Source of the DNA: Thermomonas sp.
GTDB lineage: Bacteria; Pseudomonadota; Gammaproteobacteria; Xanthomonadales; Xanthomonadaceae
Length of the DNA: 64,000 nt
Direction of reading: 5' to 3'
NCBI RefSeq assembly: GCF_019104945.1
Contig: NZ_JAHRWW010000014.1
Span: forward strand, 62,001-126,000
This document shows positions 1 through 64,000 of the stretch, one piece after another; within the stretch, counting starts at the first letter, position 1, and the number at the start of each line of letters is the position of its first letter. The translations under genes were made by a program, and so were the position numbers. The notes under the pieces were generated by a model. It searched no databases, was not told the origin of the DNA, and saw nothing but the letters and a program-made list of their open reading frames with translations.

Positions 1-1
1 G

Positions 2-694
2 TACCCCAGCGCCGCCGCCGCCCTTGAAGGGCTGGCAAAAGACGGTCAAACCTTTGCCGTTGGTGGCTTTGGCTTGTGTGGAATCCCCGAAGCCCTGATT
101 GCCGCATTGCGCGATTCTGGGGCCAAAAATCTCACTGTCATTTCGAACAATGCAGGCGTGGATGGTTTTGGCCTTGGCCAGTTGCTCGGTACACGGCAGA
201 TCAAAAAAATGATCTCGTCGTATGTCGGTGAGAACAAAGAGTTCGAGCGCCAGTTTCTCGCTGGTGAGCTGGAATTGGAGTTCAACCCACAGGGCACACT
301 GGCTGAGCGTCTGCGCGCCGGTGGCGCGGGGATTCCCGCCTTCTTTACCGCCACAGGTTACGGTACGGTGGTGGCTGAAGGTAAGGAGACTCGTGAGTTC
401 AATGGTCGCATGTATGTGATGGAAACCGCGCTCAATGCCGACGTGGCTTTGGTAAAGGCGTGGAAGGCCGACACATCAGGGAACTTGGTGTTCCGCAAAA
501 CTGCACGAAACTTCAATCCGGCCTGCGCAATGGCCGGTAAGGTCTGCGTGGCGGAAGTGGAAGAGTTGGTTGACGTGGGGCAGATCGAGCCAGACCAAGT
601 GCATTTGCCGGGCATCTTCGTTCAACGCATCGTGGTAAACGCCACGCCCGAAAAGCGCATTGAGCAGCGCACCATTCGTCAGGAGGGCAACTAA
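2..694 (+). CDS. scoA: 3-oxoacid CoA-transferase subunit A (5' end cut by window)
   Basis: Alpha subunit of succinyl-CoA:3-ketoacid CoA-transferase, which moves CoA from succinyl-CoA to acetoacetate in the cytoplasm. The reading frame is open from base 2, and the first visible residues [11 protein letters not shown] match the family N-terminus. Only a few residues are therefore missing off the left edge: 230 codons are visible against about 233 usual. The glycine-rich CoA-transferase signature [11 protein letters not shown] lies near visible residues 20-30. The stop is followed after two bases by scoB, so the two subunits are translated together. An internal TTG at 74 opens the frame in a naive search but would remove the signature, so it is not the real start. 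Confidence 0.93.
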
Positions 695-696
695 TC

Positions 697-1323
697 ATGG
701 CTTGGTCGCGTGAACAAATGGCGCAGCGCGCCGCGCAAGAACTTACCGATGGTGCGTATGTGAACCTTGGGATTGGTCTTCCCACCATGGTGGCCAATTA
801 CATCCCGGATGGCGTGAACGTGTGGCTGCAAAGCGAAAACGGTTTGCTGGGGATCGGCCCGTTTCCCACCGAAGCTGAGCTAGATGCGGATCTGATCAAT
901 GCTGGTAAGCAAACAGTAACCGCGCTGCCCGGTGCGAGTTTCTTTGGCAGCCATGATTCGTTTGCGATGATTCGCGGCGGGCACATCGATCTTGCCATCC
1001 TCGGTGCGATGGAAGTCACCGATAAGGGTGATCTTGCCAATTGGATGGTGCCCGGCAAGATGGTCAAAGGCATGGGTGGAGCGATGGACCTAGTGGCTGG
1101 CGTGCGCCGTGTGGTGGTGCTGATGGAGCATTGCACGAAAGCAGGTGCGCCCAAAATCATTCCGCAGTGCACTTTGCCGCTCACCGGCGTGGGCGTGATC
1201 AGCCGCATCATCACCGAGCTCGGTGTGTTTGATATTACGCCAGAGGGCTTGAAGTTAGTGGAGCTAGCAGCGGGCGTAAGCCGCGAAGAAGTTGCGGGTA
1301 AGACCGGTGTGCCGCTGCGCTGA
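697..1323 (+). CDS. scoB: 3-oxoacid CoA-transferase subunit B
   Basis: Beta subunit of the same CoA-transferase, 208 residues, usual family length. The active-site motif LQSENG is at residues 44-49, and Glu47 is the residue expected to form the glutamyl-CoA thioester. The ATG is preceded by AGGAGG inside the end of scoA, so translation is coupled. Substrate could be acetoacetate (ketone-body or PHB-derived), which fits the phasin gene elsewhere in the window. Other short-chain 3-oxoacids are possible. Confidence 0.95.
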
Positions 1324-1337
1324 TCTTCTATCTCGCA

Positions 1338-1445
1338 GCTAGCTCAGGGCGGCTTATCCCTTCCGCGGATGTCCCCCGGTAGCAGCAAAAAACGCTGCTA
1401 CCTCCTCCTTGATTCCGCTACAGGGACAAGCCACCCTAAGCTAGC
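1338..1445. repeat. Palindromic miniature repeat, copy A
   Basis: Imperfect palindrome of about 108 bases. Its ends are a 23-base inverted repeat (20 of 23 matching, mismatches mostly G-U compatible) starting GCTAGCTCAGGGCGG. The centre is a hairpin GTAGCAGC / GCTGCTAC with an A-rich loop. The inner segments TCCGCGGATGTCC and CTTGATTCCGCTACAGGGA recur in inverted orientation in copy B. No reading frame. Looks like a REP/MITE-type element in the gap between two convergent genes. Confidence 0.7.
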
Positions 1446-1468
1446 GAAGTGGGTCTTTCGCTTTTTTT
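1443..1468 (+). terminator. Intrinsic terminator of scoAB
   Basis: Stem AGCGAA (1443-1448) pairs with TTCGCT (1457-1462) and is followed directly by six further T on the + strand. It lies about 120 bases after scoB and overlaps the end of palindromic copy A. Confidence 0.6.
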
Positions 1469-1487
1469 GGCGCGCACTGTCACCACG

Positions 1488-1587
1488 GGCATCCGCCGGT
1501 TACTCCCTGTAGCGAAATCAAGGGGGAGGCAGCGGCCGCAGGCCGATGCCGGAGGACATTCGCGGAAGGGGGTAACCGGCGGATGCC
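1488..1587. repeat. Palindromic miniature repeat, copy B (inverted relative to A)
   Basis: About 100 bases bounded by 20-base terminal inverted repeats GGCATCCGCCGGTTAC(T/C)CCC, 19 of 20 matching. Read on the - strand, its interior (TTCCGCGAATGTCC...CTTGATTTCGCTACAGGGA) is nearly the interior of copy A, so A and B face each other across about 42 bases. No coding capacity. Confidence 0.7.
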
Positions 1588-1606
1588 TAGCTAGCTAGAT
1601 TTGGTG

Positions 1607-3271
1607 TTACATATTTTGATAATTCGGCCCGCCGCCACCCTGCGGCGCCACCCAAACGATGTTCTGCGTGGGGTCTTTGATATCACAGGTTTTGCAGTGC
1701 ACACAGTTGGCCGCATTGATCTGTAAACGCTCGTGGCCGGGTTCACCCACATACTCATACACACCTGCCGGGCAGTAGCGCGCTTCCGGCCCAGCGTATT
1801 TTGCGAGATTGACGGACACGGGAATCGTGGCGTCTTTCAGCGTCAAATGACTCGGCTGGTTCTCGTCGTGGTGGGTGCTGGAAAGAAACACCGAACTCAG
1901 GCGGTCGAAGGTGAGTACACCGTCGGGCTTGGGATATTCAATTTTTGGTTGCGTGGCCGCAGGCTGCAGGCAGGCGTGGTCCGGCGTGCTGTGATGAAGT
2001 GTCCACGGCGGGTTGCGGATACCCAGCTTCGGCAATAACCATTGCTCGATGCCGGTCATCAGTGTGGCGAAATTACGGCCCTTCTTGAACCACTGCTTGA
2101 AGTTCTTCGACTGCTGCAGTTCGGCATGCAGCCAGCTCTTTTCAAACGCTTCTGGGTAGGCTGTAAGTGCATCGTGCTTGCGGCCTTCCACCAATGCCGC
2201 CGCAGCGGCTTCAGCGGCCAGCATGCCGGTTTTGATTGCTGCATGGCTGCCCTTGATGCGGCTGGCGTTGAGGAAGCCAGCCTCACAGCCCACCAGTACG
2301 CCGCCGGGGAAAATAGTTTTCGGCAAACTCAGCAGCCCGCCCACGGTGAGCGCGCGTGCACCGTAGCCAATACGCTTGCCACCTTCTAAGTGCTTACGAA
2401 TAGATGGGTGCGTTTTGAAACGCTGAAATTCGTTGAACGGGCTAAGCCATGGGTTTTTATAATCCAACCCAACAACAAAGCCCACGGCGATCTTGCCGTC
2501 CTCGGCGTGGTAGAGAAACGAGCCGCCATAGGTATCGCTTTGCAGCGGCCAGCCAGCGGTATGCACAACGAGGCCGGGCTGGTGTTTGGCTGGGTCGGCT
2601 TGCCACAGCTCCTTGATACCGATGCTGTAGCTCTGTGGGTCTTTGCCCTCATCCAGTTTGTATTTTTCGATTAGCTGACGGCCAAGCTGGCCGCGCGCGC
2701 CTTCGGCAAAGATCGTGTACTTGGCGTGCAGCTCCATACCGCGTTGGAATTGGTCGGTGGGCTGGCCGTCTTTGCCAATGCCCATATCACCGGTGGCTAC
2801 GCCCTTTACAGCGTTATTTGCGTCATACAGCACTTCGGTGGCAGCAAAGCCGGGGAAGATTTCAACACCCAGTGCTTCGGCTTGCTGCGCCAGCCAGCGC
2901 GTCAGTGCGCCGAGGCTGACAACATAATTGCCGTCATTATGGAAACATTCCGGCAGCAGCCAGCCGGGGGTTCCGCGCGCACCAGTTTCACTTAAAAATA
3001 AAAACTCATCGCGGGTCACGGCTTGCTTGAGTGGTGCGCCGCGTTCCTTCCAATCTGGAAAAAGTTCGGTGAGCGCTTTCGGATCGACAATCGCGCCCGA
3101 CAAAATATGCGCCCCCGGTTCCGAACCTTTCTCCAGCACGCAAACGCTTAGGTCTGAGTTGAGCTGCTTGAGGCGAATGGCGAACGACAGGCCGGCAGGG
3201 CCACCGCCAACGGTGACGACGTCATACTCCATCGCCTCGCGTTCGATGGCGTCAGGGCTGGTCTGGTTCAT
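1607..3271 (-). CDS. etfD: Electron transfer flavoprotein-ubiquinone oxidoreductase
   Basis: Membrane-associated flavoprotein that passes electrons from ETF (fatty acid and amino acid dehydrogenases) to ubiquinone. It has 554 residues, as usual for the family. The FAD dinucleotide motif GGGPAG is at residues 22-27. The C-terminal ferredoxin-like domain holds the four cluster cysteines at 500, 523, 526 and 529 (NCVHCKTCDIKDP). The ATG at 3271 has TTAGGAGCG upstream as ribosome binding site. It stands alone; the ETF subunits etfA/etfB are not in the window. Confidence 0.97.
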   Translation of the reverse strand: MNQTSPDAIEREAMEYDVVTVGGGPAGLSFAIRLKQLNSDLSVCVLEKGSEPGAHILSGAIVDPKALTELFPDWKERGAPLKQAVTRDEFLFLSETGARGTPGWLLPECFHNDGNYVVSLGALTRWLAQQAEALGVEIFPGFAATEVLYDANNAVKGVATGDMGIGKDGQPTDQFQRGMELHAKYTIFAEGARGQLGRQLIEKYKLDEGKDPQSYSIGIKELWQADPAKHQPGLVVHTAGWPLQSDTYGGSFLYHAEDGKIAVGFVVGLDYKNPWLSPFNEFQRFKTHPSIRKHLEGGKRIGYGARALTVGGLLSLPKTIFPGGVLVGCEAGFLNASRIKGSHAAIKTGMLAAEAAAAALVEGRKHDALTAYPEAFEKSWLHAELQQSKNFKQWFKKGRNFATLMTGIEQWLLPKLGIRNPPWTLHHSTPDHACLQPAATQPKIEYPKPDGVLTFDRLSSVFLSSTHHDENQPSHLTLKDATIPVSVNLAKYAGPEARYCPAGVYEYVGEPGHERLQINAANCVHCKTCDIKDPTQNIVWVAPQGGGGPNYQNM

Positions 3272-3340
3272 GCAGCGCTCCTAAGATCAAGCCTGTTATT
3301 GTCGTTGGTTTGGTTAGCGTGAACAATCTAAAGCGCTGCG

Positions 3341-3973
3341 TTAGCGCGCTTTTTGCGTGCGCGCCGGGCCGGTTTGCAGCACCCACGCGCTCACGTCGCG
3401 GCCAAGCTGGGTCAGCAGTGGGGTGAATGTTGCAGAAACTTGCGCAACCTCGCTGCCTTGGGCGGGCTGTTCAAGCACAAAGGTGCGGTTTCCCACGAGG
3501 CTGAGGTCGGAGAGTTTGAGCAGTTTTGCGTTCACTTCGATACGTGCAAAAGGCATTTCTTTTCCGGCGTAATCGGCCTTGAAATCACGCAGGTCGAGTA
3601 GAAGCCTGTAGTCGCTGGTGGCTCCGCTGTCTTGACGGGTGACCGACGCAATTTTGCCGCTGTCTTCCAGCGTGCGCAGGATGATGTCCTCTACCATGCC
3701 GCCGGGTGCGCGCGCCCAGGTGGCTGCGCGATAGACCTGCAGTTCACCGGGTGTGGGGCTAACCACGATACGGTTACTTTCCAACATGCGTGGCACTTGT
3801 GGCGGTGCCACTTCCAGCGACCAACCGACCTGCGGCCAAGCGGCATCGGGTTGGGTGGTGGGGGCAGGCGCGTAAATCGAAGACGATTGTTTCGGCCCAC
3901 CAATCAGGCTGCTGCAACTGCTCAGCAGTAGCGTAATAAAAACGCAGGCGGAAGTTGTGAGTAGGCGGCTCAT
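3341..3973 (-). CDS. ABC-type transport auxiliary lipoprotein (PqiC/DUF330 family)
   Basis: Outer-membrane-directed lipoprotein of 210 residues. The signal sequence ends in lipobox LLSSC with the lipidated cysteine at residue 20. The body resembles PqiC/DUF330 proteins, periplasmic partners of MCE lipid transporters. Its ATG overlaps the stop of the MCE gene by four bases (ATGA), so it is the last gene of a coupled four-gene operon. Its probable role is to link the MCE protein to the outer membrane. The substrate cannot be read from sequence. Confidence 0.85.
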   Translation of the reverse strand: MSRLLTTSACVFITLLLSSCSSLIGGPKQSSSIYAPAPTTQPDAAWPQVGWSLEVAPPQVPRMLESNRIVVSPTPGELQVYRAATWARAPGGMVEDIILRTLEDSGKIASVTRQDSGATSDYRLLLDLRDFKADYAGKEMPFARIEVNAKLLKLSDLSLVGNRTFVLEQPAQGSEVAQVSATFTPLLTQLGRDVSAWVLQTGPARTQKAR

Positions 3974-4896
3974 TTCGGATCAAACTCCTTGGGGGCGTCG
4001 CGGCCAAGCAGATAGCGCGCGGGGTTGTCTTCAATGCGGCCACTCAGCTCGCGCAGATCGCGCACTAGGGCGCGTAGTTCAACCAGCGTAGGGCCTACTT
4101 GGCCCAGCCCGTCGCGGGTGAAGTTTTTCAGTGCGGGGCGGTTTTCAGCCATCAGCGCATCGGCATTGCCAGCAGCGGAGTCGAGTTTAGCAATCGCACT
4201 ATCAAGCCGCGTCAGCAGCGGCGGAAGTTTTTGCACGAGGTTGCTATCTAAACCTTGCAATGTGCCGTTAGCAGTTTGCAGCGTGGTCTCTAGCGTGGTG
4301 GAGGCGTTACGTGCGTTGATGATGAGCGCGGAGATGTCTTCACGGCGCTGCGCTAATCCTTGCGTGGTGGTTTCAAGGTTGGCCAAGGTGGCCGATAGGT
4401 GGCGGATATTGTCTTCGCTGAGCATTTGATCGAGCCGCGCGATCAGCCGGTTGCTGGCGTCGGTGATGTTTTGCAGTGCGGAGGGTTCGGTTTGAATAAT
4501 CGGTGGGCCGCCGTCTTCCGCAGGCTGCAGCGCCTCGGCTTTCGGGCTGCCGCCGCTAAGCTGGATGAAGGGCACGCCGGTAATGCCCTGCTGCGAGAGC
4601 TTGGCGCGGGTGTCGGCCTTCACAGGGGTATTGGCGCGTAGTTTCACCAAGGCGATCACGCGCCGCGCGTCGCGGTCATCAAGGCTCAAGTCTTCGACCG
4701 TGCCTACCGCCAGCCCGTTGTATTGCACGCTGCCGCCTTCGGTAAGACCGGTGACAGGCTCATTGAAGATCACCTGATACTCGCGCCAGTTGCGTGAAGA
4801 CGAAAAATTACTGGCCCATAGTGTGAATAAAAGTAGGCCAATCACTGTTGCCAGCGTAAAGGCACCAATCAGCACATAGTTGGCGCGGGTTTCCAT
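3970..4896 (-). CDS. MCE (MlaD) family lipid transport protein
   Basis: Periplasmic substrate-binding component of an Mla-type phospholipid transporter, 308 residues. A single N-terminal transmembrane anchor (YVLIGAFTLATVIGLLLFTL) is followed by one MCE domain (about residues 38-115, VQYNGLAVGTVEDL). A long helical or coiled-coil C-terminal part follows. I place the start at the ATG at 4896, whose A is the last base of the upstream stop (TAATG). An upstream in-frame start at 4965 would add 23 residues inside the ATPase gene and is unlikely. It is longer than E. coli MlaD, as in Pseudomonas- and Xanthomonas-type paralogues. Confidence 0.9.
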   Translation of the reverse strand: METRANYVLIGAFTLATVIGLLLFTLWASNFSSSRNWREYQVIFNEPVTGLTEGGSVQYNGLAVGTVEDLSLDDRDARRVIALVKLRANTPVKADTRAKLSQQGITGVPFIQLSGGSPKAEALQPAEDGGPPIIQTEPSALQNITDASNRLIARLDQMLSEDNIRHLSATLANLETTTQGLAQRREDISALIINARNASTTLETTLQTANGTLQGLDSNLVQKLPPLLTRLDSAIAKLDSAAGNADALMAENRPALKNFTRDGLGQVGPTLVELRALVRDLRELSGRIEDNPARYLLGRDAPKEFDPK

Positions 4897-5717
4897 TACA
4901 TACCTTCCTTTGCCGCAACATGGGCAGAACGCCCGCGCGGCCCGTTGAAATACTCCTGCACCCACGGGTGGTCGAACTTTTCCAACTCGGTCAGTGGCGC
5001 TGCGGCCACCACGGTGCGGTCGGCTAGCACTGCGACACGGTCGCAGATTGTGTAGAGCGTGTCGAGATCGTGGGTAATCAGAAACACCGTTAACCCGAGC
5101 GCGCTGCGCAGGGTCAAGATTAAATCGTCGAATGCGGCAGCACTGATCGGGTCAAGCCCGGCGGTGGGTTCGTCCAAAAAGAGCAGCGGCGGGTCCAGTG
5201 CGAGTGCGCGGGCAAGTGCGGCGCGTTTGCGCATGCCACCAGACAGCTGAGATGGCAGTTTATTGATTGCATCGGCAGGCAGGCCGGCCAGTTTGATTTT
5301 CAACAGCGCAAGTTCGTAGCGCAGCGAGCTGGGCAGGTCGGGGTAATACTCTTTCAGCGGCACCTGCACGTTTTCGCCCACAGTAAGCGAAGAAAACAGC
5401 GCACCGTCTTGAAACAGCACGCCACTATTGCGTTCCACATGACGCCGGGTAGTGGCGTCATCAGACAATGCATTCACGCCAAGCACATGGATCTGCCCCG
5501 CGTTGGGGCGGCGTAATCCAAGGATCGAGCGCATGAGCACCGACTTGCCCGAGCCAGACCCGCCTACAACGCCCAGGATCTCGCCGCGACGAACGTCTAA
5601 ATCAACGCCATCGTGGACGACCTGCGCGCCAAACCGATTCACGATTCCGCGCAGATGAATCATTGGGACGTCGCCAATATCTGCGCCGTCGAGGGTGCGA
5701 AATGCCGTTGCGCCCAT
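4896..5717 (-). CDS. Lipid ABC transporter ATP-binding protein (MlaF family)
   Basis: Cytoplasmic ATPase of the MCE transporter, 273 residues. Walker A GGSGSGKS at 52-59, signature LSGGM at 158-162, Walker B LLFLDEP with Asp182/Glu183, switch His216 in ITHD. Start chosen at ATG 5717, two bases after the permease stop. An internal ATG (MIHLRG, residue 19) would also give a complete ABC fold. Translation runs into the MCE gene through TAATG. The LSGGM-RKRAALARAL run is typical of MlaF/Ttg2A proteins. Confidence 0.93.
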   Translation of the reverse strand: MGATAFRTLDGADIGDVPMIHLRGIVNRFGAQVVHDGVDLDVRRGEILGVVGGSGSGKSVLMRSILGLRRPNAGQIHVLGVNALSDDATTRRHVERNSGVLFQDGALFSSLTVGENVQVPLKEYYPDLPSSLRYELALLKIKLAGLPADAINKLPSQLSGGMRKRAALARALALDPPLLFLDEPTAGLDPISAAAFDDLILTLRSALGLTVFLITHDLDTLYTICDRVAVLADRTVVAAAPLTELEKFDHPWVQEYFNGPRGRSAHVAAKEGM

Positions 5718-5719
5718 GG

Positions 5720-6835
5720 CTAGTAATCCATCTGCATAAACCACAGGGCGGCGAACGCGTCGATCACGATCACCATGGAGATGGCTTGCACGACGCTTGA
5801 GGTGGTGCGTTCGCCCAGTGATTGCGCCGTACCTTTCACCTGCAGGCCTTCCAAGCAACCGATCAGCCCGATGACCATGGCGAAGACAGGGGCCTTCACC
5901 ATGCCAACGACGAAGTGGCGCACGTTCATCATCTCGTGCATGCGCGCAAAATAGGCCGCCGCTGGGATGTCTAAATTGAACGCGCCCACGGCCATGCCGC
6001 CCAGCAGACCTGCCATCATGGCGATAAAGGTAAGCAGCGGCAGCACGACCAACAGGGCGAGGATACGCGGCAAGACCAGCAAATCGACGGGGTCAAGACC
6101 CAGTACGCGAATGGCATCCACTTCTTCGCGGTTCACCATCATGCCGATCTGCGCAGTAAAGGCGCTGGCGGTGCGCCCGGCCAGCAAGATGGCGGTGAGT
6201 AAGACGCCAAATTCGCGCAGAAAGGCGGCGCTGACCAGTTCCACCACAAAGATCGTTGCGCCGAAGTCGGCCAGCACCATCGCACCTAAAAAGGCGATCA
6301 CCGCGCCCACCATGAAGGACAGCAGCGCCACCAAAGGCACGGCATCCAGCCCAATTTGTTCCATATGGTGGACGGTGGCCGTCATGCGTAAACGGCTAGG
6401 CTCGCGCCCAAGCCGCACGAGCTTGCTGAGCACTTCACCCATAAAGCTCAGTAACGCCATGGATTCGTGCGCGGCATCGCTGATGGCAAAACCAAGACGG
6501 CCTAGCGCCTCGCTCACGCCATAGCTGCGCGGCGGCGCAGGGCGATCGTCGTGGACGTTTTCGATCGCGTTGGCTAAAGCCTGCTGGTCTTCGCGAAACA
6601 GCAGAGCGTTGAAGGCCAGCCCGCGGCGTTCGGCGAGCCGCAGCAGTTGCAGTACACCAAGTGTGTCAATGCGCTCGCAGGCGCGCGCGTCGATCGCAGC
6701 GATATCAGGCGGCGCCTTTGCGAGCGACGCACTGATGGCGGCCGCATAGCGCAGCGTCCAGCGGCCTTGCAGCAGCAAGGTGCGGTTTTCTCCAAGTTGC
6801 GCAACGGGCAAAGCGCTGCTGTCGGGGGAAGCCAT
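5720..6835 (-). CDS. Lipid ABC transporter permease with N-terminal STAS domain (MlaE family)
   Basis: Inner-membrane permease of the MCE transporter, 371 residues, first gene of the operon. Residues about 10-110 form a STAS-like domain (LLLQGRWTLRY...IDTLGVLQLLRL). From about 120 on comes the MlaE fold with five or six hydrophobic segments. In E. coli Mla the STAS protein MlaB is separate; here it is fused to the permease. The complete set is permease-STAS, ATPase, MCE protein and lipoprotein. It probably traffics phospholipid or another lipid between the membranes. Direction and substrate are not visible. Confidence 0.93.
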   Translation of the reverse strand: MASPDSSALPVAQLGENRTLLLQGRWTLRYAAAISASLAKAPPDIAAIDARACERIDTLGVLQLLRLAERRGLAFNALLFREDQQALANAIENVHDDRPAPPRSYGVSEALGRLGFAISDAAHESMALLSFMGEVLSKLVRLGREPSRLRMTATVHHMEQIGLDAVPLVALLSFMVGAVIAFLGAMVLADFGATIFVVELVSAAFLREFGVLLTAILLAGRTASAFTAQIGMMVNREEVDAIRVLGLDPVDLLVLPRILALLVVLPLLTFIAMMAGLLGGMAVGAFNLDIPAAAYFARMHEMMNVRHFVVGMVKAPVFAMVIGLIGCLEGLQVKGTAQSLGERTTSSVVQAISMVIVIDAFAALWFMQMDY

Positions 6836-6917
6836 ATGCCAAGCTTACTGAATCTTGCAGTGATATGTGAATGCGGAAGCGCTCGTGGCATTCTTATGTA
6901 AAGCCGTGTGAGATGCC

Positions 6918-8150
6918 ATGACCGAAGCGACCTATACCGAACGCATTGCCTTTGTCGTCGATTTGGCGCGGCACCTGCATGCCTATGGCACCACCTCGCA
7001 GCGTATGGAAGCGGCAATTGAGTCGGCCGCCAAACGTCTTGGGCTGGAGTGCGAGCCGTGGTCAAACCCCACGGGCATTATCTTGGCGTTTAGCGACCCC
7101 TCGCGGGCACCGGGGGAGTCGGACACCACGCGCATCGTGCGGCCGGGGCTGGGAGATACCAACCTCAGCAAGCTATGTGAAGCCGATAAGATCGCTGAAG
7201 ATGTGATCAATGGGCGGCTGGGCGTGACAGAAGGGCGCGCCGCACTGCGCGCGTTGGATCGCCCCTCCGGTCGGCGCGCGCGCTGGATGTTGGCATTGGG
7301 CTTTGCACTGGCCTCCGGGGCTGTGGCGGGGCTGTTGCGCCTGCCGTGGCTGGATATTGCCACCGCAGGGCTAGTGGGCTTCCTGATTGGCGGTTTGGCG
7401 CTGGCGGCGCAGTCGCGGCCACGTTTGCACGAAAGTTTTGAGGCCCTATCTGGGTTGATCGCCGGTGGAATGGCGATTTTGGTGAGCATTGTGATTGGCC
7501 CGCTGAATCTCAATACCGTGATTATTGCCTCGTTGATCGTGCTGCTGCCGGGGATGACGTTAGCGCTTTCAACCAATGAACTCACCAGCCGGCATTTAGT
7601 CTCCGGCACCGCGCGCTTTGCCGGTGCGCTGATGACCATCGTCAGTTTGACTATTGGTACCGCTATTGCCTTAGGCGCAGCGCACTTGATCGGTATTGAC
7701 CCGCAAGTGCGCGCGCTGCGCCCGCAGCCAGAATGGGTGGTGTGGAGCGCTTTGGCGTTGGCGTCCTATGCGTTTGCGGTGTTATTTCAAGCGCAGAAGC
7801 GTGATTACCCGCTGGTGATGATGGCGGTGATCGGCGGCTATATCATTTCTCGCTTCGGTGGCGAATGGTTGGGGCCACAGGCGGGCGTCTTTCTCGCCGC
7901 ACTGGCCGCCACCGCAGCAGGTAATGCTTATGCGCGCTGGTTTAATCGCCCCGGCGCGCTCATTCGCCTGCCCGGCATCATTATCTTGGTGCCCGGAAGT
8001 ATCTCTTTGCGGGGGGTGATCTCGCTGGTGCAGTCGCAAGACATTGGCGCGGGTGAAGCCGCTGCAATGGCCGCGCTGAATACCCTAATGGCCCTTCTGG
8101 CGGGGCTGGTGTTTGGTAATTTGCTGGTTACGGCAAGGCGGAGTTTGTAG
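6918..8150 (+). CDS. Threonine/serine exporter family protein (ThrE-like)
   Basis: Inner-membrane protein of 410 residues containing both halves of the ThrE family. There is an N-terminal cytoplasmic part (residues 1-120) with the conserved YGTTSQRMEAAIESAAKRLG stretch, then ten or so hydrophobic segments. The second half (after about residue 270) is the DUF3815 part, with a conserved LPGIIILVPGSISLRG segment. Members export threonine and serine; the true substrate here is unproven. It is divergent from the lipid transporter with an 82-base gap, and followed by a bidirectional terminator. Confidence 0.9.
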   Translation: MTEATYTERIAFVVDLARHLHAYGTTSQRMEAAIESAAKRLGLECEPWSNPTGIILAFSDPSRAPGESDTTRIVRPGLGDTNLSKLCEADKIAEDVINGRLGVTEGRAALRALDRPSGRRARWMLALGFALASGAVAGLLRLPWLDIATAGLVGFLIGGLALAAQSRPRLHESFEALSGLIAGGMAILVSIVIGPLNLNTVIIASLIVLLPGMTLALSTNELTSRHLVSGTARFAGALMTIVSLTIGTAIALGAAHLIGIDPQVRALRPQPEWVVWSALALASYAFAVLFQAQKRDYPLVMMAVIGGYIISRFGGEWLGPQAGVFLAALAATAAGNAYARWFNRPGALIRLPGIIILVPGSISLRGVISLVQSQDIGAGEAAAMAALNTLMALLAGLVFGNLLVTARRSL

Positions 8151-8158
8151 CCGATAAA

Positions 8159-8186
8159 CAAAACGCCGGGAATATCCGGCGTTTTG
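8159..8186. terminator. Bidirectional intrinsic terminator
   Basis: AAAACGCCGG (8160-8169) pairs perfectly with CCGGCGTTTT (8176-8185) around the loop GAATAT. The T-run on each strand lets it end both the thrE-like gene (+) and the H-NS gene (-), which converge here. Confidence 0.9.
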
Positions 8187-8209
8187 GGGTGCATAAATTA
8201 ACTGTGCAC

Positions 8210-8584
8210 TTACTTAATCAAAAACTCTTCCAGTGCGCGTCCCTTGGCCGTTTCAGCAGCCAGCCAGCGCGGTTGACGGCCGCGGCCGCTCCATTCTTCG
8301 CTGGGGTTGGCAGGGTTGCGGTACTTCGCTGCAACTTTGCCTAAGACGCGGCCTTTGAGGGATTTGCGTCCCTTTTTGGCTTTCGGTAGTGCTGGGGCAA
8401 CAGCACCGCCGGTTTTGCCGAACAGTTCTTCAAACGTCCAGCCAGAGGCTTTCAGCGCTTTGGCAACGGCGGCCTTGGCCTGAGATGCGGGTTTGCGCTT
8501 GGACAGCACCTTGCGGCGGCTGTTGGCGCGCTTGATCAGGGCCGCTAGCTCTTGCGGATTTAGGTTATCGATATTGAGGCTCAT
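8210..8584 (-). CDS. H-NS family nucleoid-associated protein
   Basis: Small basic DNA-binding protein, 124 residues. The C-terminal domain (about 85-112) contains YRNPANPSEEWSGRGRQPRW, the AT-rich minor-groove binding motif of beta/gamma-proteobacterial H-NS-like proteins. The N-terminal 60 residues would form the oligomerisation helices; a lysine/alanine-rich linker joins them. Such proteins silence AT-rich acquired DNA and often repress themselves. The promoter region upstream has two inverted repeats, described separately. Confidence 0.93.
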   Translation of the reverse strand: MSLNIDNLNPQELAALIKRANSRRKVLSKRKPASQAKAAVAKALKASGWTFEELFGKTGGAVAPALPKAKKGRKSLKGRVLGKVAAKYRNPANPSEEWSGRGRQPRWLAAETAKGRALEEFLIK

Positions 8585-8605
8585 AATTTTAATTCTCGCC
8601 AGTGA

Positions 8606-8643
8606 ATGATTAGGGTATCCATATCCTTGGATGCCCTAATCAT
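8606..8643. promoter_or_regulatory. 16-base inverted repeat at the hns-like promoter
   Basis: ATGATTAGGGTATCCA (8606-8621) and TGGATGCCCTAATCAT (8628-8643) pair with one mismatch around a six-base loop. On the - strand the repeat begins inside the predicted -10 box and covers the transcription start. It could be an operator or a 5'-leader hairpin. It could also help end proS transcription, though no T-run follows. Confidence 0.55.
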
Positions 8644-8668
8644 ATTCCCATTGGAATTAAAAATTCAA
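8639..8668 (-). promoter_or_regulatory. Sigma-70 promoter of the hns-like gene
   Basis: Read on the - strand: -35 TTGAAT (8668-8663), 18-base spacer, -10 TATGAT (8644-8639). The gene start is 55 bases downstream. The -35 lies within a second inverted repeat, TTGGAATT (8651-8658) / AATTCCAA (8667-8674), in a strikingly AT-rich stretch. Confidence 0.55.
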
Positions 8669-8684
8669 TTCCAAGCTTAATTGA

Positions 8685-10394
8685 TTAAAGGCCGAGTTTT
8701 GAAAGTAACGCGCTGTGGTCAAGGTTTTCCGCTTCGGCAGCGCTGCGGGCGCGGTATTCAAACGTACCTGCTTCTAGGCCGCGCCCAGACACGACGACGC
8801 GGTGCGGAATGCCGATCAGTTCCATATCGGCAAACATAGCGCCAGGGCGCAGGCCACGGTCATCAAGCACGGTATCAATACCGGCAGCATTTAATTCATC
8901 ATGCAGTGCTTCGGCGGCCGCGCTCACCGTAGGGTCGTTTTTGGGGTTGATCACGCACACCGCGACTTTCCACGGCGCCATCGCATCAGGCCAAAGAATC
9001 CCGGCGTCATCGTGATTTTGTTCAATAGCGGCCGCCACAATGCGCGAAACGCCAATGCCGTAGCAGCCCATTGCGGGGTTTACGGCTTTGCCATTGGCAT
9101 CGAGTACGGCGCATTTCATTGCTTCCGAGTATTTGCGCCCCAGTGCGAAGACGTGGCCCACTTCAATGCCGCGGCATAGCCCCAAGGTGCCCTGGCCATC
9201 GGGAGAGGGATCACCTTCCACCACATTGCGAATATCGGCCACTTCCGGCTCCGGCAAGTCGCGGCTCCAGTTAACCCCTGCAGTATGGAAGCCAGGTTTA
9301 TTGGCGCCCACTACAAAATCGGCCATCACCGCCACGCTGCGATCCGCAATCACGCGGATCGGCTGCAGGCTGCGCAATGGGCCTAGGAAGCCAGGTTCGC
9401 TGCCGAGTGCAGCGCTGATTTCGGCTTCAGTCGCAAGGCGGTAATCGGCCAATCCGGCGAGTTTGGAAAGTTTAATTTCGTTGACCATATGGTCGCCGCG
9501 CACCAGCGCCAAAGTAAACTGCGCTGCGCCTTCGCTATCGTTACCGATAATGGCAACCGATTTAACCGTGTGGGTGAGCGGAATATTGAGCAGCGCGGCC
9601 ACCTCTTCGCAGGTTTTTTGCGTAGGTGTGGCGACATCGCGCAGCGCTTCTTGTGCTGCGGGACGCTCGGCGTGCGCAACGGCCTCGGCCAGTTCCACGT
9701 TCGCGGCGTAGTCAGAATGATTCGAATACGCGATGGAATCTTCGCCAGAATCGGCGAGTACATGGAATTCGTGCGATGCGCTGCCGCCAATGGCGCCAGT
9801 ATCAGCGGCCACGGCGCGAAACTTCAGCCCGAGGCGGGTAAAGATGCGCGAATAAGTGGCGTACATATTGCGATATTCATCGTGCAGCGAGGCCTCGTCG
9901 ATATGGAACGAGTAGGCATCTTTCATGATGAATTCGCGCGCGCGCATCACTCCGAAGCGGGGGCGAATTTCATCGCGAAACTTGCTGGTGATTTGATAGA
10001 AATTTAGCGGTAGCTGCTTATAGCTGGCGATTTCTTGGCGGAAGAAATCGGTCACTGCTTCTTCCGCGGTGGGCGTGAAGCAATAGTCCTGATCTTTACG
10101 GTCGCGGATTTTCAGCAGCTGCGGGCCGAACTTGCCCCAGCGCCCGGTTTCTTCCCAAAGCTCTTTGGGTTGAATGGAGGGCATCGCCATTTCAATCGCG
10201 CCAGCGCGGTTCATTTCTTCGCGCACCACGGCTTCGACCTTGCGCAATACGCGCAGCCCTAGCGGCGACCACGTGTAAAGGCCCGCGGCGAGTTTGCGGA
10301 TCATGCCCGCTTTGAGCATCAGCTTATGGCTGACGATCTCGGCGTCGGACGGGGTTTCTTTTTCAGTGCGGAGATGAAATTGCGACAGGCGCAT
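8685..10394 (-). CDS. proS: Prolyl-tRNA synthetase
   Basis: Class II aminoacyl-tRNA synthetase charging tRNA-Pro in the cytoplasm, 569 residues, the bacterial-type length. It contains the catalytic core (motif 2 region [20 protein letters not shown], motif 3 [17 protein letters not shown]) and an inserted YbaK-like editing domain (about 225-405). The anticodon-binding domain follows ([13 protein letters not shown] on). The ATG at 10394 gives [15 protein letters not shown], which matches family N-termini. A further upstream ATG at 10430 would add 12 unmatched residues. Confidence 0.97.
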
Positions 10395-10450
10395 GGCAGT
10401 TTGAGGTGACGAAAACGCCCATTCTGCCACGCCCCGCGCAGGGCGCGCGC

Positions 10451-10720
10451 TTATTGGCGCTCGCCGTGCACTTCAATTCCCTCTTTGGGGGTTTTACTTA
10501 CGCGCTCGTAACGCTGGTCTTTGGGCGGCTCTTGGCTGATGTGCAAGGTGCCGTTGGCGTCGTGCCAGCGGTACAGCGCATTGGCGCGTTCGGCTTGGAT
10601 AGCGGCCGCTTGTGTCGCTGCCTGCCGCGCCTGTTCGCGGCGCGGCATTTCAATGGTGAGCCACCACCATGCAGCGGCGGCGAGGCCCACGGCGAGGATC
10701 AGCATGCCGAGAATGCGCAT
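10451..10720 (-). CDS. Small DUF4124-type membrane-anchored protein
   Basis: 89-residue protein. One N-terminal transmembrane helix ([19 protein letters not shown]) is followed by a charged helix and a short DUF4124-like core, [17 protein letters not shown]. The ATG abuts the stop of the preceding DUF4124 gene, so the two are coupled and probably work together in the envelope. DUF4124 has no firmly established function. Confidence 0.75.
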
Positions 10721-11125
10721 TTACTTGCTCGGCACGCAGTAGGCCTTCACAGCGGCTTGATTGAGATCGAGCTGGGCTTTGCGCTCGTCCGCGCTCATAT
10801 TGCGGTCGGCCTTGCCGTCGCCGTTAGTGTCCACGCCCACTGAGTCGCTGCTCTGCAGACGAAGTAAGTTTGCGCGGGCGTTGCGGCACTGCTCGCTTTC
10901 CGCTGCGGGCTTAGCCGGACCGGTTTCTGCGGGCGAGCCGGTTTTGGTGTCGATGTCGCGGGTTTGAAAGTTCTGTTTGGGCTTTACGTCGGTGAAATGG
11001 GGAACGCCGTTGGCGTCTTTCCACTGATAGACGCGCTGCTGCTGGCTATTTTGTGCCGCAGGCGCCGCGCTGGCGATAGCCGTCACCAGCAGGAGGGGGG
11101 TGAGAAAAGCGACAAAAAGGCGCAT
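10721..11125 (-). CDS. Secreted DUF4124 domain protein
   Basis: 134 residues from ATG 11125, where a clear signal peptide begins (MRLFVAFLTPLLLVTAIASA). A farther start would add an unlikely 22-residue leader. The mature part opens with the DUF4124 core VYQWKDANGVPHFTDVKP. A calcium-loop-like DTNGDGKADRNM lies near residue 103, and then there is a C-terminal helix. It stands divergent from pssA with 75 bases between. Periplasmic, function unknown. Confidence 0.78.
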   Translation of the reverse strand: MRLFVAFLTPLLLVTAIASAAPAAQNSQQQRVYQWKDANGVPHFTDVKPKQNFQTRDIDTKTGSPAETGPAKPAAESEQCRNARANLLRLQSSDSVGVDTNGDGKADRNMSADERKAQLDLNQAAVKAYCVPSK

Positions 11126-11200
11126 GGTGATGGCTCCGGTAAAAGTATGCTGATTGCAACACTGCGCCGCCGCCGCTGCAACCCCGTACACTATGGAACT

Positions 11201-11980
11201 ATGGACGACAATCTCCCTATCGAATCCCGGCCGCGCGCGCGCGGCATCTATTTGCTTCCCAATCTATTCACCACGGGCGGCCTGTTTGGTGGTTTCTTCG
11301 CCATTATCGCGGCGTCGCAAGGGCGTATTGAGGCGGCCTGCGTGGCGATTTTTGTGGCCGCAATTCTCGACGGGCTGGACGGCCGCGTAGCGCGGTTGAC
11401 CAATACCCAGAGTGAATTCGGCGTGCAATACGACTCACTCGCCGATTTGGTGAGCTTTGGCATGGCCCCGGCCATGCTGATGTACCACTGGGCGCTGCTT
11501 TCTCTGCGCCTTGATGGGGTGACCCAAGGCAAGATTGGCTGGCTCGGCGCTTTCCTCTACGCGGCTTGCGCGGCGCTGCGCTTGGCGCGGTTTAACAGCC
11601 AAGTCGCGGTGGTGGATAAGCGCTGGTTTATTGGCCTTGCAAGCCCTGCGGCGGCCGGCTTGGTGGCCAGTGCGGTGTGGGTCAGCCATGAGTTTGGCTG
11701 GACGGGCGAAGAACTGCGTTACCCGGCACTGGCGCTAACGGTGATTGCCGGCCTGCTGATGGTGAGCCGGATTCGCTATAACAGCTTTAAGGGCAGTGGC
11801 CACGGGCCGAAATCGGATCGCGTGCCGTTTTTCGCATTGCTGATTCCGCTGGCGGTGCTGATTGCGCTGTGGATTGCGCCCGCCATTACCCTGCTGACCG
11901 CAACGGCGCTGTACGCGCTGTCTGGGCCGGTGCTGTGGTTCAAACGGCGACACCTGCCGGGAGCTGACCCTGCGCCATGA
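11201..11980 (+). CDS. pssA: CDP-diacylglycerol-serine O-phosphatidyltransferase
   Basis: Inner-membrane enzyme making phosphatidylserine, precursor of phosphatidylethanolamine, from CDP-diacylglycerol and serine. It has 259 residues. The CDP-alcohol phosphotransferase motif is complete: Asp57, Asp60-Gly61, Ala64-Arg65, Gly74, Asp78, Asp82. Six to eight hydrophobic segments are present. ATG 11201 was chosen because MDDNLPIESRPRARGIYLLP matches the family N-terminus. Longer in-frame starts run through the divergent DUF4124 gene. The stop overlaps the next ATG (ATGA). Confidence 0.94.
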   Translation: MDDNLPIESRPRARGIYLLPNLFTTGGLFGGFFAIIAASQGRIEAACVAIFVAAILDGLDGRVARLTNTQSEFGVQYDSLADLVSFGMAPAMLMYHWALLSLRLDGVTQGKIGWLGAFLYAACAALRLARFNSQVAVVDKRWFIGLASPAAAGLVASAVWVSHEFGWTGEELRYPALALTVIAGLLMVSRIRYNSFKGSGHGPKSDRVPFFALLIPLAVLIALWIAPAITLLTATALYALSGPVLWFKRRHLPGADPAP

Positions 11981-12264
11981 GCTGGGACCCGTTTCAGCGC
12001 GCTGTACTGGCTGAGCTGGATGTTGCGCTGTATCGCGTGGCGGGCGCGCCCGTCGCGGCGCATGCAGACGCAGCTGCTAAGCCTATTCCGGCTGCGGGTG
12101 ATAGCGGGATGTTGATGGTGCTGGCGCGAGTGCTGCAGCTGCCTGTTGAAGCCCTGCAGCCGTATCCTGACGTGGTGGCCGCAAGTGCAGGCCTGCGTGG
12201 GAGTGCCGCGGCCAAACGCGCGCTGTGGCCGCGCCTGCGGGCGCTAAGACGCGCATTGCGATGA
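11977..12264 (+). CDS. holD: Candidate DNA polymerase III psi subunit (HolD-like)
   Basis: 95-residue protein wedged between pssA and rimI with ATGA overlaps on both sides. In E. coli holD lies directly upstream of rimI. Segments line up by eye with HolD: ELDVALYRVAGAP with the N-terminal chi-binding peptide (ITQWSLRRPGA), LMVLARVLQLPVEALQPYP with the VLRALTVSPDQVLQL region, and AAAKRALWPRLRAL with TARAALWQQI. The middle of E. coli HolD is shortened. If right, it bridges the clamp loader to HolC and SSB. The call rests on synteny plus my manual alignment. A generic small alanine-rich protein remains possible. Confidence 0.55.
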   Translation: MSWDPFQRAVLAELDVALYRVAGAPVAAHADAAAKPIPAAGDSGMLMVLARVLQLPVEALQPYPDVVAASAGLRGSAAAKRALWPRLRALRRALR

Positions 12265-12743
12265 GTACCGGGGTGCAGGCGTACGGGGCCTCGGCGCGCC
12301 CCGATCTGCGGCCGATGCGCGAAACCGATTTAGATGCGGTGATGGCAGTGGAAGTGCGCGCCTATCCATTTCCGTGGACGCGCGGCATTTTTCGCGACTG
12401 TCTCGACGCGGGTTATGCCATGTGGCTACAAGAGCGGCAGGGCGATCTGGTGGGCTACGGCGTGCTGAGCATCGCGGCAGATGAGGCGCATATCCTGAAT
12501 CTCTGCACCGCGCCGGGGAATGAAGGGCAGGGCTTGGGACAGCGGATGCTGCAGTCGTTGCTCAAAATTGCGCGTGGGCACGGTGCACAGCGCGTGTTTT
12601 TGGAAGTACGCCCGTCCAACACGCGCGCGATTACACTGTACGAGCGCAGTGGATTTAACGAAATTGGCCGCCGCCCGCGCTACTACCCGGCACAAAATGG
12701 GCGCGAAGATGCCATTGTCATGGCGATGGAATTGCTCGATTGA
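12261..12743 (+). CDS. rimI: Ribosomal protein S18-alanine N-acetyltransferase
   Basis: GNAT acetyltransferase of 160 residues that acetylates the N-terminus of ribosomal protein S18. Motif A, LCTAPGNEGQGLGQRML, provides the acetyl-CoA phosphate loop. FLEVRPSNTRAITLYERSGF is the RimI-specific motif B region. The ATG at 12261 lies in the stop of the preceding gene (ATGA). An upstream in-frame ATG at 12225 is inside that gene. Confidence 0.92.
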   Translation: MSTGVQAYGASARPDLRPMRETDLDAVMAVEVRAYPFPWTRGIFRDCLDAGYAMWLQERQGDLVGYGVLSIAADEAHILNLCTAPGNEGQGLGQRMLQSLLKIARGHGAQRVFLEVRPSNTRAITLYERSGFNEIGRRPRYYPAQNGREDAIVMAMELLD

Positions 12744-12778
12744 CGAATTGTTCGGCCTGCGGCGCTTAGAATGCGCGC

Positions 12779-13132
12779 ATGGATATCTTCAAAATTTTTA
12801 CCGTCGAAGCCGCCCACCGCCTACCGAACGTGCCGGAAGGGCATAAGTGTGCGCGTTTGCACGGGCATTCGTTCCGCATCGAGTTGCACGTCAGCGGCGA
12901 GCCCGACCCACATACCGGCTGGGTGATGGACTTTGCCGAGCTCAAAGCGGCCTTTCAGCCCGTGTATGACCGCTTGGATCACCATTATCTGAATGAGATC
13001 GAAGGGCTGGAGAACCCCACCAGTGAGCGTCTGGCGCAGTGGCTTTGGACGCAGGTGAAGCCGCTGGTGCCGTTGCTTTCTGAAGTTGTGGTGCACGAGA
13101 CCTGCACCTCGGGCTGCCGATACCGTGGCTGA
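12779..13132 (+). CDS. queD: 6-carboxy-5,6,7,8-tetrahydropterin synthase
   Basis: Second enzyme of queuosine/preQ0 synthesis, converting dihydroneopterin triphosphate to carboxytetrahydropterin. 117 residues, normal length. Zinc ligands His13, His28 and His30 (AAHRL, LHGHSF), catalytic Cys24, and the C-terminal [14 protein letters not shown] strand are all present. It follows rimI by 35 bases, probably in the same transcript. Confidence 0.95.
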
Positions 13133-13151
13133 ATAACAATCACCCGCCATT

Positions 13152-13170
13152 GACAACGATTCTCGATTGC
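13152..13170. promoter_or_regulatory. Possible Fur box upstream of bfd
   Basis: GACAACGATTCTCGATTGC matches 11 of 19 positions of the Fur consensus GATAATGATAATCATTATC and is followed at 13169-13181 by a perfect 6-1-6 palindrome GCGATTGAATCGC. It lies 43 bases before bfd, where iron control is expected. Confidence 0.45.
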
Positions 13171-13212
13171 GATTGAATCGCACTCGTGTTCGATTGAAAG
13201 TGGGTGTTGTCC

Positions 13213-13416
13213 ATGTACGTGTGCATTTGCAACGGGGTCACGGATCGCCAAATTCTGGAAGTGGCCGAAGCCGGTTGCGATAGCGTTGCTGAAATGACCA
13301 TGCGCACCGGCGCGGGTTCCAGCTGCGGCTCGTGCTTAGGCTTGGTGGCAGAGATGATCGAAGAAGTGCGCGCACGCCGTGCGCTACCGATCCCCGTGTT
13401 GGCGGAAGCCGCTTAA
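13213..13416 (+). CDS. bfd: Bacterioferritin-associated ferredoxin
   Basis: 67-residue [2Fe-2S] protein that reduces stored iron in bacterioferritin for release. Cluster cysteines Cys4, Cys6, Cys38 and Cys41 keep the C-x-C-x31-C-x2-C pattern of the family. ATG 13213 is chosen over an in-frame GTG at 13204 because [11 protein letters not shown] is the conserved start. It lies upstream of bfr in the same direction, 76 bases apart. Confidence 0.95.
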
Positions 13417-13492
13417 AGCGGGTGATTCCCGTTTTCCCCTAGCCAAGTCGGTTAGCGGTAGAGTGGGGCGTTTTCATAAAGGACGCTTCACG

Positions 13493-13966
13493 ATGAAAGG
13501 CGACGCCAAGGTTATTGGATATCTCAATAAGGCGCTCTACAACGAGCTAACCGCCATCAATCAGTATTTCTTGCACGCCAAGATGCTGAAAAACTGGGGG
13601 CTGCTGGCGCTGGCCGCGCATGAGCATCACGAATCCATTGATGAAATGAAGCACGCCGACATGCTGGCCGAGCGTATTTTGTTTTTGGACGGGCTACCGA
13701 ATTTTCAGGCGCTGGGTAAGCTCAAAATTGGTGAAACCCCGGCGGAGATTTTGCGCTGTGACCTAGCCCTTGAGATGGAAGCCGTGCCGCTGCTGCGCGA
13801 GGCAATTGCCTATTGTGAATCGATTGCGGATTTCGGCAGCCGCAAGATTTTTGCCGATATCTTGGACTCTGAAGAAGAGCATATCGACTGGCTGGAAACG
13901 CAGATTTCGCTGGTGGATCGACTGGGTGAACAAAACTATCTCGCCCAGCAGATGGAAAACAGCTAA
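13493..13966 (+). CDS. bfr: Bacterioferritin
   Basis: Haem-containing iron storage protein, 157 residues, forming 24-subunit cages. Ferroxidase ligands Glu18, Glu51 and His54 and the haem ligand Met52 are at the same numbers as in E. coli Bfr. The second-half ligands lie in [15 protein letters not shown] and [17 protein letters not shown] 13493 follows AAAGGACGCTTCACG, a fair ribosome binding site. Works with bfd just upstream. Confidence 0.96.
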
Positions 13967-13973
13967 GCAAGCA

Positions 13974-16241
13974 TCAATGACCCGCGCTGCTCGCCAAGAT
14001 GGCCTGCAGCGCGGCGCGTGTCTTGGAGAACTCGCCCACGATCTTGGCCACCGCGCTGGCAGGCTGGGTTAGGGTGCCGTCGCGTGCGGCGTGCTCCAGT
14101 TCGCGCGCGGCAACAGACAGCGGCATTGCGCCCACGTTGGCACTGGATGACTTCAGCGAGTGCGCGGCAACGCGTAGAGCAATGGGGTCATTGGCCACAG
14201 CCGCGCGCTCCAGCTGCGCTACAAGGCGCGGAGCGTCTTCCAAATACACGCGGATGATATGGTCCACTTCCGAGCCGAGCAGGTCGCGCAGCTCGCCTAA
14301 GATCGCCTTATCCAGTACGGCATCTGCGGGCGCTTCTGGGGCGGCTGGCGCAGCAGCTACGGCTGGCGCGGCAGACGGGAGTGGCATGGCGGCGTTCTTC
14401 CAGCGCTGGATGCATTGCTCCAGTTCGCTGCGGCTCACTGGTTTTGCCAAATAGTCATCCATTCCCGCGTCGAGACATTTGCGGCGGTCGCCGGCCATCG
14501 CATTGGCGGTCATCGCCACAATCGGCAGGCGGCGACTGACGTTGCGCTCTTGCTCCACCTCGCGCCAGCGGCGGGTGGCGCTGTAGCCGTCAAGTACCGG
14601 CATTTGGCAGTCCATCAGCACAAGGTCATAACTGCCGACGTCCATTTTCTCCAGTGCCACTTGCCCGTTGCCGGCGGTTTCGCACTCGGCACCCAAGACC
14701 TGCAGCAGGCGCTGGGCCACCATGAGGTTTACCGGGTTGTCTTCCACCAGCAAAATGCGCGGCACGCGCGTGCTGTCTTCGGCTTGGGCGTGCAGTGGCG
14801 GCTGCGGGTGCAGCTCTTGCTGCGACCACGAAACGCCAGAGGCCGACAATGTGGCGCGTAGGTCAGAGTCGCTGACGTTGCGCGGAATGATGGTGGAGGC
14901 CATCGGCAGTTCGAGCGAGGTGATTTCATCGCTGCGCAAATAGACCAGGCGCACTTCGCCATACTGCTGGTGGCGCTCCATATTGCGTGCCAGCGAAAGC
15001 GCGGTGCTGCGAATGCTGGAAAGATCAGCTAGCACCACCGAGAACGTCCACGGCTCGCCCTGTGCGTGCGCTTGGCGCAACCGCTCCAGCGCGTCGTGGG
15101 TGTTTTCCACAGCGGTGATACGCAGCCCCCAGTTGGGCAGCAGCATGGTCAGGCGCATGCGCAGGCGCGCATCGGTGGTGATCAGAAGGACGCGGCCACC
15201 GTGTAGGTCTTCCTGATGGCTGGGCATATCGCCCTGCGCTTTGAGCAGGGGGACTTCAAACCAGAAGGTCGAGCCGCTGCCGGGGTTGGAGTCCACGCCG
15301 ATGTGGCCGCCCATCAACTCAACGATACGCTGCGAAATGACCAGGCCAAGGCCGGTGCCGCCGTAGATGCGGGTGGTGGAGGTGTCGGCTTGGCTGAAGG
15401 GCTGGAAGAGCTTTTCCCGCTTTTCGTGGGAGATGCCGATGCCGGTGTCTTGTACTTCAAGCCGCAGTTGGTGCTGCGAAGCGGTTTCGCCGGTTTTACG
15501 CACGGTAATGGTGACACTGCCGCGCTCGGTAAATTTGATCGCATTGCTGAGCAGGTTGCTCAAAATCTGCCGCAGGCGCACCGGATCGCCGCGTACCGGC
15601 AGGCGTACCGAAGGGTCGATATACAGCAGCAGGTGCAGCCCCTTAGCCTGTGCGGGGCGCTCCATCAGGGTGATGACGCTTTGCAGCAGTTCGCGCAAGT
15701 TGAAACCGGTGGTTTCAAGTTCGAGTTTGTCGGCTTCGAGCTTGGAGTAGTCGAGGATGTCATCCACGATACGCAGTAGCTGCTGCGCAGAGGCGGTGGC
15801 GGTCTTCAAAATTTCCTGCTGATCAACGCCCAGCCGGGTCGAGGCGAGCAGGTCGAGCATGGGGATGATACCGTTCAGCGGGGTGCGGATTTCATGGCTC
15901 ATCGTGGCCAAAAATTCGCCTTTGGCCATCACGGCCGATTCGGCCGCCTGTTTGGCGCGGGTGAGTTCGCCTTCCATTTGCGAATGGTGGGTGAGCTCTT
16001 GCTTGAGTTCGTTGGCTTTGCGTTCTGAAAGCTGCAGTTGGTCGCGCTTTTCGGCCAGTAGCTGCTCTTGCCGCCGCATTGTGGTTAGATGGAAAACGCT
16101 GGCAGCAAGGGTAACAACGATAAGAATTGCGGCGATAAGAAACCACGGGCCGGAAATGCCGAGCTCCCCAGCGGCAAGTGCCAGAAGCGCTGCGGTTGCG
16201 GCGCCGGGAGCCAGCCAGGAGGGGAGGGGCGATTTATTCAC
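13974..16241 (-). CDS. Hybrid sensor histidine kinase (HisKA-HATPase-REC-REC-Hpt)
   Basis: Membrane kinase of 755 residues. Two transmembrane helices in the first 55 residues leave almost no periplasmic part, and a coiled-coil follows. HisKA has His116 in [11 protein letters not shown]; HATPase motifs are DTGIGI and GTGLGL. A degenerate receiver with no phospho-Asp follows ([15 protein letters not shown]). The second receiver is good, with Asp544 in LVLMDCQMP. The C-terminal Hpt has His694 in [13 protein letters not shown]. The start is GTG at 16241, which overlaps the stop of the upstream regulator (GTGA). The layout resembles BarA/RpfC-type kinases. The signal is unknown. Confidence 0.88.
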
Positions 16242-17938
16242 AAAGTAGCACTCTGGAAGTCGAAGTCGAGGGCTTGGTCTGGCCGCTGGACGAGGTTGCC
16301 TTGGATAAAGTCGATGCCGCCTACCCATAGCGCAGCGGCGGCCTGTGGGTCTTCTACGGCTTGGCCGATCACCTGCAAGGCGAGGCGGTGGGCGCGCTCG
16401 ATGGCTACCTTCATTTCATCGTGCAGCTCCGGCGGCAGCGGCTGCTGGGCGAAGTCGGCAGACAGGCGCAGATAGCCCAGCGGCAGCTCTTGCAACAGTT
16501 GGTTGGAGTCTTCGTTGCTACGGTATTGGCTGAGGCAGAACTGCACGCCTGCGGGCACCATTTGTTCGCAGAATTGCTGCAGCGACACCACGTGCACGAT
16601 GGCGTCGTTCAAACGCAGGTCGATGATGAGCGAGGGGCCTTCGACGTTGTAGCGCGCAAGCGCTTCTTGCAGCCAGCCCGCGTAGCTGTCTTGGCCTAGG
16701 GTTTGCGGTGCTTGCGACACCAATAGGCGCATCGGGCGGCTTTCCGAACGGCGCTTTTGCAGTAGCTCCAGCGAGCGCTCCATCACCCAGCGATCCAGCT
16801 GCGGCATCAGGCCCGCGGTTTGCGCCACAGCGAGAAATTCACCCGCACGGCGCACCGTGCCATCGGGGCCGAGCATGCGCACCAGCACTTGGAACTGGGC
16901 GTCTTCGCCTCCAGCCACGGCGACAATGGGCTGGAATGCAAGATACAGACCTTCACCGCCGTTGAGTGCGGCGCGCAGCTCGTCGGCAAGGCCACTGGTT
17001 TCCACCTTTTCAGGTGGAACGTAGGCGGCAATGCCAATCGGAGAACCGTGCGCTTCACGCGAGGCTTCTTCAGCGGCCGCAAGCGCGGCGCCCGCGTCTT
17101 GGAAGTCGTGGTTCAGCTGGGTGTAACCAACGGTGCAGCGCAGACGCAGAGTTTCTTCTTCAATTTTGAAGTCTTGATAGCCCACGCCATCACGCAGACT
17201 GCGCGCATAGGCGTCGAGTTCGCCTTGCGCTTTGCCATTCACCAGCACCAAGAACGCCGTGTCACTGAGGCGGGCGGTGGGGTTGTCGCCTGCAAGGTTA
17301 CCGAGGAAGCGGCCTGCGTCGTTGATGAGGCTTTCAAATGCGGCGTAACCGTAGCGATTGCGCAGCGCGGTTGGGTTGCCCATCTCCAGCATCAGTGCGC
17401 CGCCAACGGTGTTGCTGGCCAAACGTGTGCCAAGTTCGCGCAGCAAGGCGGGGCGGGTGAATAGCCCTGTCACTGGGTGGCGATCGGGGTCGGCCACGGT
17501 TTGCCGTGAGCTGTTTTGCGCACGCGCGCGGCGGATGCGGTTTTGTACCGCGGCGATCAAATGGCGCGGGCGTACCGGTTTTAGGATGTAGTCGTCACCG
17601 CCGTGCTCAAGCGCTTCTAGCTCGCGTTCGGGGTCGTGATCGCCGGTGAGAAACACCACCGGGGTGTATTCGAAGCGTGGGTGCTGGCGGATATGAGTGG
17701 TGAGGGTCGTGCCGCTGATGCCCGGCATATGCAGATCCATCAGCACGAGGTCTGGCTCAAACCGCTCCATGGTTTCCAGCATGCGCTCGGGAATGGCGAC
17801 TACTTCAGCCTGAATACCCGCACCGCGCAAAATGGCCTCGGCGAAGACCGCTTGGCTGCGGTCATCTTCGACGATCAGGACGCGAAATGGCGCTGAATTT
17901 TGCGAGTTTTCGCCTGTTTGAGTTTGTTCCGCACTCAT
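16238..17938 (-). CDS. Response regulator with degenerate GGDEF and EAL domains (FimX-like)
   Basis: 566-residue protein: receiver (about 18-135, phospho-Asp68 in LVLMDLHMP), GGDEF domain (about 165-320) and EAL domain (about 330-560). The GGDEF signature is replaced by LSDTAF and the EAL motif by QVL. The DDFG metal loop is also lost (SQYRSNE). Both enzymes should therefore be dead, as in FimX, which instead binds c-di-GMP with its EAL fold and controls type IV pili. ATG 17938 has GGAGGG upstream; a further start at 17965 lacks one. The gene is coupled to the hybrid kinase downstream, its likely phosphodonor. Confidence 0.85.
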   Translation of the reverse strand: MSAEQTQTGENSQNSAPFRVLIVEDDRSQAVFAEAILRGAGIQAEVVAIPERMLETMERFEPDLVLMDLHMPGISGTTLTTHIRQHPRFEYTPVVFLTGDHDPERELEALEHGGDDYILKPVRPRHLIAAVQNRIRRARAQNSSRQTVADPDRHPVTGLFTRPALLRELGTRLASNTVGGALMLEMGNPTALRNRYGYAAFESLINDAGRFLGNLAGDNPTARLSDTAFLVLVNGKAQGELDAYARSLRDGVGYQDFKIEEETLRLRCTVGYTQLNHDFQDAGAALAAAEEASREAHGSPIGIAAYVPPEKVETSGLADELRAALNGGEGLYLAFQPIVAVAGGEDAQFQVLVRMLGPDGTVRRAGEFLAVAQTAGLMPQLDRWVMERSLELLQKRRSESRPMRLLVSQAPQTLGQDSYAGWLQEALARYNVEGPSLIIDLRLNDAIVHVVSLQQFCEQMVPAGVQFCLSQYRSNEDSNQLLQELPLGYLRLSADFAQQPLPPELHDEMKVAIERAHRLALQVIGQAVEDPQAAAALWVGGIDFIQGNLVQRPDQALDFDFQSATL

Positions 17939-18060
17939 GGCCGCCCTCCGAACCCTAAACCGCAAGCAGGGCTGACCTTGGCTGGCCGCGTGCGGGAGGT
18001 ATTGATGGACAGGACGGGCTTGACGGGCATGAACTCAAAATGGGCGTGCATGTAATGAAT

Positions 18061-18076
18061 TGTGACGTAAATCAAG
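18061..18076. promoter_or_regulatory. Possible CRP/Clp-type site
   Basis: TGTGACGTAAATCAAG has a full left half (TGTGA) and a three-of-five right half with the right six-base spacing of a CRP-family site. It lies midway in the 258-base divergent gap between the REC-GGDEF-EAL gene and erpA, which otherwise shows nothing clear. Confidence 0.3.
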
Positions 18077-18196
18077 AGAAAAAGCGGCCTTTTCCCAAAC
18101 TATAGAGGGAATCTGGCTGAATCAGGAGTGTCTTGTTCAGTCTAGCGCGGGAAGGCAAAGGTTGAAACGTGGAGGCGGGCGCTTCATCCTTGGCGG

Positions 18197-18562
18197 ATGG
18201 ATATGGCCTTACACGACGCATTAAAAGCACTGATGCCCGTAAATCCGCTGCATTTCACTGCGGCGGCGGCGGCAAAAGTGCATGAATTGGTGAGCGAAGA
18301 GGGCGAGGAAGACCTCAAGCTTCGCGCGTATATTCATGGTGGTGGCTGCTCTGGGTTTCAGTATGGCTTCGAGTTTGACGAAGGCCGGAACGAGAATGAC
18401 ATCGCCATCGTGAAGGATGGCGCCACCCTGTTGGTGGATCCGCTGAGCTTGCAGTATCTGGCGGGAGCGGTGGTGGATTATGTGGAATCACTTACGGGGG
18501 CGCAGTTTGTGATCCGCAACCCCAATGCCAAAACCACCTGCGGCTGCGGGAGTAGTGGCTGA
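18197..18562 (+). CDS. erpA: Iron-sulfur cluster insertion protein ErpA
   Basis: A-type iron-sulfur carrier of 121 residues that delivers clusters to apoproteins. The three conserved cysteines are present: Cys51 in [11 protein letters not shown] and Cys115/Cys117 in [10 protein letters not shown] second start, ATG 18203, would lose only two residues. It is followed after two bases by nudC. Confidence 0.93.
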
Positions 18563-18564
18563 CG

Positions 18565-19482
18565 ATGCCCGGCCGTTCACCATTTGCCTTTGTTGAAGGC
18601 GCGCTCGATCGCGCCGATGCGCTGCGAGATGATCAGGCCGCACTGGCCCGGCTATGGCCACAGGCAGGGGTGATCGTTTTGAATGAGCGCGGTGAGGCGT
18701 TGACCGATGCCCATGCGGAGCTGCTGACGCCCTCTAGTGATGCGCTTCGGTGTGGGTTGGATGCGGCGACGTTTTTGGGGGTGCAAGGCGAGCGTGCGTG
18801 GTTTTTTGTTGAGGCAGCGGCTGCGGGAATGCCGGGTGCGGCGAGTATCGACTTGCGTAAAGCGGCGGCGCAGTGGCCTGCTTGGCAATCGACGCTCTTT
18901 GCACAGGCGCGCGCGCTGCAGCACTGGCACCGACGCTACCGTTTTTGTTCGGCCTGCGGCGGGCGCTTGCGCTACGAACGTGCGGGCTGGTTAGGGCGTT
19001 GCGAGGGCTGCCAAAGCGAACACTACCCGCGCACCGACCAAGCCATTATCGTGGCGGTGACCGATGGTGAGCGTCTGTTACTTGGGCGGCAGGCGGGCTG
19101 GGCGCCGCGCCGCTGGTCGGTGGTAGCGGGGTTTGTGGAGCCGGGAGAAACGCTCGAGCAAACCGTTGCGCGCGAGGTGATGGAAGAAACAGGGGTGCGG
19201 GTGCGGCCGCAAACGGCGCGCTATCTTGCCTCACAGCCTTGGCCATTCCCCGGTTCGCTGATGCTGGGGTTTCTTGCCCACGCCGAGCCCGATTTGCCGC
19301 AGGCCAGTGAGGAGCTCGTAGAGGCCCGCTGGTTTAATGCGGAAGAAGTGCGTGCTGGATTAGCGCGCGATTGGAGCCACGCCGATGAGGCGGGCGACGG
19401 CATTGTGTTGTCGTCGCCCATCTCGATTGCGCGCTTTGTGATGCGCTGTTGGCTTGATGCGTACGACGCGGGTGCGCTTTAG
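18565..19482 (+). CDS. nudC: NAD(+) diphosphatase
   Basis: Nudix hydrolase of 305 residues that splits NAD(H) and can remove NAD caps from RNA. A four-cysteine zinc site (FCSACGG...RCEGCQSEHYPRTDQA) precedes the Nudix box, which runs GFVEPGETLEQTVAREVMEE. The NudC-specific SQPWPFPGSLMLGF follows. The start ATG follows erpA directly. Its end overlaps the convergent MFS-acyltransferase gene by four bases. Confidence 0.94.
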   Translation: MPGRSPFAFVEGALDRADALRDDQAALARLWPQAGVIVLNERGEALTDAHAELLTPSSDALRCGLDAATFLGVQGERAWFFVEAAAAGMPGAASIDLRKAAAQWPAWQSTLFAQARALQHWHRRYRFCSACGGRLRYERAGWLGRCEGCQSEHYPRTDQAIIVAVTDGERLLLGRQAGWAPRRWSVVAGFVEPGETLEQTVAREVMEETGVRVRPQTARYLASQPWPFPGSLMLGFLAHAEPDLPQASEELVEARWFNAEEVRAGLARDWSHADEAGDGIVLSSPISIARFVMRCWLDAYDAGAL

Positions 19483-21383
19483 GCACACCCGCCGCGAAGA
19501 TGGCGCACGCGCTGTTCGAGTAGCTCAGCGCTGGCGGTATTGCCAGCGATAGCGTCACTGGCGAGGACCTCGATCGGTGCGCGCAGGCGGCGCGGCATGC
19601 GCATACGGTGTAGGCGCGAGTCGCGCTTACTCCACATGCTGCCCCACATGTTTTGCAATGCCATTGGCACTACAGGAACTTCCTGACCACGTGCGGCGGC
19701 GCGCTGCAGTATCTTTTCCACACCCGACTTAAACGAGGCGATCTCACCGTCTTTTGTCAGTGCGCCTTCGGGGAAAATGCACACCAGCTCGCCTTCCGCC
19801 AGCGCGGCGTCCACTGCATCAAACGCGCTTTGCATCACCTGCGGATTTTCACGTGCGCCGGCGATAGGGATGGCTTTCGCAGTTTTGAAAATCCAGCGCA
19901 TCACGGGGATGTTGAAGATTTTGTAATACATGACAAAGCGCGCCGGGCGCGGAATACAGGCCGACAGAATCAGTGCGTCCATGTAGCTGACGTGGTTGCA
20001 CACCAAAACTGCGGCGCCCTCATCTGGAACGTGTTTTTCAATGCCATGCAGTTTGAGCCGGTACAGCGTGCGCACCAGCAGCCAGCTGAGAAAGCGCATC
20101 ATGAACTCGGGGACGATAGTGAAAATCCACAGTGCAACGAGGGTATTGGCAATGGCGAGTGCTAAGAATAGTTGCGGGATCGTCCAGCCCAGATAGCGTT
20201 GTACGGCGATGCCGATGACGGCAGCAAGCACAATGAAAAATGCGTTCTGAATATTCATACCCGCAATCACGCGCGCAAGCTCTGACTTGGGCGTGCGGCT
20301 TTGAATGAGCGCAAACAGTGGGACGACAAAGAACCCAGTGAATAAGCCGACGCCTACGAGGTCTAGAATGATGCGTGCTGTTCCGGGCTGATGAAGAAAT
20401 TGCGTAATACTCATGCCTTGCGCAAGCGCTTGGCCGGGACGCGCGAAATACAGATCAAGCAAGAACGCGCTAATGCCAAAGGCACCCAAGGGGACAAGGC
20501 CAATTTCCACGGTGCGGCCAGAGAGCTTTTCGCACGACATCGAACCGACGCCTGCACCAATCGAGAATAGGGCTAATGCAAAGATGTAGAGGTTTTGCGT
20601 GCCGCCAAGATTCGACTGCGCATATACCGGCAGCTGTGCGGTAAGAATGGTGCCAACAAACCAAAACCAACTAACGCCGAGCACGGCATTGCGTACAGCG
20701 AGCCGCTGCCGAGTGAGTTGCCAAATCTGCCAGCTCACGCGAACGATATTCCAATCCACTTTAAGCGTTGGATTACCCGCATCAACGGTGGGAATGCGGC
20801 GCGCCACGGTATTGCCTGCAATCGCCAGCGCAATGATGAAGATGGCCGCAACCTGTGGGCCATGCGCGCCCGCGATTTGAAAAATCAAACCGCCGCAGAT
20901 CATGCCGAGCAGAATGGCAATCGATGTACCCATTTCCACCAAGCCATTGCCGCCGGTGAGCTCCTCGGGCTTGAGCACTGAGGGAAGAATGGAATACTTC
21001 ACTGGGCCAAACAGTGTTGATTGCACGCCGGTGCAGAACAACGCCACCATCAGAATTGGCATGCTTTGCAGCAGAAAGCCGACGGCGGCCAGCGACATGA
21101 TGGCGATTTCCATCATGGTGGTGATCACGATGAGCTTTTGCTTCTCCAAACGCTCGGCAATTTGCCCAGCACTGGCGGAAAACAAGAAGTAAGGAAGGAT
21201 GAAGATAGCGGGAGCGAGATTGGAGTACAGCCCCATTTCACTCTGGCTTACCGCCATATAAGCAAGCAGGCCAATGAGGGCTTGCCGATACACATTGTCA
21301 TTAAATGCCCCCAGCGCCTGCACGATGAAGTACGGCAAAAAGCGGCGCTGGGTAAGCAGGTTGAACTGGCTATGGCCGGGCAT
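19479..21383 (-). CDS. MFS transporter fused to 1-acylglycerol-3-phosphate acyltransferase
   Basis: 634-residue membrane protein. Residues 1 to about 420 form a 12-helix major facilitator related to LplT lysophospholipid flippases. Residues about 430-634 form a PlsC acyltransferase with the HX4D motif NHVSYMDALIL and the FPEGALTKDG motif. In E. coli these roles are split into LplT and Aas; here the acyl-ACP synthetase part of Aas is absent. The likely job is import and re-acylation of lysophospholipids at the inner membrane, an inference from domains only. Confidence 0.88.
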   Translation of the reverse strand: MPGHSQFNLLTQRRFLPYFIVQALGAFNDNVYRQALIGLLAYMAVSQSEMGLYSNLAPAIFILPYFLFSASAGQIAERLEKQKLIVITTMMEIAIMSLAAVGFLLQSMPILMVALFCTGVQSTLFGPVKYSILPSVLKPEELTGGNGLVEMGTSIAILLGMICGGLIFQIAGAHGPQVAAIFIIALAIAGNTVARRIPTVDAGNPTLKVDWNIVRVSWQIWQLTRQRLAVRNAVLGVSWFWFVGTILTAQLPVYAQSNLGGTQNLYIFALALFSIGAGVGSMSCEKLSGRTVEIGLVPLGAFGISAFLLDLYFARPGQALAQGMSITQFLHQPGTARIILDLVGVGLFTGFFVVPLFALIQSRTPKSELARVIAGMNIQNAFFIVLAAVIGIAVQRYLGWTIPQLFLALAIANTLVALWIFTIVPEFMMRFLSWLLVRTLYRLKLHGIEKHVPDEGAAVLVCNHVSYMDALILSACIPRPARFVMYYKIFNIPVMRWIFKTAKAIPIAGARENPQVMQSAFDAVDAALAEGELVCIFPEGALTKDGEIASFKSGVEKILQRAAARGQEVPVVPMALQNMWGSMWSKRDSRLHRMRMPRRLRAPIEVLASDAIAGNTASAELLEQRVRHLRGGCA

Positions 21384-21430
21384 TCAAGCGATCCTTGCGG
21401 AAGAATCTGGCAAGCATAGCGAAGAACGGC

Positions 21431-22024
21431 TCAATAGTTACCAAAGCTCTCGGTACTCAGCCTTTGCGCGCTTTTGTAGGCCCTACGCCAGCTGCGTAGA
21501 CCGGCGATGGCTATACCAACAAACACCAAATACAGCACCGCAGTGATGTGTAGGCCTTTGTAGAGATATTCCCCCACGTAGAGCACGTCCACGGCGATCC
21601 ACATCCACCATGCGGCGGCGTGGCGTTTGGCCTGCCACCACTGCGCAACGAGGCTGAACGCGGCAAGGGCCGCGTCTAGCCAAGCGAGGTCGGCATCGGT
21701 TTGGTGGTGCATGAATGCCCCCAGCGCAAGTGCGCCAAGCGCGCCAATTCCGATATGTCGCCAAGCGCGTGCTACAGGAAGCGCGGCCACGCGCACATGC
21801 CCGCTGTCATCGAGGTGCTGCATCCAGCGCAGCCAGCCATAGACGATCATGATGCCGAACGCGCCCTGCAGCAGGGCGTCGGAATAGAGCTTGGCGTCGA
21901 TAAAGACCCACGCATAAGCAATCACCGATACCAAGCCCAGCGGCCAGCACAGCGGGTGCCGCCGCGCGGTAAGACCGACGGCCAGCAGGCTGACAACGGC
22001 AGAGGCGAGTTCGAACAAGAGCAT
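21431..22024 (-). CDS. pnuC: PnuC-family vitamin transporter, probably thiamine (PnuT type)
   Basis: Inner-membrane facilitator of 197 residues with six to seven hydrophobic segments and the PnuC pattern (WPLGLVSVIAYAWVFIDAKL, WWMWIAVDVLYVGEYLYKGL). PnuC proteins move unphosphorylated vitamins that are then trapped by a kinase. Its ATG follows the TonB receptor by three bases, downstream of a TPP riboswitch. Thiamine is therefore a much likelier substrate than nicotinamide riboside. Confidence 0.88.
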   Translation of the reverse strand: MLLFELASAVVSLLAVGLTARRHPLCWPLGLVSVIAYAWVFIDAKLYSDALLQGAFGIMIVYGWLRWMQHLDDSGHVRVAALPVARAWRHIGIGALGALALGAFMHHQTDADLAWLDAALAAFSLVAQWWQAKRHAAAWWMWIAVDVLYVGEYLYKGLHITAVLYLVFVGIAIAGLRSWRRAYKSAQRLSTESFGNY

Positions 22025-22027
22025 GGT

Positions 22028-24196
22028 TTACAGTCCAACAGTCAACGACAGGCGCGCTAAGCGTGGAGCGCCGGGGAATAGATAGCTATCGCCGCTGACG
22101 CTGCCAGTATCGCGCCAATAAAATTTGTTGAATACGTTGTCCGCCGAGAGTTGCCACACAAGTGTGCGCTGGTTCCATTGGCTGCGGTAGCGTAGGCCAG
22201 CGTCGAATACGCTGTACGCAGGCACGCGTACGGTGCCATCGGAGGTGGCGGTATTGGACGAGGCGTAGCGCCAGCCGCCGATAAGACCAAGTGCCGGTGC
22301 AGAGGGGAGGCTGTAGTCCACGCTGAACGCGGCGCGGACACGTGGCACGTTTACGATCTGGTGGCCTTGCAGTGCGGCCACACCAGTGCCCTGTAGGCGG
22401 GCATTGATAACATTCACGCTGGCGTCTAACTGTAGATGCTCGATGGGGCGGCCGTGTGCACCTAATTCAACGCCGGTGTGCACTTCTTCACCTAATTCAA
22501 TAAAGGTGAAGCCTGCGGATGAAGCATCCGGTTGTGCAAACTGTGCGGGCTGGTGAATACGGTATAGCGCGGCGGTGAGGTCAAATGTATCAGCAAGGCG
22601 GTATTTCGCGCCCAATTCAAGCTGCCGCGAAAGCCGAGGTCCCAGCATGGCGCCGTCATTGCTGGCCCAGAAGGGGGCTTCCTTGCCCAAAGATAATCCC
22701 TTACTAAAACTGGTGTAGAGCGTCAGTGCGTCATCGGGCTGCCATAGCAGCGCCGCTTGCGGCAGCGTTTTGCTCAGGCGTGTGCTGCGCTCCGGCACGC
22801 CGCGCTTATTCCAAGCGCGTTCGTCGATGCGTGCGTGTTGCAAGCCCAACACCAACTGCCACGCGTCATTGAATGCGATGCGGTCTATCGCAAAAACGCT
22901 GCGCTGCCAGCTATCAAGGCGGCGCACTTTGGGGCCTGGCTGTTTGGGTGAAGGCGTAAATACTGGCGGCTCAACATCTGCGATATTGCCCGAACCAACA
23001 TAGGCATTGACGCTGGCGTGGCGGTCGATGCTGCGGTGGAGTGTGCTGCCGCCAATACTGATGCTATGGCCTACATTGCCGGTATCAAATTCGCCTTCCA
23101 GCGTGGCGCGTAACTGATCGGTAATGCGGGTGTCATCGGGGTTACGGTAGTCGTAGATGTCGTATTCGCCATTGGGCCCGAACGCATTGCCGGGCACACC
23201 GCTGGCGCAGGCGGCCACGTAGTAGCAGCCGTAAGCAAAGGTCACGCTGTCATCAATCACACTACGGCTTTTGCCACCGGCGATGCGCAGCGCCCAATCA
23301 TCATTAAAGGCATAGGAAAAACGCAGACTGGTATTGCTAGAACGCATCGCAACCGGCTGTTGCCAAGGCTGGTGGCCAAGCAAGCGAGTGGGATCCGCGT
23401 TACCGGGAATAACGCTACCGCCCAGTAGTTGATAGCCGGAGACCGAAGGCTGTGCGCTGGTTTGGTAGCTGGTGTCGAGGGCGAACGATGCGTTCGGCGT
23501 GATCATCCAGTCGGCGGCGATGGCATACAGATTGCGACGACCATCGGCATGCTGCACGTAGGAATGCGTGTCTTCCCAAGCAAGATTGGCGCGCAGGCCA
23601 AAATTGGGCGTCAACCACGCGCCAGCATCTACGGCGACATAGCGCGAACCGTGCGAGTCGGTGCCGAGGGTCAAGTTGCGCACGTCTTCTGGGCGCTTGC
23701 TGACATAGTTGATTAACCCGCCAGGCTCCATGATGCCCGCCTGCAAACCCGCTAGGCCTTTGAGCACTTCGACCTGCTGCTTATCTTCCAGCGGCATGAT
23801 TTGCTCACCCACCACGGTTAACCCGTTGCTGCGATAGCCGGTGCCAAGATCCAGCGCGTAGCCGCGGCTGGCGATGTTCTGGTAGTAGCCTACGGGTGCG
23901 TAGCTGTCGCCGAGGCTGGCATCGCTGCGGATGAGCTCGCTGAGCGTGCGCACATGGCGGCGTTCGATCTGCTGGCGATCAATGACGGTGATCGACGCAG
24001 GAGTGTCGCGGGCATCTGCTTGGCCCCACGTATTCACAGAGGCGTCGGTGGCGGTCGTTTCGCCTTTGACCTCCACCGCGCTTAGGGTGGTGGTGCGGCG
24101 CACCGCATCGTCTTCATCAGCATGCGCATGCGCATGCGCGTAAGCAGGCAGCGCTGCGAGCAGGGCGATGAGAAGGGGGGTATGGGAGATGGGCAT
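22028..24196 (-). CDS. TonB-dependent outer-membrane receptor, probably for thiamine
   Basis: 722-residue receptor. A signal peptide to about residue 20 is followed by a short His/Asp/Glu-rich stretch (HAHAHADEDD). Then come a plug domain (about 40-170, DTPASITVIDRQQIE...GLAGLQAGIMEPGG) and a 22-strand barrel ending in an aromatic-poor SLTVGL. By sequence it falls in the siderophore-receptor group, but the TPP riboswitch 75 bases upstream and the PnuC-type permease downstream indicate thiamine or a precursor. No strong Shine-Dalgarno precedes ATG 24196, which fits translational control by the riboswitch. Confidence 0.9.
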   Translation of the reverse strand: MPISHTPLLIALLAALPAYAHAHAHADEDDAVRRTTTLSAVEVKGETTATDASVNTWGQADARDTPASITVIDRQQIERRHVRTLSELIRSDASLGDSYAPVGYYQNIASRGYALDLGTGYRSNGLTVVGEQIMPLEDKQQVEVLKGLAGLQAGIMEPGGLINYVSKRPEDVRNLTLGTDSHGSRYVAVDAGAWLTPNFGLRANLAWEDTHSYVQHADGRRNLYAIAADWMITPNASFALDTSYQTSAQPSVSGYQLLGGSVIPGNADPTRLLGHQPWQQPVAMRSSNTSLRFSYAFNDDWALRIAGGKSRSVIDDSVTFAYGCYYVAACASGVPGNAFGPNGEYDIYDYRNPDDTRITDQLRATLEGEFDTGNVGHSISIGGSTLHRSIDRHASVNAYVGSGNIADVEPPVFTPSPKQPGPKVRRLDSWQRSVFAIDRIAFNDAWQLVLGLQHARIDERAWNKRGVPERSTRLSKTLPQAALLWQPDDALTLYTSFSKGLSLGKEAPFWASNDGAMLGPRLSRQLELGAKYRLADTFDLTAALYRIHQPAQFAQPDASSAGFTFIELGEEVHTGVELGAHGRPIEHLQLDASVNVINARLQGTGVAALQGHQIVNVPRVRAAFSVDYSLPSAPALGLIGGWRYASSNTATSDGTVRVPAYSVFDAGLRYRSQWNQRTLVWQLSADNVFNKFYWRDTGSVSGDSYLFPGAPRLARLSLTVGL

Positions 24197-24270
24197 CGTC
24201 GGTCATCGTCAGTATGGGGGAGCGAAGCGACGGCCGGACGCACGCCTCTTAAAGGCGCATGTCTGCAATA

Positions 24271-24347
24271 CAAGCTCCCTACGCCGGTGCAAACCGGATC
24301 AGGTTCCAAGGGACTCTCTCAGCCTAGCCACGCTAGGCACCCCCGCT
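24271..24347 (-). promoter_or_regulatory. TPP riboswitch (THI element)
   Basis: Read on the - strand this contains GGGGGTGCC, the GGCTGAGAGAGTCCC box, GAACCTGATC, and ending GCACCGGCGTAGGGAGC, the conserved parts of the thiamine pyrophosphate aptamer in the right order. A small hairpin CGCCT/AGGCG (24243-24257) lies between it and the receptor start and may be the expression platform. It should switch off the receptor-permease operon when TPP is high. Confidence 0.95.
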
Positions 24348-24403
24348 TCAAGGGCGCATTGAACCACAAAACGCCGTGAATTGCAGGTGAGGGTGAAATG
24401 GAG

Positions 24404-25525
24404 TTATGCGATGGCGCGCAAGAAAGACTGCCCGTGTGATGTTCTAAACCACGCGGCATGCCCGCGAAGAAATACATCCCAGGCAACATCGGCATGCGCT
24501 CTAGAGCGCAAGATGCCGTAAAAATATTCCACTTCAGAGATGGCGAAATCCAGGTGCACAACAGGCAGTAGCGCGACAAGTAATTCGCGTTCTGCGCGGC
24601 TCAGTGGGCGAGCTTGCGCATAGCCTTCAATAAGCGCGTTTGCGATCAGTGGTTGTGCACGCTGATCGTCTGGCTGCAGCCATGCAATCGCGCTACGTTC
24701 GATGGCCGTAGCTAAATCAAATAGCGCAAATGTGCGTGCAGAAAGACTGAAATCCAGCACGCTGGTGATGTTGGCCTGTGCTGAATCATCGCTCCAAAAT
24801 AAATTGGACGCGTGCCAGTCGCCGTGCGTCCATAGCCGCGGCTGCGCCGCAAAGACGCATCGCACGTCGGCAGGCAAAGGGAGCAGTGTGTGATGCAACT
24901 CTTCTTGCCAATTGCGCTGTGCGAGGTACTCAGCAAGCAACGGACGCTGCTGTAATTGAGCTTGCAATGTTGCAATGGGGGCGCTTGCTTCCAGCAATTC
25001 GCTGCGTGCAACGAGAATATGAGTCGTGCGCTGCGCAGCGTGAAAGCCTTCTGCGGCAAGGTGTAGCTGCGCCAGCATGCGCCCTACGGTGCGTGCGTGG
25101 GCGAGGTTGTGTAGCGGCACCCACGACATCGTGTCGCGGTGTAGGTCAATGCCTGTGGCGAGGGCGTGCACTTCATACGTCCAGCCTGCATGCGCGATGG
25201 CGCTTTCACCGGCAGTGTTATGCAGGATTTCCGGGGTGGGAATGTGCTGCGCACGCAGCCACTGCGCGAACACGTGCTCTTCGGTCAACGTGGAGGCGCT
25301 GCGCACGTTTTCGCTATGACGTTTGACGAAAGTCGGCCCGTTGTTCGTTTCGATCAGTGCCGCCGCCGAGAGCGGGCGTGGGCTGTTCCAGAGGATCGTG
25401 TGAGCGTGGCCCAGTTGTGCAAATTGGGCCAGTACAGGCTGCAGTTCTTGCAGCGTGAGTGGCGGCCAATCGGGCGGAACTTCATCCGCCGTTAGGCCGT
25501 GCACTCGGTGCGCGGAATGGCTCAT
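24404..25525 (-). CDS. APH-family phosphotransferase (thiamine or homoserine kinase-like)
   Basis: 373-residue cytoplasmic kinase of the aminoglycoside phosphotransferase/choline kinase fold. The catalytic loop WTHGDWHASNLFW supplies Asp and Asn, and VLDFS follows as the metal-binding Asp. It begins 15 bases after purD and so is likely cotranscribed with it, while the TPP-controlled thiamine genes lie just downstream. A thiamine kinase would trap the vitamin taken up by the PnuC-type permease. This is inferred from context; other small-molecule substrates are possible. Confidence 0.8.
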   Translation of the reverse strand: MSHSAHRVHGLTADEVPPDWPPLTLQELQPVLAQFAQLGHAHTILWNSPRPLSAAALIETNNGPTFVKRHSENVRSASTLTEEHVFAQWLRAQHIPTPEILHNTAGESAIAHAGWTYEVHALATGIDLHRDTMSWVPLHNLAHARTVGRMLAQLHLAAEGFHAAQRTTHILVARSELLEASAPIATLQAQLQQRPLLAEYLAQRNWQEELHHTLLPLPADVRCVFAAQPRLWTHGDWHASNLFWSDDSAQANITSVLDFSLSARTFALFDLATAIERSAIAWLQPDDQRAQPLIANALIEGYAQARPLSRAERELLVALLPVVHLDFAISEVEYFYGILRSRAHADVAWDVFLRGHAAWFRTSHGQSFLRAIA

Positions 25526-25540
25526 GGAAAAACGAAATGA

Positions 25541-26827
25541 TCAGCCTTGCTCGCGTGCAATCGCGCGCCAGCCGATGTCGTTGCGGTGAAATTCGTGCGC
25601 CCAGTGAATAGCCTTCACTCCTGCATAGGCATTGCGTTGCGCCTCGTGTACCGATGCGCCGAGTGCGGTGACACACAGCACGCGGCCGCCCGCGCTGATG
25701 GTATTGCCACTCGCGTCGAGCGCTGTGCCGGCATGAAACACCTTGGCCGTTTCTGGAACATCGGCCAGCCCGTCGATGCGGTCGCCGGTAATCGGCGCTT
25801 CTGGATAGGGCTTGGCGGCCATCACCACACCCAATGAAGGGCGTGGGTCCCATTGCGCTTGGGTTTCGTGCAAACGTGCATCGATCCCGGCTTCGATGAG
25901 ATCAACGAAGTCCGACTGCAGGCGCAGCAGCACCGGCTGAGTTTCTGGGTCACCAAAGCGCACATTGAATTCAATCACTTTCGGCGCACCGCTGGCGTCG
26001 ATCATCAGGCCTGCATACAAGAACCCGGTAAACGGAATGCCATCTTTGGCCATGCCCTGCACGGTGGGGTTGACGATCTCACGCATCACGCGTGCATGGA
26101 TCTCGGGCGTCACGACGGGGGCGGGGGAATAGGCCCCCATGCCGCCGGTATTCGGGCCGGTGTCGCCATCACCCACGCGCTTATGGTCTTGCGAGGTGGC
26201 CATTGGTAGTGCGGTTACGCCGTCCACCATCGAAATAAAGCTGGCTTCTTCACCGTCTAAGAATTCTTCGATCACCACGCGCGCGCCCGCATCACCAAAC
26301 GCATTGCCCGACAGCATGTCGCGCACGGCGGCTTCAGCTTCGGCAAGCGTCATGGCCACGATCACACCTTTGCCTGCAGCGAGGCCGTCAGCTTTGATGA
26401 CAATTGGTGCACCCTTGCTGCGCACGAAGGTCAGCGCTGGTTCAACCTCGGTATGTACCTCGTAAAATGCGGTGGGGATGCCGTGACGGGCGAGGAAGTC
26501 TTTGGCGAACGCCTTGCTGCCTTCTAGTTGCGCTGCAGCAGCGGTGGGGCCAAAGATGCGCAAGGATGCGGCGCGAAAGCGATCCACCACGCCTGCTACC
26601 AGCGGCACCTCTGGCCCAACCACGGTAAACGCGACGCCTTCGTCTTGCGCCAGCGCCAGCAGGCCGTCGATGTCGGTGACTTTCAGCGCCACGTTGCGGC
26701 ATTTGTGCTCATTGGCCGTGCCGGCATTGCCGGGAGCCACGAGCACTTCAGAAACACGTGGCGACTGTGCAAGCTTCCACGCCAAGGCGTGCTCGCGGCC
26801 GCCGGAACCGATAACGAGAAGTTTCAT
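25541..26827 (-). CDS. purD: Phosphoribosylamine-glycine ligase
   Basis: ATP-grasp enzyme making glycinamide ribonucleotide in purine synthesis, 428 residues, normal length. N-terminal domain KLLVIGSGGREHALAWKL, ATP-grasp segment VIKADGLAAGKGVIVAM, and PurD signature FNVRFGDPETQP are all intact. In related genomes purD commonly follows purH; here the borosin-like cassette lies between them on the opposite strand. Confidence 0.97.
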   Translation of the reverse strand: MKLLVIGSGGREHALAWKLAQSPRVSEVLVAPGNAGTANEHKCRNVALKVTDIDGLLALAQDEGVAFTVVGPEVPLVAGVVDRFRAASLRIFGPTAAAAQLEGSKAFAKDFLARHGIPTAFYEVHTEVEPALTFVRSKGAPIVIKADGLAAGKGVIVAMTLAEAEAAVRDMLSGNAFGDAGARVVIEEFLDGEEASFISMVDGVTALPMATSQDHKRVGDGDTGPNTGGMGAYSPAPVVTPEIHARVMREIVNPTVQGMAKDGIPFTGFLYAGLMIDASGAPKVIEFNVRFGDPETQPVLLRLQSDFVDLIEAGIDARLHETQAQWDPRPSLGVVMAAKPYPEAPITGDRIDGLADVPETAKVFHAGTALDASGNTISAGGRVLCVTALGASVHEAQRNAYAGVKAIHWAHEFHRNDIGWRAIAREQG

Positions 26828-26945
26828 AAATCAAAATATTGTGCGGTAAAGGAAGGACGGTACGCGGTTTCAACAAGAGCTTTGTGCTAGTGTTGGAGGT
26901 TATGGCATAACGCTGCTGGATGCAGCACAGCATACAGGGAATGGC

Positions 26946-27164
26946 ATGTCGAAGCTGCTGGAATTCATGCGTAACTTGGGCCGCGACGCTGTGCTCGCCG
27001 AAGAGTATGCGCGGCGACCGGAGGTTGTGATGCGGCGCGCAGGGCTTAATGCGGAGGAACGCAAAGCAATGCTGGCGCAGGATTATGAGGCCATTAAAGC
27101 CCTGAGTGGATTGAAAGACGGTCAGTTTGCAACGCAGCAAATTATTTTTGCTTACGACGAGTAA
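26946..27164 (+). CDS. Putative split-borosin precursor peptide (SonA-like)
   Basis: 72-residue helical protein immediately upstream of the methyltransferase fusion, with AGGGA seven bases before ATG 26946. Residues about 4-54 match by eye the leader (borosin-binding domain) of Shewanella SonA: LG-x-DA-x-L...Y...PE-x-VMR...GL...LSG. The last part, Q60 to E72 (QFATQQIIFAYDE), would be the core, with I66, I67 and F68 as possible N-methylation sites. The fold is also that of LigA-like dioxygenase small subunits, but no LigB partner is nearby. Function is inferred from homology and pairing; the matured product is unknown. Confidence 0.78.
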   Translation: MSKLLEFMRNLGRDAVLAEEYARRPEVVMRRAGLNAEERKAMLAQDYEAIKALSGLKDGQFATQQIIFAYDE

Positions 27165-27180
27165 TTGGAACCACATTGGT

Positions 27181-29604
27181 ATGCCGTTGCTGCGCTGCTT
27201 GATCGCATTGATGCTTTTCCTTGCTGCGGCAGGGGCAGCTGCGGTGGGCAACCCGCCGAGCGCGGCGCAGATGCAGCACGATGAGACCGAATACCAGCGC
27301 TTGCGCGGTTTGGGGCTAAAAGGGGAAACGGATGCTGCATTGCAGGGCATGCAGCAGCTTCTGCAGCGTGAGCTTGATCCTGAACTGCGTGTGCTTGCTT
27401 ATACCACCGGGATTAGCATGGCGGCGGGCGTTGAGCGCTGGCAGCAAGCCTTCGTTTGGGCCGATGCTGGGTTGAATTTTATCGAAGAGGCACCGAAGAA
27501 CTCGGCGCTGCTTTTAAGCGTGTCTAGCTATCTTTATGCGCTGGTTGGTGATTTAGAGCGTGCGCAAGAATTTGGCCAGCGTGGACTGGTGCAGGCAGAA
27601 GCAGGGGGCGACCTTTTTGTGCTGTGTCGGGCCTTATCCACCCATGCCATCGTGCAAGAGCTGCGAAAGGATCTTACGGCGTTGGAGCCACTGCGCCGCC
27701 GCCAAATCGATGTTTGTGGGAAGGCCGGGGACAAGATTTTCGTTGCCAACGGCACGCAAGGGATGGGCATGTATTTTGCGGGACGCAAACACTATGCCGA
27801 GGCCTTGCAGTGGTTCCGCCGGGCGCTGCAGCTTTTTCAAGCAGAAGGCTTTGACGGGGGCGCGCAGGGCGCAAAATTAGAAATTGCAAAAAGCTTGGTG
27901 GCGCTCAATCAAGAGGCTGCACAGGCGAGTGTGTTGCTAAGGGAGGCCGGCCGTTACTACGCGCGTCAGCGTTTAGCGCAGCCGTTGGTCGATGTGGAGC
28001 AGTTTCAGGCCGAATTGGCCGAGCGGCGAGGCGATATTGCCGACGCGCTGCAGCATACACAACACGCATTGCAGCACACCAAAGAGCTTGATCGACGCAT
28101 GCAGGAGCGGCGATTGCTGTTGATGCAGCTACAGTTCGACTCGCGTCTGAAAGAAGAGCAGATCCAATTGCTAGAGGCTTCCACAGAACGGGCCAAGGGC
28201 GAAGCAAAGGCGGCGCGCAAACAGCAGCAATTGATTGCGATTGCGGCACTGAGTCTGCTGGCCGCAGCCGCCCTATTGCTGGCGCTTTTGCGGCGCGTGT
28301 TTCGAGATCGCCAGCGTTACCGTTTTCAGTCCGAGCATGATGGCTTGACGCGGCTGTTGAATTATCCTGCGCTGCTTCACCAAGGCGCGCAGGTATTGGC
28401 GCAGGCGCGTGCCAAGGGGGCAGCGTTTACTGCGGTGGTCGTGGATATCGATCACTTCAAAACGATCAACGATAGCCATGGTCATGCCGCGGGTGACGAA
28501 GTGCTGCGCATGCTGGCGCGCTGGATTGGCGAGGCCATGGGACAGCGCGGCTTGGCCGCGCGGCGCGGTGGTGATGAATTTACCTTGCTGCTGAATATGG
28601 ATGAGCCGCAGGCGGAGGTGTTGCTGCAGCATCTTCGTGGGCTGATACAGCCCGTTCGTGCGCAGGGTACTACGCCTACGCTGCGCTTTTCGGTCAGTAT
28701 GGGCTTTTGCCAAAGCGATGCCGAAGGCGAGACCTTGGAGCAGTTGATTCATCGGGCGGATTTGGCCTTGTATCGTGCTAAGCACGAAGGGCGAGATCGC
28801 CTTGTTTCTGCGCATCACGAAACGAGCCTTCCATCAAACTCCGGCTTGGTTGTGGTGGGGAGTGGTATCCAGTTTGGACGCCACGCTAGCGAGCGCTGCT
28901 TGTCGGAGATTCGCCGCGCAGAAGTGCTGTTCTGTTTGACCGACCCTGCAACGCTGGCGATGATTCAGTCTATGCGTCAGGACGTGATCAATCTCGGGCG
29001 CTATTACGCGACAGGAAAAGATCGAAGACAGACCTACCGTGAAATTGACGCGACGATCATGGCCGAGGTGCGTGCGGGAAAACAGGTCTGCGCCGTGTTC
29101 TATGGCCACCCCGGTGTGTTTGCCGATGTGCCGCATCGCGTGGTGAATCAAGCGCGCGCGGAAGGGTTTGCAGCACGTATGGAGCCAGGCATTTCGGCAG
29201 AAGCCTGTCTTTATGCTGATCTTGGTATCGACCCTGGACGGCGTGGTGTGCAGTCGCTTGAAGCCACGCATTTTCTTTATTACGACCGCCAGATCGATCC
29301 GGCAGGTTTGCTGCTGCTCTGGCAGGTGGCGCTGGCGGGGGATTTGAGCTGCAGTCGCCGTGAGGCTGATCCGGCTGGCCTGCAGGCGTTGGTGGATAAG
29401 CTTCTGCGCTGGTATCCAAGTGACCACGAAGTCATTTTGTACGAAGCTGCGCAGCTTCCCGTGTTTGCGCCGCGCATGGGGCGGATGCGTTTGTCTGATC
29501 TGCCCGCGGCACGCTATGAGGAATACACGACGCTCGTTATTCCGCCGCTAGATGTACTGCGGGAAGACCCATGCTGCGGGTTAGCAAGCGCTGTGGCTGA
29601 ATAA
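27181..29604 (+). CDS. TPR-GGDEF diguanylate cyclase fused to borosin-type alpha-N-methyltransferase
   Basis: 807-residue protein from ATG 27181, where a signal peptide or anchor begins (MPLLRCLIALMLFLAAAG); an upstream TTG-type start is unlikely. Residues about 25-320 hold TPR repeats (periplasmic), 322-350 a coiled coil, and 350-370 a transmembrane helix. A GGDEF domain follows at about 385-545 with RGGDEF at 462-467, DIDHFK and NDSHGHAAGDE intact, and no I-site. From 555 to about 790 comes a tetrapyrrole-methylase-fold domain closest to OphMA/SonM borosin methyltransferases: VVVGSGI, YYATGKDRRQTY (Tyr609, Arg615, Tyr619 match OphMA Tyr66, Arg72, Tyr76), VFYGHPGVF, and ARMEPGISAEACLYADL. 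The putative precursor ends 16 bases upstream. Confidence 0.88.
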   Translation: MPLLRCLIALMLFLAAAGAAAVGNPPSAAQMQHDETEYQRLRGLGLKGETDAALQGMQQLLQRELDPELRVLAYTTGISMAAGVERWQQAFVWADAGLNFIEEAPKNSALLLSVSSYLYALVGDLERAQEFGQRGLVQAEAGGDLFVLCRALSTHAIVQELRKDLTALEPLRRRQIDVCGKAGDKIFVANGTQGMGMYFAGRKHYAEALQWFRRALQLFQAEGFDGGAQGAKLEIAKSLVALNQEAAQASVLLREAGRYYARQRLAQPLVDVEQFQAELAERRGDIADALQHTQHALQHTKELDRRMQERRLLLMQLQFDSRLKEEQIQLLEASTERAKGEAKAARKQQQLIAIAALSLLAAAALLLALLRRVFRDRQRYRFQSEHDGLTRLLNYPALLHQGAQVLAQARAKGAAFTAVVVDIDHFKTINDSHGHAAGDEVLRMLARWIGEAMGQRGLAARRGGDEFTLLLNMDEPQAEVLLQHLRGLIQPVRAQGTTPTLRFSVSMGFCQSDAEGETLEQLIHRADLALYRAKHEGRDRLVSAHHETSLPSNSGLVVVGSGIQFGRHASERCLSEIRRAEVLFCLTDPATLAMIQSMRQDVINLGRYYATGKDRRQTYREIDATIMAEVRAGKQVCAVFYGHPGVFADVPHRVVNQARAEGFAARMEPGISAEACLYADLGIDPGRRGVQSLEATHFLYYDRQIDPAGLLLLWQVALAGDLSCSRREADPAGLQALVDKLLRWYPSDHEVILYEAAQLPVFAPRMGRMRLSDLPAARYEEYTTLVIPPLDVLREDPCCGLASAVAE

Positions 29605-29606
29605 GG

Positions 29607-29626
29607 CCGCGGGGTTCCCCCCGCGG
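29607..29626. terminator. Possible hairpin terminator between convergent genes
   Basis: CCGCGGGG (29607-29614) and CCCCGCGG (29619-29626) form a perfect eight-base-pair stem with a TTCC loop, in the 39-base gap between the methyltransferase fusion and purH. No strong T-run follows on either strand, so termination would be weak or factor-aided. Confidence 0.45.
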
Positions 29627-29643
29627 GTCTTGTGGATGCTCAG

Positions 29644-31230
29644 TTAGTGCCGGAAGTGGCGCACGCCGGTGAACACCATGGCGATGCCGTGTTCGTCGGC
29701 AGCAGCGATCACTTCGTTATCACGCATGGAGCCGCCCGGCTGGATCACCGCCTTGATGCCCGCTGCTGCAGCGGCGTCGATGCCGTCGCGGAACGGGAAG
29801 AAGGCGTCGGAGGCCATCACCGAGCCCGGCACAATCAGGCCTGCATCTTCGGCCTTGATGCCGGCGATGCGCGCTGAATACACGCGGCTCATTTGGCCTG
29901 CGCCCACACCAATGGTGCGGTTGTCTTTGGCATAGACAATGGCATTGGATTTGACGAACTTGGCCACTTTCCACGCAAATAATAGGTCGGACAGTTGAGC
30001 ATCGGTCGGCGCAAGCTGAGTCACCACTTTAAGCGCGTCGCGCTGCACAACGCGATCATCGGCGGTTTGCAGCAGTAGGCCGGAATTCACACGCTTGGTG
30101 TCGATAAAACCGGGTGCGGTTGGGGCGAGTGGAATGCGTAGCACGCGCACATTGGCTTTTTTCTTCGCGTATTCAAGCGCGGCGTCGTCGTAGTCGGGTG
30201 CAATCAGCACTTCAACAAATTGGCGATCCAAAATGGTCTTGCAGGTGGCCGCATCGAGCTTGGTATTGAACGCAAGAATGCCGCCGAAGGCGGAGGTTGG
30301 GTCGGTGGCATACGCGGCTTCGTAGCTGTCTGCGCAGCCGCTGCCGACGGCCACGCCGCAGGGGTTGGCGTGCTTCACAATAACGCAGGCCGGTGCGTCG
30401 AACTGGCGCACGCATTCCCAGGCGGCATCGCTATCGGCGATGTTGTTGTAAGACAGCTCCTTGCCCTGCAGCTGAGTGAAGGTCGCCAGTGAACCGGGCG
30501 CGGGGTACAGGTCGCGGTAGAACGCGGCCTGCTGGTGCGGGTTCTCGCCGTAGCGTAGATCCATCACTTTGATGAAGCTGCCGTTGGTTTGCGCTGGGAA
30601 CTCGGCACGCGTGGGCACGGCGCTATCGGTGGCGGTGATCGAGGAGAGGTAATTGCTGATCGCATCGCCGTACTGCGCCACGCGGTTGAATGCAGCAACA
30701 GCCAATTGAAAGCGGGTGGCGGCAGAGAGTGCGCCGTTGCCGCTGGCAAGTTCAGCCAGTAGATGGGCGTATTGGTCTGGTGAGGTGACAACCGCGACAC
30801 GGGCAAAGTTTTTCGCCGCGCTGCGCAGCATGGCCGGGCCACCGATGTCGATATTTTCTACCGCATCTTCGAGCGTGCAGTCGGCGTTTGCGGTGACGGC
30901 TTCAAAGGGATAGAGATTCAGCACCAGTAGATCAATTTTGCCGATGCCGTGTTGTTCCATCACCGCATCATCAAGCCCGGCGCGGCCCAGAAGCCCGCCA
31001 TGAATCAACGGGTGCAGAGTTTTGACGCGGCCATCCATCATTTCGGGGAAACCCGTGACTTCGCTCACATCTTTAACCGCAAGCCCCGCATCACGCAGTG
31101 CTTTGGCGGTGCCGCCGGTGGAGAGTAGTTCAACGCCACGCGCGGCGAGCGCTTGGGCAAGTTCAATCAGGCCGGTTTTATCGGAAACAGACAGAAGCGC
31201 CCGGCGGAGGGGCAAAAGATCGGCAGCCAT
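29644..31230 (-). CDS. purH: Bifunctional AICAR transformylase/IMP cyclohydrolase
   Basis: Last two steps of purine synthesis, 528 residues. The N-terminal cyclohydrolase (MGS-like) domain contains [16 protein letters not shown] and [19 protein letters not shown]. The C-terminal transformylase contains [25 protein letters not shown] and [15 protein letters not shown]. It lies 27 bases after fis in the same direction and probably shares its transcript. Confidence 0.97.
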
Positions 31231-31257
31231 GGGTACGCAAGAGGTGTGGGGAGCCCT

Positions 31258-31518
31258 CTATTGTAGACCGTATTCCTTCAGCTTCTTGCGTAGCGTGGCG
31301 CGGTGAATGCCAAGCAGTGTGGCGGCACGGCTTTGGTTGCCGTCGCAGTGCTTGAGGACTTCCGAAAATAGCGGGATTTCCAGCTCGCGCAGGGTGGTGG
31401 TGTACAGGTCGTCGGTGTCACAGCCGGCCAAATCGCTTAGGTAGCGACGAACAGAATGTGCCACGTGGTCGCGCAACGTAACGCTGCTGGCGTCCTGACG
31501 AATGCCGGAAGGAGTCAA
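31258..31518 (-). CDS. fis: DNA-binding protein Fis
   Basis: 86-residue nucleoid protein that bends DNA and activates rRNA and other promoters. The C-terminal helix-turn-helix [20 protein letters not shown] (about 60-79) is the Fis signature. It sits between a DUF3426 gene and purH, an order seen in Xanthomonadales. Slightly shorter than E. coli Fis (98). Confidence 0.95.
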
Positions 31519-31635
31519 AGGGTGTGTCCTCTAAAAAACTGCATCGGTGGTACGTCCTCGATGCAGGGCATCAGTCTAGCGCGTTCTGTGCGAACGTGTG
31601 AGCCCCGATGCGTATTCAGTTCATAAATTTGATGG

Positions 31636-32145
31636 TTATTCGAAGCGAAAGTCGAAGGACACGACGGCAGACGACGGCTCGTGCAGATCGAACGCGATCT
31701 GATTGGCTTGATTCGGCAGAATGCGCTGCACGTGTGGCGTGCTGCCGAGGTATTCAGCGGGCTGAAAGCGGCGTGCACCAAGGCTTTGACCGTTGACGTC
31801 AGTAAGGTTGAGTACCAATACGGGCCAGGCTTGCGGCCAGTGCGCATCGTTGCGGAAACTGGCCTGCACGCGCAGCACGCCGCGCTGGTCGGGCGGTGCG
31901 ATGACATCGCGCGAAAGCATGGTGAAGGATGTGGGGTCGTGCCATGTGGGGAGGCTGCAGGTCAGCGCACTGCACAGCGTTTCCAGCATCGGGCGCAGGC
32001 GGGAGCTGGCGGCAAGCGCGTCGCGTTGTAGCCAAATAAGTTGCGCAATTAAAACGAGCGCAAGCAATAACGCGCCGCTCCATTCTTTGCGATGCGGGTG
32101 GCGGGGCGCACTGTGGTCACTGGCGAAGCTGGGTGCTTGGGTCAT
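31636..32145 (-). CDS. DUF3426 membrane-anchored protein
   Basis: 169 residues: a short cytoplasmic N-terminus, one transmembrane helix ([15 protein letters not shown], about 25-39) and a beta-rich periplasmic DUF3426 domain ([25 protein letters not shown]). Most relatives carry an N-terminal zinc ribbon, which is missing here. Start ATG overlaps the prmA stop (ATGA). Function unknown. Confidence 0.82.
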
Positions 32146-33071
32146 TGGCTCACTTTAACGTGATTACGCACGCCATCAATACGGATCCAGTCTTCTTCTT
32201 GGCAGATGTGCAGCTGCTCAAACCATGGCGCGTAGCGCTGCAGCAGTTCCTCTTCTTGGCCGCTGAGGATGCCAGACATGGCAAGGCGGCCGTTTGGGGC
32301 AACGCGCGCTGCAAGGGTCTCTGCAAGTGCGTCCAGCGCTGTGGCCAAGATGTTGGCGACCACGATGGGATAGCTTGCCGTGGGCGCGTCTTGCGGAAGA
32401 TAGGTGTCGATATGCACGCCGTTGCGCTGCGCGTTATCGGCGGTGGCGATGATGGCCTGCGGATCATTGTCGATGCCGATCGCTTGCACGGCGCCGAGCT
32501 TCAGCGCGGCCAGTGCAAGAATGCCGCTGCCGCAGCCGAAGTCGAGCACGGGTGCGCCTTGCAATACGCCTTCTGCCGCCAGCGCGTCTAACCAGCGCAG
32601 ACAAAGCGCCGTAGTGGGGTGGGTGCCGGAGCCAAACGCAAGGCCGGGGTCGAGCCGGATAATCGCCGCTTGCGGCGTATTCGCGGCCTCAGGAAGGGCG
32701 TGATCCCACGGGACGATCCAAGTGCGCTGGCCAAACTGCATCGGTTGGAACATATCCAGCCAAGCGCGTTCCCAGTCTTGGTCTTCAACCTTTTCGAAGC
32801 GCGTTTGCGTCCAATCCAGCCCGGGGTCGAAGGCTTCCAGCGCGGCAAGCAACAACAGCGCGTCGGTATCGTCTGGAAATAACGCGGTGAGCGTCATTTC
32901 GTTCCAAAGCGGAATTTCGCCAACACCGGGCTCAAAAATCGCTTGTTCGTCGGCCGCATCAAGATGCGCGTCTTGCAGGGTTACGGCCAGCGCACCCACG
33001 TCTTCAAGCGCGCGTTCAATACGCGGCTGTAGCGTTTCCGGGCAAGGTAATGAAATTTGCAGATAGGGCAT
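32142..33071 (-). CDS. prmA: Ribosomal protein L11 methyltransferase
   Basis: SAM-dependent enzyme that trimethylates ribosomal protein L11, 309 residues. The SAM motif [16 protein letters not shown] is followed by GIDNDPQAI and VVANILA. ATG 33071 gives [10 protein letters not shown], matching the family start. An intrinsic-terminator-like hairpin ends only four bases before this ATG, so no normal Shine-Dalgarno fits; a GTG at 33095 inside the hairpin is an alternative. Confidence 0.94.
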
Positions 33072-33075
33072 AAAA

Positions 33076-33102
33076 CAATGGCGTGGGAATACCACGCCAT
33101 TG
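33076..33102 (-). terminator. Terminator-like hairpin between accC and prmA
   Basis: CAATGGCGTGG (33076-33086) and CCACGCCATTG (33092-33102) form a perfect 11-base-pair stem with a five-base loop. On the - strand the stem is followed by TTTT and then directly by the prmA ATG. It may attenuate transcription from accBC into prmA. Confidence 0.65.
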
Positions 33103-33127
33103 TCGCAGGTTCGTGCGCTGTCGGTGT

Positions 33128-34495
<1,368 letters not shown>

Positions 34496-34501
34496 GTCGG
34501 C

Positions 34502-34987
34502 TTACCCGATCACGAAGAGTGGCTGGTCAAATTCCACCGGTTGCCCGCTTTCGCACAGGATCGCGAGCACGGTGCCGGAGACTTCGGCTTCGATCGGGTT
34601 AAACATCTTCATGGCTTCAATGATGCCCAGCGTGTCACCCGCTTTCACGGCTTGGCCCACGCTGACAAACGCAGGCTTGTCGGGGGCGGGGCTGGCGTAG
34701 AAGGTGCCGACCATCGGTGCGCGCATGACGTGGCCGTCGGGCAGGTCGCTGCCTGTGGGCTTGGGGCTGCCGCCGGTGGCGGCCTGCACGGGGGAATTCA
34801 TCGGCATGGCCGGTGCCGCGGCGGGCAGCGCAACTTGCTGGATGGCCGGGGCGGCCATCGCGAGCCCACCCTTAGGCAGGCGTGCGAGGCGTACGGACTC
34901 TTCGCCTTCTTTAATTTCGATTTCAGCCAGGTTCGACTCTTCCAGAAGGTCGATGAGCTTCTTGATCTTGCGCAGATCCATGGGCAT
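34502..34987 (-). CDS. accB: Acetyl-CoA carboxylase biotin carboxyl carrier protein
   Basis: 161 residues carrying the covalently attached biotin at Lys127 in the EAMKMFN motif. The structure is an N-terminal helix ([16 protein letters not shown]), a Pro/Ala-rich linker (about 50-80) and a biotinyl domain. ATG 34987 has GAGAGGA five bases upstream; a second ATG two codons later is the conserved start and could also be used. Between aroQ and accC. Confidence 0.96.
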
Positions 34988-35007
34988 GTGTCCTCTCTTT
35001 TTGTAGG

Positions 35008-35448
35008 TTAGGCAGGCAGCCGTTTGAGTGCGGCCGCGAGTGCATAGCGGTAGGAATCTTCACCAAAACCACAGATCACGCCCACCGCCTTATCGCTGAA
35101 ATAGCTGGTGTGGCGGAAGGGTTCGCGCGTGTGCGGGTTGGAGAGATGAATTTCGATAAAGGGGATGGCAACACCGGTTAGCGCGTCGCGCAGGGCCACC
35201 GAGGTATGGGTGAACGCGGCGGGATTGATGAGGATGAAGGCCGTGCCGTCTAGCCTTGCGGCTTGGACGCGGTTCACCAACTCGTGCTCGGCATTGGACT
35301 GGAAGGCTTCCAGCGTATGCCCGGCCGATGCGGCATGCGCAATCAAATCGGCGTTGATGTCGGCCAAGGTGGCGCGGCCATAGACCTCCGGCTCGCGCGT
35401 GCCGAGCAGGTTGAGGTTGGGGCCGTGTAGGAGCAAAAGTTTTGCCAT
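35008..35448 (-). CDS. aroQ: 3-dehydroquinate dehydratase, type II
   Basis: Shikimate pathway enzyme of 146 residues forming a dodecamer. [16 protein letters not shown] opens the protein, Tyr23 is the catalytic tyrosine, and [16 protein letters not shown] and [15 protein letters not shown] form the rest of the active site. First gene of the aroQ-accB-accC group, 20 bases before accB. Confidence 0.97.
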
Positions 35449-35575
35449 GAAGCCGTTGGGGCGGTCCCCGGGTAGTCGGTGCGCAGTGTCCCGCGAAAGT
35501 GGATTGCTGTCCAGTTCGGCGAACTTTAGCGCTATACCGGCATTTTAGCAGATATTGGAGCGACTGCTCTAAATG

Positions 35576-35603
35576 CAGACGCCCGGGGTGGCCCGGGCGT
35601 CTG
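35576..35603 (-). terminator. Hairpin terminator after the RND pump gene
   Basis: AGACGCCCGGG (35577-35587) pairs perfectly with CCCGGGCGTCT (35592-35602), extended by an outer C-G pair, with loop GTGG. It is 21 bases beyond the pump stop on the - strand. Only a short T-containing tail (GCATTT) follows. Confidence 0.6.
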
Positions 35604-35624
35604 GAGTGCAGCTGGTGTAGCGGT

Positions 35625-38600
35625 TTAGCTGTGCTGCGGCAGGCTTTCTGGAGCGGCCGCGGGGATACCTGCCTTTTCCCGATCGTGTGCGTGATCGCGC
35701 GCGAGATACAGATAGAACGCGGGCAGCACGAACAGGGTGAACAGCGTGCCGATGGTCATCCCGGAGGCGATCACCACGCCCATCGAGAACCGTGACGCCG
35801 CGCCCGGGCCCTTGGCCATCAGCATCGGGATCATCGCGAAGACCAGCGCGGCGGTGGTCATCAGCACCGGGCGCAGACGGATGCCCGCAGCGGCTTCGAT
35901 GGCCTCACGCTTGCTCATGCCTTCATTGAGCTGCAGCTTGTTGGCAAATTCCACAATCAAGATGCCGTGTTTGGAGATCACCCCGACCAGCGTCACCAGC
36001 CCCACTTGGGTGTAGATATTGATACTCATGCCGGGGAAGGCTTCGATCTGCATCACCTGCAAGATTTGCGACACCAGCGCCAGTACGTTCAGTGCCAACA
36101 GTGCGCCGCAAATCGCCATGGGCACTGTGAGCAGCATGATCAAGGCGTCGCGGAAGCTCTCAAACTGCGCGGACAGCACGAGGAAGATCACGACCAGCGC
36201 CAGCGCCAAGGTCATCAGCATGGCCGAGCCTTCCTGCTTGAACTGCCGCGACTCGCCGGAGTAGTCCACGCTATAACCCTGCGGTAGTACTTCTTTCGCC
36301 GCTTGATCGAGGATGGCCAGCGCCTCGCCCTTACTCACTCCGGGGCGTGGGGCGAAGGTGATCGACACGGCATTGAGCTGCTGGAAGCGCTTGAGCGACT
36401 GTGGCTGGGTGCTTTCTTTCAGTGTCACAAGGGTGGACAGCGGAATCAGCTTGCCGTCGCGGGTGCGGGTGTAATAATTCTCTAGGTCGCTGGCATTTAA
36501 GCGGTCGCTGCGCTGCACCTGCGGAATCACGCGGTAAGAGCGGTTCTGCATCGAGAACAGATTGCTATAGCCACCCGCCAACATGGCCGACATATCGGCC
36601 GCCAGCGTGCGCATATCAATGCCCAGCGTGGCCGCTTTGTCGCGGTCGATATCCACTTCAATACGCGGCTTGTCGATCTTCAAGTCTTTATCCAAGAAGA
36701 TGAAGCGCTTGCTCTCATACGCTTTGGCGAGAATGGCGTCGGATAGTTCCGACAGCTGTTCAAGGCTGCCGATACCGCCCACGATAAATTCGCCGCCGCC
36801 TTCGCCACCGGCGCTGGGCAGCGAGGGCGGCACAAGCGCAAACATCTTCAGCCCGGTGATCTTGTCGAACTCGGGCTGCAGTGACTGCTGTAAGACTTGG
36901 TTGGTGGAGCGCGTGCGCTGGCTCCACGGCTTAAGCACGAAGCCCGCCATGGCGCTGGGGCTAGCGCCGCCACCGCTACCGCCAAAGCCGCCGTTGAACA
37001 GGAAAGACTCCTGAATCTCCGGGACTTTCTGCGTGGCTTTGGCGATCTCTGCGGTGTAGCGTTCCACATAGTCCAAAGTGGCCGTGGGGTCGGCGCTGGC
37101 GATGCCGAAGATAAATCCTTCATCTTCCAGCGGCGCCGGTTCTTTCGGTGCACCCATGTACAAGAACGCGCAGCTCACCAACACGATCAAGCCAAATGCT
37201 GCGATCACCGACTTGGTGGCCAATGCGCCGTGCAGTTTGCGCTGGTAGCTGTGGTGGAGTTTGTCGAAGCGGGTGTCGAGCCAATGCTCGAACTTGCCCT
37301 TCGGGTGCTCAGGGTCGTGCGCCGTGAGCATCTTCGAGCTCATCATCGGGGTGAGCGTCAGCGCGATCACACCCGAGAGCAGCACCGCACCGGCGAGGGT
37401 GAAGGCAAACTCGGTGAACAGCACGCCGGTGAGGCCGCCTTGGAAGCCGATCGGTAGATACACGGCAATCAGGGTGGTGGTCATCGCCACCACTGGCCAG
37501 GCCAGCTCTCGCGCACCCTTGAGCGCGGCATCGAACGGGCTCATACCTTCTTCAATATGGCGATGGATGTTTTCCAGCACGATGATCGCGTCGTCCACCA
37601 CGATGCCGATCGCCAGCACCATCGCCAATAGCGTGAGCAGGTTGATGGTGAAGCCCATCAGCAGCATCAAGAACAGCCCACCGATCAGCGATAGCGGAAT
37701 GGTGACGGCTGGAATAATGACGCTGCGCAGTGAGCCAAGGAACAGATAGATCACCACGATCACGATGAGCAGGGCTTCCACAATCGTGCGGATCACTTCG
37801 CTGATCGCGTCTTGAATCGCCTCGGTGCTGTCGTAGGGAATCGTAGCCTCAATACCCTGCGGCAGCTGCGGCACGATTTCGTTATCCCACACCTTGCGCA
37901 CCGCGCGGACCACGTCGAGTGAGTTGGCATCTGGGGCGACATAGATACCCATAAACGTTGCCGCGTCGCCGCCGTTGATGCGCACCGAGGTGCCGTAGCT
38001 TTCTGAGCCCAGTACGACGTCGGCAATGTCGGATAGACGCACGATTGCGCCGTCCTGCTCGCGCACCACCATGTTGCGGAAGTCATCGACGTTGCGCAGG
38101 TCGGTACGCGCGGTCATGTCGATCGCCACCATCTGGCCTTTGGTTGAACCCACCGCGGCCAGCACGTTATTCGACTGCAGTGCGTTGCTCACGTCGCTGG
38201 CGGTTACTTTCAGCGCGGCCATCTTCTCCGGCTTCAGCCAGATGCGCATGGCGAAGGTGCCTGCACCCATAATGTCGGCACGCTGCACACCCGGCACCGT
38301 CACCAGCTTGGGCTGGATCACGCGGGTGAGGTAGTCGGTGATCTGGTTATTGCTCAGCGTATTGCTGGCAAACGAGACGTACATCGCCGCGATCTGTTCG
38401 CCCTGCTGCAGGTCGATCACCGGGTCTTCCGACTGCGGCGGCAGCTGGCCGCGCATCTTGTTGACCTTGGCAGAAATCTGCGTCAGCGCTTCGCTGGGGT
38501 CTTGATCCAGACGGATATAGGCTTGGATCGTACTCATGCCCGCCGCACTGGTGGAGGACAGATAGTCGATGCCCTCGGCGCTAGCGATTTCACGCTCTAG

Positions 38601-38798
38601 CGGGGTGGTGATAAAGCCTTGGATGAGGTCGGCGTCGGCACCGAAATAGGTGGTGCTGACATTGATGACCGCATTGCGCATCTCCGGATATTTGCGCACG
38701 TTCATTTCACTAAACGCACGCAGCCCGAACAGCAGGATAAACAGGCTGACGACCATCGCCAGCACCGGCTTCCTGATGAAGATGTCGGTAAATTTCAT
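35625..38798 (-). CDS. RND efflux transporter permease (HAE-1 family)
   Basis: Inner-membrane trimeric drug/proton antiporter of 1057 residues with two sets of six transmembrane helices and two large periplasmic loops. Proton-relay aspartates are in GIVVDDAIIVLENIHRH of helix 4. The start MKFTDIFIRKPVLAMVVSLF and loop motif YLSSTSAAGMSTIQAYIRL are typical of MexW/MuxB/VmeB-like pumps rather than AcrB. It follows its adaptor gene by 38 bases. tolC at 57-58 kb may supply the outer-membrane channel. Substrates unknown. Confidence 0.95.
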   Translation of the reverse strand: MKFTDIFIRKPVLAMVVSLFILLFGLRAFSEMNVRKYPEMRNAVINVSTTYFGADADLIQGFITTPLEREIASAEGIDYLSSTSAAGMSTIQAYIRLDQDPSEALTQISAKVNKMRGQLPPQSEDPVIDLQQGEQIAAMYVSFASNTLSNNQITDYLTRVIQPKLVTVPGVQRADIMGAGTFAMRIWLKPEKMAALKVTASDVSNALQSNNVLAAVGSTKGQMVAIDMTARTDLRNVDDFRNMVVREQDGAIVRLSDIADVVLGSESYGTSVRINGGDAATFMGIYVAPDANSLDVVRAVRKVWDNEIVPQLPQGIEATIPYDSTEAIQDAISEVIRTIVEALLIVIVVIYLFLGSLRSVIIPAVTIPLSLIGGLFLMLLMGFTINLLTLLAMVLAIGIVVDDAIIVLENIHRHIEEGMSPFDAALKGARELAWPVVAMTTTLIAVYLPIGFQGGLTGVLFTEFAFTLAGAVLLSGVIALTLTPMMSSKMLTAHDPEHPKGKFEHWLDTRFDKLHHSYQRKLHGALATKSVIAAFGLIVLVSCAFLYMGAPKEPAPLEDEGFIFGIASADPTATLDYVERYTAEIAKATQKVPEIQESFLFNGGFGGSGGGASPSAMAGFVLKPWSQRTRSTNQVLQQSLQPEFDKITGLKMFALVPPSLPSAGGEGGGEFIVGGIGSLEQLSELSDAILAKAYESKRFIFLDKDLKIDKPRIEVDIDRDKAATLGIDMRTLAADMSAMLAGGYSNLFSMQNRSYRVIPQVQRSDRLNASDLENYYTRTRDGKLIPLSTLVTLKESTQPQSLKRFQQLNAVSITFAPRPGVSKGEALAILDQAAKEVLPQGYSVDYSGESRQFKQEGSAMLMTLALALVVIFLVLSAQFESFRDALIMLLTVPMAICGALLALNVLALVSQILQVMQIEAFPGMSINIYTQVGLVTLVGVISKHGILIVEFANKLQLNEGMSKREAIEAAAGIRLRPVLMTTAALVFAMIPMLMAKGPGAASRFSMGVVIASGMTIGTLFTLFVLPAFYLYLARDHAHDREKAGIPAAAPESLPQHS

Positions 38799-38836
38799 GG
38801 GGAATCCTCTTGCAGGTCAGACAGCGCTGCCGGGTA

Positions 38837-40027
38837 TTAGCGGTTTTCGACCTTGGGCTGAGCGTCGGCAGTTGGAGTTACGGCATTGTTTACCGTTACC
38901 TCCGCGCCGTTGCGCAGTTTGAGCAGGCCCGAAGTCACAACCTGTTCGCCGGTTTTAAGTCCTTCCGTGACGGTGATTAGGTCGCCACGCGTCGCGCCCG
39001 TTTTAATAAAACGCTGAGTCACGGTGAACTTGTCGCCGGTGAGCGGCTTGCCCTGCATATCGGTTTCGCCCGCTTTACGCGCGCTTTTACTGATCACAAA
39101 AACGGCATTGCCGTAGGGGTTGAAGCTCACCGCGGTTTGCGGGATCACTACGACATCGCGCATTGAACCCAGATCGAAGGCCACTTTGGCGAAGCTGCCG
39201 GGGCGCAGCAGGCCGTCGGGGTTACGCAAGGTCGCTTGGGCCTTGAAGTTACGGGTGCTCGGGTCCACCTGCGGTTCGATGGCGCTGATTTTGCCTTCAA
39301 ACACCGCGCCCGGTTGCGCATCGATACTGGCACGCACCATCACGCCTTCTTTAATCGTGCCGATCAACTGCTCCGGCAGAGTGAAGTCGACATAAATCGG
39401 ATCGAGTTGTTGCAGGCTCACCACAGGCGCGCCCGGTGCGATGTATTGGCCGAGGCTGACTTTGCGAATACCAAGGACGCCGGAGAACGGCGCATACACC
39501 GTTTTTTGTGCGATCAGTGCGCGCTGGGCCTCCACTTGGGCTTGCGCAGTGGCGGCGCCCGTGAGTTTGGCCTGTACGTCATCCAGTGAAACCAGCTTGT
39601 CTTTACCCAGTTGCTGCCAGCGCTCGGCCTGAGTCTTGGCGAGCTTGGCCGACGCTTCGAGCGCTTTTAGGCTGGCCTCCTCGTTGGCGCTATTGAGACG
39701 CACCAACACCGCTCCAGCCTGCACCGGTTGGCCCGCGTCAAATTCGATGGACTTCACTACACCACCGGATTCTGCGGTGACGTCGATACCGTTGATCGCC
39801 ACGAGTGTGCCCACGGCATCGCCGCCATCGGCCCAGCGCTCATTGCGCGCGGCATCGGCTGAAATGGCGACCGCAGGTTGCGGCATATTGTTGAAGAATT
39901 CATTGGTCTTCTTGGCAAACATCGCCTTCAGGGCAAAAACGCCACCGAAAACAACGACAACACCAACCAGCATCAGGGCCCAGCGCCGTGATGGATTGGG
40001 CTTGCGCTCGGGGGAAGCAGGGGACAT
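38837..40027 (-). CDS. RND efflux periplasmic adaptor (membrane fusion protein)
   Basis: 396 residues: an N-terminal anchor (ALMLVGVVVVFGGVFAL), a lipoyl half (VVKSIEFDAGQPVQAGAVLV), an alpha-hairpin (NEEASLKALEASAKLAKTQA), the second lipoyl half (TVYAPFSGVLGIRKVSLGQY) and beta-barrel domains. ATG 40027 is chosen because the anchor follows it; the frame is open farther upstream but unconserved. Joins the pump downstream to an outer-membrane channel. Confidence 0.93.
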   Translation of the reverse strand: MSPASPERKPNPSRRWALMLVGVVVVFGGVFALKAMFAKKTNEFFNNMPQPAVAISADAARNERWADGGDAVGTLVAINGIDVTAESGGVVKSIEFDAGQPVQAGAVLVRLNSANEEASLKALEASAKLAKTQAERWQQLGKDKLVSLDDVQAKLTGAATAQAQVEAQRALIAQKTVYAPFSGVLGIRKVSLGQYIAPGAPVVSLQQLDPIYVDFTLPEQLIGTIKEGVMVRASIDAQPGAVFEGKISAIEPQVDPSTRNFKAQATLRNPDGLLRPGSFAKVAFDLGSMRDVVVIPQTAVSFNPYGNAVFVISKSARKAGETDMQGKPLTGDKFTVTQRFIKTGATRGDLITVTEGLKTGEQVVTSGLLKLRNGAEVTVNNAVTPTADAQPKVENR

Positions 40028-40117
40028 AGGGGGAGACCTTGTGAGGGGTGCGAAGAGAAAGACGCGCAGTGTACCACTGTTAGTGAACTGATCGGTATAG
40101 CATTTGTGCGCGGAACA

Positions 40118-40148
40118 TAAAAAAACCCAGCCGCAGTGCGGCCGGGTT
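40118..40148 (-). terminator. Intrinsic terminator of the phasin gene
   Basis: Read on the - strand, AACCCGGCCGCA pairs with TGCGGCTGGGTT (one mismatch) and runs into seven T. It lies 55 bases past the phasin stop and upstream of the efflux operon promoter region. Confidence 0.85.
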
Positions 40149-40202
40149 CGTGCCAGTGGAGAGGCTGGCGAAGCCCTAGCGAGGGGTGCTAGGGCAGGGG
40201 GA

Positions 40203-40598
40203 TTACTTGCTGGCTTTCGAAGCGGCCTTGGTGGCCTTTTCAACTTCGGCCTTGACCTGCGAGCTAGCCTGCTCGAACTGCGCCTTGGTCAGCGAGCCGA
40301 TGGCTTCACCAGCCTTGAGGCTGCCTGCGAAGGCTTCCTGCGCGGCACCGAAGCTGCGCTCGGCGTTGGCGCGAGCAATCTGCAGGCCCTTCGGCCAAGC
40401 GGTCTTCAGGCCGTCGGCGTCACGCACGCCCACGAGTTCGCCGGCAAAGGCAAAGGTGGCGTTGGCGTTTTCTTCAAACGCGGCCAACTGCAGGCCGAAC
40501 GCCTTCTCGGCATTTTCAAGCGCGAGGCGATTGATGGCGGTCGCAGCGTCGATGAACTGACTGGCAGACTTGTTGAACTGATCGTTGAACTGGTACAT
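40203..40598 (-). CDS. Phasin family protein
   Basis: 131-residue all-helical protein (phasin_2 family) that coats polyhydroxyalkanoate granules. Start MYQFNDQFNKSASQFIDAAT, middle AFAGELVGVRDADGLKTAWP, and a Lys/Ala-rich tail are typical. Upstream GGAGAACGCC is a good ribosome binding site. A TGCA-type palindrome lies 66-82 bases upstream. Its presence implies PHA storage, though no PHA synthase is in the window. Confidence 0.92.
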   Translation of the reverse strand: MYQFNDQFNKSASQFIDAATAINRLALENAEKAFGLQLAAFEENANATFAFAGELVGVRDADGLKTAWPKGLQIARANAERSFGAAQEAFAGSLKAGEAIGSLTKAQFEQASSQVKAEVEKATKAASKASK

Positions 40599-40663
40599 GG
40601 CGTTCTCCTGCTTTTATATCCGGCGGGTTTTGCCGGTTTGTGCGGTGCAGCATAGGTCGTCGT

Positions 40664-40680
40664 ATGTTGCAATGCAACAT
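40664..40680. promoter_or_regulatory. Palindromic operator candidate upstream of phasin
   Basis: ATGTTGC-AAT-GCAACAT is a perfect seven-base inverted repeat. It resembles the TGCA-containing sites bound by PHA regulators of the PhaR type and lies at promoter distance from the phasin gene. No phaR gene is in the window. Confidence 0.5.
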
Positions 40681-40729
40681 TTGTCCGACGAACGGTTGCA
40701 GCGCATTCAGAATTCAGGCTGAAAAACGC

Positions 40730-41281
40730 TTAACGGTGGCGTAAATGCTGGGGGCGCAGCAGCGGGAACTGTGGCAATGCCAGCGCGGGAACGGCTTGCG
40801 CACCGGCGATGGCGCGCGCAAACGGGGCGAGATGATCCAGTGCGCGGGCATAGACGCTACGCTTGAAGGTAACGATGTGCTGTAGTGGGTACCAAAAATC
40901 GACCCAGCGCCAACCGTCGAACTCGGGCGTGGTGGTCACGTCTAGGCGTAGGTCAGATTCGGCGCCTTTGAAACGCAACAGGAACCAAACTTGTTTTTGA
41001 CCGATGCACACCAAACGTTCGCGTTGGCGAATGGCGTGTGCGGGCAGCCGATAGCGCAGCCAGCCCGGTGTGGCGGCCAGCACTTCGACGTGTTCGGGCA
41101 GCAGCCCAGTCTCTTCGCGCAGCTCGCGAAACATGGCCTCAATCGGGGTTTCATCGGTATTGATGCCCCCTTGCGGGAACTGCCAGCCGTCCCGGCGCAC
41201 GCGACGTGCCCAGAACACCCGGCCATCCTCGTGCATCAGCACGATGCCCACATTGGGGCGAAAGCCGTCCGGATCGACCAC
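40730..41281 (-). CDS. rppH: RNA pyrophosphohydrolase
   Basis: Nudix hydrolase that removes pyrophosphate from mRNA 5' ends to start decay. It has 183 residues if started at GTG 41281, which gives [14 protein letters not shown] like the family start MIDxDGxRPNVGI. The GTG has TAGGAG with eight-base spacing. An in-frame ATG at 41338 would add 19 unmatched residues and lacks this support. [20 protein letters not shown] and ELREETGL make up the Nudix motif. Confidence 0.93.
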
Positions 41282-41357
41282 GATGCGGACTCCTAAAAAA
41301 TCTGTCTTCCCCGACTCTGCCAGTCTTGGCCAATTCATACAAGCCGATAAGAAAAAA

Positions 41358-41386
41358 TTGACGTGACTAAAAAATACTCAGATAAT
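41358..41386 (+). promoter_or_regulatory. Sigma-70 promoter of tRNA-Met
   Basis: -35 TTGACG (41358-41363), exact 17-base spacer, -10 GATAAT (41381-41386), then 15 bases to the tRNA. Ten of twelve consensus bases match. Confidence 0.85.
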
Positions 41387-41401
41387 GGAGGGCTACACGC
41401 T

Positions 41402-41478
41402 GGCTATGTAGCTCAGCCGGTTAGAGCACAGCACTCATAATGCTGGGGTCGGTGGTTCGAGTCCACCCATAGCCACCA
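41402..41478 (+). tRNA. tRNA-Met (CAT), elongator
   Basis: 77 bases including encoded CCA. The acceptor stem GGCTATG pairs with CATAGCC; D-arm AGCTCAGCCGGTTAGAGC. The anticodon stem CAGCA/TGCTG encloses loop CTCATAA with anticodon CAT; the T-arm has GGTTCGAGTCC. It closely follows E. coli elongator tRNA-Met, not initiator (no GGG run) and not tRNA-Ile2. Confidence 0.97.
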
Positions 41479-41497
41479 CTGCGTGTTATTCAAATAT

Positions 41498-41520
41498 CCC
41501 CGCCATGAGCGGGGTTTTTT
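41498..41520 (+). terminator. Intrinsic terminator of tRNA-Met
   Basis: CCCCGC (41498-41503), loop CATGA, GCGGGG (41509-41514), then six T. Ends the tRNA transcript 20 bases after CCA. Confidence 0.93.
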
Positions 41521-41574
41521 GTGCCTTTAAGTCTCCAGCAATTCCCAGCAGTCCCCATGCCTGCGCGTGCGGCT

Positions 41575-41925
41575 TCACGCGGCCTTGTGTAGTTCAAATT
41601 GCACCTTAACCCGATCAAACGGGAATTCATATTTCCCCGCTTCGCTTCGGTCAATTACCCCGGCCATGGTGAGCGCGGTTAAGTCTGTATGCACGGCCTT
41701 TGCATCACGGCCTAAACGCCGTGCTAGCTCACGCACACCAAGTGCGCCCGCGCCTGTCATGGTTTCCAACATTGCCCAGCGTAGCGGGGTAAGCGTGCGC
41801 GCCATCGCTTCGGCAGTATCGAATGAAATATGCGCGTATTTCTCTGGCTTGCCTGATGCTAGCGAAGCAAGCAACCGCGCCTGCACTTCGGCTTGTGTAG
41901 CTACTTCAATCAATACCGTTTTCAT
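41575..41925 (-). CDS. Antitoxin-like HTH protein (partner of TumE-type toxin)
   Basis: 116-residue protein from ATG 41925. The N-terminal part (MKTVLIEVATQAEVQARL) is followed by a winged helix-turn-helix resembling HVO_A0114-type regulators: MLETMTGAGALGVRELARRL, GRDAKAVHTDLTALTMAGVI. Its start lies within the last codons of the upstream toxin gene (20-base overlap). The pair order toxin-antitoxin and the overlap are typical of TumE-TumA modules. It probably neutralises the toxin and represses the operon. Confidence 0.75.
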   Translation of the reverse strand: MKTVLIEVATQAEVQARLLASLASGKPEKYAHISFDTAEAMARTLTPLRWAMLETMTGAGALGVRELARRLGRDAKAVHTDLTALTMAGVIDRSEAGKYEFPFDRVKVQFELHKAA

Positions 41926-42202
41926 CTTTCCACCTTTGGATGTCTGCAAAGAAGTCTGCAAGCAATGCAGGAACATCAGCGAACGCGTAGGGCAATTCCA
42001 GCGCGCCTATATGCTTGTGATCGCCCTTACCTGTTTCGTTGTCGTAGCGAATAACGCATTCATCGTGAATCACATAAGCGAGCCTGTACTTAAACAGGTG
42101 CGCCGAACCTGCCACCGGATGCGGAAGCCGCCAAACAACCGCCGACCAGAAAGAAACGTCACTGTCTGGCTTGCGCTGCTGAAAGAGTTTTTCGGCTTTC
42201 AT
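41906..42202 (-). CDS. TumE-type toxin (DUF6516 family)
   Basis: 98 residues from ATG 42202 (MKAEKLFQQRK). The family hallmarks are FKYRLAYVIHDECVIRYDNE and the GKGDHKH motif. In-frame starts at 42211 and 42238 are possible; none has a good Shine-Dalgarno. It overlaps the antitoxin gene. The molecular target of these toxins is not something the sequence shows. The pair lies between tRNA-Met and a GST gene, as for an acquired cassette. Confidence 0.75.
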   Translation of the reverse strand: MKAEKLFQQRKPDSDVSFWSAVVWRLPHPVAGSAHLFKYRLAYVIHDECVIRYDNETGKGDHKHIGALELPYAFADVPALLADFFADIQRWKDENGID

Positions 42203-42250
42203 GTTGTCCATGCTGACAACAAAGTGGGTAGCCGTCAATCAAAACACCCC

Positions 42251-42916
42251 TCACCCCCTCACGCCACCTACTTGGCAATTCGGATGCAGGCTGGCAGCGG
42301 CGGAAGGGCGCGCGGCCACGCGGTCGAACCAATGGGGTAGGTGCGCGAGCGTGCGGTCGAACGGTTGGCCAACGGAATCGGCAAAATCCAGCCAGACGTA
42401 GAGCCAAATATCGGCAACGGTGAAGCGATCACCGGCCAAATACGGATGCTCACCCAGCATGGCATCTAGCCATGCGATGCGGTCTTGGGCGATGCACTTC
42501 AGCCCCGGCGCGGCTTCTGGTGCCACTGGGATGCGCTGTTCAAAACGTTTGAGCCCTTCGGCGTAGTGGTAGGCGTTATGGATGAATTCGGTGATATTGA
42601 GTTCAGCGCGGCGCTGCCATTGCCGGGTTTGCGCGCGTTCTTCCGCAGTGCTGCCTATGAGCGGCGGTGTGGGATGCAATTCTTCCAAATACTCCATGAT
42701 GGCAATCGCCTCGCCAAGCGTTTGCCCATTCGCTAATTGCAGCGCTGGCGTTTGCCCAGCAGGATTGAGCGCGAGATAGGCAGGGGCGCGGTTTTCGCCG
42801 GAAAAAACGTCGATCTGCTGCGTGGGAAGTACAAGCTGTTTTTCAGCAAGATACATGCGCACCGTGCGTGGTGCGGGGCTTAGGGCATCGAATAAAAGAA
42901 GTGCAGGCTCGCGCAT
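42251..42916 (-). CDS. Glutathione S-transferase family protein
   Basis: 221 residues: an N-terminal thioredoxin-fold domain (FDALSPAPRTVRMYLAEKQL, NPAGQTPALQLANGQTLGEA, ending in the glutathione-binding EAIAIMEYLEE) and a helical C-terminal domain (FTVADIWLYVWLDFADSVG). The catalytic residue is probably the Ser at about 13. Substrate unknown. Divergent from the oxidoreductase at 42985. Confidence 0.92.
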   Translation of the reverse strand: MREPALLLFDALSPAPRTVRMYLAEKQLVLPTQQIDVFSGENRAPAYLALNPAGQTPALQLANGQTLGEAIAIMEYLEELHPTPPLIGSTAEERAQTRQWQRRAELNITEFIHNAYHYAEGLKRFEQRIPVAPEAAPGLKCIAQDRIAWLDAMLGEHPYLAGDRFTVADIWLYVWLDFADSVGQPFDRTLAHLPHWFDRVAARPSAAASLHPNCQVGGVRG

Positions 42917-42984
42917 GACGCTACCGGTAAGCGTGAAGACCCCGCTATGCTGCCGTTGAGCGTGTAATCAATAGGTGATGCAGC

Positions 42985-44586
42985 GTGGTGCACAAAGACG
43001 ATGTGCTGGTTCTAGGCGGCGGCCATAACGGGTTGGTGTGCGCGGCTTATCTTGCTGCGGCGGGGCTGCAAGTGCGCGTGCTGGAGCGGCGCTCTATTGT
43101 GGGTGGCGCGGCGGTGACGGAGGAGTTTTATCCGGGGTTTCGCAACTCGACAGCCAGTTACACCGTGAGCTTGCTCAATCCGCAGGTGATTGCCGATTTG
43201 CGCCTGCACGAGCATGGGCTGCGCATCGTGGAGCGGCCGTTCGCCAACTTTTTGCCGTTACCCGATGGGCGCAGTTTCCGCTTGGGTGGCGAGCTTACCT
43301 TGCCCGAGGTGGCGAAGTGGTCGGCGCGTGATGCGCAGCGGCTTCCGGACTACTACGCCATGCTTGACCGCATCATTACGGTGCTGCGCGCGCTGATCGC
43401 ACAAACGCCGCCGAATGTGAGTGAGCACTTCGTGCTGGCTGACTGGATCAACTCGATAGCTGTTGGCAGGCAGCTGAAATCGCTGGATATGCGCGGGCGC
43501 CGCGATCTGTTGGATTTATTCACCAAGTCGGCGGGTGAACTCTTAGACGATTGGTTTGAGAGTGCGCCACTGAAAGCGGTTTTGGGCTGGGACTCTGTGG
43601 TGGGCAATTTTGCCAGCCCGTACACCCCGGGAAGTGCGTATGTGCTGTTGCATCACTTGTTTGGTGAAGTGAACGGTAAGCCGGGAGCGTGGGGGCATGC
43701 CATTGGCGGAATGGGCGCGATTACCCAAGCGATGCGGAAGGAGTGCGAAGCGCGCGGTGTGGTGGTTGAAACCGAAGCAGAAGTGCAGCAGCTGTTGACT
43801 GAAAACGGGCGCGCCGTTGGCGTGCGGCTGGCCGATGGCCGCGAGCTGCGTGCGCGGACTGTGGCGAGCAACCTCAACCCGAAGCTGCTCTACACACGCC
43901 TCACAGCGCCCGGTCAGCTGGATGCCGACACCGAGCAGCGCATGCGTCGCTACCGCTGTGGATCGGGGACGTTTCGCATGAATGTTGCCCTCTCGGAGCT
44001 GCCGAACTTTACCGCCGCGCCGGGTACCCAGCTGCAGTCGCATCACCAGTCCGGCATTTTGATTGGGCCGTCGCTGCAGTATTTCGAGCAAGCGTATTTC
44101 GATGCGAAGTCCAAATTCTACAACCCCGGCTGGGCGCGCAAACCCATTGTGGAAGTGGTGATTTCGTCAGCGCTCGATGACACTCTGGCCCCACCTGGGC
44201 AGCATGTGGCCAGCCTGTTCTGCCAGCAGGTCAACCCGGAGGTGGAGGGCGGTTGGGAGGCGCATCGTGAAACGGTTGCGCAATTGATGATCGACACCGT
44301 AACGGAATATGCGCCCAACTTCGCGGGCAGCGTATTGGGCTATGAGGCGCTCAGTCCGCTTGATCTAGAGCAGCGCTTAGGACTGATTGGGGGCGATATT
44401 TTCCACGGCGCGCTGGGGCTGGATCAGATGTTTAGCGCCCGTCCGCTACTCGGGCAGGGCAGCTACCGCGGGGCGCTGAAGGGGCTATATCTGTGCGGCT
44501 CCGGGAGCCATCCCGGTGGCGGGGTCACGGGGTTGCCGGGACGCAATGCTGCCCGCGAGATTTTGCGCGATTTACGCAGGCTTTAA
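42985..44586 (+). CDS. FAD-dependent oxidoreductase, PYROXD2/phytoene desaturase-like
   Basis: 533-residue flavoprotein. VLVLGGGHNGLVCAAYLAAA is the N-terminal FAD-binding Rossmann motif, and LCGSGSHPGGGVTGLPGRNA the C-terminal FAD contact typical of CrtI/PYROXD2 proteins. Starts with GTG 42985 (or 42988); a nearby ATG at 42978 is out of frame. No carotenoid genes are near, so a carotenoid role is unlikely; the substrate is unknown. A terminator follows at 44699. Confidence 0.88.
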   Translation: MVHKDDVLVLGGGHNGLVCAAYLAAAGLQVRVLERRSIVGGAAVTEEFYPGFRNSTASYTVSLLNPQVIADLRLHEHGLRIVERPFANFLPLPDGRSFRLGGELTLPEVAKWSARDAQRLPDYYAMLDRIITVLRALIAQTPPNVSEHFVLADWINSIAVGRQLKSLDMRGRRDLLDLFTKSAGELLDDWFESAPLKAVLGWDSVVGNFASPYTPGSAYVLLHHLFGEVNGKPGAWGHAIGGMGAITQAMRKECEARGVVVETEAEVQQLLTENGRAVGVRLADGRELRARTVASNLNPKLLYTRLTAPGQLDADTEQRMRRYRCGSGTFRMNVALSELPNFTAAPGTQLQSHHQSGILIGPSLQYFEQAYFDAKSKFYNPGWARKPIVEVVISSALDDTLAPPGQHVASLFCQQVNPEVEGGWEAHRETVAQLMIDTVTEYAPNFAGSVLGYEALSPLDLEQRLGLIGGDIFHGALGLDQMFSARPLLGQGSYRGALKGLYLCGSGSHPGGGVTGLPGRNAAREILRDLRRL

Positions 44587-44599
44587 TTCAAAAGTGAGA

Positions 44600-44731
44600 A
44601 GTTGCTCACATAACTGAAAGGAATGTTGCGGTGCAGCGTGCGCCTCCTTCAGCTTTCCTTCACGATCCATTGGCGTCCCGACGTGGGGGAGGGAGCAGGC
44701 CCGCTGAGACTTCGGTCGAAGCGGGCTTTTT
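44600..44731 (+). ncRNA. Candidate small RNA before glnE
   Basis: The 187-base gap before glnE ends in a strong intrinsic terminator. Before it lie C/U-rich, potentially unpaired stretches GCGCCTCCTTC and GCTTTCCTTC, of the anti-Shine-Dalgarno kind found in regulatory RNAs. No promoter could be pinned down, and the segment may simply be the oxidoreductase 3' leader-out region. Confidence 0.25.
44699..44731 (+). terminator. Intrinsic terminator upstream of glnE
   Basis: GCCCGCT (44699-44705) pairs with AGCGGGC (44720-44726), with an inner GAC-TTCG-GTC tetraloop hairpin, followed by five T and an AT-rich tail. It may end the oxidoreductase transcript or a small RNA encoded just before it. Confidence 0.88.
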
Positions 44732-44773
44732 ATTTAAACGATTTGGGCTGGGCAGGAATGCCACAATGCGTGG

Positions 44774-47578
44774 ATGAGCCAATCCACCACAGACACCATT
44801 CACACCATGATCAACCGCGCGCTCCAGCGTTTGCGTGCAGCAGGTTGTGAAATCGGCGATGAAGCCGCACTCGCGCAGTTGGTACAGGCAAGTGATTTTG
44901 CTGTTGATGTGCTGAGTCGGCAGCCAGAACTGTTAGCACACCTTCAGCAAAATGCGGCATCAGCGTTGCCGCTGCCGGAGTTGACGCAAGAGAACCGTGG
45001 CGACTGGCCGCGCTTACTGCGCCGCTATCGGCTGGCAGAATCCACCCGCCTCGTGTGGCGTGACGTGGTGGATGCTGCGCCGGTGGAAGAGATTTTGGCG
45101 GGCAGTACCCAGTTGGCGGAAGTGTGCCTGCACCTGGCGCTCACTGCGTTGGAAGGTGAGTTCGAGCAGCGCTTTGGCGTGGTGCGTGACGCGCAGGGGC
45201 AAGCACAGCGTTTGGTGGTGTTTGGTCTTGGCAAACTGGGTGGATGCGAGCTGAACTTCAGCTCTGATATTGATCTGGTCTATGCCTACGAGAACGAAGG
45301 CGAATCGGACGGCGCACGCTGCCTGCATGCACAGGACTATTTCGCGCGGCTGGGCCAGCAGTTGGCCAAACTCTTGGATGAAGTCAACGCCGATGGGTTT
45401 TGTCATCGCGTGGACCTGCGCCTGCGCCCGTTCGGCAACGCGGGACGCATCGCGCTTTCATTTGCGGCGATGGAGCTTTATTTTCAGCGTGAAGGCCGCG
45501 ATTGGGAGCGCTATGCGTGGCAGAAAGCGCGCCCGGTAGCGGGTGATTTAGAGGCAGGGCAGCGTCTGCTTACGCTGTTGCAGCCGTTTGTATATCGCCG
45601 CTATTTAGATTACGGCGCGCTCGATGGGCTGCGTGCAATGAAGGCGATGATCGCCGCCGAGGTCGCGCGCAAAGATATGACGGACGACATCAAGCGCGGG
45701 CCGGGCGGCATTCGCGAAATCGAGTTTTTGGCGCAAGCCTTGCAGCTGATTCGCGCAGGGCGAGAACCGGAATTGCGCTGTCGGCATTTGCTAACGGCGT
45801 TGCAGCGATTGGCACAGGTTGGGCATTTGCAGAAAGAGGCCGAACAAGCATTGGCTGCGGCGTACCGATTTTTGCGCAGGTTAGAAAACCGCTTGCAGAT
45901 GCTAGGTGATGCGCAGACCTATGCGCTGCCGGAAGAGGCGCTCAGTCGCGCCCGAATCGCGGCAGGGCTGGGGTATGCCGATTGGGGGGCGCTGTTGCAG
46001 GTGTTGGAGAAACAGCGCACACGGGTTGCGGAGGAGTTTGACGCACTGCTGGCGCCGCGGCGGCGGGTGCAGGCGGCCAGTGATGACTTGCGTGGCTACT
46101 GGCTAGCACTGCCTGAGTATGCCAGTGTTGAAACGCTGGAGTCGGTAGGGTTTGTGTCTGCAGCAGAACTACACGCACAGCTACGTGATTTTGTGCGCTC
46201 CCCAGGCGTGCGTGACCTGTCGGATGCGACGCGTGCGCGCCTAGATCGTGTATTGCCCGCGTTGTTGCAGCTTGCGGCTGCATCTGATCAACCGGACCTT
46301 GTGCTGCGGCGCGTGTTGCCACTGTTACACAATATTTTGCGGCGCACGAGCTATCTCGCCCTGTTGGATGAGCAGCCGGCCGCGCTGCAACGTCTTGCGA
46401 ATACACTCGCGCGCAGTGCGCTGCTGGGGGAACGCCTTGCGGCCTATCCACTCTTGCTTGATGAGCTGCTTGATGTGCGCGTGGGTGGCGATATTCCTGA
46501 CCGAAAGGGAATGCATACGCAATGCTTGGCGGCGCTGCGCGAAGACGATGTTGAGGCCTCACTTGATGCATTAAATGAGGTGCGCCAGGCATTGAGTTTT
46601 CGCTTCGCACTGGCCCTGCTGGATGGGCGGATGGATGCAGGCGCCTGCGCACAGCACTTAGCGCAACTGGCCGATGCGGTGGTGGCCTGTGTATTGAAGC
46701 TGGCCGAAGCGGAACTGCACTCGGCACATGGCGTGATACCGCAAGGGCGTTTTGCCGTACTTGGTTATGGCACTTTGGGCGGCGAAGAGCTGGGTTTCGG
46801 TTCGGATTTGGATCTGGTGTTTTTATTCGACGCACCAGCAGAGGCGGTGTCCGATGGCGCTCGCCCGCTGGATGCAACCCGCTGGTATGCCCGACTGGGG
46901 CAGAAAATTGTGGCGCTACTCGGCGCGCGCACCAGTGCGGGGCGGTTATTTGATGTTGATGTTCGGCTGCGCCCGGATGGGGCGAAGGGCCTATTGGTTT
47001 CAAGTCTTGCAAGCTATAGCGATTACCAGCGCAACCGGGCGTGGACGTGGGAGCACCAGGCGCTTATCCGGGCACGTGTCATTGCAGGTGACACCGCGTT
47101 GCAGGAGCGCTTTGAAGATGTGCGTGAAGAGGTAATTGCAATGCAGCGCGATGCGGTCAAGCTTGCAGAGGATGTGCAGCTGATGCGTACAAAGATGCGT
47201 GCCGAGCTCGATCGCAGCGACGCCCTGCAATTGGATTTGAAGCAGGGTGAAGGCGGTTTGGTGGACCTTGAATTTTTCCTGCAATATCTTGTGCTGCGTA
47301 ATGCCTATACGTATCCAATACTGGCGCTTCCACGTGCGACAGTCGATATCTTGCAAGCTGCATACGCGGCGCAACTACTACCCCTCGATACATTTAATGC
47401 GCTGAATGAAGCGCATGCTGCATTGTTGGATACGGGGTTGCGCTGCACGCTGGATCGGCGGCCACGGCGTGCTGAATTGAATGAAGCGCTTGATGCAGCG
47501 CGGTGCAGTATTCGAAACGCAATTTATGCGCAGGGTTTGAATTTTGCGGATGCAGCAGCGCTTGCGCTATCGCGCTAA
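44774..47578 (+). CDS. glnE: Glutamine synthetase adenylyltransferase/deadenylase
   Basis: Bifunctional regulator of glutamine synthetase, 934 residues as usual. The N-terminal adenylyl-removing domain has [20 protein letters not shown], the C-terminal adenylylating domain has [20 protein letters not shown], and a helical regulatory part lies between. Each domain keeps its two metal-binding aspartates. It reads PII protein status to tune nitrogen assimilation. ATG 44774 is supported by the length match. Confidence 0.97.
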
Positions 47579-47623
47579 TGCAGCCACATTGCACATAGGT
47601 CATAACGACGAAGCGAGATTTTC

Positions 47624-49288
47624 ATGAAGCCTACATTGCTTGCGATCGGTGTTGTTTTGGGGGGTGCTGTGCAGGCTGCAACGCCCGTTACGTCGGCAAA
47701 AATCGATCCCAATGCCCTTGTGGAGCATGTGCGGGTGCTGGCGTCCGATGCATTTGAAGGGCGCGCTCCGGCTACGCCGGGTGAGCAAAAAACGGTGGAT
47801 TATCTCATCGCCCAATTTCAGAAAGACGGCCTGCAGCCGGGTGGCGAGCATGGTAGCTGGGTGCAGAACGTGCCGCTTCAGCGCGTGCAAGTAGAAGGTA
47901 AGGCCACGGCGACATTGCAGCTTGGCGAGCAGCGATCCACCTTGGTTAATGGCGAAGATGTGACTTTGCAAAGTTTGCAGCCGTTGAATGAGGTCAATAT
48001 CGATGCCGCTCCGCTGGTGTTTGTAGGCTATGGCATCCGTGCCCCAGAGCGGAAGTGGGACGACTATAAAGGTGTGGATCTGCGCGGAAAAATCATGGTG
48101 GTATTGGTCAATGACCCTGATTTTGAAAGTGATGCGCCGGGGGCATTTGATGGTCGCGCGCTGACTTATTACGGGCGCTGGACGTATAAGTTTGAAGAAG
48201 CGGCGCGGCAGGGGGCTGCGGGGGTGTTGATCGTGCATGAAACGGCGCCAGCGGCCTACCCTTGGGCAACGGTGCGCGCCTCCGGTACGTCGCCAGTGTT
48301 TGATATTGAGCGTAGCCCGCAAGATGCAATGGCCGCGCATACACCGCTACGTGGTTGGATTCAGCGGGAGTGGGCGCAGCGTTTGTTTGCGCATGCGGGC
48401 TTGGATTTTGATGCGGAAAAACGCAAAGCTATGCGCGCGGATTTCAAGCCTGTGGAACTGGGTGATGCGCGCTTATCGACGCGGTTCAAGCTCAAGCACG
48501 AGCAGGTTGTCACACGCAATGTGGCGGCCAAGCTGGACGGCGCGAAGTATCCCGATGAAACGGTGATCTTTTCCGCACATTGGGATGCATTTGGGCTGAA
48601 TCCGGGCGTGGCTGGGAGCGATGGCGTACGCCATGGTGCGATTGATAACGCCACGGGTGTTGCCTCAGTTTTGGAGCTGGCGCGTGTATTCGCAGCGGGG
48701 CCAAGGCCGCAGCGCACGCTGTACTTTCTTGCGCTTACTGCCGAGGAAAAGGGGTTGTTGGGAGCGAGTTACTACGCCGAGCACCCGCTGGTGCCATTGG
48801 CAAAAACAGTTGCTGATCTGAATATCGAAATGTTTAGCCCCGACGGCGAAACCAAAGATATTGCGACTTGGGGCAATGGCCGGGTGTCGCTGGAAAAAGA
48901 TATTGACCGCATCGCACAGGCGCGTGGCCGCTATCGCTCGCTCGATCCTAATTTAGAAGCCGGGTTTTTCTATCGTGCCGATCATTTTGCGTTTGCACGC
49001 AAAGGTGTACCGGCGATTACGTTTGGCGCAGGCTTAGACAAGCGCGACGGTGGCGTGGCCGCGGGGCGCGCGTTGCGCGATACCTATTTCGCCAATTGCT
49101 ACCATCAAGCGTGTGATGCATGGACTGCGCAGTGGGATGGGCGCGGTCTGGCGGCGGATACGCAACTGGTCTATGACCTTGGCGCAGAACTCGCTAATAG
49201 CCGTGTTTGGCCACAGTGGCAGGCTGGGTCAGAGTTTGCGCCAGTGCGCCTAGCGACGGAGACTCAGCGCAGTAACCTTGCTGATTAA
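47624..49288 (+). CDS. Secreted M28 family zinc peptidase with PA domain
   Basis: 554-residue exported aminopeptidase. The signal peptide is MKPTLLAIGVVLGGAVQAA. A protease-associated insert follows (about 110-250, FVGYGIRAPERKWDDYKGVD). In the catalytic M28 domain the zinc ligands lie in VIFSAHWDAFGLN, AIDNATGVASVLELA, LTAEEKGLLGASYY and the final YHQACD. A periplasmic or secreted role in peptide use is likely. Its end overlaps the convergent ELM1-family gene by four bases. Confidence 0.92.
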   Translation: MKPTLLAIGVVLGGAVQAATPVTSAKIDPNALVEHVRVLASDAFEGRAPATPGEQKTVDYLIAQFQKDGLQPGGEHGSWVQNVPLQRVQVEGKATATLQLGEQRSTLVNGEDVTLQSLQPLNEVNIDAAPLVFVGYGIRAPERKWDDYKGVDLRGKIMVVLVNDPDFESDAPGAFDGRALTYYGRWTYKFEEAARQGAAGVLIVHETAPAAYPWATVRASGTSPVFDIERSPQDAMAAHTPLRGWIQREWAQRLFAHAGLDFDAEKRKAMRADFKPVELGDARLSTRFKLKHEQVVTRNVAAKLDGAKYPDETVIFSAHWDAFGLNPGVAGSDGVRHGAIDNATGVASVLELARVFAAGPRPQRTLYFLALTAEEKGLLGASYYAEHPLVPLAKTVADLNIEMFSPDGETKDIATWGNGRVSLEKDIDRIAQARGRYRSLDPNLEAGFFYRADHFAFARKGVPAITFGAGLDKRDGGVAAGRALRDTYFANCYHQACDAWTAQWDGRGLAADTQLVYDLGAELANSRVWPQWQAGSEFAPVRLATETQRSNLAD

Positions 49289-50229
49289 GGTAGCTGTAGG
49301 CGTGTGCGGAGTAGTTCCGCGACGCGCATAGTTTCACGCAAGGGCGGCGCACTGAATGGCGCGAGTGTGTCGTCGAGTGGATGAATGCGGCCACGTTCAA
49401 GCAGGGTGTCGATAAACGTGCGCGGCCTGCCGTGCACGCTATCGGCCGACCACACGAATACAGGGGCGTGGGTCGCTGCGGCTTCGCTCAGCATATTCAC
49501 TGAATCTGGCGTGCAGATCAGGCGGTCGGCGCTGGCGAGTAGGCCCGCATAGGGATTGGCACCATCGCTGCTATCGCACCAGCGTAGGCCGGGAAGCTCG
49601 GTGGGGAGCGCAGTGATGGCCTGCCGCCACGCGGGTGGCGTGCGCCGAGAAGCGATCGCGCTGAAGCTGCCACCTTCTGCTTTGGCGTGCGCGCTGAGTT
49701 GTGCAAGTAATGCGGCAAAGGCCGCATCTTCAAGCGGCGCGTGGCGGCTTGGGCCACCCACCAGCAGCACGGTATGCGGGGTGGGTAATAGTGCAAGTTC
49801 GGGAAACCCGGCAATGGCGCGCAGCAGAAAATCATCGTCCACCGGATGCAGGCTGCCGAGTGTGGTGATGACATTACTGCCGCGCAGAGCATCATGTTCG
49901 GGAACAACCACAGCGTCCCAGTGTCGCGCGTCGATTCTAGGGTCTAAAACTTGCACGGCCAGACTGCCGCGCTGCCGCAGTAGCCGGGTGGCCAGCGCCG
50001 CCTGCCGTCCACAGCCGATGACAAGCGGCGGGGGCAGGCGCAGATAGGCGGTAAATGCGCTGCCAAACGCGCGCGTGGCTCCTGGCAGTAACAGAGGCGC
50101 AAATCTGCGCCATGGTGATTGCGGCTCAAGCGTCCACTCTTTGGCCCCCGGGTCGAGCGCCTGTGCTAAGGCCAGTGCTTGGCGTGCGTTACCCGCGCGT
50201 CCATCGTGCAAGGCAAGGCTGGCCGTCAT
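49285..50229 (-). CDS. ELM1/DUF1022 family protein, GT-B-like fold
   Basis: 314 residues from ATG 50229, preceded by AAAGGTGG. Conserved features are LHDGRAGNARQALALAQAL, the LLVGGPSRHAPL segment and SADRLICTPDSVNMLSEAAA, which resembles the nucleotide-sugar site of GT-B glycosyltransferases. The family is named for a plant mitochondrial fission protein, but in bacteria it is found near LPS genes, as here. The activity is not known. Confidence 0.85.
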   Translation of the reverse strand: MTASLALHDGRAGNARQALALAQALDPGAKEWTLEPQSPWRRFAPLLLPGATRAFGSAFTAYLRLPPPLVIGCGRQAALATRLLRQRGSLAVQVLDPRIDARHWDAVVVPEHDALRGSNVITTLGSLHPVDDDFLLRAIAGFPELALLPTPHTVLLVGGPSRHAPLEDAAFAALLAQLSAHAKAEGGSFSAIASRRTPPAWRQAITALPTELPGLRWCDSSDGANPYAGLLASADRLICTPDSVNMLSEAAATHAPVFVWSADSVHGRPRTFIDTLLERGRIHPLDDTLAPFSAPPLRETMRVAELLRTRLQLP

Positions 50230-50344
50230 GGGACGCGCCACCTTTGTTCCATAATTTGAGCCAATTCGTTCCGAAGATGGCGCATACAAGACACTCGCGG
50301 AACACTACACTACCCATCTTCGCACGAGAACGAGACCAGAAACC

Positions 50345-50935
50345 ATGCAGTCACCGCTTAATGACGCAGCTTTAGATCAGTTGTTCCGCACAGCGCGCAC
50401 CTATAACGCGTTTAGCGGTGAAATATCGGACGAGACCTTGCGCAAGTTGTATGACCTGATGAAGTTTGGCCCTACTGAGGCCAATACCTGCCCCGCGCGT
50501 GTGGTGTTTGTGAAGTCGGAAGCGGGCAAGGCAAAGCTTGGCCCGGCGCTGGCGGAAGGCAATTACGCAAAAACAATGGCGGCGCCGGTGGTGGCGATTG
50601 TCGGTTACGACCTGCGCTTTTTCGATAAGCTGCCGGTGCTGTTCCCGCATGCCGACGCCAAGGCGTGGTTTGAACACCGTGAGCAAGACAATTTGGCGTG
50701 GGTGGCTATGCGCAGCAGCGCGCTGCAAACGGCGTATCTGATCACCGCCGCGCGTTCGTTGGGGCTCGACTGCGGCCCAATGAGTGGGTTTGATAATGCG
50801 AAGGTCGATGCTGCATTCTTTGCTGGTACATCCATCCGTTCGAATATTCTGGTCAACCTTGGGCACGGCGACCCGGCGAGTATTTATCCGCGTTCGCCAA
50901 GATTGGGGTTTGATGAAGCTTGCCGTATTGAGTAA
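50345..50935 (+). CDS. Malonic semialdehyde reductase RutE-like nitroreductase
   Basis: 196-residue FMN-dependent reductase of the nitroreductase fold (HadB/RutE branch). [34 protein letters not shown] and [20 protein letters not shown] are family features. No other rut genes are nearby, so the substrate may be another aldehyde or nitro compound. Followed by YceI, pirin and zf-CHCC genes in the same direction. Confidence 0.88.
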
Positions 50936-50977
50936 GCCATAAGGTTTTATCTTTTCTTTCAAATTATTTAAGGAATC

Positions 50978-51688
50978 ATGTCCATGAAGAAGCTCTCTGT
51001 TCTCCTGCTTCCACTTGCCATCGCCGCTGCCGTTGCGGCGTGTAGTAAGCCTGCTGAACCGGCTGCAGCCGCACCTGCCGCGGCCCCGGCGCTTGAGACA
51101 CAAGCGGCCGCACCTGTGGAAGCCGCGGTAGCAGAAGTGAAGCCGGTGTCTGGTGCGTATCAGCTCGACCCAGACCACAGCGGTGTGTTGGCGCAGTGGA
51201 CGCACTTTGGTTTTTCCAAGCCGTTGGCGCATTTCCGTATTAGCGAAGCCACGCTGACCTACGACGCCGCAGATGTCAGTAAGTCCAGTGTTGAAGTGAC
51301 CCTGCCGATCGCATCGATCGACACCTTCGTGCCTGCACTGGATGAGCATTTGCAGAAGGCCGATTTCTTTGACGTGGCGAAGTTCCCCAATGCCACCTTC
51401 AAGAGCACCAGCGTGCAGGCAGCGGGCACCAACAAGCTCACCGTGGTGGGTGATTTGACCATCAAAGATCAGACCCATCCGGTGACCTTGGATGTGACGC
51501 TCAACGGCGCGGGTAAGCATGCGATGACCGGCCAAACGGCGATGGGCTTCTCGGCTACTGGGCAGATCAAGCGCAGCGATTTTGGCGTGGGTGCATTCGC
51601 GCCAAACGTGAGTGATGAAGTGGCGCTGCAGATCACCGGCGAAGGTGCGCTGGCTGAAGCGCCAGCTGAGAGCGCAAGCAAGGAGTAA
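50978..51688 (+). CDS. YceI family lipoprotein
   Basis: 236 residues. A lipoprotein signal (LAIAAAVAACSK, Cys at about 22) is followed by a 40-residue Ala/Pro-rich linker and a lipocalin-like YceI domain (YQLDPDHSGVLAQWTHFGFS, GDLTIKDQTHPVTLDVTLNG, KRSDFGVG). YceI proteins bind isoprenoid or other amphiphilic ligands in the periplasm. The Shine-Dalgarno of the next gene lies in its last codons. Confidence 0.92.
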   Translation: MSMKKLSVLLLPLAIAAAVAACSKPAEPAAAAPAAAPALETQAAAPVEAAVAEVKPVSGAYQLDPDHSGVLAQWTHFGFSKPLAHFRISEATLTYDAADVSKSSVEVTLPIASIDTFVPALDEHLQKADFFDVAKFPNATFKSTSVQAAGTNKLTVVGDLTIKDQTHPVTLDVTLNGAGKHAMTGQTAMGFSATGQIKRSDFGVGAFAPNVSDEVALQITGEGALAEAPAESASKE

Positions 51689-51692
51689 TGTC

Positions 51693-52397
51693 ATGATCGT
51701 AGAACGTCCGGCAGCCGAGCGCGGCGATGTCGCGCTGGATTGGCTGCATAGCCATCACACGTTTTCGTTTGGTCATTATTACGACCCAGCGTGGATGGGG
51801 TTTGGCGTTCTGCGCGTGATTAACGACGATACCGTCGCTCCCGGCGGCGGTTTCGCGCCCCACCGCCACGCCAATATGGAAATTATTAGCGTGGTGCTGG
51901 AGGGGACGTTGGCGCATCAAGACAGCACAGGCAATGCGGGCGTGATCCGCGCCGGTGACGTGCAATGGATGAGCGCCGGGCACGGTATTGAGCACAGCGA
52001 ATACAACGGCTCCAATACCGAGCCGGTGCACTTTCTGCAAATTTGGATCCAGCCGGACCGCCTGAACTACGCGCCTGCGTATGACCAAAAGCATTTTTCT
52101 CCTGATGCGCGGCGCGGGCGTTGGGCCGTATTGGCTTCGCCAGAGGGCGAAGGCGGTTCTATCGCCATTCGCCAGCAGGTCAAATTAAGCGCAGCGCGGC
52201 TTGTGGAAGGGGCGTCGGTGCAGGTGGCGCTTGATCCAACGCGGCGTTATTGGCTGCATGTGGCCACCGGCGCTGTGCAATACGCGGGGCGTGTGCTGCA
52301 CGCGGGCGATGCGCTGGGGTTTGTGGAAGAAACCGGCGTGCTTACCTTGCAGGGCGTGGCAGAGGGCGATGTTCTTCTGTTTGATCTGCCAGCTTGA
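51693..52397 (+). CDS. Pirin family protein (YhhW-like)
   Basis: 234-residue bicupin. Metal ligands are in FAPHRHANMEII (two His) and GHGIEHSEYN (His and Glu). Relatives such as YhhW have quercetin dioxygenase activity; the physiological role is unclear. ATG 51693 has AGGAG in the yceI tail, so the two are coupled. An earlier in-frame start at 51612 lies inside yceI. Confidence 0.92.
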   Translation: MIVERPAAERGDVALDWLHSHHTFSFGHYYDPAWMGFGVLRVINDDTVAPGGGFAPHRHANMEIISVVLEGTLAHQDSTGNAGVIRAGDVQWMSAGHGIEHSEYNGSNTEPVHFLQIWIQPDRLNYAPAYDQKHFSPDARRGRWAVLASPEGEGGSIAIRQQVKLSAARLVEGASVQVALDPTRRYWLHVATGAVQYAGRVLHAGDALGFVEETGVLTLQGVAEGDVLLFDLPA

Positions 52398-52447
52398 TGC
52401 GCACACTGTTAAACTGGGGTCTTCTGCAACTGCGTTGATGTATTGCC

Positions 52448-52648
52448 ATGGCTGAGCCCGCAACCTCTAACCCTACGCCCGCCAAAGCGCAGCAGCGCTA
52501 TGAAATCCACCGTGCGGATCTGCCGCTGGGCTGTCCGCTGCCGTCGATGGCGCTGTGGAACCAGCACCCGCGCGTATTTCTGCCGATTGAAAAAGACGGC
52601 CGCTGCAAGTGCCCGTATTGCGGCACCCAGTACGTGTTGGTTGATTAA
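52448..52648 (+). CDS. zf-CHCC zinc-finger protein
   Basis: 66-residue protein of the NDUFS6-like zf-CHCC family. Zinc ligands are a Cys in LPLGCPLP, His in NQHPRVFLPI, and the two cysteines of CPYCGTQY. Often found near genes of envelope sugar metabolism; function not established. ATG 52448 follows a run of genes on the same strand, 22 bases before the glycosyltransferase. Confidence 0.88.
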   Translation: MAEPATSNPTPAKAQQRYEIHRADLPLGCPLPSMALWNQHPRVFLPIEKDGRCKCPYCGTQYVLVD

Positions 52649-52669
52649 CCCGCTGGCGGCGCGGCGGGC

Positions 52670-53773
52670 GTGCGCCGGAAGACCGTGATCCAATTGCTGC
52701 CTGCTCTGGAGGCCGGTGGCGTTGAGCGCTCTACCTTAGAAATCGCTGCGGCCTTGGTGGCGCGCGGCGATCGCGCCATTGTGGTATCTGCCGGGGGGCG
52801 CTTGCTGCCCGCGCTGCAGGCGCTGGGGGCCGAACACGTTACGCTGGAGATCGGGCGTAAATCGCCGCTGGTGCTGCGTCATCTTGGCGCGCTGCGTAAG
52901 CTCCTCGCGCAGGCCGATATCGTGCACGCGCGTTCGCGCCTGCCCGCGTGGATGGCATGGCTGGCGCTACGCGGTCTGCGCGGTGCGCGCCCGCATTTCG
53001 TGACCACCGCGCATGGGCTGAATTCGGTATCGCGCTATAGCGCCATCATGACGCGCGGTGAGCGGGTGATCTGCGTTTCAAATACCGTGAAGGCGTATTG
53101 GCTGCAGCACTATCCAAATGCTGATCCGGCGCGCTTCACGGTGATCCCGCGTGGAATCGACCCCGCCTTATTTCCGCACGCGCTGCATCCCGATACAGAA
53201 GCGCGTGCGCGGCTGGCGCAGCAGTACTCACAACTGGGTGGGCAGGGGCCGCTACTACTGCTGCCGGGGCGCGGCACGCGTCTGAAAGGCCATGCCGATG
53301 CGATTACGCTGCTGGAGGGATTGCGCGAACGCGGCATCGATGCGCGCCTATGGATGCTCGGGGCGCGGCAGCGCGGGCGCGAGGCGTATCTGCAAGAGCT
53401 GCAGCAGCAGCTTCAAGGCAAAGGGCTGCAAGACTATGCGCTGCTCGCCGAACCGACCTCGACCATGCCGCAGGCCTATGCCGCAAGCGATCTGGTGCTG
53501 CAGCTGTCGCGGAAACCGGAGGCGTTTGGGCGCACGGTGATCGAAGCGCTCTCGGTGGGGCGGCCGGTGCTCGGCTGGGCGCATGGTGGCGTGGGTGAAC
53601 TGCTCGCGGAGTTGCTGCCAAAGGGTGCCATTCCAGCGTTCGATCAGGAACAATTGGCCGCAGCTGCGCAGGCTTTGCTGGCTTCGCCACCTTCACTTCC
53701 GCAGGCCCAGCCCTATACCCTACGGGCGATGCAGGAAGCTACCTTAATGCTCTACGACACGCTGGAATCTTGA
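52670..53773 (+). CDS. Glycosyltransferase family 4 protein
   Basis: 367-residue GT-B enzyme. The N-terminal start VIQLLPALEAGGVERSTLEI is typical of LPS GT4 enzymes, with FTVIPRGIDPALFPHA in the linker and KPEAFGRTVIEALSVGRPVL carrying the EX7E donor-sugar motif. Starts at GTG 52670. Its stop shares a base with the next ATG (TGATG). Probably adds a core or O-antigen sugar in LPS. Confidence 0.9.
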   Translation: MRRKTVIQLLPALEAGGVERSTLEIAAALVARGDRAIVVSAGGRLLPALQALGAEHVTLEIGRKSPLVLRHLGALRKLLAQADIVHARSRLPAWMAWLALRGLRGARPHFVTTAHGLNSVSRYSAIMTRGERVICVSNTVKAYWLQHYPNADPARFTVIPRGIDPALFPHALHPDTEARARLAQQYSQLGGQGPLLLLPGRGTRLKGHADAITLLEGLRERGIDARLWMLGARQRGREAYLQELQQQLQGKGLQDYALLAEPTSTMPQAYAASDLVLQLSRKPEAFGRTVIEALSVGRPVLGWAHGGVGELLAELLPKGAIPAFDQEQLAAAAQALLASPPSLPQAQPYTLRAMQEATLMLYDTLES

Positions 53774-55089
53774 TGAGTGCACAACCGGCTATACCAACCC
53801 CTTCAGGCTGGCGCTGGGCCCCCGCATGGGTCTTGGCGTTTGTAGCTCTTTGGCCCGCGCGCGGCGTGGCCGAAGCGGTGCTGGTGGTGGGGGCGCTATT
53901 GGCCTTGGCGAAGCTGCTTGCAAGCCGGTTTCGCGGTGGTGGCGCGCTCTTGAGTGGGCATGCTTGGGCGCTCACCAGCACGCTCTTTTTTGCCTACTGG
54001 CTGCCGCAGCTGTTTTCAACGGTCGATACTGTCGATGCGGCACGTTCACTGCGAAAGGTGTTGGTGGGGCTGATCTATTTACCGTTTCTGTGGCTGGTAG
54101 CCAGTGCAGTGGCGACGCAGACGGGTAGGCGCAAGACCTTTGCTGGATTGGCCATCATCGTGCTGGTATGGACGCTTGACGCGTTATGCGAGGCGATATT
54201 CGGAACCAGTCCCATTTTTTGGCTGTTTGACCACGCCAAAATCGCGATCAACGGGCACAGCATGTGTACGGCCGACGAAGTTGCAGCGGCCGACCGCTTG
54301 GGTGGCGTGCTGGGGGCCTGTAATTTGAAGCTGGGGATCGTGCTGGCCAGCCTGTCACCGTTTGCTTTGGCGGCAGCGCGGCAGAAATGGGGCGCGCTTG
54401 GTTGGCTGATTACGGCGACACTCATCGGGCTGGTGGTGTTGCTGGCCGGTTCGCGCGCATCGTGGCTGACCTATGCCATCGTGCTGGTCTGGACAGGATG
54501 GAGCTGGTTGGGGTGGCGTAAGCTGGCGCTGCTGTTGGCTGGAGGCGTGCTGGCGCTGGGCATTGCAGGCGTTGCTTCACCGCAGGTAGGCGCGCGCCTG
54601 CAGCGCACAGCACTGGCGCTAACCGGGAGCGCGGCGGGTGTTGATGAAGCGCTTTCTGGGCGCAGCCAGATTTGGTCGGCGGCGCTGTGCATGGTGCGCG
54701 AACACCCCATCAACGGCGTTGGCGTGCGCGGGTTCCGTGACGCGTTTCCCGGCTGTGACCCAACGCCTGAGCAGGCACCTGCATGGGGTGAAGGCGCGGC
54801 CTATCACGCGCACCAAATCGTGCTGGAGGTGCTTAGTGAAACGGGCGGCATCGGTTTGCTCTTTTGGCTGCTTGGCGTGGCACTGGCTTGGCGCGCATGG
54901 CGCTATGCGGAGCCTGATGCGCGTGAGCGTGCACGCCCGGCTATGCTGGCACTCGCGGCCAGTGTGTTTCCACTAAATACCCATCTGGCCGCATATTCCA
55001 CCTTCTGGGGCAGCGTTCTGTTGCTGCTTATGGGCTTGTATGCCGGTAGCCTGTGCGCGCAGGAGCCTGCCGAGAAGGCTCAGCCGTAG
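53773..55089 (+). CDS. O-antigen ligase/polymerase family membrane protein
   Basis: 438 residues with about eleven hydrophobic segments and a large periplasmic loop near residues 300-350 (GVRGFRDAFPGCD, AYHAHQIVLEVLSETGG), the Wzy_C/WaaL signature region. It either ligates O-antigen to lipid A-core or polymerises it. ATG 53773 overlaps the glycosyltransferase stop. Its end overlaps the convergent acyltransferase by ten bases. Confidence 0.87.
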   Translation: MSAQPAIPTPSGWRWAPAWVLAFVALWPARGVAEAVLVVGALLALAKLLASRFRGGGALLSGHAWALTSTLFFAYWLPQLFSTVDTVDAARSLRKVLVGLIYLPFLWLVASAVATQTGRRKTFAGLAIIVLVWTLDALCEAIFGTSPIFWLFDHAKIAINGHSMCTADEVAAADRLGGVLGACNLKLGIVLASLSPFALAAARQKWGALGWLITATLIGLVVLLAGSRASWLTYAIVLVWTGWSWLGWRKLALLLAGGVLALGIAGVASPQVGARLQRTALALTGSAAGVDEALSGRSQIWSAALCMVREHPINGVGVRGFRDAFPGCDPTPEQAPAWGEGAAYHAHQIVLEVLSETGGIGLLFWLLGVALAWRAWRYAEPDARERARPAMLALAASVFPLNTHLAAYSTFWGSVLLLLMGLYAGSLCAQEPAEKAQP

Positions 55090-55988
55090 CGTGAGCTACC
55101 GTCTGGCTGGCGCTTGAAGCGGCGGTGCAGCCACAGGTACTGTGCGGGCGCTTCCCGCACCATGGCTTCTATCGCGGCGTTGACGTTGGCGCTGTCGGCA
55201 CTGGCGTCATCGGTGGGGAACGGTGAAAGCGGCTCGCCAATGCGCAGAATGTAGCGGCCACCTTCGCGGCGATGGAAGAAGGGCACCACCGCGCAACCGG
55301 TAAGGCGGGCGAATTGATGTGTGGCCGTAATCGTTGCGGCAGGGATACCAAAAAAAGGTGCGAAGACAGTGTCTTTGCCGCGCATATCTTGGTCCGGCGC
55401 ATACCAGAGCGCACCACCGCGCTTGAGGTGCTTTAGCGCGCCGCGCGTATCGCTATTGGAAAACATCGCGCAGGCATAGCGCAGGCGGCCGCGTAGCACC
55501 GCCCATTCCATCACCGGGCTGCGGTGCTTGCGGTACATGCCCGCCAGCTCGATATGGCCGCACAGCAGCCGCCCGCACATTTCCAGCGTCATAAAGTGGC
55601 CGGAGACCAGCAGTACGCCGCGGCCTTCGTCCTTTATCCGCTGCAAAATTTCGAGCCCTTCGATATGCGCGGTTTCACGCTGTGTGGAAATACCGCCCCA
55701 CCACGCGCGCGCAAATTCAAACAAACCTATGCCCACTTCACGAAAGTTTTCGCGCAATAAACGCTCGCGCGCGGCGGGGTCAAGTTCAGGCAGGCAAAGC
55801 GCAAGATTGGTGCGTGCGGCCTCGCGGCGCGAACCCAATAAGCGCAGCGCAAGCGCGCCGATCACTGCGCCTAACCCGCGCTGTAGTGAAAACGGAAGCC
55901 GCGCAAGTAAGGCGCATACGCCCACACCCAGCCACACGGGCCAGTGGCGAGGTGCAAGCAGAGTGCGAGAAAAAGGTGTGGAAGCCAT
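55080..55988 (-). CDS. lpxL: Lipid A biosynthesis lauroyl acyltransferase family protein
   Basis: 302-residue inner-membrane acyltransferase of the LpxL/HtrB family that adds a secondary acyl chain to lipid A. HX4-E/D-type motif VSGHFMTLEMCGRLL, ALWYAPDQDMRGKDTVFAPF and the N-terminal transmembrane helix (WLGVGVCALLARLPF) are present. Could equally be LpxM/LpxP; the chain preference is not visible. Divergent from waaA with 43 bases between. Confidence 0.9.
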   Translation of the reverse strand: MASTPFSRTLLAPRHWPVWLGVGVCALLARLPFSLQRGLGAVIGALALRLLGSRREAARTNLALCLPELDPAARERLLRENFREVGIGLFEFARAWWGGISTQRETAHIEGLEILQRIKDEGRGVLLVSGHFMTLEMCGRLLCGHIELAGMYRKHRSPVMEWAVLRGRLRYACAMFSNSDTRGALKHLKRGGALWYAPDQDMRGKDTVFAPFFGIPAATITATHQFARLTGCAVVPFFHRREGGRYILRIGEPLSPFPTDDASADSANVNAAIEAMVREAPAQYLWLHRRFKRQPDGSSRYG

Positions 55989-56031
55989 GGGGGGATTCTA
56001 CCGGGATGCCGGCCTCCGGTATCCTTAACGG

Positions 56032-57333
56032 ATGCGGCCCGACCTTACCGAGCGCGTGCTGCGCGGTCTTTATTCGGCTGCGCTGTATCTGCTGCTGCCA
56101 ATTACTCTGTACCACTTAGTCTGGCGTGGGTTCCGTCAGCGTGCCTATTTGCAGCGCTGGGACGAGCGCTATGCAGGCTATCTTTCACGGGTGCAGGCCG
56201 CGCCGGTATGGCTGCATGCGGTGTCGGTGGGCGAGGTAAATGCCGCCGCGCCGCTGCTCAATGCGCTGCGCGCGAGGCGGCCAGACCTGCGCGTGGTGGT
56301 GACCACGATCACGCCAACCGGGTCTGAGCGGGCGCAGGCGCTGTGGGGCGATAGCGTTGAACATGTGTACCTGCCCTATGATTTACCCGGCGCGGTGAAT
56401 CGATTCTTACAGCAGTTTCAGCCAGCGCTGGCACTGATTGTGGAAACCGAGCTGTGGCCGAATCTGCTGTTTGCCTGCCGCGATCGCGGTATTCCGGTGC
56501 ATATCCTCAATGCGCGGCTATCGGCGCGCTCACTGCGCGGCTATCGCGTGCTTGGGCCGCTGATTCGGCGCGTGCTTGCTGGGGTGCATCTGGTGGCCGC
56601 GCAGTCGCGTGATGATGCGCGGCGCTTCGTTGCATTGGGCGCGGATGCAGGGGCAGTGCAGGTTACGGGCAATCTCAAGTTTGATTTGCCGCCACTGCAG
56701 GCGCAGGCATTCGTTGCGCAGTTTCAGCAATTGGCTGGAGCGCGGCCGGTATGGATTGCGGCCAGCACCCACGAGGGCGAAGAGGCGGCTGTATTAGAGG
56801 CGCATCGCCTGCTGTGCGCGCAACAGCCGCAGGCGCTGCTGCTATGGGCGCCGCGCCACCCGGAGCGGTTTCATGCGGTGGCCCAGAAAGCGCGTGAGGC
56901 TGGGTTTAGCGTGGCGCTGCGCAGCGAGCAGGGCTGGCCAGATCGTGCGGATCAGGTGTTCATCATCGATACGCTCGGCGAGCTGCTGAACTTCTTTTCC
57001 TGCGCGCCGGTGGCTTTTGTGGGCGGCAGTTTGCAAGACATCGGCGGGCACAACTTGCTGGAACCTGCCGCGGCGGGCAGCGCAATTTTAACGGGCCCGC
57101 ATTTGCATAATTTTGCTGATATTTCCAAGCGGCTGCGCGAGGCGAATGCCATGCGTATTGTGACCGATGCGCGCAGCCTCGCGGCGCAGGTAGAAACGCT
57201 GCTGCAGGACGCAGCGCAGCGGCAGGTGATGGTGGCCGCCGCGAGCCGCCTACTGGAAGACGGGCGGGGCGCGCTCGAGCGCACCCTGGCCCTAATTGCT
57301 CCGGCCTTACCGGCTGGTGAGGCTGGCGTCTAA
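56032..57333 (+). CDS. waaA: 3-deoxy-D-manno-octulosonic acid transferase
   Basis: Adds Kdo to lipid A, joining core to lipid. 433 residues. An N-terminal anchor (YSAALYLLLPITLYHLVW) is followed by HAVSVGEVNAAAPLL (catalytic Glu) and the C-terminal GGSLQDIGGHNLLEPAAAGS donor site. The 3' end overlaps the convergent tolC gene by 27 bases. Confidence 0.95.
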   Translation: MRPDLTERVLRGLYSAALYLLLPITLYHLVWRGFRQRAYLQRWDERYAGYLSRVQAAPVWLHAVSVGEVNAAAPLLNALRARRPDLRVVVTTITPTGSERAQALWGDSVEHVYLPYDLPGAVNRFLQQFQPALALIVETELWPNLLFACRDRGIPVHILNARLSARSLRGYRVLGPLIRRVLAGVHLVAAQSRDDARRFVALGADAGAVQVTGNLKFDLPPLQAQAFVAQFQQLAGARPVWIAASTHEGEEAAVLEAHRLLCAQQPQALLLWAPRHPERFHAVAQKAREAGFSVALRSEQGWPDRADQVFIIDTLGELLNFFSCAPVAFVGGSLQDIGGHNLLEPAAAGSAILTGPHLHNFADISKRLREANAMRIVTDARSLAAQVETLLQDAAQRQVMVAAASRLLEDGRGALERTLALIAPALPAGEAGV

Positions 57334-58635
57334 CACCTTGTCGGCGGTGAGCATGCGGTTGATGTCTTCAACGTCGGAGACATCCAGCGAACCTGCGGCT
57401 TGGTCAAGCTGCAAGCGGCTTTGCAAGAAGCTGTACTTCGCCTGCGCATAGGCCTGCTGTGCAGAGAACAAAGTGCGCTGGTTGTTCAGCACGTCCAGCA
57501 CGGTGCGCGTACCTACTTCTAAGCCCACCTGCGACGCATCGTATGCGCTTTGTGCAGAGACCAGCGCCAAGCGGCGGGCCTCCACCTCACTGATGCCCGC
57601 GACCAGTGCTTGGTAGGCGCTGCGCGTGCCGCGTTCGATCGAGCGCTTGGTTTGCTCCAACGCATCGGCAGTGGCGTCGCGCTGGGCCAGCGCGCTGCGC
57701 ACGCCCGATTGCGTGCCAAAACCAGAGAAGATCGGAATGTTGAGGGTCAGGCCAACGCTGGTGTTGGCTTTGTTGGCCCCCAAAAATGCCGGGTCATACA
57801 GGCTGGGAATGGCCTTGCCGTAGGACGCCGACAGGCCCAGCGTGGGCAGGTGGGCCGAACGCGCCGAAGTGACGCTGGCTTCAGCCGACTCCAAGCTGGC
57901 TTCCTGTGCTTTCAGCGTGGGGTTGCTGGCCAGCGCATCGGCCACCCAAGCGTCCACGGATTTTTCCTGCGGCAGCGCCGGTTTGAAGTCGTCGGGCAGG
58001 CCCTTCAAATTACTGACCGGGGCGCCGGTAATTTCGACCAGCGCCTGATAGGCATCGCGCGCGGCGTTGCGGGCCAGCAGCGTGCTGGCGCGCGCGCCTT
58101 CGTACTGGGCGCGGGCTTCATAAACGTCGGTGACCGGCGCAAGCCCCACTTCCAAACGCTTGCTGGCGAAGTCGAATTGCTTCTTCAGCGCGGTTTCCGC
58201 CGCCTCAGCCGCCGTGAGTGTTTCTAGCTGGGCAAGCACGTTGAAGTACGCGGCCGAGGTGCGGGTAATCAGGCTTTGCCCGGCCGCTTCCAAATTAAAG
58301 CCACCGGCACGGTCTTGGGCCTTAGCCCCTTTGAGGTTGGAGTAGCTGCCGAAGTTGAACAGCGATTGCTGCAAGTTGACGCCCCATGAGCCCGTCTGGC
58401 TATCGCCTGCGCCGTGATCGACGCGGTTAGCGCCGATCGAGCCACCGATATTGGGCAGCAGCGCCGCGCGCGCCTGCACCGGACGTTCGGCCGAGATGGC
58501 GCGGTTAGCCTCGGCGGCGGCGAATTGTGGATCGCTGTTGCGTGCGTTCTGGTAGCTCTGGAGCAGGTCATCGGCTTGCGCCACGGTGGGCACGAGGGCG
58601 AAGGCAAGGGCGAGTGCGAGCGGACGGAGCAGCAT
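57307..58635 (-). CDS. tolC: TolC family outer-membrane efflux channel
   Basis: 442 residues: signal peptide (LLRPLALALAFALVPTVAQA), then two repeated OEP halves of alternating helices and strands (SYQNARNSDPQFAAAEANRA, LLARNAARDAYQALVEITGA). Forms the trimeric exit duct for RND and type I systems; both RND pumps in this window could use it. Preceded by pcm, 20 bases away, as in Xanthomonas. Confidence 0.94.
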   Translation of the reverse strand: MLLRPLALALAFALVPTVAQADDLLQSYQNARNSDPQFAAAEANRAISAERPVQARAALLPNIGGSIGANRVDHGAGDSQTGSWGVNLQQSLFNFGSYSNLKGAKAQDRAGGFNLEAAGQSLITRTSAAYFNVLAQLETLTAAEAAETALKKQFDFASKRLEVGLAPVTDVYEARAQYEGARASTLLARNAARDAYQALVEITGAPVSNLKGLPDDFKPALPQEKSVDAWVADALASNPTLKAQEASLESAEASVTSARSAHLPTLGLSASYGKAIPSLYDPAFLGANKANTSVGLTLNIPIFSGFGTQSGVRSALAQRDATADALEQTKRSIERGTRSAYQALVAGISEVEARRLALVSAQSAYDASQVGLEVGTRTVLDVLNNQRTLFSAQQAYAQAKYSFLQSRLQLDQAAGSLDVSDVEDINRMLTADKVLDASLTSR

Positions 58636-58655
58636 GGGGTGGGATCCTTGACGGC

Positions 58656-59309
58656 TTAAAGGGTGAATGCAGGCGCAGGCTGCGCGCCCGCGAGATAAAC
58701 GAGGTCGGTTTCAAACAACGAATCAATGCGGGTTCCGTTGACAGCGCGGTGCACCAGCACGGCTTCCATCACCGGCGACTGGCCGTGCACGATAAACATA
58801 CGGCCACCCGGATTCAGCCATTCCACAAAGCGCTCTGGCACTTCTGCGGCGGCGGCCCCAACAAAGATGACATCGAAGCTGCGGCCCGGGTTCCATTCAA
58901 ACGCATCGGTGCAGCGCACGGTGACATTGGCGCAGCCTTGTGCGGCGATGCGCGCCTGCGCGGCTTCGGCGAGGTCGGCATGGCGCTCGATGCTGACCAC
59001 TTCGCGCGCGAGCTGGGCAAGGCAGGCGGTGAGGTAGCCACTGCCGGTACCGATTTCCAGCACACTTTCTTCCGGCTGTAGCTGTAGTGACTGTAGTGCG
59101 CGGCCTTCCAGTACGGGCTTGAGCATGGTCTCGCCGCGGCCGATGGGCAGCTCGGTGTCGGCGTAGGCAAGGTGGCGCAGCGATTCGGCAACGAAGGCAT
59201 GGCGCGGCATTTTGGCCAGCACGCTCAACACGCGCACATCCAGCACGCCCCAAGGGCGCACCTGCTGTTCCACCATGGTTTCACGGGTACGGGTGTAATC
59301 GATGCTCAT
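58656..59309 (-). CDS. pcm: Protein-L-isoaspartate O-methyltransferase
   Basis: 217-residue SAM methyltransferase repairing damaged aspartyl residues. The SAM motif is VLEIGTGSGYLTACLAQLA, preceded by the PIGRGETML stretch (related to the family's isoaspartate-binding PIG-x-GQT segment). A few family residues differ, so repair activity is likely but not certain. Directly upstream of tolC. Confidence 0.88.
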   Translation of the reverse strand: MSIDYTRTRETMVEQQVRPWGVLDVRVLSVLAKMPRHAFVAESLRHLAYADTELPIGRGETMLKPVLEGRALQSLQLQPEESVLEIGTGSGYLTACLAQLAREVVSIERHADLAEAAQARIAAQGCANVTVRCTDAFEWNPGRSFDVIFVGAAAAEVPERFVEWLNPGGRMFIVHGQSPVMEAVLVHRAVNGTRIDSLFETDLVYLAGAQPAPAFTL

Positions 59310-59444
59310 TATGAAAAATGTCCGTTGCTAAGAACCGCGTATTGTAGCCCTGCGGATGCCCCATTGCTGGGCAGCTTGGCTGTTTGGGTACACCAGTACG
59401 CAGTGCTGAAAGTCACCGCGACTTGTGGCTTGGAAAGGCACTGT

Positions 59445-60107
59445 TCAGCGTACGGCATAGGCGCGCAAGAATAAGTCGACCACGCTGTTGAGGTGGGCGT
59501 TGAGCTCTTCGGTGCTGCTGTCAAAACCGTGCCCCAGCACGGCCTGCGCATGGATATTGCCTTTCAGCAGGGTGAAGAAATGGCAAGACGCACGCGATGG
59601 CTCAGGGATTTCCAGTTGCCCGGCTTCGATGCGACGCTGGAGCAATGCGGTAAACGCAGTGTCGATGCGCGCGGGGCCTGCGTCCCAAAAGAGTTCTGAA
59701 ATTCCACTTTGCGCGACCTGCGGTGAGCACAAAATGCGATGCCCGGCGATGGCTTCTGGGGTCATGACCATCTGCAAAAATGCGCGGGCAACCAATGTGA
59801 GTCGCTCGCGTAGCGGTAGGTCGGGGTCGGGCTCAAAAAGGTGCGCGGGCATGGCCTGCTCGCAGTGCGCACGGACGACTTCAGCGAATAACCCGTCTTT
59901 ATCGCCAAAATGGCTATATACCGTGAGCTTGGAAACACCAGCGGCTTGCGCGATTTGATCCATGCTGACGCCCGCGTAGCCGTTTTGGGTAAACAGCTGT
60001 TTGGCGGCCTCAAGGATCGCTGCGCGCTTTGCCAAGTCTTTAGGGCGGCCGGGGTTGCTGCTGCGGGCTGCTTGGGCGGTGGCGGGCTTGGAGCGCTGAG
60101 CGTGCAT
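59445..60107 (-). CDS. TetR family transcriptional regulator
   Basis: 220 residues. A basic Ala/Pro-rich start is followed by the TetR helix-turn-helix (about 30-75, ILEAAKQLFTQNGYAGVSMD, IAQAAGVSKLTVYSHFGDKD) and a helical ligand-binding domain of the AefR-like TetR_C type. It is divergent from the RND efflux operon at 60182, so it most likely represses that operon and itself. Confidence 0.92.
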   Translation of the reverse strand: MHAQRSKPATAQAARSSNPGRPKDLAKRAAILEAAKQLFTQNGYAGVSMDQIAQAAGVSKLTVYSHFGDKDGLFAEVVRAHCEQAMPAHLFEPDPDLPLRERLTLVARAFLQMVMTPEAIAGHRILCSPQVAQSGISELFWDAGPARIDTAFTALLQRRIEAGQLEIPEPSRASCHFFTLLKGNIHAQAVLGHGFDSSTEELNAHLNSVVDLFLRAYAVR

Positions 60108-60124
60108 GATCTGGAACTTTTGAT

Positions 60125-60158
60125 CTAATGACTTCGGTTACTATAGCATACTCATTAG
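60125..60158. promoter_or_regulatory. Operator candidate between tetR and the RND operon
   Basis: CTAATGA (60125-60131) and TCATTAG (60152-60158) form a perfect seven-base inverted repeat with a 20-base spacer. It spans a likely + strand promoter, TTGATC (60120-60125) with TATAGC (60142-60147), spacer 16. A TetR dimer pair bound here would block transcription both ways. Confidence 0.5.
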
Positions 60159-60181
60159 TTCAATAAATCACTGAGCCGACT

Positions 60182-61252
60182 ATGCGCAGACTGGCCGTCC
60201 GGGAAATGTTCAGTTGTATCGCCATGGGGGTGTTGCTGGCCGCGTGTGCAAAAGACCCGGCCCCAGCGGCAGTGCCTAAGACGGTGTTGGTGGTACAGCC
60301 CGGCGCGGGGTTAGGGGTTGCGGGCGAGGCATTTGCCGGTGACGTGCGGGCGCGCGAAGAAAGCCCGCTGGCGTTTCGCGTAGGCGGCAATTTGCAAAAG
60401 CGCCTCGTGGATGCCGGGCAAATGGTACAAAAAGGCCAGCTCTTGGCCGCGCTGGATCCGGGCGACGCGCAGCTACAGCGAGCGGCGGCCAAGGCCGACG
60501 TGGATCGGTTGAATGGGGATTTGCAGCGCTATCGTAAATTGCTTGCGCAGCAGCTCATCAGCCAATCGGCGTTTGATGCGCAACAGGCGGGCTATCTGGC
60601 GGCGCGTGCGAAGTACGACCTGATGCGCAACCAAGACGACTATACCCAGCTGCGCGCGCCTGCCGATGGGGTGATTGCCAGCCGTCAGGCCGAGGCGGGG
60701 CAAGTGGTAGCGGCGGGCCAGCCCATCTATGTGTTGGCGGCGCAGCGTGGACGCGAAGTGGCGATCAGCCTGCCGGAAGCGCGGATTCGTGATTTCCAAA
60801 CCGGGCAGAAGGCCAAGATTGAACTGTGGAATGCGCCGGGGCAGCTGCTAAGCGGGCATCTGCGTGAAATTGCAGCAGTCGCTGATCCGCAAACACGCAC
60901 CTATGCCGCACGCGTCGCGGTAGAAACGGAAGACGCGGGCAAGGTGGAGCTTGGCCAAAGCGCACGCGTGTGGATCGGTGCGGCGCCGTCTGGCGGTGCC
61001 TTGCGCCTGCCGCTGAGCGCGGTGCAGCGTGCGCGTGATGGTGCCAGTAGTGTGTGGGTGGTGGACGCGTCGGGGCAGGTGCAACCGCGTGCGGTGAAAT
61101 TGGCCGGTTATGGCGCAGATAGTGTGCCGGTGCTCGATGGGGTGAGCGCACACGATTGGGTGGTGGCGGCCGGTGGGCATCTGCTGCGTGCAGGTGAAAC
61201 GGTGCGCCCGGTGGATCGTAAAAATCGCCCCGTTACGCCGCAGGGGCACTGA
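60182..61252 (+). CDS. RND efflux periplasmic adaptor lipoprotein
   Basis: 356 residues. A lipoprotein signal ends in LLAAC (Cys at about 21). Then come the lipoyl half-motif (LQKRLVDAGQMVQKGQLLAA), an alpha-hairpin (about 100-140), the second lipoyl half (LRAPADGVIASRQAEAGQVV) and barrel domains. Four bases upstream of the pump gene. Regulated presumably by the divergent TetR. Confidence 0.93.
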   Translation: MRRLAVREMFSCIAMGVLLAACAKDPAPAAVPKTVLVVQPGAGLGVAGEAFAGDVRAREESPLAFRVGGNLQKRLVDAGQMVQKGQLLAALDPGDAQLQRAAAKADVDRLNGDLQRYRKLLAQQLISQSAFDAQQAGYLAARAKYDLMRNQDDYTQLRAPADGVIASRQAEAGQVVAAGQPIYVLAAQRGREVAISLPEARIRDFQTGQKAKIELWNAPGQLLSGHLREIAAVADPQTRTYAARVAVETEDAGKVELGQSARVWIGAAPSGGALRLPLSAVQRARDGASSVWVVDASGQVQPRAVKLAGYGADSVPVLDGVSAHDWVVAAGGHLLRAGETVRPVDRKNRPVTPQGH

Positions 61253-61255
61253 GCC

Positions 61256-64000
61256 ATGGTGCGCTTCAATGTATCGGAGTGGGCGCTGCGTAATCGGCCG
61301 CTGGTGCTATTCATCATGCTGGTGGTGGCGCTGGCGGGTGTCTTCTCTTATCGCCAATTAGGGCAGTCGGAAGATCCGCCCTTTACCTTCAAGGCGATGG
61401 TGGTACGCACGTTGTGGCCGGGGGCTACGGCCGAGCAGGTGAGTGAGCAGGTGACCGAGCGCATCGAAAAAGCGCTGATGAGCACCGGCAAGTACGAATT
61501 CATTCGCGCCTATTCGCGTGCGGGTGAGTCGCAGGTGATTTTTATGGCGCGCGATGCGATGCCATCAAAAGATGTGCCCGAGCTGTGGTACCAAATTCGT
61601 AAGAAAGTGGGCGATATCCGCATGACGCTACCAGCGGGTGTGGTGGGGCCATTTTTCAACGATGAGTTTGGCGACACCTTCGGCAATATCTATGCGCTTA
61701 CAGCGCCAGGCTTTGACTACGCGCTGATGAAAGACTACGCCGACCGCTTGCAGCTGGAGCTGCAGCGTGTACCCGACGTGGGTAAGGTCGAGTTGATTGG
61801 CCTGCAGGATGAAAAAATTTGGATTGAATTATCCAATACGAAATTAGCCTCACTGGGCATCCCACTGGCGGCGGTCAAACAGGCGCTTGATGAACAAAAT
61901 GCGATCGTGCCTGCAGGCTTTTTTGAGACGCGCAGTGATCGCCTGCAGTTGCGCGTGGATGGGCAGTTTGATTCGGTGGAACAGATTCGCGCCTTTCCCA
62001 TTCGCGCCGGGGGGCGCAGCGTGCGTTTGGGCGATATTGCAAGTGTGACGCGCGGGTTCTCGGACCCTGCCGCACCGAAGCTGCGCTTTATGGGGCAAGA
62101 CGGTATTGGCATTGCAGTGGCAATGCGCGACGGTGGCGACATCATCCGTTTAGGGAAAGCGCTCGAGAAAGAGTTCCAGCGTTTGCAAACCGCTCTACCC
62201 ATTGGCATGCAACTGCGCAAAGTGTCGGATCAGCCGCAGACCGTACACGAGGCAGTGGGGGAGTTTGTACGCGTGCTAGCGGAGGCCGTGGCCATTGTGC
62301 TGCTGGTGAGCTTCTTCTCACTGGGGCTGCGCACGGGCGCGGTAGTGGCCGTGAGTATCCCACTGGTGCTGGCGATGACCTTTATGGTGATGCACTGGTT
62401 CGACATCGGCCTGCACAAGATTTCGCTCGGCGCGCTGGTGTTGGCGCTGGGGCTCTTGGTGGATGACGCCATCATCGCGGTGGAGATGATGGCGATCAAA
62501 ATGGAGCAAGGATATTCACGCATCAAAGCCGCCGGCTTTGCGTGGGAGTCCACCGCCTTCCCCATGTTGACGGGGACCTTGGTCACCGCTGCCGGGTTTT
62601 TGCCCATTGCAACGGCGGCATCGAGTACTGGCGAGTACACGCGTTCGCTGTTTCAGGTGGTGACGATCGCGCTCTGTGTGTCGTGGGTGGCCGCGGTGCT
62701 GTTTATTCCGTGGTTGGGTGAAAAGATGTTGCCCACACCCCACGCGTTGGCAGCACAAAGCTCCCATGACCCCTATGCCACGCCGTTCTACCAGCGCTTG
62801 CGCGCTTGGCTCAATACCTGCCTGCGCCATCGTTGGTGGGTGATTGGCACAACGATAGCGCTGTTTGTGGCCTCTATTTTGCTATTCCGTTTTGTGCCGC
62901 AGCAGTTCTTTCCGAATTCGGTACGGCCCGAATTGATGGTGGATTTAGAACTGGCCGAAGGCAGTTCACTGCGCGCCACCGAAGCCGAAGCCAAGCGGTT
63001 GGAAGCCCTGCTGAAATCGCGCACCGACATCACCAATTACGTGGCTTATGTCGGCACTGGATCGCCGCGGTTTTATCTGCCGCTGGATCAGCAATTTCCG
63101 GCGGCTAACTTTGCGCAGTTTGTGGTGTTGGCGAAAGACCTGCCCTCGCGTGAAGCCACTCGTCAATGGCTGATCGAGCAGGTGGCGCCGCAGTTTTCTG
63201 CGCTGCAGTTTCGCGTCACACGGCTAGAAAATGGCCCGCCGGTGGGATACCCGATCCAGTTCCGCGTGTCGGGAGAAGATATTGGGCAAGTGCAGGCGCT
63301 TGCGCACCGCGTAGCGGAGAAGGTGCGCGGCAATGTATATGTCACCAATGTCAATTTGGACTGGGATGAACCCAGCAAAATCATTCGCTTGCACCTAGAC
63401 CAAGACCGCGCCCGCGCACTGGGCGTGAGTAGTGCGCAGGTGGCGCAGTTTCTCTCAAGCTCGCTATCGGGGCTATCGGTTAGCACCTATCGTGAAGATA
63501 ACGAGTTGATTGAAATTTTGCTGCGCGGTACCGGTGATGAACGGCAACGCCCTGATTTGTTAGCCAGTCTCTCCATTCCAACACCTGGCGGCAGCGTGCC
63601 ACTGGCACAGGTGGCCACGCTGGAATACGGTTTCGAAGACGGCATCATCTGGCACCGCAATCGCCTGCCCACGGTAACCGTGCGCGCCGACCTTGCCGAC
63701 GACGCACTCACGCCGCCCACTGTCGTGGCGCAGATCGAGCCCACACTTGCGCAGATCAAAACGTCGCTGCCAGAAGGTTATCTGCTGGAAACCGGCGGCA
63801 CAGTGGAAGACTCGGCGCGCGGGCAAAACTCGATCAAAGCGGGAATGCCGCTTTTTTTGATTGTTGTGGTGGCGCTGTTGATGCTGCAATTGCGTAATTT
63901 CTCGCGCACTGCATTAGTGCTGCTCACCGCGCCTTTGGGGTTGATTGGTGTGGTGCTGGCGCTGCTGCTGTTCCGCGTTCCGTTTGGTTTTGTCGCCATG
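61256..64000 (+). CDS. RND efflux transporter permease (3' end beyond window)
   Basis: Second HAE-1 type pump, 915 codons visible of about 1020, open to the right edge. The start MVRFNVSEWALRNRPLVLFI fits the small multidrug RND branch. The proton-relay motif is LLVDDAIIAVEMM in helix 4, and helices 1-8 plus both periplasmic loops are visible. The frame ends in the middle of the second transmembrane bundle (GLIGVVLALLLFRVPFGFVA). No frameshift seen. Substrates unknown. Confidence 0.94.
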   Translation, partial: MVRFNVSEWALRNRPLVLFIMLVVALAGVFSYRQLGQSEDPPFTFKAMVVRTLWPGATAEQVSEQVTERIEKALMSTGKYEFIRAYSRAGESQVIFMARDAMPSKDVPELWYQIRKKVGDIRMTLPAGVVGPFFNDEFGDTFGNIYALTAPGFDYALMKDYADRLQLELQRVPDVGKVELIGLQDEKIWIELSNTKLASLGIPLAAVKQALDEQNAIVPAGFFETRSDRLQLRVDGQFDSVEQIRAFPIRAGGRSVRLGDIASVTRGFSDPAAPKLRFMGQDGIGIAVAMRDGGDIIRLGKALEKEFQRLQTALPIGMQLRKVSDQPQTVHEAVGEFVRVLAEAVAIVLLVSFFSLGLRTGAVVAVSIPLVLAMTFMVMHWFDIGLHKISLGALVLALGLLVDDAIIAVEMMAIKMEQGYSRIKAAGFAWESTAFPMLTGTLVTAAGFLPIATAASSTGEYTRSLFQVVTIALCVSWVAAVLFIPWLGEKMLPTPHALAAQSSHDPYATPFYQRLRAWLNTCLRHRWWVIGTTIALFVASILLFRFVPQQFFPNSVRPELMVDLELAEGSSLRATEAEAKRLEALLKSRTDITNYVAYVGTGSPRFYLPLDQQFPAANFAQFVVLAKDLPSREATRQWLIEQVAPQFSALQFRVTRLENGPPVGYPIQFRVSGEDIGQVQALAHRVAEKVRGNVYVTNVNLDWDEPSKIIRLHLDQDRARALGVSSAQVAQFLSSSLSGLSVSTYREDNELIEILLRGTGDERQRPDLLASLSIPTPGGSVPLAQVATLEYGFEDGIIWHRNRLPTVTVRADLADDALTPPTVVAQIEPTLAQIKTSLPEGYLLETGGTVEDSARGQNSIKAGMPLFLIVVVALLMLQLRNFSRTALVLLTAPLGLIGVVLALLLFRVPFGFVAM

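Follow-up and report, generated by a model that had tools for sequence, protein, structure and literature searches.

Domain organization of the fused protein

The gene analysed here lies at positions 27181–29604 (+) of the window, by which we mean the whole 64,000-nucleotide stretch of Thermomonas sp. DNA that was examined. Its product is composed of an N-terminal segment, a TPR region, a transmembrane segment, a GGDEF domain and a borosin methyltransferase domain. Translation confirmed the claim of the first-pass annotation that these domains follow one another, in this order, in a single uninterrupted frame of 807 residues; no internal stops were found. An alternative TTG start further upstream, at 27127, would give a protein of 825 residues.

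The same annotation described a membrane protein with a signal or anchor, a transmembrane helix and an intact GGDEF domain, and predictions based on hydropathy, motif scanning and AlphaFold support this description. The hydropathy scan revealed two hydrophobic segments, at residues 4–22 and 351–369 in the 807-residue numbering. The first falls within a predicted N-terminal signal peptide or anchor (residues 1–22; 27181..27246, +), while the second is a predicted transmembrane segment (28231..28287, +; hydropathy 2.79) placed just before the GGDEF domain. This domain extends over residues 385–540 (28333..28800, +; PF00990, 2.1e-35) and has an intact GGDEF motif at residues 463–467 (28567–28581, +); an I-site scan of the domain gave no RxxD I-site. 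The helical TPR-like region, predicted to be periplasmic, covers residues ~28–282 (27262..28026, +). Here the earlier claim of TPR repeats held in part: it agrees with the helical hairpins seen in the model and with a profile common to the linked cyclases described below, but the Pfam matches remain below the cut-off, the best being TPR_2 at residues 195–219 (2.5e-05).

The AlphaFold model, obtained with 14 aligned fused proteins, had a mean pLDDT of 74.8 and a pTM of 0.41. It is built of helical hairpins (~28–282) and a long helix (286–385), followed by the GGDEF and methyltransferase regions, with pLDDT values below 50 at residues 670–728 and in other parts of the methyltransferase. When the model was compared with known structures using Foldseek, its GGDEF region fitted the coiled coil and GGDEF domain of DgcB well, with a target TM-score of 0.85 and an rmsd of 2.8.

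Family and active site of the methyltransferase domain

To the C-terminal domain (residues 556–795; 28846..29565, +) the first-pass annotation had assigned a borosin alpha-N-methyltransferase function, as opposed to that of a cobalamin or sirohaem methylase. The search of all PDB sequences with the C-terminal 257 residues came out in favor of the borosin call: the best match was SonM (1.8e-66, 227 bits) and OphMA scored ~3e-43, whereas the best cobalamin methylase, precorrin-2 methylase, reached only 0.013. Pfam recognizes the broad TP_methylase family at residues 556–757 (E 9.5e-17), an assignment that would also suit a tetrapyrrole-type methylase acting on a small molecule or on another protein and not on the neighboring peptide. 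We consider such an activity very improbable in view of the PDB scores, of the conserved borosin catalytic residues and of the SonA-like partner encoded next to the fused gene. We rejected membership in the tetrapyrrole (cobalamin/sirohaem) methylases, as borosins rank first in the PDB search and the four NCBIfam matches to the domain are all far below their cut-offs. Sequence comparison supports the placement of the domain in the split-borosin methyltransferase family. In the Foldseek search with the whole model, SonM chains were again at the top (9e-18), with target TM-scores of 0.44–0.47 and an rmsd of ~12 over ~247 columns in a region where the model is poor; because these TM-scores are low and the rmsd is high, the structural comparison adds little to the sequence evidence.

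The residues proposed to be catalytic were found where they had been placed. Tyr609, Arg615 and Tyr619 (29005..29037, +) align with Y58, R67 and Y71 of SonM, and Tyr641 (29101..29103, +) aligns with Y93; the same Tyr/Arg/Tyr set is present in OphMA and dbOphMA. Two segments named in the same annotation were also located, VFYGHPGVF at residues 639–647 and ARMEPGISAEA at residues 665–675. According to the available text of PMC8429565, all four SonM positions (Y58, R67, Y71 and Y93) were probed by mutation. The equivalents of SonM Y58, R67, Y93, E146, W166 and Q167 are kept in every one of the 26 fused genes of our survey, and that of Y71 in 25 of them, with Gly in its place in one tandem copy (L020:1196-3766).

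Precursor peptide and putative core

Upstream of the fused gene, and ending 16 bases before its ATG, lies a gene for a 72-residue split-borosin precursor (26946..27164, +), with a SonA-like N-terminal part and a putative core at the C-terminus. This small partner is a relative of SonA, phmmer having matched the 72-residue protein to SonA chains at 1.5e-9 to 4.9e-9 (1.6e-9 over residues 1–57). A precursor relative accompanies 25 of the 26 fused genes; at the threshold applied it was missing beside one fused gene (L060), one of the 20 loci in which the cyclase precedes the methyltransferase and six of the 42 with the opposite layout.

By aligning 25 precursors of the fused clade and counting the residues in each column, we infer that the core is formed by the C-terminus of the peptide, which in the window would correspond to residues 58–72, DGQFATQQIIFAYDE (27117..27161, +). 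The tails of the fused clade show Phe/Tyr followed by Ala/Ser (25/25), Asn (20/25), His (17/25), Ile/Val (25/25) and Tyr (25/25). Most of the clade shares this tail, and the window's own is among the less typical: with FATQQIIFAYDE, its core does not follow the consensus of the clade, most relatives having Asn in place of the first Gln of the pair in DGQFATQQIIFAYDE. Of the four relatives from its genus that carry the gene, three (L026, L033, L035) are likewise off consensus, with an extra residue and Gln for Asn. Counted by eye, 16 of 19 precursors from the cyclase-then-methyltransferase layout have, close to the C-terminus, an Asn that follows Thr, Ser, Ala or Ile, and the 36 from the methyltransferase-then-cyclase layout have varied, mostly acidic tails. 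Tail conservation across genera would suit a signal-like role better than that of an arms-race product. SonA is methylated at L63 and I65 (available text of PMC8429565), positions that would correspond, in a gapless alignment, to Thr63 and Gln65 of the window precursor; since they land on these residues, the methylation sites are not readable from the window precursor.

Recurrence of the fused gene

The first-pass annotation had called for a survey of other genomes for the same TPR-GGDEF-methyltransferase order, and we found this order to recur in 26 non-redundant genes. Within the genus of the window, the fused type was present in 5 of the 25 genomes searched, its own included (G000, G005, G011, G016 and G019). 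When genome contigs were scanned, a search that reaches only close relatives, 13 of the 15 loci obtained were fused. In the draw from the order, methyltransferase matches that reached at least 1e-30 were obtained in 204 of 398 genomes; in that from the class, 9 of 369 genomes gave a match at 1e-20 or better, namely the window's own, one from the same order and seven others. We fetched 84 regions and analysed them together with the window and with L017–L031. The regions were chosen from the best-scoring matches listed, with an eye to the spread of genera, and are not a random sample. Methyltransferase matches weaker than 1e-60 were dropped before counting, as were L051, L058, L059, L072 and L111, which are second copies of L026, L018, L025, L030 and L031, respectively. 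The final set comprised the 26 non-redundant fused genes and 70 stand-alone methyltransferases. Carriers of the fusion include Pseudoxanthomonas gei, P. yeongjuensis, Luteimonas mephitis, L. granuli, L. colneyensis and L. marina.

Several loci showed irregularities. The fused gene of L035:5636-8210 (genome G016) is split over two overlapping frames, reflecting a frameshift in either the genome or the assembly. Another, L022:1599-4004, comes from a MAG labelled Sphingomonadales and groups with the Pseudoxanthomonas copies, as expected from wrong binning or transfer. A tandem duplication, with precursor and fused gene each present twice in alternation, was found in L020:688-6765, its first copy (1196-3766) being more diverged than the tandem partner. 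A second, partial methyltransferase-like frame, of 259 residues and 64% identical to the window over residues 88–174, follows the fused gene of L025 at a distance of 2.8 kb (L025:7705-8484). By Pfam, the window cassette is situated between purD and purH (25541-31230). In L051 and L035, the two same-genus relatives showing both genes, purH and purD are adjacent and the cassette lies beyond purD, so either the cassette or purD has moved.

Linkage of stand-alone methyltransferases to TPR-GGDEF cyclases

In our sample from the best-scoring matches listed, 62 of the 70 stand-alone methyltransferases had a GGDEF gene on the same strand within 1.2 kb. Within the order, this was true of 61 of the 63 sampled among the matches listed; the two misses were L068, cut by a contig end, and L054, a weak, distant paralogue with the nearest GGDEF ORF at 1.76 kb. 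Outside the order, one of the seven sampled was linked (L078), and the other six lacked a GGDEF gene on their strand within this distance; borosin methylation chemistry therefore seems not to need a cyclase. As an internal control we counted GGDEF ORFs with increasing distance in the 63 order loci and obtained 65 up to 1.5 kb, 13 between 1.5 and 3 kb and 4 between 3 and 4.5 kb, the sequence available in the three bins amounting to 187, 184 and 176 kb, respectively.

Almost all of the linked cyclases belong to one TPR family. A TPR profile made from the fused proteins alone, with L035 omitted, matched the nearest linked cyclase in 59 of 62 loci, and in 61 after one iteration. These regions hold another 26 GGDEF ORFs, of which 15 were not matched by the profile; the 11 that were matched are additional TPR cyclases that belong to these clusters or lie close to them. 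Two layouts could be distinguished. In 20 loci the cyclase precedes the methyltransferase, often with a 4-base overlap and with the precursor in front, and in 42 the methyltransferase comes first, usually with the precursor between the two genes. One of the 20, L039, was counted by its nearer upstream cyclase, which is not matched by the TPR profile; a TPR cyclase is also present downstream. This locus has in addition three consecutive precursors (L039:6823-10357). We regard the order-wide link to one cyclase family as a real lead, although the linkage could reflect shared regulation only.

Origin of the fusion and sequence constraint

In a careful tree of 89 methyltransferases, from which seven far rows were left out, a branch supported at 100/98 separates the 26 fused genes, together with the truncated L068, from all other sequences; the bootstrap was incompletely settled. 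A quick tree of 96 placed the fused genes in a 46-row group together with 18 cyclase-then-methyltransferase genes, L068 and L078. The fused clade is thus nearest to clusters with abutting TPR-GGDEF and methyltransferase genes, and the simplest reading is that a single stop loss between such genes gave rise to the fusion, on an unrooted tree that does not tell gain from loss.

The cyclase motif is retained throughout, GGDEF or GGEEF being intact in 26/26 fused proteins and in the nearest cyclase of 62/62 linked loci (88 motifs). The RxxD I-site is distributed differently: it is absent from all 26 fused proteins and all 20 cyclase-then-methyltransferase genes (0/46), and present in 32 of the 42 loci of the methyltransferase-then-cyclase layout. 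As this contrast follows the groups of the tree, it may represent one event. These data bear on the possibility that fusion and linkage serve tethering or co-regulation only, that is, that they provide equal amounts or a membrane location for two mutually independent activities. Such a reading would agree with the six unlinked methyltransferases out of seven sampled outside the order, and with the fact that SonM acts in vitro without a GGDEF domain (available text of PMC8429565). On the other hand, linkage in two gene orders together with fusion suggests something more, as does the I-site difference between the layouts, with the reservation that it may go back to one event; we consider tethering or co-regulation alone unlikely.

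The fused genes are under constraint. In six fused-gene pairs, each compared in three parts, dN/dS ranged from 0.13 to 0.39 in 17 of the 18 comparisons; the exception was the GGDEF domain of L017/L018, with a dN/dS of 1.10 at a synonymous distance of 0.05. The flanking parts of this pair have synonymous distances of 0.27 and 0.18, as if the GGDEF segment had recently been exchanged. Identity to the window among the fused loci was 32–43% in the TPR region, 44–59% in the GGDEF domain and 64–80% in the methyltransferase. The assembly that holds the window is a draft genome of 56 contigs, in which an assembly join or a chance open frame could mimic a fusion. The domain order is found in 26 non-redundant genes, some of them from named cultured species, which excludes both a chance frame and one isolated join in the assembly; purifying selection in most of the dN/dS comparisons argues the same way. 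We reject the artefact reading, its probability being practically negligible.

Genes around the fused loci

The short flanks available for 25 fused loci were inspected for further conserved components. The largest extra cluster of frames, present in 12 loci, runs antisense to the fused genes. Beyond this cluster and the precursor, no cluster occurred in more than four of the 25 loci; with flanks this short, a protease or exporter may lie farther out. Representatives of three of the small clusters were examined. One of the four-locus clusters encodes an MFS/acyltransferase protein; the loci are the window and its same-genus relatives, so this recurrence is simple synteny. Another small cluster (4 loci) encodes a protein without a Pfam match. 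A MATCAP-type carboxypeptidase gene (tyrosine carboxypeptidase family) was found in the flanks of three loci (L021:165-2420, L027:1652-3043 and L061:2-1882), possibly by chance. A C-terminal Tyr is present in the precursors of L021 and L027 and absent from that of L061.

These neighborhoods are relevant to a self-sensing or quorum-like circuit, in which the methylated core would be cut off and leave the cytoplasm, the periplasmic TPR region would sense it, and the GGDEF output would be set in response. TPR regions bind peptides in other systems. A precursor was found in 19 of the 20 linked loci with the cyclase first and in 36 of the 42 with the methyltransferase first, the MATCAP-type gene could play a part in such a circuit, and in L106:1120-6565 one methyltransferase is followed by two precursors, each with its own TPR cyclase behind it. 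Against this stand the scarcity of other recurrent genes in the flanks and the two or three cyclases per precursor in L036, L070, L074, L087, L114 and L031. Furthermore, the TPR region is the least conserved part of the protein and has changed more quickly than the methyltransferase, which disfavors recognition of the core by it. We therefore regard a peptide-receptor circuit of this kind as quite unlikely. A strict pairing of one precursor with each cyclase was considered and rejected: L106 and L020 fit it, and the six loci with several cyclases per precursor do not.

Relation to known systems

One of the closest described systems is SonM/SonA of Shewanella oneidensis (type IV; available text of PMC8429565), which has the same methyltransferase family and catalytic residues and, like the window, a separate precursor; that of the window has ~72 residues and a SonA-like leader. 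SonM stands alone, while its counterpart in the window makes up the C-terminal part of a membrane protein that also has TPR and GGDEF regions. The fungal fused borosins OphMA and dbOphMA also belong to this methyltransferase family, but carry the core on the methyltransferase chain, whereas in the window it is on a separate peptide. SiaD of Pseudomonas aeruginosa has the GGDEF domain in common with the window protein, as judged from Foldseek and from an NCBIfam match below the cut-off that spans the GGDEF region, and has no methyltransferase part. RcbB of Vibrio vulnificus combines, like the window protein, a TPR region with GGDEF and is, according to the abstract of PMC12282931, a diguanylate cyclase under the control of an operon partner; the partner, RcbA, is a TPR protein, and the abstract names no methyltransferase or precursor peptide.

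According to the first-pass annotation, this fusion is not known to have been described, a statement that is now doubtful. Among the borosin architectures in the legend of Figure 1 of PMC11395268 there is an entry 'GGDEF, GGDEF-sequence-containing domain', and the article cites Imani 2022 and Cho 2022 for borosin types V–X. The resemblance of this architecture to the window fusion is drawn from that one figure legend, on which basis the TPR-GGDEF-methyltransferase fusion itself is probably not new. GGDEF was not found in the text of a review covering types V–X (PMC11285071), and the legend was its only mention in the borosin literature searched. Within that literature we found no text linking borosins or split borosins with a diguanylate cyclase or c-di-GMP, nor one joining a RiPP precursor peptide, a methyltransferase and a diguanylate cyclase; neither the order-wide linkage nor the I-site difference was found in print.

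A possible c-di-GMP module with a peptide component

We propose that the two genes make up a split-borosin cassette, that the methyltransferase now forms the C-terminal domain of a membrane-bound TPR-type diguanylate cyclase and that it is coupled to the GGDEF domain, an explanation that we give about even chances. As judged from sequence, both catalytic domains of the fused protein keep their active-site residues. The TPR region would be periplasmic, with the GGDEF and methyltransferase domains in the cytoplasm. The methyltransferase would bind the precursor, dimerize like SonM and N-methylate the C-terminal core. GGDEF domains also work as dimers, and the linker between the GGDEF domain and the methyltransferase has only ~15 residues, so a mutual influence of the two dimer interfaces is to be expected. 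Binding or methylation of the precursor would most likely alter GGDEF activity, or the reverse, control being conceivable in either direction. In that case the peptide would serve within a c-di-GMP circuit and not as a weapon.

Coupling between c-di-GMP and peptide maturation gains indirect support from the order-wide gene linkage and the single fusion clade, and control of a TPR-GGDEF cyclase by a partner has a precedent in RcbB/RcbA (abstract of PMC12282931). For the coupling itself, of the cyclase with the methyltransferase and its peptide, the sequence data leave the balance level. With slightly less confidence we suggest that split borosins in this order may mostly be neither antibiotics nor metallophores; they would instead provide the peptide half of a c-di-GMP signaling module. 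In such a module a SonA-type precursor, a backbone N-methyltransferase and a dedicated TPR-GGDEF cyclase would act as one switch. In one clade the methyltransferase and the cyclase would form a single receptor-like enzyme whose cyclase output would follow the binding or methylation state of the peptide.

If true, this would connect ribosomal peptide modification with c-di-GMP, a link for which we found no report in the literature searched. The fusion is carried by cultured Luteimonas and Pseudoxanthomonas strains and is thus open to testing. The recurrent partnership suggests, without proving it, that the peptide belongs to a signaling circuit, and the repeated pairing with one diguanylate cyclase family leads to a testable guess, namely that backbone N-methylated peptides may take part in second-messenger signaling.
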